Shown: positions 1-64,000 of the stretch, in pieces
Layout: every line of letters starts with the position of its first letter
How positions within the stretch are numbered: the first letter of the stretch is position 1
NCBI RefSeq assembly: GCF_001957135.1
Contig: NZ_MPHK01000006.1
Span: 168,884 to 232,883, forward strand
Reading direction: 5' to 3'
DNA from: Shewanella sp. UCD-KL21
GTDB lineage: Bacteria > Pseudomonadota > Gammaproteobacteria > Enterobacterales > Shewanellaceae
DNA: 64,000 bases
The notes under the pieces: model-generated
What the model saw: only the letters and a program-made list of their open reading frames with translations
Told to the model about the DNA's origin: nothing
Database searches by the model: none
Made by a program: the position numbers and the translations under genes

Positions 1-290
1 CTTATTGGGCTGAAAAGCTGCCTGAATTTCCAGAACTTATCTATGACAATTTAAAAATGGGTCGAAAACTACTGGGCACCCAACAACAAATGCTTGATAA
101 GTACCTAAAATTTCAGCATAAAGCTCATAAAAGTAATTACTTATTAATAACAGCTGCTGTAATGTTGATCTGTGGCACAATATTATTAAACCAATACGCT
201 ACACTATGGCCTGCTTACATTTGTATCACATCAGGTATAGTGCTTTGGTTCACAGGATGGCGATCCAGACCAAAAAACCGTAAATTTTAA
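1..290 (+). CDS. ubiB: UbiB C-terminal fragment, ubiquinone biosynthesis ABC1/ADCK-type ATPase (5' truncated by window edge)
   Basis: The reading frame is open from base 3 to the stop at 288-290 and enters from outside the window, so only about 95 C-terminal residues are seen. It begins [17 protein letters not shown] ([18 protein letters not shown]) and ends in two hydrophobic segments followed by [10 protein letters not shown], the same layout as the two C-terminal membrane helices of E. coli UbiB. UbiB is a membrane-anchored atypical kinase/ATPase needed for coenzyme Q synthesis. Its position directly before tatABC matches the ubiB-tatABC order of many gammaproteobacteria. The kinase domain lies outside the window. 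An internal ATG at 57 is not the start. Confidence 0.85.
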
Positions 291-395
291 CTAGCACTTA
301 TACATTAGAGGTTCATAATACTCTATGTATAAAGGTTACAATTGTGAATGTAAAAATTCCAACATCATGTTTTTATTCTTATAGAGGAAATGTTC

Positions 396-629
396 ATGGG
401 CGGCATCAGTATTTGGCAGCTTCTAATTATTGCGTTAATTGTTGTGTTGTTATTCGGAACTAAAAAATTACGTTCTTTAGGTGGCGATTTAGGTGGGGCT
501 GTTAAGGGCTTCAAAAATGCAATGAATCCTGAAGATGAAGAAAAGAAGTCTCTAGAAGACAGCACTGCGAAAAAGTCTGAACAGGCAACTGAGCAGAAAT
601 CCGAGTCAAAGGATAAAGAACAGGCGTAA
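396..629 (+). CDS. tatA: TatA, Sec-independent protein translocase pore-forming subunit
   Basis: 77 residues starting [20 protein letters not shown], a single N-terminal membrane helix, then the FGTKKLR hinge and an amphipathic helix ([16 protein letters not shown]), ending in a charged low-complexity tail. This is the TatA signature. TatA oligomerises to let folded twin-arginine proteins cross the inner membrane. I chose the ATG at 396 over the in-frame ATG at 390: GAGGA ends at 388, which leaves no room for the earlier start but good spacing to 396, and TatA proteins conventionally begin MGG. It is followed after 6 bp by tatB and is the first gene of tatABC. Confidence 0.95.
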
Positions 630-635
630 TTCATT

Positions 636-1034
636 ATGTTTGACGGTATTGGCTTTATGGAGCTACTGCTGATTGGAATTTTGGGGCTTGTGGTTCTCGG
701 CCCCGAAAGACTTCCGGTTGCAGTACGTTCAATCTCTGAGTGGATCCGCTCATTAAAGCGGATGGCAAACTCAGTCAAAGATGAATTAGAGCAAGAGCTT
801 AAAATTGATCAGCTTCATGCTGACCTCAAAAAAGCGGAAAGCAAAGGTTTATCGAACCTATCACCTGAACTACAAGAGTCCATTGATCAGCTTAAAGATG
901 CTGCGAAATCGGTTAATCGTCCCTACCAAGTTGATGATGTAGCCAAAGATACCCCAGCAACTACTCCCGCTGAAAGTTCCACTGCCAAAAGTGAACAAGC
1001 AAACGACTCTGACAGTTCAAATACCAAAAGCTAA
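636..1034 (+). CDS. tatB: TatB, Sec-independent protein translocase receptor subunit
   Basis: 132 residues beginning [20 protein letters not shown], then the diagnostic [11 protein letters not shown] hinge and a long charged amphipathic helix. TatB forms the twin-arginine signal-peptide receptor with TatC. The C-terminal third is Ser/Thr/Ala-rich and probably disordered, as is normal for the family. It sits 6 bp after tatA and 12 bp before tatC, so all three are surely co-transcribed. Confidence 0.95.
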
Positions 1035-1046
1035 CACGGGTAACCA

Positions 1047-1805
1047 ATGTCACAACAGCTACCTCTTATCAGTCATTTGCTTGAGTTACGTAATAAGTTA
1101 CTTAGAGCTATCGGCAGCGTATTGCTGGTATTTATCTGCTTAGTTTATTGGGCAAATGACATTTACCATTATATGGCAATCCCATTAATGCAATCACTGC
1201 CAGAGACCGGCAGTATGATTGCAACGGATGTAGCCGCGCCCTTTTTTGCGCCATTTAAATTAACCTTAGTGTTATCGTTTTTTGTGGCGATCCCCTACGT
1301 ACTATTTCAAGTATGGTCATTTGTGGCGCCCGGTTTATACAAACACGAAAAACGCATGATTATGCCGCTGCTATTTAGCAGTACGGTATTATTTTACCTC
1401 GGTATTGCTTTCGCCTATTACGTCGTTTTTCCGGTGGTATTTGCGTTTTTCACCAGTGTTGCACCAGAAGGTGTGCAAGTAGCGACCGACATTAGTAGCT
1501 ATTTAAGTTTTATCTTAAAGCTATTTTTTGCTTTTGGTTTAGCCTTTGAAATCCCTGTGGCCGTAGTATTAATGTGCTGGGCTGGCGTGACAACACCAGA
1601 TGAGCTCAAACAAAAACGCCCTTACATTGTTGTAGGTGCATTTGTGGTTGGCATGATGCTAACGCCACCTGATATTATTTCACAAACAATGTTAGCGATT
1701 CCTATGTTAATATTATTTGAAGGTGGTTTATTAGCAGCTAGGCTATATACCCCAAAAGAAGATACAGATAACGAAGAGCCAGAGAACGAAAAAGCTGATA
1801 GTTAA
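1047..1805 (+). CDS. tatC: TatC, Sec-independent protein translocase core subunit
   Basis: 252 residues with six predicted membrane helices. The N-terminal cytoplasmic segment [14 protein letters not shown] carries the conserved Glu used in signal-peptide binding, and the first cytoplasmic loop has [12 protein letters not shown], the second conserved binding motif. The tail is acidic and hydrophilic. Together with TatA and TatB it exports folded cofactor-containing proteins, which matters in a respiratory organism with many periplasmic redox enzymes. Length matches the family (about 250-260 residues). Confidence 0.97.
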
Positions 1806-1857
1806 ATTGCGCATCGCACTCATGGACTAGTAAAACAATAAAAAGAAGGATTCTGTT

Positions 1858-2382
1858 ATGCGTTTAACTTTGATTGCCACTTTTGCTTTGGCTATCTCTT
1901 CTCAAGCACAAGCCAGTGTTGAGCAACAACTGGCTAGCTGTGCAGCTCAAACTGACAAACTTGATCGGTTAATGTGTTACGACGCATTAGCCGCATCGGT
2001 TAACACCTCAATCATCTCAGCGACAACAGAAACTGCACCTGCAACGGTAGCGGCTCCAGCAGCAATCACCACTTCTGCGCTAACAACCACTGCTAGCGCC
2101 CCAGCTGCGCAATTAACCAATGCAGAGCAAGAGTTTGGCCTTAAAAAGAAGGTCGATGAGGATGTCACTCGCCTTTATGCTGACGTTGTATCGGTAAAAA
2201 AAGATCCTTACGGCGCATTGATTATTACCCTGTCTAATAATCAAACTTGGAAACAATCAGGTACGGACCGCTATAAAGTGAAAAAAGATCAAACCGTCTT
2301 TGTTGAAAAAGGCGCTCTCGGTTCATTCCTACTGGGCAGCGATGATCGCAACTCCACTATTCGAGTGAAGCGTTTAAAATAA
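1858..2382 (+). CDS. Exported protein of unknown function with VasI-like N-terminal Cys motif
   Basis: 174 residues. A signal peptide (about residues 1-19, ending SSQAQA) precedes a segment with two cysteines, LASCAAQTDKLDRLMCYDAL. That C...LxRLxCYD pattern resembles the start of proteins annotated as VasI/type VI-associated, but no type VI genes are nearby and I do not infer that role. An Ala/Thr-rich linker follows (about residues 50-90). The C-terminal 80 residues look like a small beta domain (ITLSNNQTWKQS, VKKDQTVFVEKG, STIRVKRLK). It lies between tatC and tatD (3 bp before the latter), so it is likely in the same transcript. Function unknown. Confidence 0.7.
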   Translation: MRLTLIATFALAISSQAQASVEQQLASCAAQTDKLDRLMCYDALAASVNTSIISATTETAPATVAAPAAITTSALTTTASAPAAQLTNAEQEFGLKKKVDEDVTRLYADVVSVKKDPYGALIITLSNNQTWKQSGTDRYKVKKDQTVFVEKGALGSFLLGSDDRNSTIRVKRLK

Positions 2383-2385
2383 ATC

Positions 2386-3183
2386 ATGGCGCAGCATATC
2401 GACATAGCCGTTAATCTGCTTAGCAGCAGGTTAATCGCTGATATAGACAACATAGTGACTCAAGCGGCGCAACATCATGTTTCGCCGTTAATTGTTATTG
2501 GCAGTGATATTACTGAAAGTAGCGACAGCGCCTCGCTGTGCGCAAAATATCCTCAGCAACTCTACAGCACCGCAGGAGTTCACCCCCACCACGCCAGTAG
2601 CTGGAATGCTGCCAGTGCTGATGAGATAAAAACCCTAGCGGCATTAAAACCAGTGGTTGCTATTGGTGAATGCGGTTTAGATTATAATCGCGACTTTTCT
2701 CCCCGTGATGCCCAGCGCCATGCCTTTCACGCCCAACTTGAACTGGCAGTAGCATTACAAATGCCGGTCCTGATGCACTGTCGTGACGCTCACGAGGACT
2801 TTATTGCAATAGTAAGTCAATATCGCCACAAGCTGCCTGCAGCGCTGCTGCATTGCTTTACAGGCACCAAAGATGAGTTACTTGCTTGCCTTGAATTAGA
2901 TTTACATATCGGCATAACTGGCTGGGTATGCGATGAACGCCGCGGCGCTGAACTGGCGAGCATAGTGCCATTGATCCCAAACAACCGCTTAATGGTTGAA
3001 ACCGACAGCCCTTATTTATTGCCTCGCAGCATGCGCCCTAAACCTAAATCCAGCAAAAACTTGCCACAATACTTGCCCGATATTGTCGAGTATATGGCTA
3101 ATCTACGTCAGCAACCCTATGAAGAGCTAGCTGCCCATTGCTACACCAACAGCCAGCGTTTTTTTAACCTAGGGCAGGATTAA
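2386..3183 (+). CDS. tatD: TatD-family 3'-5' exonuclease / metal-dependent hydrolase
   Basis: 265 residues of the TatD amidohydrolase-like fold. Visible metal-site and family motifs are STAGVHPHHAS, AIGECGLDYNRDFSP, PVLMHCRDAHEDF, LLHCFTGTKDE, GITGWVCDERRG and ETDSPYLLPR. It has DIAVNLLSS at the N-terminus, not the HxH of the paralogues YcfH/YjjV, and so matches the genuine E. coli TatD. Known members are magnesium-dependent DNases; despite the name a role in Tat export is not required. The stop codon overlaps the next start (TAATG). Confidence 0.95.
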   Translation: MAQHIDIAVNLLSSRLIADIDNIVTQAAQHHVSPLIVIGSDITESSDSASLCAKYPQQLYSTAGVHPHHASSWNAASADEIKTLAALKPVVAIGECGLDYNRDFSPRDAQRHAFHAQLELAVALQMPVLMHCRDAHEDFIAIVSQYRHKLPAALLHCFTGTKDELLACLELDLHIGITGWVCDERRGAELASIVPLIPNNRLMVETDSPYLLPRSMRPKPKSSKNLPQYLPDIVEYMANLRQQPYEELAAHCYTNSQRFFNLGQD

Positions 3184-5087
3184 TGCAGCAAGTGCATTGG
3201 GCGTTTAAAGCATTTACTTTGGTTTTTATTATATTGCTAACTCAGTTACAGGCAGCGCACGCGCTTGCCATTGAGCACAGCAATACCCCACTGAGATTAA
3301 CCGCCTCATCCATTACAAAAATCAAATTAACGGATTGGATGTATATCAATCAATCGCAAGATATTGAAGAACTTGCCAGCTTAAAAATGCTTAAAAATAG
3401 CCGACAGGATTGGCGCAAGTTAAGCCGCGGCGATATGCGTAAAATTGGCGCTAAAAATACTTGGTTGAGTTTTAGTATTTTTAACCATAATGACCACCTA
3501 TCACGCATGATAGCGCTGGATAACCCGCTGCTAGATAGCATGAAGCTATATCATTTAGTCAATAACAAATTGGTAAAAGTTGAGCTAATGGGTGATAGCT
3601 ATCCATTTAAACAGCGCCCACTGCAGAGTAATTTATTTCTTTACCCCTTTGAATTACAGCCAAACGAAACACATACCTTTTACTTAAAAATCGATAATCG
3701 CGGCAGCTTAAATTTTCCATTAGTACTATGGAGTAAAAATGATTACAGCCATGCCATAGAATCTCAAAGTCTTGCTAATGGCTTTCAAATTGGGATATTG
3801 ATTGCCATCGGGCTATTTAGTTTGTTTATCGCGCTCGCATCAGGGTCTTTTAGTTACAGTTACTATAGCGGCTATGTGCTCAGCTTAACCCTGCTTGTGG
3901 CCACGATTCATGGTATTGCCTTTCAATATTTATGGCCCACACTGCCGGTGGTGCAAAACTTAGCTATTCCAATATTAATCCCGATAGCCTTAGCTTTTGC
4001 GCTGATGTTTACCGAAAAAGTGATGCTACTTAAATACCATAATAAACCGATGCTTTTAGCCGGTCGTTACCTTGCGGTTTACTGCCTTTTACTGAGTCTG
4101 GTTATCTCGTTTATTGATTTTAAAATCAGCTTATATTTACTCAGTTTCTCGGTAATCGCCATTAGCTGTGTACTGATCACCTTCTCTTTAATACAAGTGA
4201 TTAAAGGCAGTAAAAATGCTCGTTTATATGCTATTGCCCGTATAGGGCTATTTATTAGCGCCATTCTCAGCGGGCTGATTTATCTGGGCTATTTACAATG
4301 GTATATGCCAGCGCATACCCCAGTTATGATCGGACTGACCTTTGAAGTTATTGTTATGGCTGCAGTGTTAGCTGTGCGCTATAACGATGAACGAAAAGCC
4401 AAACTGCAAATGCAAAAAAAGGCCTTAGAGCAAGCGCAAAAACTGCAACAAAACCGTGATGAAGCTTTAAAAGCAGAAGCAAGAACCAATGAACGCCTCG
4501 AACAAATGGTCGCAGAGCGGACTCTTGAGCTCGAAGTCACCTTGCGTGAACTAAATGATGCCAACCAAAAACTACAGCAACAAAGTACCACTGACAGTTT
4601 AACAGGGGTAAAAAATAGAAATGCCTTTGATAAACGCCTAACCGCAGAAGGACGCATTAGCCGTCGTCAGCAAACCTCGCTTGCTATCCTAATGGTTGAT
4701 ATTGATAAATTTAAAGAGATTAATGATCAATTTGGTCACCTTGCTGGCGACCTTGCAATTAAAGTGATTGCGACAACAATTTCTGAGTTTTTAAAACGAC
4801 CAACCGATCTGGTGTCACGTTTTGGAGGTGAAGAGTTTGCTATTATATTACCAAGTACTGATAGTGTAGGAGCGATGCTATTGGCTGAAAGAATTCGCCA
4901 AGCAATCTCCAATTTATCAATCGATTGGGATAATAACCCTATTTCCCTTTTCGTAAGTATCGGTGTGAGCGCTGCCATTATCGAAACCGATGAACAGCCA
5001 ACTCAGTTACTTGAACAAGCAGATAAAGCGCTTTACCAAGCTAAGCGCAATGGACGAAATCAGGTTTGTCTGTTTTCGTCTGATTAA
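3183..5087 (+). CDS. Membrane diguanylate cyclase, 7TMR-DISM sensor plus GGDEF domain
   Basis: 634 residues. A signal peptide (about 1-29) precedes a periplasmic beta domain of the 7TMR-DISMED2 type (about 30-190), seven membrane helices (about 200-400), a coiled coil rich in Gln/Lys/Glu (about 405-465) and a GGDEF domain (about 470-634). The active-site motif reads GGEEF at residues 548-552, a functional variant. An RxxD inhibitory site (R539-D542, RPTD) lies five residues upstream, so the enzyme should make c-di-GMP and be product-inhibited. No EAL domain is present. The start overlaps the tatD stop (TAATG), suggesting translational coupling. The sensed ligand is unknown, though DISM domains often bind carbohydrates. 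Confidence 0.92.
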   Translation: MQQVHWAFKAFTLVFIILLTQLQAAHALAIEHSNTPLRLTASSITKIKLTDWMYINQSQDIEELASLKMLKNSRQDWRKLSRGDMRKIGAKNTWLSFSIFNHNDHLSRMIALDNPLLDSMKLYHLVNNKLVKVELMGDSYPFKQRPLQSNLFLYPFELQPNETHTFYLKIDNRGSLNFPLVLWSKNDYSHAIESQSLANGFQIGILIAIGLFSLFIALASGSFSYSYYSGYVLSLTLLVATIHGIAFQYLWPTLPVVQNLAIPILIPIALAFALMFTEKVMLLKYHNKPMLLAGRYLAVYCLLLSLVISFIDFKISLYLLSFSVIAISCVLITFSLIQVIKGSKNARLYAIARIGLFISAILSGLIYLGYLQWYMPAHTPVMIGLTFEVIVMAAVLAVRYNDERKAKLQMQKKALEQAQKLQQNRDEALKAEARTNERLEQMVAERTLELEVTLRELNDANQKLQQQSTTDSLTGVKNRNAFDKRLTAEGRISRRQQTSLAILMVDIDKFKEINDQFGHLAGDLAIKVIATTISEFLKRPTDLVSRFGGEEFAIILPSTDSVGAMLLAERIRQAISNLSIDWDNNPISLFVSIGVSAAIIETDEQPTQLLEQADKALYQAKRNGRNQVCLFSSD

Positions 5088-5098
5088 GATCAGTCTAA

Positions 5099-6124
<1,026 letters not shown>

Positions 6125-6428
6125 AAAAGCGATTATTTTTACAAGATGAATAACAAACAGGAGACCTATTGGTCTCCTTTTTTATAGCGCATTTTGCAGG
6201 CTAAATGAGTCAAATTGATTATAAAGGCGCCTAAAACAGCCTCAAATAGTGACATTCATCGCCGTAGCAATGAATATTACCTCTTGCTAATGCAGCATGA
6301 GCCAGTTCAAAGTTATCTTTGAATTTTACTTATATTAGTGATCTAGCTAACAGCTAGCTCATATTCAACTTCACTAACCTAAGGTTAAATGATTGAATCA
6401 TTTTATTGTTCTTTCTTGAGGCCTTATC
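6125..6428 (+). other. Intergenic region hemB to thioredoxin-like gene
   Basis: 304 bp without a credible gene. The first 60 bp carry the hemB terminator. The rest is AT-rich and must hold the promoter of the next gene; TTGAGG just before the start at 6429 supplies the ribosome site. I see no strong operator palindrome. Confidence 0.6.
6160..6184 (+). terminator. Intrinsic terminator of hemB
   Basis: A perfect 7-bp stem (GGAGACC 6160-6166 / GGTCTCC 6171-6177) with a four-base loop is followed by a run of seven T. It lies 36 bp past the hemB stop. Confidence 0.9.
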
Positions 6429-6980
6429 ATGCATAAAAGCGTTAAAACAATTTTAGCTACAACCGCAATTTTCTTTGGCAGCCATTTGGTTGCTGGCTCA
6501 GCAATGGCTGGCAGTGGTTGTTCATTCGATGAAGAGCAAACAGGCTTCATGGCAACATGCAGCGAGGAGAAACAAGAAGTGATTATTACTGGACTCGTTG
6601 ATATTTCAACACTTGAAAAAGACTTACCAGGTTACGCTGCAGAGTATGAGCAGTATAAAATTGATGCAGCCGCATTAACTGAATTAAAAGCGGTAACCAC
6701 ACCAACAAATATTGTGGTAATTATTGGTACTTGGTGCCCTGATTGCCATCGTGAAACGCCACGTTTCATGCGCCTTATCGAAGAAGCGGCTAATCCGAAT
6801 ATTACCGTGACTTACATCGGTATTGATCGCAGCAAAGTTGATCCAGAAGGCCTCGCGGCAGCATATGAATTCACCCGCATTCCAACCTTTATCATTGAGC
6901 AACAAGATGAAGAAATTGGCCGAATCGTTGAACGTCCAACAGTGTCGCTGGAACAAGATTTAGTCAACATTCTGAAATAA
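6429..6980 (+). CDS. Exported thioredoxin-family protein
   Basis: 183 residues. A signal peptide of about 27 residues ends near SAMAGS. A cysteine pair in GCSFDEEQTGFMATC follows, then a thioredoxin fold with active site GTWCPDCHRETPRF (C103 and C106) and the cis-proline segment RIPTFII. WCPDC with a preceding T is closer to TlpA/nucleoredoxin-like or glutathione-type reductants than to TrxA. It is predicted to act in the periplasm on disulfides; the partner is unknown. Monocistronic, with a terminator at 7021-7046. Confidence 0.8.
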   Translation: MHKSVKTILATTAIFFGSHLVAGSAMAGSGCSFDEEQTGFMATCSEEKQEVIITGLVDISTLEKDLPGYAAEYEQYKIDAAALTELKAVTTPTNIVVIIGTWCPDCHRETPRFMRLIEEAANPNITVTYIGIDRSKVDPEGLAAAYEFTRIPTFIIEQQDEEIGRIVERPTVSLEQDLVNILK

Positions 6981-7020
6981 TCTGTTTTGAAACTCTCTTG
7001 AGTTATTTCAGGCAAATAAA

Positions 7021-7046
7021 AACGGGATCATATGATCCCGTTTTTT
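7021..7046. terminator. Bidirectional terminator between the thioredoxin-like gene and gppA
   Basis: A perfect 22-nt palindrome (7021-7042, arms AACGGGATCAT/ATGATCCCGTT) has T-runs on the plus-strand side and A-runs before it, so it can stop transcription of both convergent units. Confidence 0.9.
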
Positions 7047-7079
7047 GTATTCGATATGTATTTCAAGGGCCTTAAAGCA

Positions 7080-8006
7080 TTAAGCCACTCTTGCAGCCAA
7101 CATGCTTAGCACCCCTTCACGCAGCGCACCGCCGGATAAATTAAGCGACTCAATATCAAGTAACTCAAATAAGGCGATTAATATCGCAATCCCAGAGGCA
7201 AAGGTTGGCGCTTTTTCAGCAGATAAGCCTTGAATATGATGCAGCGACTCATTTTGCTGTGCCAACACTTCGTCTCTAAAACGATACAAAACTTTCAAAG
7301 TGATTATCTCAGAAAGCTCGCGATGATTAAGTACTGACACCACAGACTGTACGGCACCAGATGCGCCGACAACCCCTTGCCAACCCAACTGTGTCAGCTG
7401 TTGTAAGCAAGGCTTAAGCGCATCCAATACCGTAGCTTTCGCCTGTTCAAAATCACTCAGCTGATAAGGCATTTGCGTAAAAAACTGCTGATTAAAGCGC
7501 ACACAGCCAAAATCAAGACTGGTTTTAAATAGCACTTCAGTGCCATTACCAATAATAAACTCAGTACTGGCGCCGCCAATATCAATCACCAATCGTTGGC
7601 CGTCACCTTCTGTTGTGGCCGCCATACCTTGGTAAATTAATTCAGCTTCTCGCAAACCACTAATGACTTCGATCGGGTGAGCTAAAATCGGTAATGCCCG
7701 TTGATGGAACTCATCAGCATTGCTGATCACACGTAAAGTTGCGGTGGCAAATACTGCCACATGCTCAGCTGCGACTTGATGTTTATCAAGCATCTCAGCA
7801 AACATTTGCAAACAATCGAGCCCGCGCTGTAATACGGCTTCATCAAGACGGTTATCAGCCCCAATACCCTCAGCCAAACGCACTTTACGTTTGTACTTTG
7901 CAATAATAGTGGGTTGGCCGTTCAGGGTGTGAGCGACCAACATATTAAAACTATTTGAGCCGAGTGTTATCGCGGCATATGCAGGCATTGCAGCTGTCAC
8001 AGTCAT
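7080..8006 (-). CDS. gppA: Ppx/GppA-type phosphatase, single catalytic module
   Basis: 308 residues with the actin-like ATPase fold of exopolyphosphatase/guanosine pentaphosphatase. The phosphate-binding loops are ITLGSNSFNM near the N-terminus and VIDIGGASTEFI in the middle; VGASGAVQSV and LSGGALREG are the later loops. Members hydrolyse polyphosphate and/or pppGpp. E. coli GppA is about 494 residues, so this protein lacks the C-terminal HD-like domains. It follows rhlB with no gap (TAAATG), the same rhlB-gppA pairing as in E. coli, which supports the GppA name, but substrate preference cannot be read from the sequence. An alternative in-frame ATG lies 6 codons in. Confidence 0.85.
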   Translation of the reverse strand: MTVTAAMPAYAAITLGSNSFNMLVAHTLNGQPTIIAKYKRKVRLAEGIGADNRLDEAVLQRGLDCLQMFAEMLDKHQVAAEHVAVFATATLRVISNADEFHQRALPILAHPIEVISGLREAELIYQGMAATTEGDGQRLVIDIGGASTEFIIGNGTEVLFKTSLDFGCVRFNQQFFTQMPYQLSDFEQAKATVLDALKPCLQQLTQLGWQGVVGASGAVQSVVSVLNHRELSEIITLKVLYRFRDEVLAQQNESLHHIQGLSAEKAPTFASGIAILIALFELLDIESLNLSGGALREGVLSMLAARVA

Positions 8007-9302
8007 TTACGAATGTCTACGCGCCCTTTGAGGTGGACGTCCACCACTGCGATGCGCACCACTTCTCGCACCATCACGCGTACGTGTTGTTGGGTGCTTA
8101 CGATGGATACGAACCGGTGGCGGTAAATCGTCTAACAAAGCTTCACGATCATAATTAGTTACTGGTATTGAGTGCTTAATATACGTCTCAATGGCCGGTA
8201 AATTCAGCGCATACTCTTCACAAGCAAAACTCACTGACACACCTTTTTGTCCCGCACGACCGGTACGACCAATACGGTGAACGTAATCTTCACAATCATC
8301 TGGTAAATCATAGTTATAAACATGAGATACATCAGAAATATGTAAGCCACGCGCCGCCACATCCGTTGCCACGAGTACGTCAAGCGCACCAGAGGTGAAT
8401 TGCTCTAAAATACGAATACGTTTTTTCTGCGGCACATCACCGGTTAATAACCCAACTCGATGGCCGTCGCCTTCTAACCATGACCACACCTTTTCACAGC
8501 TGTGTTTGGTGTTTGAAAATACGATAGCCTTTTCTGGCCAATCTTCTTCCATTAATGTCAGAAGCAAACGCATTTTATCTTCAGTAGAAGGGTAGAAAAT
8601 TTCTTCTTTGATGTTCTTTGAGGTTTTTTCGCCAGGAGAGACTTCAACTTTTTCTGGATCATTCATATGATCGTAAGCTAATTCCTGAACCTTCATTGAT
8701 AACGTCGCTGAAAACAACATATTTAAGCGTGACTTAGCATCAGGCATACGTCTAAACAAGAAACGAATATCTTTAATAAAACCTAAATCGAACATGCGAT
8801 CAGCTTCATCAAGCACAACGGCTTGAATGGCATTTAAACTGATCACACCTTGGCGTACGTAATCGATAATACGACCCGTAGTACCAATTAAAATATCAAC
8901 ACCAGCATCAAGCACTTGGCGTTGAACATCATAACTCTCACCGCCATAAACAATACCGACTTTTAAACCCGTATGTCGTGCAAGCAATTTAGCATCTTTG
9001 GCAATCTGAATCGCAAGTTCGCGAGTCGGTGCCATGATGATAGCTCTAGGCTGATTAATTTGACGACCTTCTGGCTCAGCAACTGAGAGAAGGTGGTGAA
9101 ATGTGGCCACTAAAAAGGCCATTGTCTTGCCAGTTCCTGTTTGTGCCTGGCCAGCAATATCTTTTTGTTGTAATAAAATGGGAAGAGATAACGCCTGAAT
9201 TGGCGTACAAAATTCAAAGCCATTTTCGTTCAAAGCCTGTATAACCTCTGGCTTCAGAGGGAAGTCGGCGAATCTTTGTGTTGATAAATGTGTTTCGCTC
9301 AT
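8007..9302 (-). CDS. rhlB: RhlB, DEAD-box ATP-dependent RNA helicase
   Basis: 431 residues. DEAD-box motifs in order: Q motif ([14 protein letters not shown]), AQTGTGKT (motif I), [23 protein letters not shown] (motif II), SATLS (motif III), [10 protein letters not shown] and [10 protein letters not shown] (motif VI). The tail is Arg/Gly/Ser-rich, typical of RhlB, which joins the RNA degradosome to unwind structured RNA for PNPase. Divergent from trxA and followed immediately by gppA on the same strand, as in E. coli. Confidence 0.96.
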
Positions 9303-9455
9303 AGCGCAAGCATACCCGTTAGTGTTGCAAAAAAAGACTCGATCGTTTCAAATAGCTACATTAATAGAACGGTCACTTGAAAAGCTATTTAACCGTCCCA
9401 ATATACATGGTAAGCCATTAATAAACTAGCAATGGTGCCAAATCTGGAGATCTAC

Positions 9456-9782
9456 ATGAGCGATAAAATTGTATACCTAAGCGATGACAGCTTCGAAAAC
9501 GACGTCATTAACTCAGAATTACCAGTACTGGTAGACTTCTGGGCAGAGTGGTGTGGTCCTTGTAAAATGATTGCCCCAATCCTAGACGACGTGGCTGAAG
9601 AGTACGCGGGTAAGCTAACTGTAGCTAAATTAAACGTTGACCAAAATAATGTTTCACCTGCTAAGTACGGTGTACGTGGCATTCCAACATTATTAATGTT
9701 TAAAGGCGGCGAGTTAGTTGCCACTAAAGTGGGTGCTTTATCAAAAACTCAACTTAAAGAGTTTATTGACGCACAAGCTTAA
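9456..9782 (+). CDS. trxA: Thioredoxin 1
   Basis: 108 residues with the canonical active site [11 protein letters not shown] and the cis-proline segment GIPTLLMF, no signal peptide, so cytosolic. It reduces protein disulfides and serves ribonucleotide reductase and others. The start ATG at 9456 ([11 protein letters not shown]) has CTGGAGAT just upstream; an in-frame ATG at 9432 would add eight residues not found in thioredoxins. Placed between divergent rhlB and downstream rho, the classic arrangement. Confidence 0.97.
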
Positions 9783-9827
9783 TCAAGCCTATTAATAAAA
9801 TCGCGGCACTATTGATTAAAAGCATAG

Positions 9828-9854
9828 CCTGCTAACCCCGTTAGCAGGTTATTG
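9828..9854 (+). terminator. Hairpin after trxA, possible terminator
   Basis: A perfect 9-bp stem (CCTGCTAAC 9828-9836 / GTTAGCAGG 9840-9848) with a 3-nt loop lies 46 bp past the trxA stop. The T-tract behind it is weak (TTATTGCT), so it may be only partly effective or mark an RNA 3' end. Confidence 0.5.
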
Positions 9855-9935
9855 CTAAAAATAACGCTATTTTAGTGTGATGAACAACAATCAATTTTAA
9901 TAATGTTGCGTGTTTTACGCTTAAAAAGTGACAAT

Positions 9936-9969
9936 CGGCACAATATATGAACAATTTGTGCCGTTTTTT
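9936..9969 (+). terminator. Terminator-like hairpin in the rho leader
   Basis: CGGCACAA (9936-9943) pairs with TTGTGCCG (9956-9963), an 8-bp perfect stem with a 12-nt loop, followed directly by six T. It lies about 160 bp before rho. It may end trxA read-through or act as an attenuator if the rho promoter lies upstream. Confidence 0.7.
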
Positions 9970-10127
9970 CGCTAAAATTCTGGACGCACTGCCCATATAG
10001 TGCTAATTTATTCATCAGATTTTTCAACCAAACCCCTACTCGCTTATCAATCGACTATTTCAATTTCGTAATACCCAAAGAAAGATTGATTGCAGTAAGC
10101 ATCGTCGCGTAATACAAGACCCCCAAC

Positions 10128-11393
10128 ATGAATTTAACTGAATTAAAAGACACGTCTATATCAGATCTGGTTTCACTAGCAGATAGCATGAAATTAGAGA
10201 ACATGGCCCGTGCCCGTAAACAGGACATCATCTTCTCTATTCTGAAATCCCACGCCAAAAGCGGTGAAGACATTTTTGGTGGCGGTGTGCTTGAAATCCT
10301 CCAAGATGGTTTCGGCTTTTTAAGAAGCTCAGATGGTTCATATTTAGCAGGCCCTGATGACATTTATGTCTCTCCTAGCCAAATCAGACGCTTCAATATG
10401 CGTACCGGTGATACCATCTTTGGTAAAATCCGCCCACCGAAAGACGGTGAACGCTATTTTGCACTCCTAAAAGTTAACGAAGTTAACTTCGATAAGCCTG
10501 AAAATTCTCGCACAAAAATCCTCTTTGAAAACCTTACCCCACTGCATGCAGAAGAACGTATGCGTATGGAACGTGGTAACGGTTCAACAGAAGACATCAC
10601 CTCACGTATTTTGGACCTATGTTCTCCGATTGGTAAAGGTCAGCGTGGTTTGATTGTGGCTCCGCCTAAAGCGGGTAAAACCTTATTGCTACAAAACATG
10701 GCGCAAAGCATTACCTATAACAACCCAGAAGTGGTGTTAATGGTATTACTTATCGATGAACGCCCTGAAGAAGTAACTGAAATGCAGCGCATGGTTAAAG
10801 GCGAAGTTATTGCTTCTACCTTTGATGAGCCAGCAAGTCGTCACGTTCAGGTTGCTGAAATGGTCATCGAAAAAGCCAAGCGTTTAGTTGAACACAAAAA
10901 AGACGTGGTTATCTTATTAGATTCAATCACTCGTCTTGCCCGTGCATACAACACTGTAATCCCATCATCAGGTAAAGTTCTTACTGGTGGTGTTGATGCC
11001 AACGCTTTACATCGTCCAAAACGTTTCTTCGGTGCTGCACGTAACATCGAACATGGCGGCAGCTTAACCATTATCGCAACAGCGCTAGTTGATACTGGTT
11101 CTAAAATGGATGAAGTTATTTACGAAGAATTTAAAGGTACTGGTAACCAAGAGTTACACCTTTCTCGTAAAGCAGCTGAAAAACGCGTTTTCCCTGCAAT
11201 CGACTTTAACCGCTCTGGTACTCGTCGTGAAGAGAAACTAACCACACCTGATGAACTTCAAAAAATGTGGATTTTACGTAAAATCCTTAATCCTATGGAT
11301 GAAGTGACTGGTATGGAATTCCTTATCGATAAATTGGCAATGACCAAAACTAACGATGAGTTCTTTACTGCAATGAAACGCGCTAAGAGTTAA
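10128..11393 (+). CDS. rho: Transcription termination factor Rho
   Basis: 421 residues, nearly the E. coli length (419). N-terminal helix-turn ([19 protein letters not shown]), an OSD RNA-binding domain ([27 protein letters not shown]), then the RecA-type motor with P-loop [12 protein letters not shown], Walker [16 protein letters not shown] and the Q/R-loop region ([20 protein letters not shown]). The hexameric RNA-dependent ATPase ends transcription at C-rich sites. Followed by a strong intrinsic terminator. Confidence 0.98.
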
Positions 11394-11410
11394 CGTTTAT
11401 TTTGCATTAA

Positions 11411-11438
11411 AAAAACCACCATTATCGGTGGTTTTTTT
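11411..11438 (+). terminator. Intrinsic terminator of rho
   Basis: AAAAACCACC (11411-11420) pairs with GGTGG plus the T-run (11427-11438) around a 6-nt loop, 17 bp after the rho stop. Confidence 0.9.
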
Positions 11439-11529
11439 GTATCTACATTTTCATTAAACTGAATGTCAGCAGCAACACACCAGAATAAATTACCGAGAAT
11501 AGCCAACTATTCAAGACTTTTGATATTGA

Positions 11530-12408
11530 TTAACCACGATATATTCTACGTCTAAATCCAAATACCATCAGCATGCTAAACATTGCCATATCTAACAGAC
11601 CTAGTGCGCCCGCCTTACCGCTATAGCCTTCACTATGCGTTATTTTTACCTGATCAGGGTTTTCTTTGACTCGTTTTTTAAAGCTATCCAGTTGAGCTTT
11701 TAAATTCACAACCATACTATCAGCCGATTGTTCAAAGCCTTGAATACTGTCGGCACGTAGCTCTTCACTTAAATTAATGGGTGTTGAGCTACCCGATATC
11801 TGACTGGTTCCAGGCGCCCTAAATAACATCATTTTACTGTCGATATCGTAAACCACCGTATCCATCAAAGTATTAGTGTCATTCTTCTCGCCAGATACCA
11901 CGTAAGCACCGACAATCGTCCAATAGCTTAATGATAGTATGCCCTCATCAGTAAACTGCACTTGGTCATAAGAAACCAAAGCAATCACGTCAATACCATA
12001 CATGGTTTGTATTTGAGACAAATTAGCAAAACTCCCACCAGCAGTTAAATATGCAGAGGGGATCACTTCGATGCTACTAACAAAATCCAATGCCCTAAAA
12101 TTACTAGCAACACTTTCTAAAATTTCACTTTTTTTCGATTCTGATAACCCTGCAGAATAACTATTTCCAGTCCAAGAGTTTCGAGATGAGCTGTCATTAT
12201 TACTTGCAGGTACAAACGCAACACCTACACGTAATGGAAGAGTTAACTGTGGGATAGCTGGGGTAATAACTGCATCACTGGACTTTGGATAAAGGTAATC
12301 CATTACACTGCTTTTGGTGTTCACTTGCTGTGAGGCGCACCCAGATAACAACAGCATAGCTAATATGCCAACCAACCCAATGCTCTTATTTAACGGCCAA
12401 TGAATCAT
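11530..12408 (-). CDS. Rhombotarget-type lipoprotein with C-terminal rhombosortase-like signal
   Basis: 292 residues from the ATG at 12408, chosen because GAGGG lies just upstream; an ATG ten codons earlier has no such site. The N-terminus is a lipoprotein signal peptide ending LLLSGC, so the mature protein starts with a lipidated Cys at about residue 24. The middle is a mixed alpha/beta domain (LRVGVAFVPAS, IDVIALVSYDQVQF, LMDTVVYDID) with no recognised enzyme motif. The C-terminus has Gly-Lys-Ala-Gly, a hydrophobic stretch (LGLLDMAMFSMLMVFGF) and RRRIYRG, the three-part layout of GlyGly-CTERM/rhombosortase targets. Having both lipid anchor and sorting tail fits the family annotated as rhombotarget lipoprotein. 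Function unknown. Confidence 0.75.
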   Translation of the reverse strand: MIHWPLNKSIGLVGILAMLLLSGCASQQVNTKSSVMDYLYPKSSDAVITPAIPQLTLPLRVGVAFVPASNNDSSSRNSWTGNSYSAGLSESKKSEILESVASNFRALDFVSSIEVIPSAYLTAGGSFANLSQIQTMYGIDVIALVSYDQVQFTDEGILSLSYWTIVGAYVVSGEKNDTNTLMDTVVYDIDSKMMLFRAPGTSQISGSSTPINLSEELRADSIQGFEQSADSMVVNLKAQLDSFKKRVKENPDQVKITHSEGYSGKAGALGLLDMAMFSMLMVFGFRRRIYRG

Positions 12409-12438
12409 AAATCCCTCTACGTTTTTTTGGTGTTTCAT

Positions 12439-13305
12439 CTATTGTGAGTCATTGATGTATAGATGAAAATTCGTGGGGTCAGAGTAAACTTTATAGGGTT
12501 GGCGATAGGCACATTTTATTGGATGGCTTTTTCTTCCCTAAATGGCGTGCCCGATGATTGTATTCGAGGTTACCCAACTCTGTCCTTAAGTGGTTATACT
12601 TTAATATAATTTATGGCCTTAATTCAATGTTTTACTTACTTTTTATTGACTAAGTTATCGAAGAACATCACTTCAATCTAATCCATTGCCTGCCGCAGGC
12701 TTTTGTGCAGATACAACTGCGAGACGCTGCAAGTACGTCCTTGTAAGCTCTGCCAATACATCCATGTTTTGGAAGCTCGCTGCTGCATCTACACTGGGAT
12801 TATTATCTCTTCGATTTAACTTTATTCGTGACAATTTAAAGATTAAAAAGATATAAAGCTAAAAGGCTCAATTTGAATTGAGGTCATCGAGAAAAGGCCG
12901 TGAGCTTGGCATGGATGCCAAGCTAGCTTTCGTTAGGCCACGGATGGCCTAACGAAAGCGTTAGGGCTTGTCGACAATGATCGAAGACGGATACAAACGA
13001 AGTCAAAAGCTGGATCAATCCCCATCGAAAATCATGCGCTTTTCAGCATTTTTCGTCGGGGCGCTGAGGGATATCCAAAAGGGGAACAAGCGCTTTTCCC
13101 CTTTTGGTCGGGTGTGGGTGGAAAACCCACGATCTTAATCCAAACGGAGTTTGGAAATACAGAAAGGAAACTTACGGTCTAAATCAGGTGTGAACTAAGC
13201 GCCACGACATTGATTTGATCAAAATGACAAACAAGGAATGGGGCAAAGCTTATTTCATATTCCAACGATTAGTTAAGCATGTATTTAACAGCTAAACCCA
13301 TCGAC
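12439..13305. other. About 0.87 kb non-coding region with repeat-like DNA
   Basis: No frame longer than about 60 codons looks real. It contains, in order: a segment starting GGGGTCAGAGTAAACTTT (from 12476), a phrase I associate with DNA flanking REP/IS200-type transposases in related bacteria but cannot verify here; a stretch at 12670-12800 with a short hairpin (GCCTG/CAGGC, 12688-12700); and the palindrome array at 12903-13154. The composition and structure suggest dispersed mobile or structured repeats inserted between the lipoprotein and the frd operon. Confidence 0.5.
12903..13154. repeat. Array of perfect palindromes (structured repeat element)
   Basis: Five perfect inverted repeats occur in 252 bp: 12903-12924 (10-bp arms, AGCTTGGCAT), 12926-12959 (15-bp arms, GCTTTCGTTAGGCCA), 13075-13107 (12-bp arms, CCAAAAGGGGAA), 13114-13130 (6-bp arms, GTGGGT) and 13140-13154 (6-bp arms, CCAAAC). 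A sixth imperfect one (9 of 11 paired) spans 13021-13060. None is followed by a clear T-run except by chance, so they are not ordinary terminators. The element is probably a dispersed genomic repeat or a structured RNA; which one is unknown. Confidence 0.7.
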
Positions 13306-13306
13306 A

Positions 13307-13342
13307 AAAAAGCCGCTTATCTAAACTGATAAGCGGCTTTTT
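13307..13342. terminator. Intrinsic terminator downstream of frdB (symmetrical)
   Basis: A perfect 15-bp stem (13307-13321 / 13328-13342, AAAAAGCCGCTTATC and its complement) has a 6-nt loop with A-run and T-run flanks. It ends the minus-strand frd operon 17 bp past frdB and would also stop plus-strand transcription. Confidence 0.92.
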
Positions 13343-13359
13343 ATATTAAGCGGACTAAA

Positions 13360-14097
13360 TTAACAGCTCACTATCGTTTGCGCCATTTTACGGCGTAAAT
13401 AGGCAATTTGCTGCATGTGGGGTAAGTCTTTAGGGCAAGCATCTTGGCAACCCAGTAAGGTCATACAGCCAAATACGCCATCTTGATTACCTATCACATG
13501 ATAGAAATCTTCTGCGCTGCGAATATCACGGCTATCCATTTCAAAACGGGCTATTTTCATCATCCCCACAGCGCCTACAAAGCTGTCTTTCATTTGCTTG
13601 GTCGCGCACGCTGAGACACACACACCACATTCAACGCAGCGTTCAAGCTCGTACAATTTCGCCGCTTCAGCAGGATCCATTGGGGTTTCTAAGCGATGAA
13701 TATCAATATCGTTGGCATCAGGTTGCAGCCATAACTGCAGTCGCTCAGCTAGCTCGCGCATGAATTTACCCGTGTTCACTGACAAATCACCAATTAACTC
13801 AAAACCCGGTAAAGGCATGAGAGTAATGTTACCGTCAGGGAAGTTAGCCGTTAAGGTACGACAAGCTAAGGTCGGTTTACCGTTAATTACCATAGCGCAG
13901 CTACCGCAGATACCTGCGCGGCAGACAAAATCAAATTGTAGCGAAGGATCTTGTTGCTCACGCAGCATATTAAGCGCAATAAATACCGTCATGCCTGGTG
14001 CTTCGGTGATCTGGTAACTGACCATTTTTGGCTTATCGCTTGGATCTTGTGGATCGTAACGAAAGATATTAAAACTGATAGTACGTGGGCTGGTCAT
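13360..14097 (-). CDS. frdB: Fumarate reductase iron-sulfur subunit FrdB
   Basis: 245 residues. Three cluster motifs are visible: [2Fe-2S] CRAGICGSCAMVINGKPTLAC-type (first half CRAGICGSCAMV), [4Fe-4S] CVECGVCVSAC with a later C, and [3Fe-4S] CMTLLGCQDACPKDLP. It carries electrons from the haem subunit FrdC to the flavin in FrdA on the cytoplasmic face. Its start overlaps the frdA stop by one base (TAATG), so translation is coupled. Sequence and order match the Wolinella-type quinol:fumarate reductase, not the four-subunit E. coli FrdABCD. Confidence 0.95.
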   Translation of the reverse strand: MTSPRTISFNIFRYDPQDPSDKPKMVSYQITEAPGMTVFIALNMLREQQDPSLQFDFVCRAGICGSCAMVINGKPTLACRTLTANFPDGNITLMPLPGFELIGDLSVNTGKFMRELAERLQLWLQPDANDIDIHRLETPMDPAEAAKLYELERCVECGVCVSACATKQMKDSFVGAVGMMKIARFEMDSRDIRSAEDFYHVIGNQDGVFGCMTLLGCQDACPKDLPHMQQIAYLRRKMAQTIVSC

Positions 14098-16088
14098 TAG
14101 CTCTTTTCTCCTGACGCCAAAAAGGTGTCACTTAATCTTTCATTACGCGGGCGCAAGCTTTCAGGTAAATCAAATGGCATAACGGCTGCTTGTTTTTCCA
14201 CGCGGTCTGCATCGTCACCCAGCTCTGCGAGGATTTTTTCAATTTCAACTTCACGGGCAGCGGTATCTGGGTGAGCGATGGCATTGTCGTTACCATAACC
14301 ACGATAACCTGGCGGCAACTCCATCTTCATCACATCAAGTTGCTCGTAAGTTAGCTTGGGCTCAAGGGCGTTTTCGTCTGGCCAGGTTGATAAAGTGCGG
14401 TTGAGCCATTCTTTATCATTACGTTGCGGGTAATCTTCACGAGCATGGGCGCCGCGGCTTTCTGTACGGGCATTGGCGCCGCACGCAACCGTTAAGGCAA
14501 CCCGCAGCATACGCGGCACACGTAACGCTTCCACCAGCTCAGGGTTCCCATGCCGTTTTTTACATTTAAGGCCAATACTTTTACTGCGAACCAGTAAGTC
14601 TTTTAATTCAGCAATGGCTTTTTCAAGCTCTGGTCCATTACGGAAAATACCCACGTAATCCATCATGATGCGCTGCATTTCAAGTTTGATATCAAACACG
14701 TTTTCTGTGCCTTTACCAACTAACAAGCCGTCGATTTCTTGCTGCATCTTAGCCATGCTGGCTTCAATTTTGGCCGTATTGACTTCAAGGGTGTTCTTTT
14801 CACAAAAATCAGCCACGTACTTACCGATGATCATACCGCCAACCACAGTTTCAGCCAGTGAGTTGCCACCTAAACGGTTAAAGCCATGCATGTCCCAACA
14901 CGCCGCCTCACCCACGCTAAATAAGCCTGCTAATTGCGGGCTTTCACCCGTTGCGTTAGTACGAATACCGCCCATTGAGTAATGCTGAGTCGGGCGCACT
15001 GGGATCCAGTCTTTGGCAGGATCTATGCCTAAGAAGTTTTCACAAATCTCTTTCACTTCTCGCAGGTTGGTTTCAACGTGTTTGCGCCCAAGCAAAGTGA
15101 TATCAAGCCATAAATGCGGCCCATAAGGGCTATCAACGCCTTTATCTTTACGCATATGTTCAGTCATGCGCCGTGAGACCACATCCCGAGAGGCGAGCTC
15201 TTTCTTTTCAGGCTCATAATCTGGCATGAAACGATGACCGTCTTTATCACGCAGTAAGCCGCCATCACCTCGGCAACCTTCAGTGGTTAAGATCCCCACA
15301 GGCACAATCGCTGTTGGGTGAAATTGCACCGCTTCCATATTGCCTAATGTGGCAACACCTGTATCTAACGCCAATGCTTGGCCAATGCCTTCACAGATTA
15401 TGGCATTGGTTGAGACTTCATAAATACGGCCATAGCCGCCTGTTGCAATCGTGGTTGATTTACCAATGTAGGCACGTAATTCACCCGTAATAAGGCAACG
15501 GGCAATGACGCCGTGACAACGTTTGCCATCATGAATAAGCGATAAGGCTTCAATGCGTTCATGGACAGGAATGTCCATTTCAATGGCTTTGTTGTCAACG
15601 GCATACAGTAGTGAGTGGCCGGTGCCATCGGCGGTATAGCAAGTACGCCATTTTTTAGTCCCGCCAAAGTCACGGGCATTAATTAATCCGTGGGCTTGCT
15701 CGGCTTCAGTAATGGTGACCTTTTCGGCGTTCACCACCACTTCACGATCGCCAGCACTAATACGTGACCAAGGCACGCCCCAATTAGCAAGTTCTCGCAC
15801 CGCTTTAGGTGCGCAATGGGCAAACATGCGCGCCACATCTTGATCGCAGCCCCAGTCAGAACCTTTTACTGTGTCTTGAAAGTGGACGTCTTCATCGTCA
15901 CCCATGCCTTTAACTGTATTACCAAGGCTGGCTTGCATACCGCCTTGGGCCGCTGCAGAGTGGGAACGTTTGGCAGGTATTAATGACAGCACTACGGTAT
16001 CTAATCCGCGCTCTTTGGAGGCGATTGCCACACGTAAACCAGCAAGACCGGCGCCGACAACTAATGAATCTGTATAAATAATTTTCAC
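14097..16088 (-). CDS. frdA: Fumarate reductase flavoprotein subunit FrdA
   Basis: 663 residues from the GTG at 16088. FAD-binding [14 protein letters not shown] is at the N-terminus; [13 protein letters not shown] contains the His for covalent FAD; the catalytic region includes [20 protein letters not shown] and ASRDVVSRR. It reduces fumarate to succinate. Start choice: AAAGGA abuts an upstream ATG (16094) with no spacing but sits six bases from the GTG, and the product [11 protein letters not shown] aligns with the Wolinella FrdA start. A conserved [13 protein letters not shown] segment lies near the C-terminus. frdC is 93 bp upstream and frdB overlaps downstream. Confidence 0.95.
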
Positions 16089-16181
16089 TGGCATTCCTTT
16101 AATACGGTATTAGGCTTTGTATTTCTAAGCGATAAACTCAATGGTGCATGACCGCTCACAGTCACTGTTTCACTCAAGTCT

Positions 16182-16922
16182 TTAGCTCGGTACAAAAGGC
16201 GTTACGGGTAACTCTAACGATTGGCCAATAAAGATGTAGGTCAATAAACTTGCGATACCAATAATCATTAAGTAAACCACCATTATTTTGGCAAGCTTAA
16301 GCGCGGCCATACGCTTTGTGGTAACGCCCCACTTTACCGCTAGGCGATAGAGCCCAAACATGGCATGCAATACCACAGCAGGTAATAGCAACACATACAG
16401 CATCCACACATCTTGGTGGTATACACGCTCAGCCGATAAATGTGGGCCGATTTCGGGATTGGTGATCATGTCAAACAAGTGAACAGGGGCGAGAAAGAAC
16501 AGTAAAAATCCCGTAATTAACTGCCAAAACCAAATTTTAGTATCTTGGTGAGGCATAATGGTCATTTGACTTCTAAGTGCCCGCCATTGCTTTATTTGTG
16601 CAGGAAAGCGGCGTAAGGCAAATACAGCGTGGATTAATACCACTATCAGCATAAATGCCGAAATGAATTTAGTCAGAACAGGAAAGCCATGGCCAGTTTC
16701 ACTGAACATGCTCCCTTCTAAGAAGTGGCCTACATGATAAAAGGCTTCTTTACTGATCAAAATACTCGACTCAAAATGCAAATGCATAATGATGAATATG
16801 CCAAGTAACAGGCCAGTTGCACTTTGAAGCATATCGGCCCGAGCGGCCCATACAGGATGAGAGAATCCGCTGGTCTTTTTTGCTGCAGAGGTTAGCGCTT
16901 CAAGAGCGGGTTGATCAGCCAT
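16182..16922 (-). CDS. frdC: Fumarate reductase dihaem cytochrome b subunit FrdC
   Basis: 246 residues with five membrane helices and membrane-embedded histidines (in IIMHLHFES, HVGHFLEG, VLIHAVF, HLFDMI, LHAMFGLYRL) suited to two haem b groups. It anchors FrdAB and oxidises menaquinol. It is a single dihaem subunit, as in Wolinella and Campylobacter; E. coli has two haem-less anchors. First gene of the operon frdC-frdA-frdB; CRP-like sites lie 80-130 bp upstream. By family knowledge the enzyme could also run as succinate dehydrogenase, but gene order and similarity favour fumarate reductase. Confidence 0.93.
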   Translation of the reverse strand: MADQPALEALTSAAKKTSGFSHPVWAARADMLQSATGLLLGIFIIMHLHFESSILISKEAFYHVGHFLEGSMFSETGHGFPVLTKFISAFMLIVVLIHAVFALRRFPAQIKQWRALRSQMTIMPHQDTKIWFWQLITGFLLFFLAPVHLFDMITNPEIGPHLSAERVYHQDVWMLYVLLLPAVVLHAMFGLYRLAVKWGVTTKRMAALKLAKIMVVYLMIIGIASLLTYIFIGQSLELPVTPFVPS

Positions 16923-17001
16923 AAATTTGCACGTCCTGTAAATTCAATATGACTTATGACCATATCAAGTTCACAAACGGTAGCAATAACCAAAAACCAG
17001 C

Positions 17002-17019
17002 AAGTGACCCAGATCACCC
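17002..17019 (-). promoter_or_regulatory. CRP/FNR-like site upstream of frdC (proximal)
   Basis: Read on the minus strand this is GGGTGATCTGGGTCACTT, matching TGTGA-N6-TCACA at GGTGA and TCACT with the right six-base spacing. It lies about 80 bp before the frdC start codon, an activating position. In Shewanella CRP is the main activator of anaerobic respiration genes. Confidence 0.55.
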
Positions 17020-17032
17020 ACCACAAGGTAAG

Positions 17033-17050
17033 AGTCAGATGCAGATCACA
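17033..17050 (-). promoter_or_regulatory. CRP/FNR-like site upstream of frdC (distal, one good half)
   Basis: On the minus strand it reads TGTGATCTGCATCTGACT: a perfect TGTGA half-site followed after six bases by a weak TCTGA. It is centred 31 bp from the proximal site, about three helical turns, so both could act on the same face. Confidence 0.4.
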
Positions 17051-17136
17051 CCAACGCAAATCATGAGATGTTAGTAAGCCACAACGCCGTGAGGTAACGA
17101 TTTGAACTTGAGCTATCAAGCCCTCTAAACATAAGG

Positions 17137-18042
17137 CTAAATAGCCACAGCTTGTTGTAATTGCTGGCAATGTTGCCGCAATTTATCACGCATTAACAAC
17201 ATGGCAGGGCTCACATGCTGTCGCCCTGCACAAATGAGATTCAACGGCATCGCCTCACTGGTATATCCAACCAATATCTGTTGCAGTCGGCCGCTATTTA
17301 AATCATCCACAACATCCAAAGCCGATTTAAATACAATGCCTTGGCCTGATACTGCCCACCGACGAGTGACATCAGCATCATTGCTACTTCGATCACCACT
17401 CACCCGTATTTTAAAGCTCTGCTGCTCGTTAATTAACGTCCACAAATCATAATTACGTTCATCAACCTTATAAATTAGACAATTATGTTGCGCTAATTCG
17501 GCTGGGCTTTTAGGTTCGCCATGGTGCTGAATATAAGCAGAAGAGGCACATAACACCCGTTGAGTATGACAAATATTAAACGCCACTTGGCTTGAATCAG
17601 GCGGCACGCCATAACGTAACGCCATATCAATTTTATCATGCTGAAAATGGCTAAGGTTATCGCCTATATGCAGTTGGATGGTTAAATCTGGATACTGCAG
17701 TAGAAAATTGTCTAACCAAGGTAGGAATACATTCCGGCCAAAGTCAGAAGAGACTGAGATATTGAGCTGACCTGAGATTTTACCCTTTTCGGTTAACAAG
17801 GCTTGCTGGCCTAATTGCAATTGTGCCAGTGCTTCGCGACAATGGATCAGATAATGCTCACCTTCGGCGGTCAGACGCAAGCTACGAGTGGTGCGAATAA
17901 ACAGTAGGCTATTTAACTGTTTCTCTAATCGTTTTAATGCAGCACTTGCCGCAGCCGCTGAAATATCTAGCTCAACTGCAGCAGCGGCAATACTGCCGCA
18001 ATCAGCCACTCGCACAAACAGGTGTAAATCATTTATCTGCAT
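17137..18042 (-). CDS. LysR-family transcriptional regulator
   Basis: 301 residues. N-terminal winged HTH (MQINDLHLFVRVADCGSIAA, then ISAAAASAALKRLEKQL) and a C-terminal periplasmic-binding-protein-like effector domain (LNISVSSDFGRNVFLP, IDMALRYGVPPD, WAVSGQGIVFKSALDV). It sits upstream of frdC on the same strand, 214 bp away, so it probably has its own transcript; whether it controls frd is unknown. The effector is not predictable. Confidence 0.9.
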   Translation of the reverse strand: MQINDLHLFVRVADCGSIAAAAVELDISAAAASAALKRLEKQLNSLLFIRTTRSLRLTAEGEHYLIHCREALAQLQLGQQALLTEKGKISGQLNISVSSDFGRNVFLPWLDNFLLQYPDLTIQLHIGDNLSHFQHDKIDMALRYGVPPDSSQVAFNICHTQRVLCASSAYIQHHGEPKSPAELAQHNCLIYKVDERNYDLWTLINEQQSFKIRVSGDRSSNDADVTRRWAVSGQGIVFKSALDVVDDLNSGRLQQILVGYTSEAMPLNLICAGRQHVSPAMLLMRDKLRQHCQQLQQAVAI

Positions 18043-18359
18043 TGTCTGAACCTTAATCTCAGATCTTAATCATTCATTACTAAAATAATTTTGATAACGA
18101 TACAAGTATTACCCTCTAAATCATCATAATCAATAAGGCTCAAATAAGCTTATTACGGTGAATTAGTCCCGCAATCTAACTATTTCAGATGCGTAAAAGC
18201 CAATGCTTCACCACAAATATCAGCCGCTAAATAGTTATCATTTGGCACGTTTTTGCTTTTTGGCCGATAAACCCAAAGGAATATCTGCCACCTCGTTATG
18301 GCATCAGCTATAATAGCCGCCAATTCATGTTTAATTTTATTATCAGTTAGGAAAATCCC
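18043..18359 (+). other. lysR-prmA intergenic region with likely prmA promoter
   Basis: 317 bp. A perfect -10 hexamer TATAAT is at 18309-18314, preceded 18 bp upstream by CTGCCA (18285-18290), a 4-of-6 match to the -35 box. This would start prmA transcription about 40 bp before its ATG. The rest has no credible gene. Confidence 0.5.
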
Positions 18360-19241
18360 ATGCCTTGGATCCAATTACGAATTCACACTCATCGCGATCA
18401 TGCAGACATGCTAGGCGACTTATTGATGGATCAAGGTTCTGTGTCTATCACCTACGAAGACGGCCAAGATGAGCCAATTTTCGAGCCTAAACTAGGTGAA
18501 ACCCCTTTATGGCAAGACACCATATTAATGGCCTTATTTGATGCTGGCACTGATTTAGCACCGACCATTGAGTTATTAGAGTCAGTGCCCTGCTTAGGTA
18601 AAGGCTTTAACCATAAAATTGAACAAGTAGAAGACAAAGACTGGGTACGTGAATGGATGGACAGCTTCCACCCCATCAAATTTGGTCAGCGTTTATGGAT
18701 TTGCCCAAGCTGGCGTGACATCCCTGAGCCAGATGCAGTGAATGTTATCCTTGACCCAGGTCTTGCCTTCGGCACCGGTACTCACCCAACCACCGCATTA
18801 TGTTTAGAGTGGTTAGACAGCTTAGACTTGTCAGATAAAGAAGTTATCGACTTTGGTTGTGGCTCAGGCATCTTAGCCATTGCAGCATTAAAGCTTGGGG
18901 CGAAGAAAGTCACCGGGGTTGATATTGACTATCAAGCCATTGATGCATCGACAGCCAATGCCGAGCGCAACGGTGTTGTCGAGCAGTTGTCACTGTATTT
19001 ACCCGAAAACCAACCAGAAAATTTACAGGCTGATATCTTAGTCGCTAACATCTTAGCTGGCCCACTGCGCGAGCTTGCCCCATTGATTGCAGAGAAAGTC
19101 AAAACAGGTGGTAAGTTAGCCCTTTCAGGCTTACTACAAGAGCAAGCAGAAGAAGTATCACAATTCTACAGCCAATGGTTCATCATGGATGAAGCGGCTC
19201 ACAAAGAAGACTGGAGCCGCTTGACAGGCACCCGCATATAA
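18360..19241 (+). CDS. prmA: Ribosomal protein L11 methyltransferase
   Basis: 293 residues, exactly the family length. N-terminal substrate-recognition domain, a linker, then a Rossmann-type methyltransferase with SAM loop [18 protein letters not shown] and the segment [33 protein letters not shown] is motif IV. It trimethylates several amino groups of L11 using S-adenosylmethionine. Followed by the dusB-fis unit, the same neighbourhood as in many gammaproteobacteria. Confidence 0.96.
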
Positions 19242-19352
19242 CGGTAAAGGCAGCGCACCCCGTATGGCAGCTAGTTTTACGCTAAAAGGGGCGCTGACGA
19301 CTCCACAACTAAAAGTCAAGCAAAAAAGTTATCTTTAGTTCATTTATTGACC

Positions 19353-19390
19353 TTTTCAGGACGGTAAAAAAGGGCTAATATAGCGCCCCT
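19353..19390 (+). promoter_or_regulatory. Predicted dusB-fis promoter with GC-rich discriminator
   Basis: -35 TTTTCA (19353-19358), 17-bp spacer, -10 TAATAT (19376-19381), followed at once by the GC-rich GCGCCCC (19383-19389). Such discriminators mark promoters repressed by ppGpp, as known for fis in E. coli. Transcription would begin near 19388-19391, which rules out a start codon at or before 19391. Confidence 0.5.
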
Positions 19391-19414
19391 TTGACGAGCA
19401 TGGTGAATAACTCA

Positions 19415-20383
19415 ATGCAAATTGGCCCCTATCAACTGAAAAATCAGCTGATCGTGGCACCAATGGCAGGTGTCACCGATCGCGCTTTTCGAAATCTTTG
19501 TTTACGTTATGGTGCAGGCCTAGCGGTTTCAGAGATGCTTTCATCTAATCCCGAAGTTTGGGATACCGATAAAAGCCGCCAGCGCATGATGCATTCTGGC
19601 GAAGAAGGTATTCGTTCAGTACAAATTGCAGGTGCAGATCCTGATTTAATGGCTGCGGCCGCCCAGTTCAACGTTGAACAAGGCGCTCACATCATTGATA
19701 TCAATATGGGCTGCCCTGCCAAAAAAGTGAATAAGAAGCTTGCTGGATCAGCATTAATGCAAGATCCCCAGCTGGTAAAAGTAATTTTACAGGCTGTTGT
19801 TAGTGCAGTTGATGTACCAGTAACGCTAAAGATTCGCACAGGCTGGCAACCTGAACACCGTAATGGTGTTGAAATTGCTCAAATTGCCGAAGATTGTGGC
19901 ATTGCCTCCTTAGCCGTTCACGGCCGCACTAGGCAGTGTATGTATAAAGGCTTTGCCGAATACAACACGATTAAAGCAATAAAACAAAATGTCTCAATCC
20001 CTGTTGTTGCCAATGGAGATATCGACAGTCCAGAAAAAGCTAAGTTTGTCTTAGACTACACTGGCGCCGATGCTGTAATGGTAGGACGAGGAGCCCAAGG
20101 CAGACCGTGGATTTTTAGAGAAATTCACCACTACTTGGAAACAGGTAACAAATTACCGCCAGTTGAGGCGAGCGAGCAACGAGAAATCATGCTCGAACAC
20201 CTTAACGCTTTGTACGAATTGTACGGCGAGTACAAAGGTGTCCGATTTGCTAGAAAGCATATGGGATGGTACCTAAACCAAGAAGAGCAGCGTCAATTTC
20301 GTGCTGACTTCAATAGGCTTGAAACCGCTGAACAGCAATATTCCCTTGTGGAATGTTACTTTGATGAATTAGTTAATTTTTAA
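19415..20383 (+). CDS. dusB: tRNA-dihydrouridine synthase B
   Basis: 322 residues from ATG 19415. FMN-dependent TIM barrel: APMAGVTDRAFR, the catalytic-cysteine loop NMGCPAKKVNKKLAGSALM, VTLKIRTGW, AVHGRTRQCMYKG and GADAVMVGRGAQGRPW. It reduces uridine to dihydrouridine in tRNA. The start follows E. coli DusB (MxIGxYQL) and the promoter position; in-frame ATG at 19400 and TTG at 19391 are upstream but poorly placed. fis follows after 18 bp in one operon. Confidence 0.95.
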   Translation: MQIGPYQLKNQLIVAPMAGVTDRAFRNLCLRYGAGLAVSEMLSSNPEVWDTDKSRQRMMHSGEEGIRSVQIAGADPDLMAAAAQFNVEQGAHIIDINMGCPAKKVNKKLAGSALMQDPQLVKVILQAVVSAVDVPVTLKIRTGWQPEHRNGVEIAQIAEDCGIASLAVHGRTRQCMYKGFAEYNTIKAIKQNVSIPVVANGDIDSPEKAKFVLDYTGADAVMVGRGAQGRPWIFREIHHYLETGNKLPPVEASEQREIMLEHLNALYELYGEYKGVRFARKHMGWYLNQEEQRQFRADFNRLETAEQQYSLVECYFDELVNF

Positions 20384-20707
<324 letters not shown>

Positions 20708-20732
20708 GAAGTAATTCTTAAGCTGTTGTATT

Positions 20733-20767
20733 AAAACGGGTTTTTCGGTAACGAAAAGCCCGTTTTT
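20733..20767 (+). terminator. Intrinsic terminator of fis
   Basis: A 15-bp stem (20733-20747 / 20752-20766, one G-T pair) has a GTAA loop and a T-run, 26 bp after the fis stop. Confidence 0.9.
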
Positions 20768-20975
20768 GCTTATATGTACCCTCATATGTGCCCCCGCTGT
20801 TTTGTTGCCCCCTTCCTGTATTTGATTCCGCCTTCTTTAAACGCAATTCCCAAACTAAAACTTTAGCTTTTACTAATAGTTAAATATCAGATAATGATAC
20901 AAAAAATGCTTGGTGCGTCAGATTCTGTCGCAGGGTAGTATTATGCTGATGGCATAAAGAATCGGGAGAACATCG

Positions 20976-21983
20976 ATGCAAATCAATATCCAACGCCAAA
21001 TTGCCATGCTGGAGAAAATACCCACTCATCCAAGGCGCATTACTGCTAATGACATCACAGCAAGACTGCAAAGCCGTGATTTTGATATTGGATTAAGAAC
21101 CGTGCAGCGGGAATTAAAAGCCATGTACGACATGGGGCTGTTTGGCATAGTGCTCGATGATCGAAGCAAACCGTTTGGCTGGTCGATTGCCGCCTGTTGG
21201 CGCGGTCTTAACTTGACCTTGATGGACAATCACATGGCATTAGCCTTTCACACCCTAAAGCATAGCGCTAGCCAACTGCTGCCTCCCCAAAGCCTTAAGC
21301 AGCTAACCCCTTATTTTGAACGTGCCGATCAAATACTTGGTAACGATCCTGATAACCCTTGGCTGTACTGGGCGTGTCGTGTGGCGCAGTTACCAAAACC
21401 TTTTCCTTTGATTATTGAGCAGCAAGATCCACAGATATTTGAAGCCGTACAATCGGCTCTGCTTAATAAGCGTCAGATCGCCTGCGAAATAAAACGCCCT
21501 ATCGAAGGCAAAAGCTATTGGATTGATTACTCGCCCATTAACCCTGAAGGCATAAAGATATCTGATGGCGTCGCGCTGCTAACCTTTACCATTGGTACTG
21601 TAGATCCAAGAATTTATGCCAAATCCATCGATTTACTGCGTAATGTGCGATTGCTCGATACCCCCGCCATTACTCGCAGTGATGCTGAGCTTGCTGCTAG
21701 AAAAAACAACCATAAATCAGAGCTTATTGACATTGAATTGCTGTTTTCTGCATCAGCAAACTTCATCATGCGCAACGCCAAATTAAGTGACAATCAAACA
21801 GTTGAGCAATTACAAGATAAACGCTATCTGGTTAAGGCTAGCGTTAAAGACACCTCAGGATTAAGATCATTACTGTGGAGCATGGCTGACAATGTCGAAG
21901 TGTTAGCTCCGGCCAAATTAAGAGCCCATTTCACTCGATTGATTAACAAGGTCAATGCGCGTTACCAAAATGCTGCGTCTTAG
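20976..21983 (+). CDS. DeoR/WYL-type transcriptional regulator with degenerate WYL motif
   Basis: 335 residues. N-terminal winged helix typical of WYL regulators (RQIAMLEKIPTHPRRITAND, then GLRTVQRELKAMYDMG; FGIVLDDRSKPFGWSI is the wing). The C-terminal ligand-binding part has CEIKRP, YWIDYSPINPEGIKISDG and VALLTFTIGTVDPRIYAKSI: the position of the eponymous WYL is filled by ALL, so the motif is degenerate. A WCX-like tail follows (ASVKDTSGLRSLLWSMADNVEVLAP). GGGAG precedes the ATG. Only 53 bp separate it from the FtsZ-like gene, so the two are likely one operon. WYL proteins usually sense a small ligand or nucleic acid and repress or activate stress and defence genes. Confidence 0.85.
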   Translation: MQINIQRQIAMLEKIPTHPRRITANDITARLQSRDFDIGLRTVQRELKAMYDMGLFGIVLDDRSKPFGWSIAACWRGLNLTLMDNHMALAFHTLKHSASQLLPPQSLKQLTPYFERADQILGNDPDNPWLYWACRVAQLPKPFPLIIEQQDPQIFEAVQSALLNKRQIACEIKRPIEGKSYWIDYSPINPEGIKISDGVALLTFTIGTVDPRIYAKSIDLLRNVRLLDTPAITRSDAELAARKNNHKSELIDIELLFSASANFIMRNAKLSDNQTVEQLQDKRYLVKASVKDTSGLRSLLWSMADNVEVLAPAKLRAHFTRLINKVNARYQNAAS

Positions 21984-22036
21984 GCTGTCGCATCCTTAAG
22001 TTACCCTGCTTAGCATAACTTCAAGGAGATGAATCG

Positions 22037-23194
22037 ATGTTTGACTTAGTGACGCAAAACTCCCCATCACCTCGCATTGCCGTTTTCGGTGTGGGAGGCT
22101 GTGGCTGCAATACCATCAATCAACTTAGCCAATCGCCACTCAATGACAATGTACAGTTGATCGCCGTTAATACCGATGCGCAATCACTGCAGGCGGCGCG
22201 ATCTAGCACTCGATTACAAATTGGCATTGAAGCCACCAAAGGATTAGGTGCGGGCGCTAAGCCTGAAAAAGGTCAAGCCGCTGCGCAGGAGTCTGAAGCG
22301 CAGATAAAAGAGCTTATTGAACTCGCTGATATTATTTTTATTACTGGCGGCATGGGCGGCGGCACGGGCACTGGCGCCATTCCGTTTATGGCTTCAGTCG
22401 CCGCAGCGCTTAATAAACCGTTAATTGCCGTGGTTACCACCCCGTTCAGTTTTGAGGGGCAGCAAAGAAACCGCCTGGCCAATGAAGGCGTCGATGAATT
22501 AATGCAGCACGCCAATGCTGTGATCGTGTTACCTAACGACAAACTGGCTAAAACTCTGGATAAAAAAGTCAGCCTAGTTAACGCCTTTTTTGAAAGTAAC
22601 CGTATTTTGCAAGATGTATTACTGGGGTTAACCACCACCATTAGCCAATCAGGTTTGATCAATATCGATCTCAACGATTTCATTGCGGTGGTCAGTCACC
22701 ATGGGCGAGCCGCTATGGGCGTTGCTAAACAAATGCCAGGTGAAGAGTTACAACTAACGATTAATAGCGCCCTTAAAAATCCATTACTGGCAGACGTTGA
22801 GCTGACTCATGCCAAAGGGGCGATAGTCAGTGTGATGGCCTCTGAAAATATTGAGCTCAGCCAATATAATATGATTGGCGAAACCCTGCTGCAGCAACTC
22901 GACCCTAGCGCATTGGTGATTATTGGATTAACCATAGTCCCTGAGCTAGATTGCGAGCTGGAATTGATGGTGATTGCCACCGGTATTCACGCCGCTACAG
23001 ACTCAGCAGCAATCATTATGGATGATGTTAAAGCGCCGCCTTCAACAGACCGTTTTGCATCGCTAGAGCTGCTTAATCTGCATGACTTTCTAAAAGAAAA
23101 GTCCGCAGGCAGTAACGATGATAGTCATTGCTTAGCTGAGCTCGATGTCCCTACCTATACCCGTAACTTAAATCAAAAAACAGCCATGCAGTAA
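22037..23194 (+). CDS. Second, divergent FtsZ-like tubulin GTPase (FtsZ paralogue)
   Basis: 385 residues. The tubulin/FtsZ fold is complete: RIAVFGVGGCGCNTINQL (T1, with Cys for two Gly of the usual GVGGGGGN), AVNTDAQSL (T2-T3), GGMGGGTGTGA (T4 tubulin signature, residues 104-114), TTPFSFEGQQR (T5) and VLPNDKL (T6). The T7 synergy loop keeps N209, D211 and D214 (NIDLND), so GTPase activity in a polymer is expected. The C-terminal domain ends near GLTIVPELDCELELMVIATG, then a roughly 55-residue linker and a tail LDVPTYTRN (369-377) resembling the FtsZ docking peptide for FtsA/ZipA. This is not the dcw-cluster ftsZ: there are no division genes around it. AAGGAGAT precedes the start. Confidence 0.9.
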   Translation: MFDLVTQNSPSPRIAVFGVGGCGCNTINQLSQSPLNDNVQLIAVNTDAQSLQAARSSTRLQIGIEATKGLGAGAKPEKGQAAAQESEAQIKELIELADIIFITGGMGGGTGTGAIPFMASVAAALNKPLIAVVTTPFSFEGQQRNRLANEGVDELMQHANAVIVLPNDKLAKTLDKKVSLVNAFFESNRILQDVLLGLTTTISQSGLINIDLNDFIAVVSHHGRAAMGVAKQMPGEELQLTINSALKNPLLADVELTHAKGAIVSVMASENIELSQYNMIGETLLQQLDPSALVIIGLTIVPELDCELELMVIATGIHAATDSAAIIMDDVKAPPSTDRFASLELLNLHDFLKEKSAGSNDDSHCLAELDVPTYTRNLNQKTAMQ

Positions 23195-23227
23195 TATCCA
23201 AACAGCGCTGGGTTGAGCAGCTTCTGA

Positions 23228-23262
23228 GATCTGGCGTTATATCTTTGACGTAACGCCAGATC
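23228..23262. repeat. Perfect inverted repeat between convergent ftsZ-like and helicase genes
   Basis: Arms GATCTGGCGTTA (23228-23239) and its complement (23251-23262), 12 bp perfect with an 11-nt loop, centred in the 89-bp gap. There is no T-run on either side, so it could be a weak shared terminator or a protein-binding site. Confidence 0.6.
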
Positions 23263-23283
23263 GCATCCATCCCTTCAGCCAGC

Positions 23284-26200
23284 CTAGCTAGGCAATACCA
23301 ACTTGGCTTTATCCACGGCATGGGTGCAACTTGGCCTGCTGTTAGGGTTGAGCTTGTTGCCGTTATAGTTGTTACTTGGGCTATGACTACCACGATAATT
23401 TTTACAGCCCCAGAATTCACCTCGAGCGCTTTTTCTTAGCACCATATCAGCGCCGCAAACGCTGCATAGCGGCGTGGTATGGGCGCATTGCTCATTAAGG
23501 CAGACTTTAAAACCATCAAAGCGTTTACGGGTCATTGGGCTAGCACAACGCTCGCACCCTGCTTCTTTGTGGTCGCACAAAGGAAAGTGGCAACAAGAAT
23601 AGAATGATTTAAAGTTACCAGTTCTTTGCTTTAACACCCCAGTGGTGCAGCGAACACAGTTAATATCTGCAAACAGCCTTTGCACTATAGAGGTGGTAAA
23701 TTCAGCTTGCTCGATGGCATAACCATCTTGAATAAGCTCTGTGACAAACGGGCTGACATCGGTCATATCGGCCAGCACATAGGCGCGGTGTTTGGCGCGA
23801 GTTAACGCCACATAAAATAACCGCCGCTCTTCAGCAAACTTAAAGTCTTCTGCTTTCGCTAAAAAGGCATCTAACAACGGCGGGGTGATTTTATTTGATG
23901 GAAAGCCATGCTGGCCGGTTTTCATCCCCATTATGACCACATAGTCAGCCTCTTTACCTTTGGAACCATGAAAGGACTGACACTCAATGGTTATATTGGG
24001 ATATTGCAGATTCAGTTGTCTTAGGGCATTGCTATCTGGCAGCTGAAACCAAAAGCGAGCCAGTAAGTACACTATCGGTTGCTTTGCGCCAGCTTTCAGC
24101 TTATTGACCCTAGTACTAATCGCCGACAATGCTTGCGCTAACGCATTAGGGCTTGGGTTGTCAGCTGTGGCGGCTTCATGTTCGCCGCGCTTAATCACTG
24201 ACACAGCAGGTTTGGTCACAACCTCGTTGGAGCGAATCTGTTTTTTAAGCTGCGCCGGATTTTGAGTGACAAACTGGGTAGCAACATCGCCAATGCTGCT
24301 ATTAAATCGAAATGTTTGGTCAAGATAGCTTGTCGCCGCTGCGCCAAAGTAGTCACTAAAATGGGTCGTTAGGCTGACATCTGCGCCACTAAAACGATAA
24401 ATAGCCTGCCAGTCATCGCCAACACCAAACAGTGACGCTGTGGTTTTACTCTGTGGTGGGTAAGCCTGTGTTAGCGCTTTAACTAAACGGGCTCTAGGCT
24501 CGGAGATATCTTGAAATTCATCCACCATAATATAACGCCACGGGCTGATAAATTGCCCTGTTTGTATATAGTTAAGCGCCTTGGCAATCATGTCTTCAAA
24601 GTCGATATCGCCATTTGCAGCTAACTGCCGTTGGTAAGCGGTTAATATGGGCTGGAGTAATTCAAATGCCTTACGGCTTTGTTTGGGATCAGTCGCTTGA
24701 TTAAATAGCTTGTCTAGGGCTTTATTATCAAGGCAAGCCGCTTTGTATAAACCAATAAGCTGACTAAATAATTTGGCTAATTCAGTCACCCGCCCAAGCT
24801 CATTAAGGGTTGCAAGTATCGCGTCATCGGGCAGCGGCGCATATTGCAGTTCAAATATCGTTAACGCCTGTTCCAATTCAGCCGTTAATTGGCCCTTTTT
24901 ATGCTGATAGTAAAATAGCTCGATACAGGCAGTACCATGCTGCTGATGTAATTCACGTTTCCACTGTATCGACTCAAGATAGGCCTGATTATCAATATAG
25001 CTGGCGGTATTATTAACCTCATCAATGCCATAATATTCAATATAAACATCATATTCTGGCAGGTAAAAATCTGGCTGGTACTGGCGAAAATCAACGCTGC
25101 TAACATCATGCTCATACTTGGCTTCATAGCAATATTCAATGCCGCTTCTAAATAGCCAGTTGGCAATATACAGCTCGCCGAAACTCTTAACCCGCTCGCC
25201 TTTAAGCGTGCGAATATCGTTGTCAGTTAAGTATTGGAAATACTCGCCTTCGGATTCAAACTCAAATGGGCTTCTTTCCACATAATAATATTGGCTAAAG
25301 AACTCAAACAGCCGTTTGCGGTAAGCCTCCTCTTTAAGCAAGCTATCAAGCTTGAGTTGCAACCATTTCTCTTTGGCTTGGTCATCTTCTGCCAATGGTG
25401 ACAAACTGGGCTGCTTGCCTTCCACTGCTGCAATAATCCTTAAACCAAGGCTGTGAAAGGTGCTGGCTTTGATATCATCAGTGCCGAGCTTTTGTTTAAT
25501 ACGGGCATCCATTTCGTCAGCGGCTTTGCGGCCATAGGCCAGTAATAAAATATCCGCTGCTTGGGCTTGGCCGCTGGCAACTAAATAGCCTGCACGCCCC
25601 ACCATGACACTGGTTTTACCGGTGCCAGCCCCTGCCAGTAATAAATTATTATCGTCATCAATAACGCATGCGCGGCGCTGTTTATCGGTTAATGGCTGTG
25701 ATTCAACATTATCAAAAAAGTCGCCATATTTGATTAATTGCCCGTCAACATAAGCCGCTCGGATTTGCGCTATCTTGGCGTTATTCCAATGGTAAAAGCC
25801 AGATAGCTTCACTAGCGCAGCTTTAAGCTTGACCGATAACTGCGCCGATTTACACCATGGAAACCAGCGGCGATATTCACGTTTAATCCGAGGCTGCATT
25901 TGCCTAAGCAGCGACTGACGTAAATACTTATTGGCTAAGGTATGCTCAATGCGGGCGATTAACTCACACAGCTGCTGCTCATGAGCTTGCGCCCAATATT
26001 GTTCAATCTCTTGTTTGAATTTAGCGTTAGAAAAGTAGCCTAGAAATGGCACTTGATAAGACTGCCCTTGGGTTTGAAATCTAAGCAAATTGCCTAAAAA
26101 GCTTGGGGTCAACTCAGCTGGCGCGGCCAGTTGCTGCCAAGTAAATTGTTGCAGCTGAGGCACTGTTTTGGCTGTAAACCACTGCCTAAATAAATGACCT

Positions 26201-26325
26201 TGATGAGCACGAAATTCAATGCCGCTAGCCGATAATTTAATGGCATCAACAGCTCCTAAATACAGGCGACCAAACCAACTATGCTTGATCGTTTTTTCTG
26301 AATTTTTACATTTTTCTGGTAACAA
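23284..26325 (-). CDS. UvrD/HelD-like superfamily 1 helicase with nuclease-like insert and zinc ribbons
   Basis: 1013 residues. An N-terminal HelD-type region (about 1-220) precedes the helicase: Walker A LLAGAGTGKTSVMVGRAG (about 230-247), motif II MVDEFQDISEPRARL (about 597-611), GDDWQAIYRFSGAD, LDQTFRFN, SFHGSKGKEADYVV and FYVALTRAKH (late motifs). Between motifs I and II lies an insert (about 385-490) with QPDFYLPEYDVYIEYYG, the core of a PD-(D/E)XK-like fold. The last 130 residues hold three topoisomerase-type zinc ribbons (CVRC...C, CERC...C, CSVCG...C). E. coli HelD has 684 residues, so this is a longer composite. The start is probably TTG at 26325 with AGG upstream; no good ATG is near. 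Likely a DNA repair or recombination helicase. Confidence 0.85.
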   Translation of the reverse strand: MLPEKCKNSEKTIKHSWFGRLYLGAVDAIKLSASGIEFRAHQGHLFRQWFTAKTVPQLQQFTWQQLAAPAELTPSFLGNLLRFQTQGQSYQVPFLGYFSNAKFKQEIEQYWAQAHEQQLCELIARIEHTLANKYLRQSLLRQMQPRIKREYRRWFPWCKSAQLSVKLKAALVKLSGFYHWNNAKIAQIRAAYVDGQLIKYGDFFDNVESQPLTDKQRRACVIDDDNNLLLAGAGTGKTSVMVGRAGYLVASGQAQAADILLLAYGRKAADEMDARIKQKLGTDDIKASTFHSLGLRIIAAVEGKQPSLSPLAEDDQAKEKWLQLKLDSLLKEEAYRKRLFEFFSQYYYVERSPFEFESEGEYFQYLTDNDIRTLKGERVKSFGELYIANWLFRSGIEYCYEAKYEHDVSSVDFRQYQPDFYLPEYDVYIEYYGIDEVNNTASYIDNQAYLESIQWKRELHQQHGTACIELFYYQHKKGQLTAELEQALTIFELQYAPLPDDAILATLNELGRVTELAKLFSQLIGLYKAACLDNKALDKLFNQATDPKQSRKAFELLQPILTAYQRQLAANGDIDFEDMIAKALNYIQTGQFISPWRYIMVDEFQDISEPRARLVKALTQAYPPQSKTTASLFGVGDDWQAIYRFSGADVSLTTHFSDYFGAAATSYLDQTFRFNSSIGDVATQFVTQNPAQLKKQIRSNEVVTKPAVSVIKRGEHEAATADNPSPNALAQALSAISTRVNKLKAGAKQPIVYLLARFWFQLPDSNALRQLNLQYPNITIECQSFHGSKGKEADYVVIMGMKTGQHGFPSNKITPPLLDAFLAKAEDFKFAEERRLFYVALTRAKHRAYVLADMTDVSPFVTELIQDGYAIEQAEFTTSIVQRLFADINCVRCTTGVLKQRTGNFKSFYSCCHFPLCDHKEAGCERCASPMTRKRFDGFKVCLNEQCAHTTPLCSVCGADMVLRKSARGEFWGCKNYRGSHSPSNNYNGNKLNPNSRPSCTHAVDKAKLVLPS

Positions 26326-26438
26326 TTTACAACCTACGACTTAATGGCTTGTTGCAGCAAACTACGGATATTTTGGCGTCACTATAGCTTAATCTTAGCC
26401 ACCAAAGCATGATCTTTATCTGCTAATGTTTTAGCGAT

Positions 26439-26467
26439 GGGTAATTGAGTTACCCCTGTTGGGGTAA
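26439..26467. repeat. Two mutually exclusive hairpins upstream of the helicase gene
   Basis: GGGTAA (26439-26444) pairs with TTACCC (26450-26455), while TTACCCC (26450-26456) also pairs with GGGGTAA (26461-26467). The middle arm can join only one partner at a time. It lies in the 198-bp gap between the end of the kinase gene and the helicase start. Confidence 0.45.
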
Positions 26468-26523
26468 ATGAGATATACAGGTGTTTTTGTAAGCAGGCAT
26501 GCGGGCTATCGCTATGAGCAAAC

Positions 26524-28923
26524 TCAAAAGAGAGCGATTAAGATCTCGTCTAATTTAGAGCTATGAATGGGTTTAGTGACCACATCAGTACAACCCATGC
26601 TGATCATATCGATACGAGTTTGCTCAAACGCATCTGCGGTACAACCAATAATGATTGGCTCATTGACCAAGTTTAACGCTTTTATTGCCTTAGTCGCAGC
26701 AATGCCGTCCATCACCGGCATATGATTATCCATGACAACCAAGTCAAAGTGTGTCGCTTGCACTTTATCGACACCGATTTGGCCGTTTTCAGCGACCTCA
26801 CAATCAAAGCCGCGTTTGTTGAGAAACATCTTCATCACTTTTACATTGATTTTATTGTCTTCGACAATAAGCACCTTTAAACCTGTGCCATCAAACATCG
26901 AGCTATGATGACGGGTAACCTCTTGAGGTTTGGCATCTAATTTAATCGGTATGCTCACTTTAAACTGGCTACCTACGCCCAGCTCACTATTGAGCTCTAT
27001 GCTTCCCCCCATAGCATTCACCAGCTCAGCGATAATCGTCAGCCCCAGCCCAGTACCGCCAAAGCGACGGGTGGTATCGGCTTCAGCTTGAGAAAATGCC
27101 TGAAAAACATAATCTTGCTTATCTTTATCAATGCCAATACCGCTATCAGAGACAAGTATTTCTAATAAGGGTTGTGAGGCATTATTAATGACGTTAATTG
27201 ACGCGGCAATATGGCCTTTGGGGGTAAACTTCCACGCATTATTGAGCAAGTTTTGGAGTATTTGTTGAACGCGGATCTTATCGGCGATACAAACTCCATC
27301 TTGCTCGCCAGTCGACTCAAAACTAAATGCCAAACCTTTTTCATCGCACAAGGCTTTATAAATCGGTTCAACTTCAGACTTGAGTTCGTTGATGGTAAAA
27401 CGGGTTAAATTTAAGGTTAATTTTCCGGCTTCAATTTTTGAAAAATCCAAAATATCATTGAGCACAGATAGCATGTGCTTTCCTGAGCGTAATAAGGTAT
27501 TAACCATCTCTTCTTGTTCAACATTAAGAGAAGTGTCTTTAATTAGCTCAGTCATACCTAACACGCCATTCATTGGGGTGCGAAGCTCATGGCTCATTGA
27601 CGCTAAAAACTGCGACTTTGAAATATTTGCGGCATCGGCTTTTTTTGCTGTGAGTTTTAACGAGTCTTCTAATTCTTTGCGCTCAGAAATATCCCGCTCT
27701 ACTGCCATAAAACCTTCTAACTCGCCAGTATCATCATATAAAGGGCCAATTTGTACTTCTAACCAATAAGCTTTGTTGCTCTTGGCGTAGTTAATGATCT
27801 CAAAAGTACCAAAGCCTCTATTTTTTATTAGCTCGCCGATTTTAGCCGCGGTGACAGGGCTAGTCTTTGGCCCTTGCAGTAAACCAGCGGGTTTCTTGCC
27901 CAGCACTTCATGTTTTTTATAGCCGGTCATCTCCTCAAAGGCGCTATTAACCCAGATTATTTTGATATTAGGATCGGTAAATACCACCGCATCTCGCATG
28001 TATTTGACTACCCGCGCCAGTCGCGTTGATTCAGCCTCTTTATTTTTTAAATTTTCCGCCTGTTGCTCAAGTAATTGTTGTGAGCGAGCTAATGACTGAA
28101 AGGGGGATACTAAGATTTTACGACCCAAAAAATACAAGAGTAGAATGGTCATACAGGTAGCAAGTAGCATTCTCAGAAATAAGCTTTGTAAGAAGTCTGA
28201 CTCTATTTTTTCGATAAATTGTGGCGATGATGCATACAGAAGATAAATATCAAATTGGGGGATCATTTTCGCTTGAGTCTGCCAGCCATCATGGGGAGAC
28301 ATAGCCCAGTTAAACCTGTCTTGTCTGATCCCAAACCAATGATTTTTATCTGCAATTAATCGACCGATTAACTGCGAGTCATTTAACTGGATAATATAAG
28401 CAGTCAAACCCTCAGCTAATGCGTTATATCGTATCGGCTCAGTGATTAATAAGTAATCTTTGCCACGCTCGTTAAAAAAGACATAGTTGTTATCATGAAG
28501 AATTGACTCATCATTAATCCCTTCAACTAGGTAATGTCTTAGCGGCTCTCCAAGTTCAAATTCAAGATAAATGCCCTCGCCTGCAAAGTCATACAGGTTC
28601 ACAAAAGTATCTACATCATGTGGTTTTATCAGTGATAGTTGGTCATGTAAGGTATTTTTATCATCAACACCTTCTAGCGTCGCGCTGATAACATCAGGGT
28701 AAGTGGATATTTTATTAACATCCCTTTCATAGGCGCCGATGAACTCGGTAACGTATTGCTCAATTGCAGAAAATTTACCTTTTAAATTCTCTTCATTGAT
28801 GAGTTTTGCAGTTTCTGCGGCTTGATTGGACACAAAAATATAACTGGACACCATAAAGGTAATGGCCCCCAACAAAATAAACAGCGAAAATAAATGCATT
28901 CCATTTTTTTTATCAAACCACAT
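26524..28923 (-). CDS. Hybrid sensor histidine kinase (periplasmic sensor, PAS, HisKA, HATPase, REC)
   Basis: 799 residues from the ATG at 28923 (a TTG two codons earlier is the alternative). Two membrane helices (about 10-32 and 245-265) bracket a periplasmic sensor domain of about 210 residues. Then a coiled coil, a PAS domain (VVFTDPNIKIIWVNSAFEEM), a PAC (FMAVERDISERKELE), HisKA with the phospho-acceptor in SMSHELRTPMNG (about H445), HATPase (NLLNNAWKFTPKG, FGGTGLGLTI) and a receiver (VLIVEDNKINVKVMK, acceptor D in VVMDNHMPVMDG, about D732). It lies 21 bp after a periplasmic binding-protein gene, which suggests that protein presents ligand to the sensor. No separate response regulator or Hpt is in the window. 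Confidence 0.92.
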   Translation of the reverse strand: MWFDKKNGMHLFSLFILLGAITFMVSSYIFVSNQAAETAKLINEENLKGKFSAIEQYVTEFIGAYERDVNKISTYPDVISATLEGVDDKNTLHDQLSLIKPHDVDTFVNLYDFAGEGIYLEFELGEPLRHYLVEGINDESILHDNNYVFFNERGKDYLLITEPIRYNALAEGLTAYIIQLNDSQLIGRLIADKNHWFGIRQDRFNWAMSPHDGWQTQAKMIPQFDIYLLYASSPQFIEKIESDFLQSLFLRMLLATCMTILLLYFLGRKILVSPFQSLARSQQLLEQQAENLKNKEAESTRLARVVKYMRDAVVFTDPNIKIIWVNSAFEEMTGYKKHEVLGKKPAGLLQGPKTSPVTAAKIGELIKNRGFGTFEIINYAKSNKAYWLEVQIGPLYDDTGELEGFMAVERDISERKELEDSLKLTAKKADAANISKSQFLASMSHELRTPMNGVLGMTELIKDTSLNVEQEEMVNTLLRSGKHMLSVLNDILDFSKIEAGKLTLNLTRFTINELKSEVEPIYKALCDEKGLAFSFESTGEQDGVCIADKIRVQQILQNLLNNAWKFTPKGHIAASINVINNASQPLLEILVSDSGIGIDKDKQDYVFQAFSQAEADTTRRFGGTGLGLTIIAELVNAMGGSIELNSELGVGSQFKVSIPIKLDAKPQEVTRHHSSMFDGTGLKVLIVEDNKINVKVMKMFLNKRGFDCEVAENGQIGVDKVQATHFDLVVMDNHMPVMDGIAATKAIKALNLVNEPIIIGCTADAFEQTRIDMISMGCTDVVTKPIHSSKLDEILIALF

Positions 28924-28944
28924 AATCAATCCGACGCCTTAGGC

Positions 28945-30147
28945 TTACTGCTCAATCAATTTAACCGCATTCTTATCATCGTATATCGCCATACATAAAT
29001 CGTTTTCATCTAGCGCCTCATGGGCATCTGGGGCGCTAAGGCTAAATACACTAAAGGGTGTCTGATATTGTTTTATTAATCCGTCAACCGGCGCTGAAAT
29101 CGACTCCAACGCCTGCTTCATTGCGATGCGGTTAGTGACTATATTGTCAGTAAAGCCGACATTATTGGCGGCTGCGATAAAAATTTTACCGAGATCATAA
29201 CCATGAACAAAGCCTGTCGGCGATTTGATATTTTTATCCACAAACTGCTCTGGGAACATGGCTTTAGCATCATTAAAAACCTGCTGATTAAAATCAGTTT
29301 CCTCTGAGCTATAAAAATTAAAGCATGATTGAATGAAGTGTAAATTGGCTTTATTGCGGATCTCAAATGGCACTACAGTGGCAAAATTCCCACCGGTAAT
29401 CCCCCAGTGACTGTATATTGAAATATCCAACCCCAGCTCAGCCACAGCGGTTACGATTAACGCCCCTTCTGTGGCCCCTGCTACCATAAATAAGCAATCA
29501 ACTTGTTCTTTTTTGGCGGTTGCTAATAACAATCTTGCTTGCGCTGGGTTTATCCCCCAAGCAAACCAAGTTTCCCCGACGCCTGTCATGCCATAAGCTT
29601 CAAGGGCAGAAGTCATACTGCGATAATTGGATTTACCCCAAGCGGTATTTTCGAGCATCATGTGTGGTTTTTTACATTGTTTTTGCATCGCAAAATCAAC
29701 TAAATGCTTGCCAACTTTTTTATCATCTACCGAAAGCCGAAAAACAAAATTATCTTTTGAGGGGTATCGAGTTATAGGTCCACCAGCAGCCCAAGGGACA
29801 AGGGTTAGCAATTGTGACTCATTAATAAAATCTCGATATTTTATTAATGGCGGTGAATGCAGCCCGCCTATAAATACTATCCCGTTTGGATCTTTCAAAA
29901 AGCGGTCCATATTCTTTTTGCTTCTGCCGACATTACCTCGATGATCTAAGCTGACAAACTCCACAGCAAGGCCACCAAGCTTATTATCGGCCTGGTCAAA
30001 TGCGACTTTAAAACCCTGCTCAATTGCTAACGACGATTCAATATGACCCGTTCTATCGGCATCAAAGTAAACTTTTAATAACTTAGGGGAGGCGAGTATC
30101 TCGAGGGAATAGCTAAATAATAGCAGCAAAAATACAATTTTAAGCAT
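28945..30147 (-). CDS. Periplasmic branched-chain-amino-acid-type binding protein (orphan, kinase-linked)
   Basis: 400 residues from ATG 30147, which has AAGGA eight bases upstream and gives a clean signal peptide (MLKIVFLLLLFSYSLEILA). The fold is Peripla_BP_6 (LivJ-like): KVYFDADRTGHIESSLAIEQ, a receptor-type VFIGGLHSPPLIKYRDF, FVFRLSVDDKKVGKHLVDF and GWTGVGETWF-like lobes. No ABC permease or ATPase genes adjoin it; the next gene is a hybrid histidine kinase. So it is likely a soluble sensory subunit, as seen for other two-component systems with binding proteins. Ligand unknown; LivJ-like proteins bind amino acids, amides or urea. Confidence 0.85.
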   Translation of the reverse strand: MLKIVFLLLLFSYSLEILASPKLLKVYFDADRTGHIESSLAIEQGFKVAFDQADNKLGGLAVEFVSLDHRGNVGRSKKNMDRFLKDPNGIVFIGGLHSPPLIKYRDFINESQLLTLVPWAAGGPITRYPSKDNFVFRLSVDDKKVGKHLVDFAMQKQCKKPHMMLENTAWGKSNYRSMTSALEAYGMTGVGETWFAWGINPAQARLLLATAKKEQVDCLFMVAGATEGALIVTAVAELGLDISIYSHWGITGGNFATVVPFEIRNKANLHFIQSCFNFYSSEETDFNQQVFNDAKAMFPEQFVDKNIKSPTGFVHGYDLGKIFIAAANNVGFTDNIVTNRIAMKQALESISAPVDGLIKQYQTPFSVFSLSAPDAHEALDENDLCMAIYDDKNAVKLIEQ

Positions 30148-30312
30148 ACTGACAATCCTTGGTTGGCATGCGGCAATTTTAATCAAGCATCTTAGTTATA
30201 GTCTAACCTCAGAAAATAACCATATAAATTACAATGCTATTTGCGCCAGAAAGCAGTAATGCCAAGCCAAGATTAGTGTAGATGCTCGTTAGGTTTGCCC
30301 TACTTTTCAGCC

Positions 30313-31278
30313 CTACGCAATTTGCATATCTAAGTTTTCAGGCTCATTAACTGAGTCCTTAACTGACGTCTTAACTGAGTTAGCTCGCTGCACAATAAAC
30401 TCGCTAAATACCTTAATCGATTGGCTTTGACGGTTTTCTGCTAGGCTAACAATACTGAATTTAGCATTCAGTTTCGGCATCAACTGCGGGCTAAGCTGCA
30501 CCAAGGTGCCCGCTAATAATTCATCACGTACTGCGATTTCTGGAGTTAGCACCACTAAATCTGAATGGAAAATAGCATCTTTAATGGCATGAAGCTGATC
30601 AAAACGAATTAAACCGGCAAAATCATCTCTTTGTAATTGAAATAAGTCTTCAAATTGATGGGCGATGGTAATGGGCAATTTCACTGGGATCGCCAAAGGA
30701 TAATCTCTAAATGTCGCCAGATATAATCTCGGCAACTGAGTAAGTGGGTGATCTGGACGGCAACAAAATATCACCGGAAATGGTGGCAACGCTTGTAAGT
30801 GAAGTAATGGGTTATCTTCAAGCTCAGTCACTTTAGCTTCCGCGACAAACAAATCCAACTTTCCTTGAAGTAACTGCTCTGTTAATGATTGCCAATGATC
30901 CACTTTTAAATCAATGGTCATTTTCGGACAAGCTTGAATAAACTGCCCCAATATAGGGCCCACTAAACAGTTTGACGGAATAGGACTGGCGCCAATGCTA
31001 ATTTCATGCTCATTTTCACCATGAAAGCTGGCGATATCGCGTTTTAGTTTATCGTGCTGTTTTACAATGTTTTGGCAATGAGCCAATACCATTTCCCCCA
31101 AAGGGGTTATCGTCATATTTTTAGAGTCGCGCTGAAATAACTTACCGCCAACTAATAACTCGATTTTTTGTAAGCTTTTGGATAGTGATGGCTGAGTAAT
31201 ATTTAACTCTGTGGCAGCTTTATTAAAGTGTTTTAATTCAGCCAATACAACAAAGTATTTAATGTGACGTAATTCCAT
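30313..31278 (-). CDS. LysR-family transcriptional regulator
   Basis: 321 residues. HTH: MELRHIKYFVVLAELKHFNK and ITQPSLSKSLQKIE, then an effector domain (ISIGASPIPSNCLVGPILGQ, LDLFVAEAKVTELED, PVIFCCRPDHPL). The N-terminus is of the CbbR/BenM-like subgroup (MELRHIKYF). It is divergent from the subtilase gene across 550 bp and lies upstream of the binding-protein/kinase unit on the same strand. Its target cannot be decided. Confidence 0.9.
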   Translation of the reverse strand: MELRHIKYFVVLAELKHFNKAATELNITQPSLSKSLQKIELLVGGKLFQRDSKNMTITPLGEMVLAHCQNIVKQHDKLKRDIASFHGENEHEISIGASPIPSNCLVGPILGQFIQACPKMTIDLKVDHWQSLTEQLLQGKLDLFVAEAKVTELEDNPLLHLQALPPFPVIFCCRPDHPLTQLPRLYLATFRDYPLAIPVKLPITIAHQFEDLFQLQRDDFAGLIRFDQLHAIKDAIFHSDLVVLTPEIAVRDELLAGTLVQLSPQLMPKLNAKFSIVSLAENRQSQSIKVFSEFIVQRANSVKTSVKDSVNEPENLDMQIA

Positions 31279-31828
31279 ATCAATCCTACTTATATTTAAT
31301 CTGAATTATTTCAATTAATATTTTTCGTGCTAATATTTATAAAACAATTTATAAGAAATTATTTATAAAAAATATTTATCAAATAACATAAAACACTGAC
31401 TATTACGCCAACGGATAAAATAAATTATTATCTCTAGCGACAAAGATACTTAACCCTAATTAACAATAAAAATGTACCATTGTTATTATTTCATTAGCAA
31501 AGCTAAGGGCAATAGTTCAATTAGCCTAATAATCACAACAATCCCCCAGTAGTGACTGTTTCACTTTGTATCACCATAGGCGCCAAGTAAACTCAATCCA
31601 CTCCATTTAATCTCTTATATAGCTGATATTTTTATCTAATAAAAATCAAACCACTGTTTTTTAAGATTATTAATTTTGCAGCTTGATCGCTACCCTGCAT
31701 CGTTTTTCACAAAAACTATCAGTTGATTCACAAAATGCATTGGCCGCTAACGCAAATACACGTTAAATATCTATGTGACAAATTTGTTAAAAAATTTGCA
31801 TTCATAAATAATAACGGAAGAGACGACA
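31279..31828. other. 550-bp AT-rich divergent intergenic region (lysR / subtilase)
   Basis: No gene is seen. Three copies of TTTATAA stand at 31336, 31348 and 31362, close to the lysR start, in a very AT-rich tract that could be a regulator or H-NS-type binding region. GGAAG at 31816-31820 is the ribosome site for the subtilase. The promoter of the subtilase is not resolved. Confidence 0.5.
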
Positions 31829-34800
31829 ATGAAACTGAACAAAGTTCATATAATGACCCTCGCGGCCATTTATGCGGGTGCAGCGGGAGCAAGTGCTGAC
31901 AGCGCCAATGCTGATGGTGCATACTCGGCTAATATTAAGCCTATAGTCATTACCGATGCGATTAAGCAATATAACGACAATAAAAATAAAGATCGTTTAT
32001 CTGGAGAGCAAGTAACACAAACTCGAAATAGTAACGGACGTAACGTTCATCGTGCTATTTCAAGTGTTGATCAAAAAGTTCCCTTTGTTTATGAAGACGA
32101 TATTGAAGGTGAGCAAACTTATATTATTCAGCTATCTGACAAGCCAGTTTCATTATATCAAGGCGGTGTTGCTGGATTAAATGCGACGACTCCTCGAGCC
32201 AGTAAAATCCCGGCGGCATTAAGCCCGCAATTACACGATAAAGTTGATGTAAATAGTGTAGATGTCCAATCATATCGTAGCTACCTTAGCGAAAAACAAG
32301 CGAGTGTAAACTCGCAAATCACCAGCTTAGTGGGTAACACTAAAACCATCGCTAACTATCAACTTGCCTTTAACGGTATGTCGATGCGCATGAGCCAAGA
32401 TCAAGCTGCTCGCGTTGCCGAATTATCTGGTGTTGTCAGTGTGACCCGCGAAATCATCTACCAATTACAAACAGATGTTGGCCCGCAGCATATTGGCGCG
32501 GACAAGTTTTGGACTGGCGAAGTCACTGGTGAAGAATTTACCGGTAAAGGCATTGTTGTTGGTGTACTCGATACAGGGATTAACTCTGACCATGAATCGT
32601 TTGCAGCACAAGGCGATGATGGCTACGTACACCAACTGCCAGCACGATATGATGGTTACATCGGTGATTGTGAGCTAGAAGAGTTTGCCAGCATGTGTAA
32701 TGACAAGCTTATTGGTGTGCGCTCTTACCCGGCGATTACCGACTCTTATAGCGATGAAAGTTTTCAACCTGATAAAGGTTGGTGGGAAATCGAAGGCCCA
32801 TTAAGACCTGCTAATGGCGAAGATTACAACGGCCATGGTTCTCATACTGCTTCTACTGCTGCGGGTAACGTGATTTTAGATAGTACCTATATGGTACCTG
32901 ATGTTGGTGTAACCAGTGACGGCAAACCAACGGACTTAATGTTACCGCGCATTTCAGGTGTCGCGCCACACGCTAACGTAATTATGTACCAAGTGTGTCA
33001 CCCAGGTGATGGCAGCTTTAATAATTATACTGGTTGTCCAGGATCTGCATTACTTGCAGGTATTGAAGATGCAGTCGCCGATGGCGTTGATGTCATTAAC
33101 TACTCAATTGGTACGGCTTATGGTGCTTTCCCATGGGAAGACCCAATGGAAATGGCCTTTTTAGCCGCTCGTGAAGCTGGTATTTCGGTTGCGGCATCGG
33201 CTGGTAACTCGTTTGACCCTTCACTTGCTTCAGAGCGTCGCGGCGCAATTGACCATCTTTCACCTTGGTTAACCTCTGTTGCTGCAGCAACCCATTCTCG
33301 CGAGTTTAGTGTTGAAGGTAAAATGCTGACTGGCGCCACTGGCGGCGAGCAAGAATTACCTGAAATCGTCGGTGGTGGTATTAGTGAATCATACACAGGC
33401 CCTGTGGTACAAGCTGTGGATTACGGCTGGGAATACGAAAAGTGTAATGACACTTTCCCTGAAGGTTTTTTTGATAATTCTCCTGAAGGTATTCCCTACG
33501 ACACTGCGCCGATTGTAGTGTGTAAGCGTGGTGATATTGCCCGCGTACAAAAAGCCATTAACGTTGCCGCTGGCGGCGCTGGCGGTTTTATCTTACGTAA
33601 CGCCAGCTCTACAGAATCGGTTAATAACGATCCATACGTGATCCCAGGGATTCACCTGCCGTACAGTGGTTATTATGGTGATGCTTCAACCAACTGGTTT
33701 GGTCTTTCAACTTGGTTATCAAATGGCAGCGATCATCAGTTAACCATTACTGCTTCAAATGTCGTGACCAGTGAGCGTGTCCCTAATGCGTTAGCGGATT
33801 TCTCATCTCGTGGTCATAACTATGATAACCCTGAAGTTATGTCACCAAACCTTACCGCGCCAGGTGTCGATATCTATGCCGCTTGGGCTGATGATATGCC
33901 GTTTTCTGGTGTAGGTGTACCTGGTGACTACAACACCATTAGTGGTACTTCAATGGCAGCACCTCATGTTGCAGGCGCAATGGCATTATTAAAGCAAGCG
34001 CAACCAAGTTGGACTCCAGCACAAATTCAGTCAGCATTAATGATGACGGCGAATTTAGATGACGTGACTCGCACGGTTGAAACCTACCCCTTTGTTGATT
34101 TAGAGCCAGCAGGCTTTAGCGATGCAGGTAGTGGTGTGATTAACGTTGCTCGCGCATTTAAAGCGGGTTTAATCATGGATGAAACCGGTGACAATTACCG
34201 CGCTGCTAACCCTAAAAATGGCGGCACAGTTAACACCCTAAACGTGCCATATTTTTACAATGAAAGCTGTAGCGGCACTTGTACCATGATGCGTACATTC
34301 ACAGCTACTGCAGATGGCAGCTGGACGGTTGATGCAGAGACATTAGCAATGGACGGCGCTGACATGTTGTCACTTGAAGTGTCACCTAAGACATTTAGTC
34401 TTAGCAAAGGTGAAACTCAGGCCATCATGCTGACCGCTACAGTGTTAGAAGTTCAAGCACCGGGTGCAGATTCATCATCTCTACGCTTACTGGGTGATGT
34501 GACTATTACCCCTGCAAGCACGGATATGCCACTGCAACATTTACCGGTTAGCATTCGCTACAGTGGTACCAGTATGCCTGAAAATGTGGTGGGCAATATC
34601 CACCGTCAACAAGGTCATATTTTAACCCCTGAAATCACCACTGAAGAAATACAAACCTTTAATAGCCGTGTAAATGGTTTAGTTAAAGCGGAACTTTTTG
34701 ATGTGCAAATGCAGCGCAGTGATGTGCGCGATTTAGACAATACCGCGCAATCACGTATTGATGATGGTCAAGTGGTTAACTTCTTTGAAGTGCCAGAAGG

Positions 34801-36805
34801 CACTAAGCGTATCGTGTGGGAAGTAGTAAAAGCCGACTATAACGCTTACGCATCGCTAGATATTGGTATGGATGTCAATAACGATGGTGAAATCCAGTGG
34901 AATGAAGAAGCCATTTGTTACTCACGCATTGATAACAACGATTACTGTGCCATCAATAATCCAACCCCAGGAACCTACTGGGCTTATGGTTCTAACTATA
35001 AGTATGAGTGGGAAGATGAAGCTAACCTTGCTGACAACATGACCTTCGCTTTAGCTGTTATCGGTGATCAAGATGATGCTAACCTAACCGCTGTTGGTCC
35101 AGATTCATCAAATGGCATGGACCCTTACCGCGTACAGTTAAACTACGATTTAGCTGATGCAGTAGAAGGCGATGTTTATTATGGTTATGTGGGAATTGGT
35201 AGCGACAGCTATAACGATGATAACTTAGGTTATATCCCGGTACAGCTTATTCATGACGGCAGCGATACCGAAATTGAAGCAAGCCATACTAGCGCCAAAG
35301 CTGGCGATATCGTTGACTTTGAAGTCAGTCTTGCGCCTAACTTGTTAGGTGGTGAGCGTCAGTTAACCTTAAGTACTGAACTTGCTTCAGGCTTCCAGTT
35401 AATTGAAGACAGCGTTCAGGTTTCTGGCTTACCGCAATACACAGAAGACATGACAATTGATGGCAATACCATTGCATTTAACACTCTGCAACCTTCGTCA
35501 TTAGATACCCCACGTCACTATGTGTATAGCACTAGCTTAGAAGATGCGACGTGTCGCATTCCTGCACAAATGCAGGGCGCGAGTGACACCTTTGTAGATG
35601 TACCAAGTGAGTTTGGTTTCTCTGATTTAGGTATTACTGGCTATTCTAATCAGTATTTGAGTATTCCAATGTCGGCTAACGGCTTACCTCATGTACCTTT
35701 ATATGGTGCAGAGCAAGAGATGCTGCATGACTTACTTGAAATCTCACCATTTGGTTATGTGAAATTTGACGAAATGCCAGATTTCTATAACTTCCATTAT
35801 GAGTTCAACGATGCATTCCAAAGCTTCCCAGACACTATGGTTGCGCCATTGTGGCGTGGTGATGTGATGATGCCTGACGCGGTATGGCGTGATGATATTG
35901 GCGCAGTAACTAACCTAGTGTATGGTGCTGTGGTTGATGATTATTATGTGTTCCAGTGGAAAGGTGGTGCAGAAATTAACAACCGCTTTACCGGTAACCG
36001 TAACCCAGATGCATCTGCTTACTTTGATGTTGAAACCATTATTTCAACTAAGTTAGATTTTGCCCCTGGTGCCCATGAAATCATGTTTGGTTATCAAGCG
36101 CTGCAAACGGCTAACGGTCATTTTGGTTCAATTGGTCTACATGGTTACTATGGTGAGCGTGGTACTTATGGTCCTGTGGACGGTTGGTACAATGACGGCT
36201 TTGCTTATAATGATGTCGATGACAAAGTGGCGGAAGGCATACTGGTTTGTGCTGACTATCAAGGCCCTGAAAGCTCAGCCTTAACAGTTAGTTTCTCTGC
36301 TCGAGTATCAGCAACTGCAGTCGGAATGGATAATGCGGTAACGGTTAGCAGTCAATACGCTGATTCAGAGTTAGTGACGGTATCCCATACGGTTTCATCA
36401 CCAAGTAATATTCAAGTTGCAGGTTTTGCAGACCAAATGATTGAAGAGAATAGCTCTCTTACAATGGATGTGGTTTATGCGGACCAAAAAGGCACTGTGA
36501 ATGGCATTATGGTGGCAGGTGATAACATCACAGCAGTAGTTGAAGGTGATAGCTTCACTATTACCCCTGATGCTGATTGGTTTGGTGACACTACTGTATC
36601 TGTAACTGTGCATGATATGGCTTACCCGTCTGATCAAGCGTCAACCAGCTTTAAACTAACGGTTAGCTCTGATGGCGTAGAGCCTGTAGCGCCAGCACCT
36701 GAAGCCCCTATCGTTGAAGAGAAAAAATCAAGCGGTGGTAGCTTAGGCTTCTTAGCATTAGGTGTACTAGGTTTATTCGCCGGTCGTCGCCGTAAGCTTC
36801 ACTAA
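31829..36805 (+). CDS. Secreted subtilisin-like (S8) serine protease with GlyGly-CTERM tail
   Basis: 1658 residues. Signal peptide (about 1-24), a propeptide/I9-like inhibitor (about 85-210: QTYIIQLSDKPVSLYQ, YQLAFNGMSMRMSQDQAARV), then the S8 domain with catalytic triad D248 (GVLDTGINSDHES), H336 (NGHGSHTASTAAG) and S708 (SGTSMAAPHVAGAM). A protease-associated domain is inserted between His and Ser (about 520-640). Fibronectin-like and other beta domains fill about 800-1600, including an EF-like DMDVNNDGEIQWNEE-type segment. The C-terminus is SSGGSLGFLALGVLG with RRRKLH: a rhombosortase-processed GlyGly-CTERM signal, so it is probably cleaved and released or lipid-anchored at the surface after type II secretion. 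Likely nutrient-scavenging. Confidence 0.93.
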   Translation: MKLNKVHIMTLAAIYAGAAGASADSANADGAYSANIKPIVITDAIKQYNDNKNKDRLSGEQVTQTRNSNGRNVHRAISSVDQKVPFVYEDDIEGEQTYIIQLSDKPVSLYQGGVAGLNATTPRASKIPAALSPQLHDKVDVNSVDVQSYRSYLSEKQASVNSQITSLVGNTKTIANYQLAFNGMSMRMSQDQAARVAELSGVVSVTREIIYQLQTDVGPQHIGADKFWTGEVTGEEFTGKGIVVGVLDTGINSDHESFAAQGDDGYVHQLPARYDGYIGDCELEEFASMCNDKLIGVRSYPAITDSYSDESFQPDKGWWEIEGPLRPANGEDYNGHGSHTASTAAGNVILDSTYMVPDVGVTSDGKPTDLMLPRISGVAPHANVIMYQVCHPGDGSFNNYTGCPGSALLAGIEDAVADGVDVINYSIGTAYGAFPWEDPMEMAFLAAREAGISVAASAGNSFDPSLASERRGAIDHLSPWLTSVAAATHSREFSVEGKMLTGATGGEQELPEIVGGGISESYTGPVVQAVDYGWEYEKCNDTFPEGFFDNSPEGIPYDTAPIVVCKRGDIARVQKAINVAAGGAGGFILRNASSTESVNNDPYVIPGIHLPYSGYYGDASTNWFGLSTWLSNGSDHQLTITASNVVTSERVPNALADFSSRGHNYDNPEVMSPNLTAPGVDIYAAWADDMPFSGVGVPGDYNTISGTSMAAPHVAGAMALLKQAQPSWTPAQIQSALMMTANLDDVTRTVETYPFVDLEPAGFSDAGSGVINVARAFKAGLIMDETGDNYRAANPKNGGTVNTLNVPYFYNESCSGTCTMMRTFTATADGSWTVDAETLAMDGADMLSLEVSPKTFSLSKGETQAIMLTATVLEVQAPGADSSSLRLLGDVTITPASTDMPLQHLPVSIRYSGTSMPENVVGNIHRQQGHILTPEITTEEIQTFNSRVNGLVKAELFDVQMQRSDVRDLDNTAQSRIDDGQVVNFFEVPEGTKRIVWEVVKADYNAYASLDIGMDVNNDGEIQWNEEAICYSRIDNNDYCAINNPTPGTYWAYGSNYKYEWEDEANLADNMTFALAVIGDQDDANLTAVGPDSSNGMDPYRVQLNYDLADAVEGDVYYGYVGIGSDSYNDDNLGYIPVQLIHDGSDTEIEASHTSAKAGDIVDFEVSLAPNLLGGERQLTLSTELASGFQLIEDSVQVSGLPQYTEDMTIDGNTIAFNTLQPSSLDTPRHYVYSTSLEDATCRIPAQMQGASDTFVDVPSEFGFSDLGITGYSNQYLSIPMSANGLPHVPLYGAEQEMLHDLLEISPFGYVKFDEMPDFYNFHYEFNDAFQSFPDTMVAPLWRGDVMMPDAVWRDDIGAVTNLVYGAVVDDYYVFQWKGGAEINNRFTGNRNPDASAYFDVETIISTKLDFAPGAHEIMFGYQALQTANGHFGSIGLHGYYGERGTYGPVDGWYNDGFAYNDVDDKVAEGILVCADYQGPESSALTVSFSARVSATAVGMDNAVTVSSQYADSELVTVSHTVSSPSNIQVAGFADQMIEENSSLTMDVVYADQKGTVNGIMVAGDNITAVVEGDSFTITPDADWFGDTTVSVTVHDMAYPSDQASTSFKLTVSSDGVEPVAPAPEAPIVEEKKSSGGSLGFLALGVLGLFAGRRRKLH

Positions 36806-36856
36806 TATTAAGCTTCACAATTATATAGGCATGTTAAGCAAACAATACCTATGAGA

Positions 36857-36884
36857 AAGGCCCTCAGATGAGGGCCTTCTTTTT
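36857..36884 (+). terminator. Intrinsic terminator of the subtilase gene
   Basis: AAGGCCCT (36857-36864) pairs with AGGGCCTT (36871-36878), loop of six, then CTTTTT. It lies 51 bp past the stop. Confidence 0.88.
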
Positions 36885-36926
36885 AGTTTGATTTTATTAT
36901 AAACCATGAAATAACTACACTTAAAC

Positions 36927-37724
36927 TTAGCTTTTAACCTTTAAGCGCCGCGTTAATTTATAACGCTTATTCACCAAGTTCTCTCCCACCCAATACAAAC
37001 CTGACAGTGATAACAACAAGCTCATTAAGCCAAAAAACCAACTGAAAGGATTATTAAAACTGCCTTGATGTAAGTAATCCATAAAGTGCAGTTTAAACAT
37101 TAAATCAGCCAAATCAGTGTCGCTATTTTTATGGCCCACTAGCTGGCCATTAATGGCATTAATGTATATTCGCGTCTCAAGATCATCATCCATGTTAATT
37201 TGCCACAAGGGATTACATTGTTTAGGCCACTCACTGATCGGCGGCTTAAGTTTATTGACGCTAATAACACTGCCGGGCCCCATATAACTGTCGCTGGCTA
37301 ACCTAGTTGCTAATGATGGCTCAATATTCATCACTTCACCGCTATAGGCATTGATAAGCGTTTGCTGCTGACACGCATGTTTATAACGCATTGTTGTTTT
37401 AGTCAGTAAATACACTGGATTGCTGTCCAATGAAATGAGTGCTAATTGCTGTTGATTTGGATAATCTGCCAGCACTTGCTTAGCTGATATTAGATCTGCA
37501 GCACTGAAATTAAAGTCTTTATGGGCAGCTTGATGACTATATGCCATGCCTTTTAACGCTTCATGCGGGGTGATATTAAAATAAATCCCTGTGCCTAGCC
37601 AAATCAATAATTGCAGGCTAACTAACGCGCCCATCCAATAATGCCAGACTCGAACCCAGCGCTGTAACCGCTTGGTTTTCTTATCTGGGGTTTTACGTAT
37701 TCTAGCGCTTGATTTAGCACTCAT
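36927..37724 (-). CDS. PepSY-associated membrane protein (second of two)
   Basis: 265 residues from ATG 37724. The start overlaps the previous stop as ATGA and has AGAGGT upstream; a start nine codons earlier would overlap the neighbour by 31 bp. Two membrane helices, near residues 25-47 (VWHYWMGALVSLQLLIWLGT) and about 220-245 (NPFSWFFGLMSLLLSLSGLYWV), flank a periplasmic loop with PepSY-like features (INAYSGEVMNI, YINAINGQLVGHKN). The layout is half of a typical four-helix PepSY_TM protein. These are often tied to iron-siderophore uptake or reduction, but nothing here fixes the substrate. Confidence 0.7.
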   Translation of the reverse strand: MSAKSSARIRKTPDKKTKRLQRWVRVWHYWMGALVSLQLLIWLGTGIYFNITPHEALKGMAYSHQAAHKDFNFSAADLISAKQVLADYPNQQQLALISLDSNPVYLLTKTTMRYKHACQQQTLINAYSGEVMNIEPSLATRLASDSYMGPGSVISVNKLKPPISEWPKQCNPLWQINMDDDLETRIYINAINGQLVGHKNSDTDLADLMFKLHFMDYLHQGSFNNPFSWFFGLMSLLLSLSGLYWVGENLVNKRYKLTRRLKVKS

Positions 37725-38446
37725 TTCACATACCTCTTTCGGCGCTGCCACACCAATATCAGCCCGGAGAAAGTGGCAATAAATGAGCCTATTGCAGTGT
37801 AAAACAGTAATGGGTTATCAATAGCTTCACCGTGGTCATAATCCATAATGTGCCACTTCCAAAACAAATCAAATAGCCGCCAATAGTTATGCCTGTAAGT
37901 CACCACTTCGCCAGTTTGAGCAGATATATATAAACTGCTAGCGCCAACATCATCAAAATCTGCTCGCCATACCGGCAAGTGCCTTGAAGCTAATTCTTCT
38001 GGAGCATTAGCCTCGATATAACTGAGTGATATTAAGCTTGTAGCGGGAATCGATACTTGGTGCAAAACCGCTATTTGGCGCGCTTGCTGCGCAGTAATTA
38101 GCCCAAGGCGCTCACCTGAACTGGCATCAAGCAGCACTTTTTTATCGGCAAGTGTAAGTTGATAAACCGCTTTATTGAGCAGCGGTTTTAGCAGGACTTG
38201 CTGCGCCAGTGGATAATCTTGATAGAGCTGATTAATTGGATAGCGCAACTGCTGCAAATCGATGCTAGCTGCTTGAGCGCTGACATGATCGCTGCGGATA
38301 AAACCGATATCCATAAGCACAAAGTAGCTACCAGTTACAGTCCAGATAACAATGGGAGTAGCCAATAGCAGCATTAGCCAGCGGTGCAGAAAATGGGCCG
38401 AAAAGACTTTTTTAACAGATGGAGCTGAAGCCACTATATTACCCAC
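37721..38446 (-). CDS. PepSY-associated membrane protein (first of two)
   Basis: 241 residues. An N-terminal helix (LMLLLATPIVIWTVTGSYFVL), a periplasmic loop with two PepSY-type repeats (VLLDASSGERLGLI and LYISAQTGEVVTYRHNYWR) and a C-terminal helix (LLFYTAIGSFIATFSGLILVW). Starts with GTG at 38446 or, with better spacing to GGTGGG, GTG at 38434. It overlaps the next gene by ATGA, so the pair is co-translated and probably forms a complex. Divergent from the kelch gene. Confidence 0.7.
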   Translation of the reverse strand: MGNIVASAPSVKKVFSAHFLHRWLMLLLATPIVIWTVTGSYFVLMDIGFIRSDHVSAQAASIDLQQLRYPINQLYQDYPLAQQVLLKPLLNKAVYQLTLADKKVLLDASSGERLGLITAQQARQIAVLHQVSIPATSLISLSYIEANAPEELASRHLPVWRADFDDVGASSLYISAQTGEVVTYRHNYWRLFDLFWKWHIMDYDHGEAIDNPLLFYTAIGSFIATFSGLILVWQRRKRYVK

Positions 38447-38651
38447 CCTTACTATTATGATTATTGTTTTATTGAGATCAGGTAACGCTAAATTAGCCCA
38501 AAGTCATTTAGTTTACCATCCACTTTAACTTTCACATTAAACGTGAAGTTAGCTTAAGCGCCGTAATTTAAGTTAATACGCTGACAACGCCATTTTGTGT
38601 AAACTAAGCTGAAATAACACAAAAATAATAATTTTTATCAGAGGGAATTGC

Positions 38652-39836
38652 ATGAAACTGCCGCTATTGGTCGCAACAAGCAGCGCATTATTACTTAGTA
38701 TAGTGCCGAGCGCTTTAGCCACTTACACTTCACTACCTGAGCCGGTATCAAATAACGCAGTTGCCGCTGTTACCACCGCTAAAGGCAGTTACTTACTCAG
38801 CTTTACCGGCCTTGGACAAGGCAAGGATTATCGCGCAGCACATAACAAAGCTTGGGCAATAAATTTATCTGAGCCCAATAGCCAATGGCAAGCTATTAAA
38901 GCTGTGCCTTTTGTCGCGCCTTTGGCTGGCAGATTAGCCTCAATCGCTGTGGGCGTGGATGATCAAGCTTATGTATTTGGTGGCTACACTGTGGCTAAAA
39001 ACCATGAGGAAATTAGTACGGTAGATAATTACCACTTTGATATCAGCACCAATGAGTATCAGCGTATTGCCGACATGCCCGTCGCTGTTGATGACACGGC
39101 TGCCAGCGTTTATCAGCAACGTTATGTGTATTTATTTGGCGGTTGGCATAACGATGGCAATGTTAATTTAGTGCAAGTGTATGACACTCAAACCGATACT
39201 TGGTCTCAGGCAAGCCCAATACCTGCACCTGCTGTTTTTGGTCAAGCGGTGGCCATGGTTAACAATAAAATTGTCTTGTGCGATGGTGTGAAAGTACAGG
39301 CCAATATTGGTAAACGTCGCAGCTATGCCTCATCACCGGTGTGTTTATATGGTGAGGTGAATCCAGAGAATCATTTACGTATTAGTTGGCAGCTTTTACC
39401 GCATTACTCAATTGCCCATAAAGCCTTAGCGAATAACAGCTTAAATAATCGCCCTGATAGCAACCACGCCATTGCCCATTACCGCATGGCAGCAACAGGT
39501 GTAGGCTCTGATAAAAATAGCAATAAAGACACTGATACAAACAATAATAAAGCAGGTTACGCCATCTTTATTGGTGGTAGTGACAACCCTTACAATTACA
39601 GTGGTATCGGTTATAACGGCGCTCCCAGTACCCCACAGCAATATCAATACAGTTTCGACTTTGCTAGCAACAGCTGGCTTGCCCCAATAAAGCTTGAAAC
39701 ACCTTCAATGGATCACCGCGGCCTCATTTGTCATGAAGATAAGCTGCTAAGAATTGGCGGCATGGTGAGCAATCAAAAAGTCAGTAATCTTGTGTTGAGC
39801 TCACCGCTAAAAACCAATCAAGCTTGCACTCAATAG
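38652..39836 (+). CDS. Exported kelch-repeat beta-propeller protein
   Basis: 394 residues. A signal peptide of about 23 residues (LLLSIVPSALA) precedes kelch-type blades: RLASIAVGVDDQAYVFGGYT, AASVYQQRYVYLFGGWHNDG, VDNYHFDI and VYDTQTDTWSQASPIP show the GG doublets and spaced Tyr/Trp. A low-complexity Asn/Lys/Asp stretch (about residues 281-298) interrupts the fifth blade. It resembles the N-acetylneuraminate epimerase/kelch group, but no sugar genes are nearby and I assign no reaction. GAGGGA lies five bases before the ATG. Confidence 0.75.
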   Translation: MKLPLLVATSSALLLSIVPSALATYTSLPEPVSNNAVAAVTTAKGSYLLSFTGLGQGKDYRAAHNKAWAINLSEPNSQWQAIKAVPFVAPLAGRLASIAVGVDDQAYVFGGYTVAKNHEEISTVDNYHFDISTNEYQRIADMPVAVDDTAASVYQQRYVYLFGGWHNDGNVNLVQVYDTQTDTWSQASPIPAPAVFGQAVAMVNNKIVLCDGVKVQANIGKRRSYASSPVCLYGEVNPENHLRISWQLLPHYSIAHKALANNSLNNRPDSNHAIAHYRMAATGVGSDKNSNKDTDTNNNKAGYAIFIGGSDNPYNYSGIGYNGAPSTPQQYQYSFDFASNSWLAPIKLETPSMDHRGLICHEDKLLRIGGMVSNQKVSNLVLSSPLKTNQACTQ

Positions 39837-39915
39837 CAGTACTCATAAAGAGACATATCGCGCCATAAAACGTGATCTATATAACACTTTTATGGTGCTT
39901 GTATTGAGCAATTTA

Positions 39916-39953
39916 AAGATGCATATAAAATACATGTAAATTAAATGCATCTT
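39916..39953. promoter_or_regulatory. NsrR-like operator (nested double site)
   Basis: AAGATGCAT (39916-39924) and ATGCATCTT (39945-39953) are perfect complements on either side of the palindrome TACATGTA (39931-39938), with six bases on each side. AAGATGCAT/ATGCATCTT are the half-sites of the nitric-oxide repressor NsrR. Two 23-bp sites can be drawn sharing the centre. It ends 10 bp before the start of a hemerythrin-type repair gene, an NsrR target in many proteobacteria. Confidence 0.7.
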
Positions 39954-39963
39954 TGGAATATTC

Positions 39964-40476
39964 ATGACCACAGCTTCAAGCTTTGAGCAATTACAGGCAC
40001 TGCCCCTCGCATCACTCATTGATTATATTGAAGTGACTCATCATCAATATGTACGTGAAACGGCGCCTTTATTGGTGGAATACACCCAAAGAATGGTGCA
40101 AGCACATGCTAGCGACCATGCAGAAATACAGCCTTTAGCTAAACTTGTGCAAGCCTTGGTTTCAGACTTAATGCCACATCTTATGAAGGAAGAACAAATT
40201 TTGTTTCCTGCCATGAGACGCTTAGGTGATGGCTTGGAAGTAAATGGTTGTTTTGGCCATATCGGTAACCCGATAAATGCCATGGAACATGAGCATGACC
40301 ATGCTGGCACCATCTTGCAGCAATTACGAGAATTAACCCAAAACTATCAAGCTCCTGAAGGCGCTTGTAGTACTTGGCAGAAGTGTTACAAGACGCTAGC
40401 TGAGTTTGATGCTGATTTACAAACACATATTAATATTGAAAATAATCTATTATTTCCAACGGCATTAGCCCTATAA
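39964..40476 (+). CDS. Hemerythrin-domain Fe-S cluster repair protein (RIC/YtfE-like, short form)
   Basis: 170 residues of four-helix bundle with diiron-ligand motifs VTHHQYVRE, MPHLMKEEQILFP, NAMEHEHDHAG and QTHINIENNLLFP. This matches the C-terminal domain of YtfE/ScdA, diiron proteins that repair iron-sulfur clusters after nitric oxide or oxidative damage. The N-terminal ScdA_N cysteine domain of E. coli YtfE (220 residues) is absent, so this is the short form. An NsrR-like operator lies immediately upstream. Cytoplasmic. The ATG has GGAA five bases before. Confidence 0.88.
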   Translation: MTTASSFEQLQALPLASLIDYIEVTHHQYVRETAPLLVEYTQRMVQAHASDHAEIQPLAKLVQALVSDLMPHLMKEEQILFPAMRRLGDGLEVNGCFGHIGNPINAMEHEHDHAGTILQQLRELTQNYQAPEGACSTWQKCYKTLAEFDADLQTHINIENNLLFPTALAL

Positions 40477-40637
40477 ATATAGCCCTGTAAATTTAGCCCT
40501 GTAAAGAAAGACCCATTTTGTTTTACCTTCATTTTATCTTTGTTTTTGCTCCAATTTAACATTCATCATGTTTAATGGTTCTTGCTCCCCAGCAGAACCA
40601 TTTTTTTTGCCTTAAATTTCTCGTCATATAATAGTTC

Positions 40638-40664
40638 AAAAAAAAGCCTCGCATTAAGCGAGGC
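40638..40664 (-). terminator. Intrinsic terminator of the czc-type operon
   Basis: On the minus strand the stem GCCTCGC/GCGAGGC (40646-40652 / 40658-40664, loop of five) is followed by eight T (A-run at 40638-40645). It lies 20 bp past the czcA stop. Confidence 0.9.
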
Positions 40665-40684
40665 ATTTATTCATCACAATAATC

Positions 40685-44949
<4,265 letters not shown>

Positions 44950-44951
44950 GG

Positions 44952-46280
44952 TTAAAATCCTTGAAAATCACGAAAGAAGGAATGCTGAGATGCAGGTAAT
45001 GGTTCGGCTATTAGTTGCTCGATATCAACACCAAACCGCAAAGCGGAAGCCGCTGCATCAATCAGTGCCCGGCGTGAGAACAATAATTCCTCTCTTGCGG
45101 TTAGATAATCAAGATAGTTATAAACTCCCTGTTCATAAGCCTTTTGCGTATCTTCTAGAGCTAAGGTTAACGTGGGAATAATGCTGCTTTGTAAACGATT
45201 GACCGTCACAATGGCTTGTTTTCTGCTGGCGTAAGCACGGTATAATTGCGCATACAATTCTCGTAATGCTATCTCTCTATTAATCAGCACTTCATCTTTT
45301 GCCGCCTGCGCTGCAATGACTGCACCTGAATTTCGCTCACCGCTAAATAAAGGCACACTAAAGCCTGCCGATAGCGAGGTGTCATTGGTTTGCTGCATTT
45401 GTTTGACGCCAACAGACCAACTTACATTCGCACTTGATTGCGACTGAGCAAAACGTAATTCGGCTTCTTTCAATTGGCTCTGGGTTAAATATGCTTCAAT
45501 GGCCGGACTGTATTTCACTTTTTCAAATAACGGGGCTAATGCCACGTCATCGGTAAACTCAAATAAACTGCCTTCGAGGCTTTCATAGTTAACCTGAGAT
45601 TCGCCCCACATCATACTGAGTACTAACTTAGCGTAATCAAGCTGATGCAGCTGAGTTTCAGCGGTGAGTCTGGTATTAAATACCGCTGCTTGCGCTCTTT
45701 TAACTTCGGCATCGGGCGTCACACCCGCTTTAGCGCGTTGCTCAACAACGGTTAAGGTTTCTTCAGCCAGTGTTACGGCATCACCCGCCAGTTGTAATTT
45801 GGATTGAGCAGCCAATACATCGATATAGCGACGAGTGGTTTCAGCGAGAATGCCTAAACCGGCAATTTTTTGCTCAGCATCAAGTAGCGCACGCTTTTTA
45901 TTCACAATCCCAGAACGGGCATCTAACTTGTCACCGAACTCTATCACTGACGATAACGACACTGTCATTTCAGCACTATCAACGCCTTGATACTCGCCAG
46001 TACCAGCCACATTTTCAAGCTCAAAACCGGCTTCAAACCCCGGTGATAGCGCCTGAGTTTGCGCTTCACCATCAAGCGCTAACTGTCTAAACTGAAATAC
46101 TTTTAAAGAAGGATGTTGCTGTTGAACCCGTTCTATTACCGTCTGTAACGTTAGTGGTGCCGTTACAGTCTCTGCAGCATATGCGTTAACTGATAACAGT
46201 GCTGACAGCCCTAGAAAACGGCTGCAGCATTTTTGAAACCGCGCAGTACGCGGTTTCGAGAAACATGTATTGTAAAACAT
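44952..46280 (-). CDS. czcC: Outer-membrane efflux protein (TolC/CzcC family)
   Basis: 442 residues. A signal peptide ends near residue 35 (SVNAYAA). It has two repeats of the outer-membrane efflux domain with long coiled-coil helices (ETTRRYIDVLAAQSKLQLAG, VEQRAKAGVTPDAEVKRAQA; EKAYEQGVYNYLDYLTAREELL-like late repeat). It forms the exit duct of the CzcCBA pump. First of the three structural genes; a Cys-rich small protein precedes it by 143 bp. Confidence 0.92.
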   Translation of the reverse strand: MFYNTCFSKPRTARFQKCCSRFLGLSALLSVNAYAAETVTAPLTLQTVIERVQQQHPSLKVFQFRQLALDGEAQTQALSPGFEAGFELENVAGTGEYQGVDSAEMTVSLSSVIEFGDKLDARSGIVNKKRALLDAEQKIAGLGILAETTRRYIDVLAAQSKLQLAGDAVTLAEETLTVVEQRAKAGVTPDAEVKRAQAAVFNTRLTAETQLHQLDYAKLVLSMMWGESQVNYESLEGSLFEFTDDVALAPLFEKVKYSPAIEAYLTQSQLKEAELRFAQSQSSANVSWSVGVKQMQQTNDTSLSAGFSVPLFSGERNSGAVIAAQAAKDEVLINREIALRELYAQLYRAYASRKQAIVTVNRLQSSIIPTLTLALEDTQKAYEQGVYNYLDYLTAREELLFSRRALIDAAASALRFGVDIEQLIAEPLPASQHSFFRDFQGF

Positions 46281-46423
46281 CTGAGATTAGCCTCGATTTA
46301 ATACAAAAAGATAACTACCAACTGATAATCTAAGTCTGGGAAATCCAGTCATAGGTAAGCGCAGCAAGCTTAGACAAATTCGATAAAGTAATTTGTCCAT
46401 TACATAATTTTTTGATTAAAGGA

Positions 46424-46882
46424 TTAGGCTTGGGGGGGACGTAAAAAACTGAAGTAAGGGGACTCTACCGCGGTAGAGGTAAACGTAAATGCCACATAAT
46501 CTGAATCGACAAGGTTATGCTGCACCATAGTGTTAGGGTGCATCAAGGTCATACAACACGAACAACAATTATCGGTGCACTCACCGCAGCCATCATCAAC
46601 ATCGATTGATGCCACAAAAACATCATCGCATAGTGCAGCACTGCTCTGTCTGTCTTCATGTCTGAGATTCTGGTTGATTTCGTTTTGATCAATAGCAGGT
46701 GTTTCATTGACTTGAACCGTTAAATACTCGCTATTTTCATCACAATCTTGATGCTCAAGTGTGCAATTATCAGCCATAGCAACAACAGACTGCATCGCAA
46801 AAATCATGATCAACATCAATCGCGCCAACATAGCTGGAAGCGTGATATTTGTGACCCTAACATTACGATAGAAAGTTGACAT
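46424..46882 (-). CDS. Cys-rich exported protein, CzcI/DUF2946-like
   Basis: 152 residues. An N-terminal helix (LPAMLARLMLIMIFAMQSVVAM) gives an exported protein, then an acidic region and a Cys cluster GCGECTDNCCSCCMTLMHP (about residues 98-116) well suited to metal binding. The C-terminus SFLRPPQA recalls the RPPR/PPQA end of CzcI and other DUF2946 proteins that open metal-efflux operons. It lies on the same strand upstream of czcC, so it is probably the head of the operon and a metal sensor or chaperone. This assignment rests on short motifs. Confidence 0.6.
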   Translation of the reverse strand: MSTFYRNVRVTNITLPAMLARLMLIMIFAMQSVVAMADNCTLEHQDCDENSEYLTVQVNETPAIDQNEINQNLRHEDRQSSAALCDDVFVASIDVDDGCGECTDNCCSCCMTLMHPNTMVQHNLVDSDYVAFTFTSTAVESPYFSFLRPPQA

Positions 46883-47108
46883 GAGTACTTAATAGAGCCT
46901 TGTAAAGTAAAAAATATAACTTAGATGTACTAATAACGACGGTATCGCGACAGTCTAAGCTAAACGCTTATAAAACACTATATGGTTTCTTAGCAGAACA
47001 GATTCTCAGGATTAAAAATAGATAAAAGCACGACTACAGCACAATTTGAATTTATTATTTTGCCACCAAAAGGCCGTATAGTCGCAGGAGTTTGTTCAAG
47101 TAGCGTTA

Positions 47109-47819
47109 TTAGATTAACCCTAGAATGTCTTGTAATTGCTCGACTTCAATATGGGGTAAAATAAATTTGGCTTGCCTGTTGTCACTCGCTTGATGATTTA
47201 ACCACACACTTTGACAACCCGCTTTTCTGGCACCTAACACATCACTAATGGAGTGATCGCCAATATGCAGTAATTCACTGGGTTTAATGGCTAAGTGGCT
47301 ACAACTGAGATCAAATAAGTCACTGTAAGGTTTCATCCTAACTCCATGACCGGGATGCAGCACAAATTGCAATACGTCATCAAGACCAATGCGCGATGCA
47401 TCAACATTACCATTGGTAATACCCACTAACGGAAAGTGCTTTCCTAAACGGGCAAGGCAACTTAATACTTCATCCGTTATCTTAAAATCACTACGGTGAA
47501 AGCTAAAACATTGCATCCCTTGCTGGGCACCTTGGCTAGCTTGAGCTTCACTGTAGCCCCATAGCAATAAGCCTTGGCGTAACACTTCATAGCGAGCGGC
47601 AGTCGTGTCATGGGCCAACTCTTGATGCTCTGCAATCACCTGAGATTTTAATAAGCGCCACTGGGAAACATCCCAATTTAATGGTGCTTTAAAGTTATCT
47701 TGCATAAAATGTGATAATTCAGCTTCAGCTTTAATAATGTGCGACACGTTGTCATACAAGGTGTCATCGAGATCAAAACTGATGGCTTTAAATGGTTTAA
47801 GTCTTAAATATTGTTTCAT
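47109..47819 (-). CDS. yigB: HAD-superfamily phosphatase YigB
   Basis: 236 residues. Motif I SFDLDDTLYDN, motif II GITNGN, motif III via KPYSDLF and motif IV HIGDHSISDVLGARKAGC. E. coli YigB dephosphorylates the riboflavin intermediate 5-amino-6-(5-phosphoribitylamino)uracil and FMN. Its start overlaps the xerC stop (TAATG). Same dapF-DUF484-xerC-yigB order as E. coli. Confidence 0.93.
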   Translation of the reverse strand: MKQYLRLKPFKAISFDLDDTLYDNVSHIIKAEAELSHFMQDNFKAPLNWDVSQWRLLKSQVIAEHQELAHDTTAARYEVLRQGLLLWGYSEAQASQGAQQGMQCFSFHRSDFKITDEVLSCLARLGKHFPLVGITNGNVDASRIGLDDVLQFVLHPGHGVRMKPYSDLFDLSCSHLAIKPSELLHIGDHSISDVLGARKAGCQSVWLNHQASDNRQAKFILPHIEVEQLQDILGLI

Positions 47820-48739
47820 TATTTCCCCTTGGCTTTTTTCGCTCTAGGGTGAGCGCCATCATACACTTTCGCTAAGTGCTGAAAATCAAGGCTGGTGTAG
47901 ATTTGAGTCGTAGACAGATTGGCATGACCCAGCAATTCTTGCACCGCTCTTAAATCAGCACTTGATTCAAGCATATGCGTTGCAAAGGAATGGCGCAATT
48001 TATGCGGGTGAACTTTTGCAGATAATGCTTGCTCCTGACCCCATTTATTCATCCGCAGTTGAATGCTGCGGTGAGATAAACGTTTTCCCTGTTGGCTGAT
48101 AAATAATGCGTCACCGGCTTCAGCTGATGGCATTTCAGCCCGTGAATCAAGCCAAGTCTGTAACGCGCTAAGGGCTATTTTACCCACAGGTACAATCCGC
48201 TGTTTACTGCCCTTACCCATGACTTTGACTTCATGCTGCTGAAAATCAATATCGTGAATATCTAAACTCGCGAGCTCCGCCAGACGTAAGCCACTAGAAT
48301 AAAACAGCTCCATGATGGCTTTATCTCGTTTACTCAAGGGGTCGCTAGCATCGATATCTAATAAATGCGTGACCGCATCTAAATCCATATTTTTAGGTAA
48401 AGGCTTAGCTTGCTTAGGGGCATTAAGGTTTTTCGCTGGATTGGCATTAATCACTTGTTCACGGACTAAAAACTCAAAGAATTGTTTTAAAGAAGATAAA
48501 CATAAAGATAACGAGCGCGGGCTTAAGCCTTGGCGGTGAAGTTTGGCTAAAACGGCTTGTAATTGCTCACGGCTTACCGCCAGCCATGAATCATCATTCT
48601 CGGTTAATTCATCGTGAGTAAATATTATTTTGCTGGCACGATTAATTTCATACAGGTAATTGCGCACACTGTAGGGGGATAATTGACGCTCTGAAATAAG
48701 GTAGCGTTCAAATGAGGCTAACCAACTTAGCTGACTCAT
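47819..48739 (-). CDS. xerC: Tyrosine recombinase XerC
   Basis: 306 residues. N-terminal SAM-like core-binding domain, then the catalytic domain with Arg in [26 protein letters not shown] (His-x-x-Arg), [14 protein letters not shown] (second His) and the Tyr nucleophile in IYTSL. With XerD it resolves chromosome dimers at dif. Between DUF484 and yigB, as in E. coli. Confidence 0.96.
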
Positions 48740-48810
48740 AACACTACCTCCAAGCAGATCATGGTAAACCTAAAACAGTAATGTTGAAGTTTAAACAAAA
48801 ATAGTGAGGC

Positions 48811-49521
48811 TTAAAACTTTGGCAGCATATGGTCGAGTAAGTCGCGAATTTGCTCAAAAAACAAATGATCCATATCGGGATGAAAATGCGCAGGGTCAGC
48901 TGATGCCACCCCAAAAATCACCTGGCCATTTTCATCAGAAAGTTTAGTCAATGCTACTGAACCGACTTCACTACCAAATAAACGCTTGCACTCAGACTGG
49001 GTTAAGCGGCCAAAATAATAGCCTTGCTGAATACGTTGATGCCAAATCTTAGCTAATTCGCTGTCAATATCATGCACGGTAATTAAACGTACATGGGTAA
49101 AACCAAATTCTTGTTTAAGGCTTTCTGAAACAGTCTGCCTTAACTGACCTAAGTCTTCACATTTGAGTATTTTTAATGACAGCTCACGATTAAAACGAAA
49201 GATTTTTTCATTCTCGGTGGCAATCTTCATTAATGAAGTAATTTCTTCTTCAAGCTGGGTAACCCGAGTGCGCAACATTTCTTGCCTGCGCTCAACCAAT
49301 GATACCGCACCACGTTCATGGTGAGATAAACGCATTGCCAGCAATAATTCAGGGTAACGATTAAAGAACTCTGGATTTTGCAGTAAATACTCACGAATCA
49401 GATGCTCGTCGAGGGCTAAATCTTCCATCGATAATATCGGCATCGGCAATTCAGCGCCTAAGTCAGCTGCTGCTTTGGCATTTTGTGCGAGCATTTTTTT
49501 GGTATTGATTACATCGGTCAT
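48811..49521 (-). CDS. DUF484 (YigA) family protein
   Basis: 236 residues. An N-terminal helical part ([20 protein letters not shown]), a coiled coil (about residues 85-115) and a GAF-like C-terminal domain ([17 protein letters not shown]...). Conserved between dapF and xerC in gammaproteobacteria, function unknown. Its start overlaps the dapF stop (ATGA), so expression is coupled. Confidence 0.92.
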
Positions 49522-50345
49522 AACTGGATTTGTCCATCAAATACATGTTCAGCAGGCCCTGTCATGGATAACGGCTTGCCTTCCCCTTCCCAATGAATGG
49601 TTAAACTACCACCGGGTAAATCAACTTTAACTTGGTTATCTAACTTATTCTGTAAAATCCCAATGGCCACGGCGGCACAAGCGCCAGTACCACAAGCCAA
49701 TGTTTCGCCCGCGCCGCGCTCATAAACTCTTAGTTTAATATGACCACGATTAACCACTTGCATAAAGCCAACGTTCACCCCTTTAGGAAAACGCTCATGG
49801 CGAGTTAGCATAGCGCCAATCTCTTCGACCTCTGCGGTATCAACATCGTCCACATCTAATACACAGTGCGGATTACCCATAGAAATGGCGCCACAAAGGA
49901 ACGTTTGTTTAGGTGTTTGCAGTAAATAGGTTTTCTCGCAGCGCTTGGCACGAAATGGAATTTTACTCGGTTCAGTCACCGGTACGCCCATATTGACAGT
50001 CACCGTGCCATCACGCTCTAAGCGTAAGGTCATTTTTCCTGAACTGGTGCTCACACGGATTTTGTATTTATTGACTAAGCCTTTGTTACGCACAAAACGC
50101 GCAAAGCAGCGGGCGCCATTACCGCACTGCTCCACTTCACTACCATCGGCATTAAATATGCGGTAATGAAAGTCTAAATCTGGGTCGTAAGGCGGTTCGA
50201 CTAACAGCAGCTGATCAAAACCGATCCCGAAGTTACGATCGGCTAATCGGCGAATTTGATCTGGCGAAAAAAACACATTCTGTGTTACGCCATCAACCAC
50301 CATAAAATCATTACCTAGACCATGCATCTTGGTGAATTGGATCAA
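49518..50345 (-). CDS. dapF: Diaminopimelate epimerase
   Basis: 275 residues. Two catalytic cysteines lie in [13 protein letters not shown] and [11 protein letters not shown]. It converts LL- to meso-diaminopimelate for lysine and peptidoglycan. It starts with TTG at 50345 ([14 protein letters not shown]), supported by AAGGGA upstream and by homology; no ATG fits before the MHGLGN core. Downstream of lysA by 45 bp. Confidence 0.95.
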
Positions 50346-50390
50346 AAGTGTCTTCCCTTATCGAACTATAATGAACGTATTGATAAACTA

Positions 50391-51635
50391 TTACGGCAGT
50401 ATATGTTCACCTTGCCACAATTGTTCAATCTTTTCACGCTCACGGATCACTTGATTTTGATCTTTATCGACCATGACCTCTGCCACACGTGGACGAGAGT
50501 TATAGTTAGATGCCATCACAAAGCCATATGCCCCACTTGAACGTACAGCTAAAAAGTCACCTGCTGTCACATTTAACTGACGGTCTTTACCTAAAAAGTC
50601 ACCGGTTTCACATACTGGGCCGACCACATCATAAGCAAAGGTTTGTGCCGCAGTTTGGTTAACAGGAATAATGTTTTGCCAAGCAGAATATAAAGACGGA
50701 CGAATAAGATCGTTCATGGCGCCATCAACAATGGCAAAGCGCTTATCGCTGTTTTCTTTTAATGATAAAACTTGAGTGACAAAAATACCGGCGTTAGCGG
50801 CAATGGCGCGCCCGGGTTCAAATATCAGTTTTAGTGGTCGATCGCCCAAGCGCTCAAGTAAGGCTGCGGCGTACACATCAGGATGCGGCGGTGTTTCACC
50901 ATCATAAGTCACCCCTAAGCCACCACCGACATCGAAATGCTTAATTTCAATGCCTTGCACAGCTAAGCGATCAATTAGCGCTAGCATTCGGTCCATCGCG
51001 TCTAAAAACGGACGCATTTCAGTTAACTGTGAGCCAATATGACAATCAACCCCTTTAACGTCTAGATTAGGCAAACTATGGGCGCGAGCGAACACTTGCT
51101 CAGCTTCATCCATGGCGATACCAAATTTGTTTTCTTTAAGCCCTGTAGAAATATACGGGTGAGTACCTGCATCCACATCTGGGTTAACTCGCAATGATAC
51201 TGGGGCAACTTTACCTAAACGGCCTGCTACCTCATTAAGTTGCTCAAGCTCAGCGCTTGATTCAACATTGAAACAATAAATACCAATATTCAGTGCTTGT
51301 TCCATTTCCGCCGTTGTTTTACCTACGCCAGAAAAAACCACTTTTTTAGGGTCACCGCCAGCGGTAATAACCCGGGCTAATTCACCGCCAGATACAATAT
51401 CGAAACCGCTGCCAAGTCTGGCGAGTACGTTCAACACTGCAAGGTTAGAGTTAGCTTTAACGGCATAACAAATTAAATGAGGGTGTGATGCCACGGCATT
51501 ATCAAAGGCATGCCAATGGCGCTCTAAGGTTGCGCGCGAATAAATATATAGCGGCGTACCATGCTCACGAGCCAATTGCTCTACTGAGCAGCCTTCAGCA
51601 AATAAGCTGTCTTGTTGATAAATAAAATGATCCAC
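50391..51635 (-). CDS. lysA: Diaminopimelate decarboxylase
   Basis: 414 residues of the fold-III PLP decarboxylases. PLP Lys in CYAVKANSNLAVL (about residue 60), DVGGGLGVTY, EPGRAIAANAG and the catalytic Cys in GPVCETGD. It makes L-lysine from meso-diaminopimelate. It starts with GTG at 51635 with AAGGA eight bases upstream. Preceded by the small lipoprotein gene on the same strand. Confidence 0.95.
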   Translation of the reverse strand: MDHFIYQQDSLFAEGCSVEQLAREHGTPLYIYSRATLERHWHAFDNAVASHPHLICYAVKANSNLAVLNVLARLGSGFDIVSGGELARVITAGGDPKKVVFSGVGKTTAEMEQALNIGIYCFNVESSAELEQLNEVAGRLGKVAPVSLRVNPDVDAGTHPYISTGLKENKFGIAMDEAEQVFARAHSLPNLDVKGVDCHIGSQLTEMRPFLDAMDRMLALIDRLAVQGIEIKHFDVGGGLGVTYDGETPPHPDVYAAALLERLGDRPLKLIFEPGRAIAANAGIFVTQVLSLKENSDKRFAIVDGAMNDLIRPSLYSAWQNIIPVNQTAAQTFAYDVVGPVCETGDFLGKDRQLNVTAGDFLAVRSSGAYGFVMASNYNSRPRVAEVMVDKDQNQVIREREKIEQLWQGEHILP

Positions 51636-51688
51636 TATGCGATTCCTTGTTTATTATTCTGTAATACTTTTATGCGATAAAGGCGGCT

Positions 51689-51889
51689 TTAACCTAGCTT
51701 TTGAGGCAATTGTTGAGACTGAGTCTGAGGTTTAACTTGGTTTTCCTCAAGGGTAGACTCTTGCGGTTTTCGCTGTTCCTGATTGGTTTCTGCGTCAGGA
51801 GTTTTATATAAAGGGCCTTTTTGTCCGCAGCCTATAATGGATAGGCTAGCAAGCATTACGAATAAAAACAGTCTCATTTTTCTCAACAT
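51689..51889 (-). CDS. lptM: LptM (YifL) small lipoprotein
   Basis: 66 residues from ATG 51889; ATG 51877 is also possible. Signal peptide with lipobox SIIGCGQKGPLY, the conserved CGxKGPLY of LptM/YifL, and a Gln/Lys/Pro-rich tail. E. coli LptM helps oxidative maturation of LptD in lipopolysaccharide transport. Divergent from cyaY and just upstream of lysA, the same order as in E. coli. Much longer readings upstream are not lipoprotein-like. Confidence 0.85.
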   Translation of the reverse strand: MLRKMRLFLFVMLASLSIIGCGQKGPLYKTPDAETNQEQRKPQESTLEENQVKPQTQSQQLPQKLG

Positions 51890-51958
51890 TCTATGCATCT
51901 GGGGAGTTATAGCCTTATAATCGCATTCATAACCTAGAAAGCACAAGGATTGAAATGC

Positions 51959-52288
51959 ATGGCTATGACAGATACAGAGTTTCATCAATTGGCAGATGAG
52001 ATGTTCAGCAAGATAGAAAATGCCATTGAAGCTGCTATTGACGAGCAAGATGCCGATGTAGACATCAATGCCAGTGGTAATGTTTTACAGCTTGAGTTTG
52101 AAGATGGTTCGCAAATCGTCATCAATAAACAAGAGCCGTTACATGAACTCTGGATTGCGACTCGCTTTGGTGGTTATCACTTTGCGCTAGTTGATGGAAA
52201 GTGGTTTGATGAACGTAATGACAATATATTCATGCCGTTTGTGATTGAGTCGATTAAAAAGCAAAGCGGTATTTCGCTGGCGATTTAA
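51959..52288 (+). CDS. cyaY: CyaY, bacterial frataxin-like iron-binding protein
   Basis: 109 residues. Acidic first helix ([20 protein letters not shown], with [10 protein letters not shown]) and a beta-sheet ([34 protein letters not shown]). It binds iron and modulates IscS-driven Fe-S cluster assembly. AAGGA at 51945 sits 9 bases before ATG 51959 (MAMTDTEF); ATG 51965 is the shorter option. Divergent from lptM. Confidence 0.93.
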
Positions 52289-52355
52289 TCCCTCGGATGT
52301 ACTAGCTCAGATTATCGATATCTAAAGTGATAATGTCAGCAAAACTGAATTGGGT

Positions 52356-54785
52356 TTAGAAGTCTGAACTCAATTCATTTATCATCACCCCAAATGGCAC
52401 CACGTTTAACTCACCGTTTATTCTTTCTAATTTGAAAAATTGCGGCATATTAAAATAATGCTGTGATGATACCCCTTGCTCAAATGCAAAACTGTGGCTT
52501 TCTTTTTCTACCAACTCCTGCATCGACATATTTTCATATAATTGATGTTTAAGCTCGTTTGCTTCATCAATAATAAACACATCTAAAACATCGGGTCGCT
52601 GGCGTAAAAAGTATTGCTTTGCCCCTTTGGAAATATACAACTTAATGACATTGGGGATACTGCCGTAGGGATCGGCTTTGATAATGGCTGCTGGTGCATT
52701 GAGTTGCGGCTTTTTAAAACGCTGCACTTTTATCGGCCCAGCTTTAACCGCGTCATCACCCAAGAGGTTATACACCAAACCCATGGGATTAAAATATAAA
52801 CCATAACGATGGCCGCCAAGCTGTAACGGATGCATTAACCCTGAGGAAGCGCGCGCCTCATAACAGTATTTGACGCATTGAGAAAAAATCCCCTGCAGCG
52901 CATCATGTAATTGTTTTTTCAGTCGTTGGGCACAGGCAACAATATTAATGTCCACTTGCTCAGGCTTACATTTTAAGCCTATGGCAACAAAAGACAGCGC
53001 CTCCAATAACCCCAATTGACCTTTAAAGCGATGGCATTGCCACTCACCCCAACTATTGAGACAGATAATATCAATGGTAGACAACATATTTTGCTGTTTT
53101 TTGCCTAATGAAAAGACATTAGAGTTCATGTAATCAATCATGATCTCTTGCCCTTGCCACTTGATGGTTGGGTCGTGATCAATATTGGCAACCACAATAA
53201 TTTTTTTATAAAAAAATGGCTGACACAATTCAGCTTTGGACACTTTGCTTGCTGCCGTCATCAGCGGATTGAGGCTTAATGCTAATTGAGTCAAGCGGGT
53301 TTTACGGTGTTTACTGCGGCTATATTCTTGCCACTGAGTGTCCGCTGTAGAAATATCATTCATTACCGCCCATGCAATCAATGCCACCGGAGTATCGGCT
53401 TTAATAATGGCAGACTCACCTAATAGCTGCCCTGAATTATGCGGCTGTCGATATAAGTAGAATCGTGACTCTTTAGGGCTATGGATAATGGTTAAATGAG
53501 GCTCTGTAATTGAGCTGCTCCAGAGCTTATTTAAGGGTAATAATTGATGTTCATCGTCACTAAAATAAGTATGAAGTTTACGGGCAAGGATCCCTAATTC
53601 TTCTACTCTAAAGCGATCACTTAATGCTTGCTTTGAGGCAAAGTCCAATAAGGTACGATAACTAATTAACAGTAATTCATTAAGCTGCTTGTTAAACCAT
53701 TTAAGTTGCCCTGAATGCCAGTGTTGGCTGTTATCCAGTGTTTCTAACAAACTATGGGGCCAGCCCCAATCCTCAACCAATTGCTGTATTTTATCTCTAC
53801 GCCAATCTCCGGCCACGCAGCGATTTGTTAAGTTAACACCGCACTTAAGATAAAAACAGCGGCGCACAATTTCCAGACGACGGGTGTCACGTCGCGCTTG
53901 TAAATAAGCCTCAATACGCTGATATAAAATTAAATAGGCATCATTGGATTCAGTAAAGTCCACTTGCAGACACTGTTGCCAAATCTGCTGGGTAATGAAA
54001 TTTGCTTGGGGATAATCTGCGGCATAGGTTTCCAGCAGCAGTACCTTGAGTAAGGCTTTATGGGGTTTATTGAGCCCCTTATAAAGTTGCCATAATGAGG
54101 CGCCAAAATATTCTGTTGCCGGCATGGATTGCACATCACCTAAAAACAGCACCTCTTTATCATCGTCAGCACCTGGCCACCACCCAACCGCTTTACCCGC
54201 CAAACGAATATGGGAGCGATAAAACTCTTCTAATAATAACCAATGCTGAGTGCTGCCACTGTGCTCTTCGCCTAGGGAGCTATAGCAATTATCAAACGCG
54301 CTGCATTCCCTGAACTGTAACGGATGCACTAGATAAAAATTCACTTCGAAATCAAAGCTCGCAAACCACTGAGTCAACAGGTCTGTTTTTTCAGTGATTA
54401 AGACTAAATCGCCATGACTTAAGCTTGCTTTGTAAACCAGCCACACATCGACATCACTTTTAGGGTTTTGGCCAAAACTTGCTGTGCTGCCCATGGAGTA
54501 CACCCCTTCAAACGCACAGGGTTGGGCAGCTTGTACATCCAAGCTGGGCAAGCCGAGGTGATTGCGCGCCAGTTCCATGGCTGGCGTCATTGCAAACTGA
54601 CCGATCCCAAAAGGGGTCAAGGCGGAGTTACTGCCGGGCAGCTGTACATTATGGTGATGGATTAAATAAGGAATGATATCGAAAAGCTGTTGCTGAACTG
54701 GCGACAATAAAGATTTAACTCGTTCATATCGAACAAGATTGAGTTGATTGGCTATCTCGGCTGAGCGATAAACATTTTGATTCAA
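52356..54785 (-). CDS. cyaA: Class I adenylate cyclase
   Basis: 809 residues. The nucleotidyltransferase-type catalytic half is at the N-terminus (VYSMGSTASFGQNPKSDVDV, with the DVDVW metal-binding Asp pair) and a regulatory half follows. It makes cAMP for CRP. It starts TTG at 54785 (MNQNVYRSAEIANQL) with CAGGATG upstream; E. coli cyaA likewise uses UUG. E. coli CyaA has 848 residues. Divergent from hemC with a CRP-like site between, as in E. coli. Confidence 0.94.
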   Translation of the reverse strand: MNQNVYRSAEIANQLNLVRYERVKSLLSPVQQQLFDIIPYLIHHHNVQLPGSNSALTPFGIGQFAMTPAMELARNHLGLPSLDVQAAQPCAFEGVYSMGSTASFGQNPKSDVDVWLVYKASLSHGDLVLITEKTDLLTQWFASFDFEVNFYLVHPLQFRECSAFDNCYSSLGEEHSGSTQHWLLLEEFYRSHIRLAGKAVGWWPGADDDKEVLFLGDVQSMPATEYFGASLWQLYKGLNKPHKALLKVLLLETYAADYPQANFITQQIWQQCLQVDFTESNDAYLILYQRIEAYLQARRDTRRLEIVRRCFYLKCGVNLTNRCVAGDWRRDKIQQLVEDWGWPHSLLETLDNSQHWHSGQLKWFNKQLNELLLISYRTLLDFASKQALSDRFRVEELGILARKLHTYFSDDEHQLLPLNKLWSSSITEPHLTIIHSPKESRFYLYRQPHNSGQLLGESAIIKADTPVALIAWAVMNDISTADTQWQEYSRSKHRKTRLTQLALSLNPLMTAASKVSKAELCQPFFYKKIIVVANIDHDPTIKWQGQEIMIDYMNSNVFSLGKKQQNMLSTIDIICLNSWGEWQCHRFKGQLGLLEALSFVAIGLKCKPEQVDINIVACAQRLKKQLHDALQGIFSQCVKYCYEARASSGLMHPLQLGGHRYGLYFNPMGLVYNLLGDDAVKAGPIKVQRFKKPQLNAPAAIIKADPYGSIPNVIKLYISKGAKQYFLRQRPDVLDVFIIDEANELKHQLYENMSMQELVEKESHSFAFEQGVSSQHYFNMPQFFKLERINGELNVVPFGVMINELSSDF

Positions 54786-54921
54786 AGTATCATCCTGTTA
54801 CTAGCACTAAGTTACTAATTATCAACATACTGCAACGCAGTTAAAAACCATGTTGATTAGCGTTAAATAAATTAGTAGAAACGTGATCATGTTAGCACTT
54901 TCATTTAAATACGCCAGTAAA

Positions 54922-54937
54922 TGAGATCCACGTCACA
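54922..54937. promoter_or_regulatory. CRP-like site between cyaA and hemC
   Basis: TGAGATCCACGTCACA matches TGTGA-N6-TCACA at 9 of 10 conserved positions with correct spacing. It is 137 bp before the cyaA start and 106 bp before hemC. In E. coli CRP represses cyaA as feedback; the same is plausible. Confidence 0.55.
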
Positions 54938-55042
54938 AAAAAACTACGTGCACAGTTCAAACAATCGCTATCGATTTGTTACATCTGCTTTCTGGCAATG
55001 TTAGCATTATTGCAATTAAGTCTATTGATGGAACTCTTTGGC

Positions 55043-55972
55043 ATGTCTCAAAATGTTATTCGTATCGCTACACGTAAAAGCCCACTTGCAATGTGGCAAG
55101 CAGAATTCGTAAAAGCTGAGCTTGAACGTATTCATTCAGATTTAACCGTTGAGCTATTACCAATGAGCACGAAAGGAGACGTTATTTTAGATACGCCTCT
55201 GGCTAAAGTTGGTGGTAAAGGTCTTTTTGTTAAAGAACTTGAAGTTGCCATGCTTGAAGATCGCGCTGATATCGCGGTGCATTCAATGAAAGATGTACCG
55301 GTAGACTTCCCAGAAGGTCTAGGTTTACAAGTGATTTGTGAGCGTGAAGATCCACGTGATGCATTCGTATCAAACACCTACAAAACCATTGAAGAATTGC
55401 CACAAGGCGCTGTTGTTGGTACTTCAAGCCTGCGTCGTCAGTGTCAAATTCGTGCCGCTCGCCCTGACTTAGTCATTAAAGACTTACGTGGCAATGTTGG
55501 CACTCGCTTAGCTAAATTAGATAGCGGCGATTACGATGCAATTATCTTAGCGGCAGCGGGTCTTATCCGTTTAAAACTTGATCAGCGTATTGCCAGCTTT
55601 ATTTCAGCTGAAGATTCACTCCCTGCAAACGGCCAAGGCGCTGTCGGCATCGAATGTCGTATGAATGACGAACGCGTTAAAGCATTGCTTGCACCACTTG
55701 AGCATCTAGAAACTCGTTACCGCGTTTTTGCTGAAAGAGCGATGAATATGCGCTTAGAAGGTGGTTGTCAGGTGCCAATTGGTGCTTATGCTGAAATTGA
55801 TGGCGATAGCTTACATCTTCGTGGCCTAGTGGGTAACCCAGATGGCAGTCAAATCATTGAAGGTAATGTCACAGGTTTAAAAACTGATGCGGTTGCATTA
55901 GGTGAGCAACTGGCTGAAGATTTACTTAGCCGCGGTGCTAAAACCATTCTAGACGCTGTTTACAACCAGTAA
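55043..55972 (+). CDS. hemC: Hydroxymethylbilane synthase (porphobilinogen deaminase)
   Basis: 309 residues. [17 protein letters not shown] at the N-terminus, [14 protein letters not shown] for cofactor/substrate binding, and the dipyrromethane-anchoring Cys in [13 protein letters not shown]. It joins four porphobilinogens. The start at 55043 (MSQNVIRIA) is set by homology; in-frame upstream ATG codons at 54998 and 55028 would add a non-conserved leader. hemD follows after 5 bp. Confidence 0.95.
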
Positions 55973-55977
55973 TCGAG

Positions 55978-56694
55978 ATGAAAGTCTTACTGTCGCGCCC
56001 TGAGGGGCGCAATCAAGCTATGGCAGATAAGCTTACAATGAAAGGAGTCGACTTCATGGTCACTCCTTTATTAGCTGTAATGCCTACTCACGACAGAATT
56101 AACTCCAACACCCTCACCCAAGCTGACGGGATAATTTTTATCAGCGCCAATGCGGTAAAATTTGCTGCCATTAGCCTTAAAAATCAATTTCCAGATTGTC
56201 GCTATTACGCCGTTGGCCAAGCCACCGCTGATGCCCTGTCGCAATATAACATTATTCCTGAAATTGCCCCCGAAGACAGCCAAGACAGTGAAGGTTTGTT
56301 ATCACTGACATCATTAGGTGATATTAAAAATCAACACATTGTTATAGTAAGAGGTATTGGCGGCCGCGAAACTATCGCTGAGCAACTGACTATCAGACAG
56401 GCCAATGTTTGCTACTGGGAAGTCTACCAACGCAGCCTGCCAAAGCTAGATCCAGCCTTGGTTTGCCATCAATGGCAGCAGTTCGGCATTGATACCATTA
56501 TCGTCACCAGTGGCGATGTGCTAGAAAATCTAATTAAACTTGTTCCAAAAGAGTTATTTGCATGGTTGCAATCATGTCATATTATAGTCCCCAGTAATCG
56601 AGTGGAGCAAAAGGCAAAAATAGCCGGGTTTACTCACGTCAGCAATGCAAATGGCGCGAATACTCAAGCTGTTTTAACGGCATTGTCTATTTAA
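55978..56694 (+). CDS. hemD: Uroporphyrinogen-III synthase
   Basis: 238 residues, two-domain fold with the loosely conserved VLLSRPEGRNQ start, ADGIIFISANAVKFA, VGQATADAL, IVRGIGGRETI and TIIVTSGDVLENL. It cyclises hydroxymethylbilane. Second gene of hemCDXY. Confidence 0.9.
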   Translation: MKVLLSRPEGRNQAMADKLTMKGVDFMVTPLLAVMPTHDRINSNTLTQADGIIFISANAVKFAAISLKNQFPDCRYYAVGQATADALSQYNIIPEIAPEDSQDSEGLLSLTSLGDIKNQHIVIVRGIGGRETIAEQLTIRQANVCYWEVYQRSLPKLDPALVCHQWQQFGIDTIIVTSGDVLENLIKLVPKELFAWLQSCHIIVPSNRVEQKAKIAGFTHVSNANGANTQAVLTALSI

Positions 56695-56827
56695 CTAGTA
56701 GCAAGTCATTTGTATTTGCGATCATGGTTAATCCTGCCAAACTGTAACTTTGCCCTATAGTGTTTTTGCTCGCATTAATGATTTGGTCGCACTCTGGATG
56801 ATCAAACTAGGTACTCAAGGACAGCTC

Positions 56828-58051
56828 ATGGAACACAACAAACAAGATCCTAATCAACAAGCTCATTCAGACAATGATGTGATTGAATCAACTCCAGTCA
56901 TTGAAGCAACTCCTACCAAAGACGAACAGAAGCTCAGCGAACCTGAGTCAGCAATGCCCTCGTCAACGGTTGAAAGTCCAGCCGAAAAATCTACAGCTGA
57001 TCCAGAAACAAAGCGCCGTAGTAAAAGTTCATGGTGGGTGCGTTTCAGTATTCTTATTTGCCTTATCATTGCCATTGGCGGAATAGGCCTAAGCTATTTG
57101 CTATGGATGGAACTGCAAGAGCAAAAACAACAGCTGCAAACTCAAAATCAGCAAACCAGCGTAATAGGTAGTCAAGTCACACAAGCGCTGGTAGAACCCA
57201 ATAAACGCATTGCAGTATTAGAAGCCCAGCAACAGCAAAATTCACAGGCTTATCAGCAACAAGCGCAATTAGTAAAATCACAACAGCAATTACAACAACG
57301 AGTCGCCACACTGGCGCAGCGGAATCCAAACAACTGGATGGCATCAGAAGCTGAATACTTAGTGCGAATGGCTGCCAGAAAACTGGCTCTTGAGAACGAC
57401 CCTAAAACAGCTGCAAGTTTATTAAAATCTGCAGATGAGCGCATTGAAGCAATGAAAGATCCCACTTTATTGCCCATACGCCGCGCACTAGCTAATGATC
57501 TCGCAACAACTAATGCCATCAAAACCACTGATGTTGCCGGCAGCATTTATACCATTGACGGCATACTCAACCAGCTCGATACTTTGCCATTAAATCGCGC
57601 TAAAGCCCAAGCAGCAGAAGACTTAGCAGAGCAAAATGCCATCTCCGATTCAGTGGATGATTGGCAAAGTAATTTAGCTAAAACTTGGCATTCAGTGACA
57701 GACGGCTTTATCACTATTCGTAAGCGCACCACAGATCTTGAGCCATTACTTGCCCCAGATCAGCAATGGTATCTGGTTGAAAATATCCGCAATAAATTAC
57801 TTCAAGCCCAATTAGCCCTGTATCAACATGATCAAGTTAACTATCGCCAGTCGGTTGGCTTTGCGCGAACATGGATCCAGCAATACTTTGATTTAGATGA
57901 AGAGAAAACCCAAGAGGCACTACGTGCTTTAGATGCACTAATGACAGTTACCATTGAAGAAATAAATCAGCAAAACTTTGACTCAACCCGTTTACTGCAA
58001 CAGCTCATTACTTACGGTGAGTTGGTTCCAGCAGAGGAACCACAGTCATGA
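56828..58051 (+). CDS. hemX: HemX-like inner-membrane protein
   Basis: 407 residues. A disordered acidic N-terminus, one membrane helix (about residues 70-92, FSILICLIIAIGGIGLSYLLW), a Gln-rich coiled coil and a helical periplasmic domain (NPNNWMASEAEYLVRMAARKL is the conserved part). Often annotated as a methyltransferase, but no such domain is present. The start ATG 56828 has AAGGA (56817-56821) six bases upstream; an in-frame ATG at 56750 lacks one. It overlaps hemY by ATGA. Confidence 0.88.
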   Translation: MEHNKQDPNQQAHSDNDVIESTPVIEATPTKDEQKLSEPESAMPSSTVESPAEKSTADPETKRRSKSSWWVRFSILICLIIAIGGIGLSYLLWMELQEQKQQLQTQNQQTSVIGSQVTQALVEPNKRIAVLEAQQQQNSQAYQQQAQLVKSQQQLQQRVATLAQRNPNNWMASEAEYLVRMAARKLALENDPKTAASLLKSADERIEAMKDPTLLPIRRALANDLATTNAIKTTDVAGSIYTIDGILNQLDTLPLNRAKAQAAEDLAEQNAISDSVDDWQSNLAKTWHSVTDGFITIRKRTTDLEPLLAPDQQWYLVENIRNKLLQAQLALYQHDQVNYRQSVGFARTWIQQYFDLDEEKTQEALRALDALMTVTIEEINQQNFDSTRLLQQLITYGELVPAEEPQS

Positions 58052-59220
58052 TTAAAACTCTTGCATATGTGATTATCATTTTAATCGGCTTTTGTATTAG
58101 CCCTTTTATTATTGGCAACACAGGTTATGTTTATATTGCGGCGGGCGATTATCAAATAGAAACCAGTTTAGTCTTTGGCTTACTAGGGTTAATTTTATTT
58201 TATGCGGCGCTGCAGCTAGTTGAATGGCTGATTATTTTTCTACTGAATATCATTATTCATAGCCGCTATTTACCTGATCGCTGGCGCAAAAAAGCCGCTA
58301 AAAAGCATACCTTACAAGGGGCATTAGCACTGGCAGAAGAAGACTGGCCTAGTGCAGAAAAAGCCATGTCTAAAGGCGCAGCAAAAGGCGAACTGCCGGC
58401 TTTAAATTTATTTGCCGCCGCCCGCGCAGCTCATCATCAGCACAATAACCAAGCCCGTGACCAATATTTAGATCAAGCGGCAGAAGATCCGCTAGCACAA
58501 ACGGCCGCTAGAACTTCTAAAACTCGCTACCTTATTCAACAGGGTAAATTAGCAGAGGCAAGAGTCGAGCTACAATTACTCAATCCAACCAGTAAAAGTA
58601 AAACCCCAGTTTTAAAATTAGCCTTGGATTTATATCAGCTACAAGAAGACTGGCAAGCATTAAAGTTACTTTTACCTGCTATTAAAAAACGTCACATCGT
58701 TACTGATGAGATATTTAATACCATAGAGCAAAAAACCAATATCGCCCTACTAACAGCGGCAACTGAATCTAACGAACAAGATCTTGAGAAATGCTGGCAC
58801 TGGCTTAGTAAAGCTGAGCGCAGTCAACCGACTCTCATCGCCATCTATGCGCGTGGTTTATGTCAATATGAACGTAAAAAAGATGCCTTAAAGCTGCTCA
58901 CTAAGAGTTTGAAAGCCGAACCCAGTGACACTATTTTATCGGCCTTGCCCCACATTCTAGATGCCGACGATGACGAAATAAGAAAGCTACTGCAACGTTA
59001 CCAGCAAACCCATGAACATGATGCGGGATATCAAGTATGTTTAGCCAAGTTAGCCATGCAAAAACGTGATACTAAAGTCGCAAAAGAGCACTGGACAAAA
59101 GTATGTGACGTATCGCCATTACGACAACATTGGTTAGCGTTAGCGCAGATCCAAGAACAGCTCGGTGAAAACACCGCTGCACTGCAGAGCTATCGCAAAG
59201 CGGCAAATGCTAGCGAGTAA
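58048..59220 (+). CDS. hemY: HemY-like tetratricopeptide membrane protein
   Basis: 390 residues. Two membrane helices at the N-terminus (about 4-22 and 42-65), then TPR-like helical repeats with QGALALAEEDWPSAEKAMSK and ALKLLTKSLKAEPSD. It is the gammaproteobacterial HemY of the hemCDXY operon, distinct from the Bacillus coproporphyrinogen oxidase of the same name; likely an organiser of tetrapyrrole enzymes at the membrane. Start overlaps hemX (ATGA). Confidence 0.9.
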   Translation: MIKTLAYVIIILIGFCISPFIIGNTGYVYIAAGDYQIETSLVFGLLGLILFYAALQLVEWLIIFLLNIIIHSRYLPDRWRKKAAKKHTLQGALALAEEDWPSAEKAMSKGAAKGELPALNLFAAARAAHHQHNNQARDQYLDQAAEDPLAQTAARTSKTRYLIQQGKLAEARVELQLLNPTSKSKTPVLKLALDLYQLQEDWQALKLLLPAIKKRHIVTDEIFNTIEQKTNIALLTAATESNEQDLEKCWHWLSKAERSQPTLIAIYARGLCQYERKKDALKLLTKSLKAEPSDTILSALPHILDADDDEIRKLLQRYQQTHEHDAGYQVCLAKLAMQKRDTKVAKEHWTKVCDVSPLRQHWLALAQIQEQLGENTAALQSYRKAANASE

Positions 59221-59651
59221 AATTTATGCATTAGTTAAGCAATGATTTCATAATGAATTAATCGCTTTCTATAATCAGTTAGACACTAAAACCTGCCTTT
59301 GTGCAGGTTTTTTTATAGCTTTTTTATACGCAAAATGAGTGAGCCTAGCCTCAAAGCCCCCGTAAACAGCCGCACAATATCAACTAATGCTAATGTATTA
59401 AAAAATTAACATTTACCTGTAATCCCTTAGTTGTATTGATTTACCGAAGTTTTTTATTTCGCTTTTAAATTCATAAGTTTATTAGAGCCGATTAAGCGGT
59501 CAAAAAATTGACCACTGGTAATGCCAGTGCTAAAATTGTTAAATTGCGGTTAATTTAAATTTCAAACTTATAACAGCGAAATACCTCGATATGAATAGTT
59601 ATGCTAACACTATGAATATCAGGTTTAATGCGGGTTATTGGAGCTAAGGTC
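59221..59651 (+). other. Intergenic region hemY to adhesin, likely adhesin promoter
   Basis: 431 bp without a gene. After the hemY terminator the DNA is AT-rich. Two small inverted repeats lie at 59498-59513 (GGTCAA/TTGACC) and 59513-59529 (CACTGG/CCAGTG), possible regulator sites. TTGGAG at 59638-59643 is the adhesin ribosome site. Confidence 0.5.
59290..59313 (+). terminator. Intrinsic terminator of hemCDXY
   Basis: ACCTGC (59290-59295) pairs with GCAGGT (59302-59307), loop of six, then seven T. It lies 69 bp past hemY. Confidence 0.88.
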
Positions 59652-62600
59652 ATGAGTTCTGTTGTAACGACAAAAAATGGTGTTTTAAATTCAGCTAATG
59701 GAGAGGTTACCCTCACGTTGAATAATGAAACAAAAAACATTCTTCCAGGAGATACTATTCCTGCAGGGGCAGAACTCCAAGTAGCCGATGGCATTGCATT
59801 TGTGGTGACCTTTGATGATGGCACTATTCTCAATGGCGACAACATAGCTGAAAACTCATCAGCCGACACAGTCATCGATATGACCACAGATGAACTCGCT
59901 GAGATTCAAGCTTTACAAGCATTAATTGAATCCGGTGAAGATCCAACCGCTGAACTACCTGAAACCGCAGCAGGTGAGACAGCAACTAACCAAGGTGGTA
60001 GTGATTTCGCTTCATTAGCTCGTGAAGGCTCAGAAACTATTGCCACAGCAGGTTTCGATACCTCCTTTGATGCACCTGAAATTTTAACCGCAAATCTTAC
60101 ATTAGGTGAAGATGGCGTTAATGCGCTAAATAACAACTTTAATGTAGCTCAGTTTACCGATAATTTTGTAAATGGTGTGTCTTTTACAACCTCTTCTGGA
60201 TTATCAGGTTTTACCGGTGACTTTGGTTCACCGGGTTCATTTTCTTACCTTCCTGGCGACACTATTACCTTCATGGTCGGTGGCGTCACTATTGCTACTT
60301 TTAGCGCCGATGTTATTCAAGGGGATATTCTATTCCTACAGGATATTGCTGGTACTTTGCTGTCAGATACCAACATGGATTATGTTGAGAACATGGCTAT
60401 TTTCCTTCAAGCCTTGGATAACGATTTATCCGACGGTATTGATGACGGTATTTTAAATACTAATAGTCTGGTGAATATTGATGACAGCTACAGCACTAAT
60501 ATCAATGTTTTATTATCCGTTCACGAAGCATTAGCCAATTATATTGACCCCACCACGGGTCAACCATTAAATATAGCCACAGCAGGTAAAGAGATGATCT
60601 CTCAAGTACTTGCTGAATTAGGTATTATTTTTACCCGTGATACAGAAAGACAAGAAGATGGCCAAAATGTATTTGAAACCATTGCGATGGAGCATGTTGC
60701 AGATACCATCGATGACATTGCTGGCGATAGAATCCCTGATGAGCATGACGAACGTACTGTAGATACTCTTGAAGTACCTGGTGGCTTAGTCACCTATAAC
60801 TATAATGAACTCGATGGGCAAATTACCTTCTCAGCCAACGACCTATTAGACGGTGCTGTTGGACAACAAGTTATTGATCAAAACCTATTAGTCACTAACG
60901 TACGCCTTAGTGCTGCTTTTGAAGATATTGGTACGTTGCAAGATTTAGGTGATGGGAATTACGTCATTATTCTCAACGAAGGCATCACTCAGTATGATCT
61001 TGAAGGCCTAAGTCTTGATTACCGCGTAGAAGATTGGACTGTATTTAGAGACGTTACCTCTGCCACCCAAGATCAATATAAATCACATCTATCAGCTGAT
61101 ATTCCAGATGTTTTTGAAGATGTTGGCTTTAACCAGTTTACTGTCAATAGTGAACTAACCTTTGATACTGACCAAGAATTATTTATCAACTTCACCAGCG
61201 AGTTACTCAGTGAGCAACTGGGTTACCCCATTGCCGAATATGCTGATGATTATTTAGTCCCATTAGAATACTCCAACGATGGCGGCCTGACTTGGCAAAC
61301 CATGACGATCACTGGTATTGATTCAAGTGGTGATTTAGCACGTCCAATTTTTGGTTTCACCCTAGAAGCAGGTAATGACAGCATTCTTATTCGCGTGCCT
61401 ATTTTTGACGATGCCATTATTGAACCAACTGAATATTTCAATGCCATTGTTACTGGTGAAAATGTTTATGATGAAGAACTAGAATTTGCCATTTTTGATA
61501 ACGATGGTAACGGCTCAGACTTACCAGTTGTCGATATTGACTACGCCGTTGTTGTAGAAGGAATGGAGTTTGCGTTATTCACCCTTACGTTAAGCGAGCC
61601 AAGCACTGAAACCATTACTATAGAATACAGCTCTGAAGAGTTAACCGCATTATTCGGAGAAGATTTTACTAACGTTAGTGGTACTGTAACCTTCTTACCT
61701 GGTGAAACTACTGCTTATATTAGCGTCCCGATTACAGATGACTTAATCGTTGAAGGTAGCCCAGAGTTTGCGCTAATAAACTTATCTAATCCAACCAATG
61801 CTGTACTAGGTGATACTCAGGCGACGTTACGTATTTATGATAATGATTTACCAGATAATACCGCTATTACGCTAGATATTGATCCAGTCACTGGCGACAA
61901 TTTACTTACGCCAGATGAATCTACAGGGTTAATTACCATAACAGGTACCGTCACTGCTGACAGCTCCATTACAACCGGTATTATTATGTTGACTATTAAT
62001 GGTCAACAATACCAAGCTATTATGCAAGCAGACGGTACTTTCGCTGTTGAAGTTGCAGCAAGTGATTTGCTTAACGATGCTGACACCGTGATAGATGGTA
62101 TTGTCTATGGATATGGCGCTGAAGGCGCCAAAGGCACTTCTTCAGCAACTGAAGATTATGATATCCCCACTGAGGCGCAAAACGACAGTATAGTTGTTGC
62201 CGAGGATAATGTCGCAGAAGGTAATGTTCTAGATAATGATACGGATCTTGATGATAATTTAACCGTTGTCAATTTTGAAATTAATGGTGAATCTTACCCA
62301 GCTGGCTCCTCAGTTACCCTTGAAGAAGGCATATTGCAGTTAAATGCTGATGGCTCTTATACATTTACACCAAATACAGATTGGAATGGTCAAGTTCCAG
62401 TTATCACCTATACGACCAACACTGGTGTAATTGCCACACTCACTATTGAAGTCACCCCTGAAGCTGACGGAGCTCCTGGGGTCACAATTAATACTGACGC
62501 TAATAATGATGGCATCATCAGTGAAGAAGAATTAGCTAATAATACTGAAGTATCAGTCACCATCGGCCTAACTGATACCGGGGCTCAAGTTGGCGACACA

Positions 62601-64000
62601 TTAGTCGTTAATGGTGAAGAAATCATACTGACTCAAGATGATATTGATAACGGTTCTGTCGACCTAAACTTACCAGCACCAGCTGAAGGTGAGGCCATAG
62701 AAGTTGTTGCCACAATTGTTGACAGTGCAGGTAATGTTAGCCCTGAAGGTTCTGATAGCGCGGTTATAGATACCACTCCACCTGTAATTTCAGTCATTGC
62801 CCCAGATAACAGCAGTGATGATACCCCGACAATTACTGGTACCACTGATGCACAGCCTGGCAGTGTGATCACCATTATTGTTACTGACAGCGCGGGCAAT
62901 GAACAAACACTGGAAACCACAGTCAATCCTGATGGTAGCTACGAGGTCGATGTTATCGATCCGTTAGCAGAAGGCGATTATACCGCTGTTGCAGAAGTTA
63001 CCGACCCATCAGGTAATACAGCTACAGCTGAAGATGATGGCGATGTTGATACTATTGCCCCAGAAATTACCGTAAATGCCCCTGATAACAGCAATGATGA
63101 TACCCCGACAATTACTGGTACCACTGATGCAGAGCCAGGCAGTGTAATCACCATTATTGTTACCGACAGCGCGGGCAATCAGCAAACACTAGAAACCACG
63201 GTAAATCCTGATGGTAGCTACCAAGCCGACGTTATCGATCCGTTAGCTGAAGGCGATTATACCGCTGTTGCTGAAGTCACCGATCCGTCGGGAAATACTG
63301 CTATAGCTGAAGATGATGGCGATGTTGATACCACAGCCCCAATCATTACCGTAAATGCCCCTGACAACAGCAGCGATGATACCCCGACAATTACTGGCTC
63401 CACCAATGCAGAGCCTGGCAGTGTAATCACCATTATTGTTACTGACAGTGCAGGCAATGAGCAGACACTACAAACCACGGTAAATCCTGATGGCAGCTAC
63501 GAGGTCGATGTTATTGATCCGTTAGCTGAAGGCGATTATACCGCTGTTGCTGAAGTCACCGATCCGTCAGGTAATACTGCTACAGCTGAAGATGACGGTG
63601 ATATTGATACCACAGCCCCAGAAATTACCGTAAATGCCCCTGACAACAGCAGCGATGATACCCCGACAATTACTGGTACCACTGATGCAAAGCCTGGCAG
63701 TGTAATCACCATTATTGTTACCGACAGCTCGGGCAATCAGCAAACACTAGAAACCACGGTAAATCCTGATGGTAGCTACCAAGTCGATGTTATCGATCCG
63801 TTAGCTGAAGGCGATTATACCGCTGTGGCAGAAGTTACCGACCCGGCAGGTAATACTGCTACAGCTGAAGATGACGGCGATATTGATACTACTTCTCCAA
63901 CTCCAGAAGTAGCCTTTGAAGGCATGGGTGATGACGGTATTTACAGCAGCGATGAAATTGGCGCGGATGGCACCGTCACCGCCACCGTGACCTTAGCCGC
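59652..64000 (+). CDS. bpfA: BpfA/LapA-type giant surface adhesin, N-terminal part (runs off window)
   Basis: The frame is open for 1449 codons to the window end. The N-terminal retention module (about 1-110, starting MSSVVTTKNGVLNSANGEVT) holds the LapG protease site TAAG at residues 105-108 (ETAAGETA), almost the same position as in P. fluorescens LapA. Then a long non-repetitive region, a Calx-beta domain (about 620-735, VVVEGMEFALFTLTLSEPS), a VCBS/cadherin-like domain (about 840-936, EDNVAEGNVLDNDTDLDDN), an EF-hand-like TDANNDGIISEEE, and four 93-residue Ig-like repeats. C-terminal RTX/type I secretion parts would lie outside. Known family members tether to the outer membrane and build biofilms; c-di-GMP blocks their cleavage. 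By recall, S. oneidensis bpfA also follows hemY. Confidence 0.88.
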   Translation, partial: MSSVVTTKNGVLNSANGEVTLTLNNETKNILPGDTIPAGAELQVADGIAFVVTFDDGTILNGDNIAENSSADTVIDMTTDELAEIQALQALIESGEDPTAELPETAAGETATNQGGSDFASLAREGSETIATAGFDTSFDAPEILTANLTLGEDGVNALNNNFNVAQFTDNFVNGVSFTTSSGLSGFTGDFGSPGSFSYLPGDTITFMVGGVTIATFSADVIQGDILFLQDIAGTLLSDTNMDYVENMAIFLQALDNDLSDGIDDGILNTNSLVNIDDSYSTNINVLLSVHEALANYIDPTTGQPLNIATAGKEMISQVLAELGIIFTRDTERQEDGQNVFETIAMEHVADTIDDIAGDRIPDEHDERTVDTLEVPGGLVTYNYNELDGQITFSANDLLDGAVGQQVIDQNLLVTNVRLSAAFEDIGTLQDLGDGNYVIILNEGITQYDLEGLSLDYRVEDWTVFRDVTSATQDQYKSHLSADIPDVFEDVGFNQFTVNSELTFDTDQELFINFTSELLSEQLGYPIAEYADDYLVPLEYSNDGGLTWQTMTITGIDSSGDLARPIFGFTLEAGNDSILIRVPIFDDAIIEPTEYFNAIVTGENVYDEELEFAIFDNDGNGSDLPVVDIDYAVVVEGMEFALFTLTLSEPSTETITIEYSSEELTALFGEDFTNVSGTVTFLPGETTAYISVPITDDLIVEGSPEFALINLSNPTNAVLGDTQATLRIYDNDLPDNTAITLDIDPVTGDNLLTPDESTGLITITGTVTADSSITTGIIMLTINGQQYQAIMQADGTFAVEVAASDLLNDADTVIDGIVYGYGAEGAKGTSSATEDYDIPTEAQNDSIVVAEDNVAEGNVLDNDTDLDDNLTVVNFEINGESYPAGSSVTLEEGILQLNADGSYTFTPNTDWNGQVPVITYTTNTGVIATLTIEVTPEADGAPGVTINTDANNDGIISEEELANNTEVSVTIGLTDTGAQVGDTLVVNGEEIILTQDDIDNGSVDLNLPAPAEGEAIEVVATIVDSAGNVSPEGSDSAVIDTTPPVISVIAPDNSSDDTPTITGTTDAQPGSVITIIVTDSAGNEQTLETTVNPDGSYEVDVIDPLAEGDYTAVAEVTDPSGNTATAEDDGDVDTIAPEITVNAPDNSNDDTPTITGTTDAEPGSVITIIVTDSAGNQQTLETTVNPDGSYQADVIDPLAEGDYTAVAEVTDPSGNTAIAEDDGDVDTTAPIITVNAPDNSSDDTPTITGSTNAEPGSVITIIVTDSAGNEQTLQTTVNPDGSYEVDVIDPLAEGDYTAVAEVTDPSGNTATAEDDGDIDTTAPEITVNAPDNSSDDTPTITGTTDAKPGSVITIIVTDSSGNQQTLETTVNPDGSYQVDVIDPLAEGDYTAVAEVTDPAGNTATAEDDGDIDTTSPTPEVAFEGMGDDGIYSSDEIGADGTVTATVTLA
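62769..63884 (+). repeat. Four 279-bp tandem repeats in the adhesin (93-residue Ig-like units)
   Basis: Units begin at 62769, 63048, 63327 and 63606 and end at 63884; the spacing is exactly 279 bp each time. Each encodes APDNSSDDTPTITG, PGSVITIIVTDSAGN, TTVNPDGSY and AEGDYTAVAEVTDPSGN. The DNA copies are nearly identical, differing at scattered positions, so they are recent duplications or are kept alike by recombination. A fifth copy starts then diverges after 63890. Confidence 0.92.

Follow-up and report, generated by a model that had tools for sequence, protein, structure and literature searches.

A WYL-type regulator and a second FtsZ in Shewanella: a conserved gene pair with predicted shared operators

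Why would a bacterium that has a canonical ftsZ carry a second, divergent one directly behind the gene of a WYL-type regulator? The question arises in a 64,000-nucleotide stretch of Shewanella sp. UCD-KL21 (contig NZ_MPHK01000006.1, positions 168,884 to 232,883; hereafter the window). The initial annotation of this stretch, made from the sequence alone, had described a degenerate WYL-domain regulator followed after 53 bp by an FtsZ paralogue outside any division gene cluster. Both reading frames are borne out:

20976..21983, + strand: WYL-type regulator (winged helix, degenerate WYL, WCX), 335 aa; from the open reading frame and profile matches
22037..23194, + strand: FtsZ paralogue (FtsZ2), 385 aa; from the open reading frame, profile matches, structure model and tree

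The two genes lie on the same strand, and the distance from the regulator stop to the ftsZ2 start is indeed 53 bp. The pair is flanked on one side by what we take to be a prmA-dusB-fis group and on the other by a presumed helD-like helicase gene on the opposite strand; as the annotation had claimed, no division genes adjoin it. The annotation's reading presupposed another ftsZ in the host. Contig C24 carries this canonical copy, immediately downstream of an ftsA-like gene.

Linkage of the two genes across genomes

A search of Shewanella genomes for the adjacent pair, which the annotation had proposed, recovered FtsZ2 (best E below 1e-110) in 33 of 129 genomes, and the regulator adjoins it in all 33. 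The pairing is thus far from chance. It occurs in at least 10 different chromosomal settings, and only these two genes are common to all of them; no constant third gene was found across the Shewanella neighbourhoods compared (in this comparison the regulator and FtsZ2 clusters were merged by a joint frame in genome G083). That 737-aa frame was considered as a natural WYL-FtsZ fusion and rejected, being a frame change near the regulator C-terminus in a single genome. Decayed loci also occur: in G074 both genes are broken, and G061 holds only regulator fragments and no FtsZ2.

In a mirror-tree test covering 27 of the 33 pair genomes, regulator and FtsZ2 tree distances correlated at 0.92 (partial correlation 0.90); the correlations with host ftsA-ftsZ DNA were 0.46 for the regulator and 0.40 for FtsZ2. 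Topologies agree less strikingly than distances, with 13 of 24 splits common to the regulator and FtsZ2 trees and 10 of 24 common to each of them and ftsA-ftsZ. Since the distances are correlated and the chromosomal sites change, we read the pair as moving jointly, partly by horizontal transfer.

Outside Shewanella, FtsZ2 was found at E ≤ 1e-72 in 35 of 395 genomes of another family. The regulator is present in 15 of these 35 and was not found in the other 20; it was absent from all eight genomes of the family without such an FtsZ2 that were searched. The two genes stand in tandem in six of the 15 regulator-bearing genomes, tail to tail in eight, and about 14 kb apart in one (G628). The six tandem loci are of Pseudoalteromonas type, as judged by an 87% match to a named record; the pair is tandem in Pseudoalteromonas and tail to tail in other genera. 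On plasmid-labelled Pseudoalteromonas replicons with FtsZ2 (0.68–0.90 Mb), the regulator directly precedes FtsZ2 in five of five cases among the matches listed, as read from match positions, with two of the five loci viewed whole. The linkage survives rearrangement: the genes go together in tandem, tail to tail and 14 kb apart.

A phage origin of the pair was considered and rejected. No regulator relative was confirmed on viral contigs, and FtsZ2 matches in phages stay at the identity level of canonical FtsZ (≤38.5%, best 15 of 25 records). Plasmid matches outside Pseudoalteromonas likewise reach at most 38.5% identity (best 15 of 116 records).

Predicted operators at both promoters

The annotation had suggested that this FtsZ may be switchable. 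Upstream of both genes in the window we found closely similar palindromes, each followed at the same spacing by a putative -10 element:

20914..20932, + strand: operator 1 (predicted), palindrome TGCGTCA-N5-TGTCGCA before the regulator gene; 0 mismatches to TGCGWCA-N5-TGTCGCA
20942..20947, + strand: predicted -10 TATGCT (TAnnnT), 11 nt past the operator 1 core; composite match from 20916
21974..21992, + strand: operator 2 (predicted), TGCGTCT-N5-TGTCGCA before ftsZ2, over the regulator stop codon; 1 mismatch, composite match from 21976
22002..22007, + strand: predicted -10 TACCCT of ftsZ2; spacing as at operator 1

The palindrome came to light when Shewanella upstream regions were aligned, and was then tested outside the genus. 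It is visible, with some variation, in 20 of 20 aligned Shewanella regulator upstream regions, which come from different chromosomal sites. For wider counts we used a composite motif, CGWC-N7-GWCG-N11-TAnnnT, that joins the palindrome core to the predicted -10. In Shewanella (32 of the 33 pair genomes, G074 with its two broken genes being excluded) it occurs at 30 of 32 regulator promoters and 31 of 32 ftsZ2 promoters. The two regulator-promoter misses, G081 and G116, likely reflect start codons misset by the script, and in G081 the palindrome is nonetheless visible in the upstream alignment; the ftsZ2-promoter miss is G106, where the genes overlap.

Outside Shewanella, the composite motif marks 13 of 14 ftsZ2 promoters where the genome has the regulator, against 0 of 19 where it does not (P-value 2.4e–8, too small as a probability because the species are related). 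This comparison uses the 19 of 23 regulator-less FtsZ2 genomes that have loci, and leaves out the ftsZ2 promoter of G328. The single miss is G496, whose ftsZ2 carries a stop. The core had been relaxed to CGWC-N7-GWCG plus the -10 after the six Pseudoalteromonas-type loci were seen; an earlier test with the exact DriD-like core (≤1 mismatch) found a site at 6 of 8 ftsZ2 promoters where the regulator is present, at 0 of 19 where it is absent (P-value 9.5e–5, to be read with the same caution), and at 0 of 6 Pseudoalteromonas-type loci. Shuffling the bases of each of the 48 non-Shewanella sequences 500 times gave no match to the composite motif.

Regulator promoters outside Shewanella carry the composite motif in 9 of 15 cases, namely in all nine that are not of Pseudoalteromonas type and in none of the six that are. 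Those six loci have the operator at ftsZ2 and none at the regulator promoter; autoregulation is therefore not general. Where the genes are separated, the motif goes with each: it stands at both promoters in six of seven tail-to-tail genomes with both promoters read, and at the two separate promoters of G628.

Within the window the composite motif occurs at these two places only, and a stricter composite has exact matches in the host genome at the two pair promoters only. Searches for a wider regulon gave nothing above controls: the stricter composite with one mismatch found 8 further places in the host genome (29 in a reversed control), the palindrome alone with one mismatch found 1 (control 3), and a window scan allowing three mismatches found 12 matches (10.1 expected). 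Hence there is no sign of more targets, and the near-exact site alone is informative. No structured RNA was found in 20700–23400 at Rfam gathering scores, and sigma-70 and terminator scans were at or below chance.

We regard a regulatory link from regulator through operator to ftsZ2 as very probable on sequence grounds. The idea of a switchable FtsZ gains support from the same predicted operator at both promoters.

A DriD-like regulator and an FtsZ paralogue predicted to polymerise

The regulator scores above the Pfam cut-off for a WCX domain (37 versus 23.9 bits), with sub-threshold winged-helix matches. A WYL domain was not matched in Pfam at E ≤ 1, and the PADLOC WYL model matches residues 142–323 (E 1e–11), in keeping with the description of the WYL domain as degenerate. 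The structure model (mean pLDDT 84, pTM 0.58) finds its best solved relatives in DriD, which ranks top, in PafBC, and in the repressors CapW and BrxR; identity to DriD is 14–18% in the fold alignments. The regulator has the winged helix–WYL–WCX layout of DriD/PafBC-type activators. Its R41 and R45 are invariant (in alignments of 22 and of 47 rows) and, by their spacing, may be the counterparts of the recognition-helix arginines R44/R48 of PafB (excerpts of PMC6789036).

The annotation had tied WYL regulators to DNA damage and phage defence. The fold relatives uphold this kinship, but the WYL-domain arginine pair of DriD/PafBC, presumed to bind ssDNA, is absent from the aligned Shewanella regulators: RLDR/RLSR lines up with SIDL/PIDL-like letters, though a shift by one residue could bring one lysine into register. 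Here we equate the published R211/R214 with the RLDR/RLSR pair by spacing. Because the pair is not conserved, the link to DNA damage is weaker than the family name implies, and a DriD-like signal may not apply.

The predicted operator resembles that of DriD, a WYL activator of Caulobacter crescentus. According to excerpts of PMC12340889, DriD binds ATACGAC-N7-GTCGTAT over the -35 element at a fixed distance from the -10; the sites described here likewise lie over the would-be -35, at a constant distance from the predicted -10. Many operator copies match the DriD consensus in core and spacing, while both window sites read CGTC-N7-GTCG and differ from its CGAC core by one base in the distal half. 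DriD drives the division inhibitor gene didA (excerpts of PMC4211646), and DriD-type regulators can therefore act on division. In contrast to DriD, the regulator here lacks the RLDR motif, and its predicted target is the adjacent FtsZ gene, with exact matches to the stricter composite at two genes only. PafBC is similar in fold and in the recognition-helix arginine pair, and its mycobacterial promoter plan, tTGTCRgtg-8 nt-TannnT (excerpts of PMC5656591), resembles the TTGTCGCAG-N8-TAnnnT of the pair. However, PafBC is described there as a heterodimer on a non-palindromic site, whereas here there is one gene and a palindrome.

Since the site lies at the would-be -35 and at a fixed distance from the -10, the regulator probably activates ftsZ2, as DriD activates its target; this reading takes the position of the site as its basis. 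Alternatively, the regulator might repress both genes until it is released by a ligand, in the manner of BrxR and CapW. These two are among its structural relatives, a site over the -35 would suit a repressor as well, and the WYL arginines are unlike those of the activators. We consider repression unlikely, given that the WCX layout, the site spacing and the fixed -10 distance match DriD, a proven activator in the excerpts cited above, and that a consensus scan found no sigma-70 promoter at either operator site.

FtsZ2 matches the Tubulin (147.8 bits) and FtsZ_C (59 bits) profiles, and stands barely above the cut-off of the NCBI equivalog TIGR00065 (298.1 versus 295.2 bits). Its model (mean pLDDT 85) has the FtsZ fold and superposes on E. 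coli FtsZ (8gzx) with a TM-score of 0.95 by target length and an rmsd of 1.7; its identity to the main FtsZ of the host is 38%. We compared 46 FtsZ2 rows with 28 canonical ones (P0047–P0049 left out). All 46 FtsZ2 rows retain the GGGTGTG G-box and, in T7, N209, D211 and D214, which confirms the annotation's claim of intact GTP-binding and catalytic residues. Of the 161 positions that do not vary among the canonical rows, 58 remain in 90% or more of FtsZ2 rows, among them GxGAG of T3, and 54 are lost; at 15 of the lost positions FtsZ2 has a conserved residue of its own, as with C22, C24 and T26 of the T1 loop and with N213 and F215 of T7. The distinctive segments are:

22094..22114, + strand: T1-loop signature GGCGCNT, residues 20–26 (GGGGGNA in the main FtsZ of the host); from the residue comparison
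22661..22678, + strand: T7 catalytic loop NIDLND, residues 209–214; from the residue comparison
23066..23095, + strand: extra linker motif ELLNLHDFLK, residues 344–353; from recurrence in the alignment
23141..23164, + strand: C-terminal peptide LDVPTYTR, residues 369–376, counterpart of LDIPAFLR; from the residue comparison

C22 is present in all 46 rows and C24 in 91%. The linker motif recurs in the aligned Shewanella rows and more weakly in Paraferrimonas, and the model predicts a helix over it at residues 348–356. The C-terminal peptide of FtsZ is its tether, LDIPAFLR serving for FtsA and ZipA; in FtsZ2, P372 and R376 are kept in 46 of 46 rows and the F and L positions in less than 30%.

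The FtsZ tree that the annotation had called for places FtsZ2 in a clade of its own, apart from the FtsZ of the host lineage (support 100/99, 48 rows). The clade returned in a second tree (100/100, 41 rows) without P0049, the long-branch FtsZ2-side rows P0050, L141, L135 and L128, and P0047, P0048 and L136. Joining Shewanella FtsZ2 to Shewanella FtsZ was rejected (AU test, P-value 0.00025), a grouping chosen after the first tree was seen and to be read with caution for the remaining long branches. In 12 related pairs of our choosing, dN/dS was 0.03–0.12 for the regulator (12 of 12) and 0.05–0.22 for FtsZ2 (11 of 12; the twelfth, with a dS of 0.02, gave 0.43), and we conclude that both genes are under purifying selection.

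FtsZ2 thus shares its fold, G-box, T7 residues and FtsZ_C domain with canonical gammaproteobacterial FtsZ, and differs from it in its separate clade, T1-loop cysteines, altered C-terminal peptide and location outside the division cluster. We regard a division role of some kind as quite likely.

A candidate regulator-FtsZ module

Taken together, the linkage, the paired operators and the confinement of the operator, among ftsZ2 promoters outside Shewanella, to genomes that also have the regulator make a self-contained regulator-FtsZ module the most likely reading of the pair. A signal would activate the DriD-like WYL regulator, which would bind the palindrome upstream of both its own gene and ftsZ2 and recruit RNA polymerase to the two, with the regulator gene of Pseudoalteromonas as a possible exception; the site at its own promoter would then provide positive feedback. 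FtsZ2, with its kept GTPase residues, would polymerise and may contact the divisome by way of its C-terminal peptide. Once made, it might mix or compete with the resident Z-ring, so that division is slowed or reshaped. For the proposal as a whole, in which a DriD-like regulator switches on a polymerising FtsZ2 that would likely alter or delay division under stress, we see the arguments as evenly balanced.

Other uses of the same switch can be imagined. The regulator might make FtsZ2 as a stand-in ring when the main FtsZ is blocked, for instance by an SOS- or phage-made inhibitor that the surface of FtsZ2 likely escapes. Purifying selection on the catalytic residues and on the C-terminal P and R is more in keeping with a functional ring than with an inactive poison, 54 of the 161 canonical-invariant positions are lost, and some copies lie near defence-type genes. 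Even so, 38% identity to the main FtsZ and the changed C-terminal peptide make full replacement doubtful, and we rate this use as unlikely. We give still less weight to a filament with a non-division task under the regulator, such as DNA placement or a stress structure. Its own clade and the coherent T1/T7 changes (C22, C24, T26, N213, F215) could set a separate polymer partner, and FtsZ2 sits on large plasmid-labelled replicons of at least five named Pseudoalteromonas, but the kept P372 and R376 point to division-site tethers, and the pair has no constant third partner gene. That a stray copy of ftsZ happens to lie next to an unrelated regulator, as the decay in G074 and G061 might suggest, can be dismissed almost entirely in view of the 33/33 linkage, the operators at both genes, the correlated distances, the low dN/dS and the rejected joined tree (AU P-value 0.00025).

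BrxR and CapW, WYL repressors of phage-defence systems, are related by fold, and their genes adjoin the genes they control. In our case the neighbour is an FtsZ without a PADLOC match, and no constant defence system stands beside the pair. PADLOC models match 5 of 10 hand-picked, unusual-looking neighbour proteins in four genomes (G026, G123, G106 and, weakly, G111); a McrC-annotated gene lies near the pair at L160, and elsewhere the neighbours are housekeeping genes. Chloroplasts and Haloferax cells likewise contain two FtsZ proteins (FtsZ1/FtsZ2), which are standing partners, whereas the FtsZ2 described here is likely conditional and is patchily distributed. Our searches of the open-access PMC literature, with subscription journals mostly outside their scope, listed neither a WYL-FtsZ pair nor this FtsZ clade; the word Shewanella is absent from the text of PMC2875224, which reports the new FtsZ families FtsZl-1 and FtsZl-2. 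The module appears undescribed in the open-access literature searched, as do its operators and the FtsZ clade; the parts, an FtsZ and a DriD-like regulator, are of known kinds.

The operator predicts the promoters, a two-gene regulon in the host and the regulator binding site to the base. In its boldest and more tentative form, in which we place limited confidence, the pair would be a mobile two-gene cassette with a DriD-type switch for a conditional second Z-ring that takes over or reprograms division under stress; if so, it would be a bacterial counterpart of an alternative sigma factor, for the division ring. Most known stress control of bacterial division works through small inhibitors that act on FtsZ or on later division proteins, such as SulA and DidA. 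A regulator that makes a second FtsZ would, if the proposal is true, be a different way of controlling the division ring, and a pair with its own operators would offer a natural system for how two FtsZs mix or stay apart.

Cysteines in the T1 loop of FtsZ2

Two residues of the nucleotide-binding T1 loop that are glycines in canonical FtsZ are cysteines in FtsZ2, the divergent paralogue:

22094-22114 (+), T1 loop of FtsZ2, with C22 and C24

C22 is present in 100% and C24 in 91% of the FtsZ2 rows in the residue comparison (n = 46). We infer that this cysteine pair could respond to redox state.

Neighbouring genes and other ftsZ-like genes

In the window group, a helicase of ~1000 aa (window 23284-26325) lies downstream of the regulator-ftsZ2 pair. 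A second neighbourhood, otherwise unlike that of the window, also has a helicase downstream of the pair, 34–36% identical to the window group's (loci with this arrangement: window 23284-26325, L035-L037, L040-L042 and L044). In genome G083 (L100/L028), a single 737-aa frame, arising past a frame change close to the C-terminus of the regulator, spans both the regulator and FtsZ2.

Genome G024 encodes a divergent FtsZ distinct from FtsZ2 (L110:7851-9215; 454 aa, GGCGGNA, 38% to FtsZ2). Genes upstream resemble, as judged by eye, phage structural and lysis genes, and this FtsZ is perhaps prophage-borne. In genome G254, two tandem ftsZ-like genes lie immediately 3' of an ftsA-like gene (L127:1408-3019), the first containing the G-box GNGTGTG.

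FtsZ2 without the regulator

At L117, L118, L128, L135, L136, L142, L144-L147 and L150-L158, ftsZ2 is present while the operator (the palindrome) is absent and the genome lacks the regulator. Hence, the second FtsZ is able to exist without the regulator switch, and a different control of ftsZ2 may therefore operate in these genomes.
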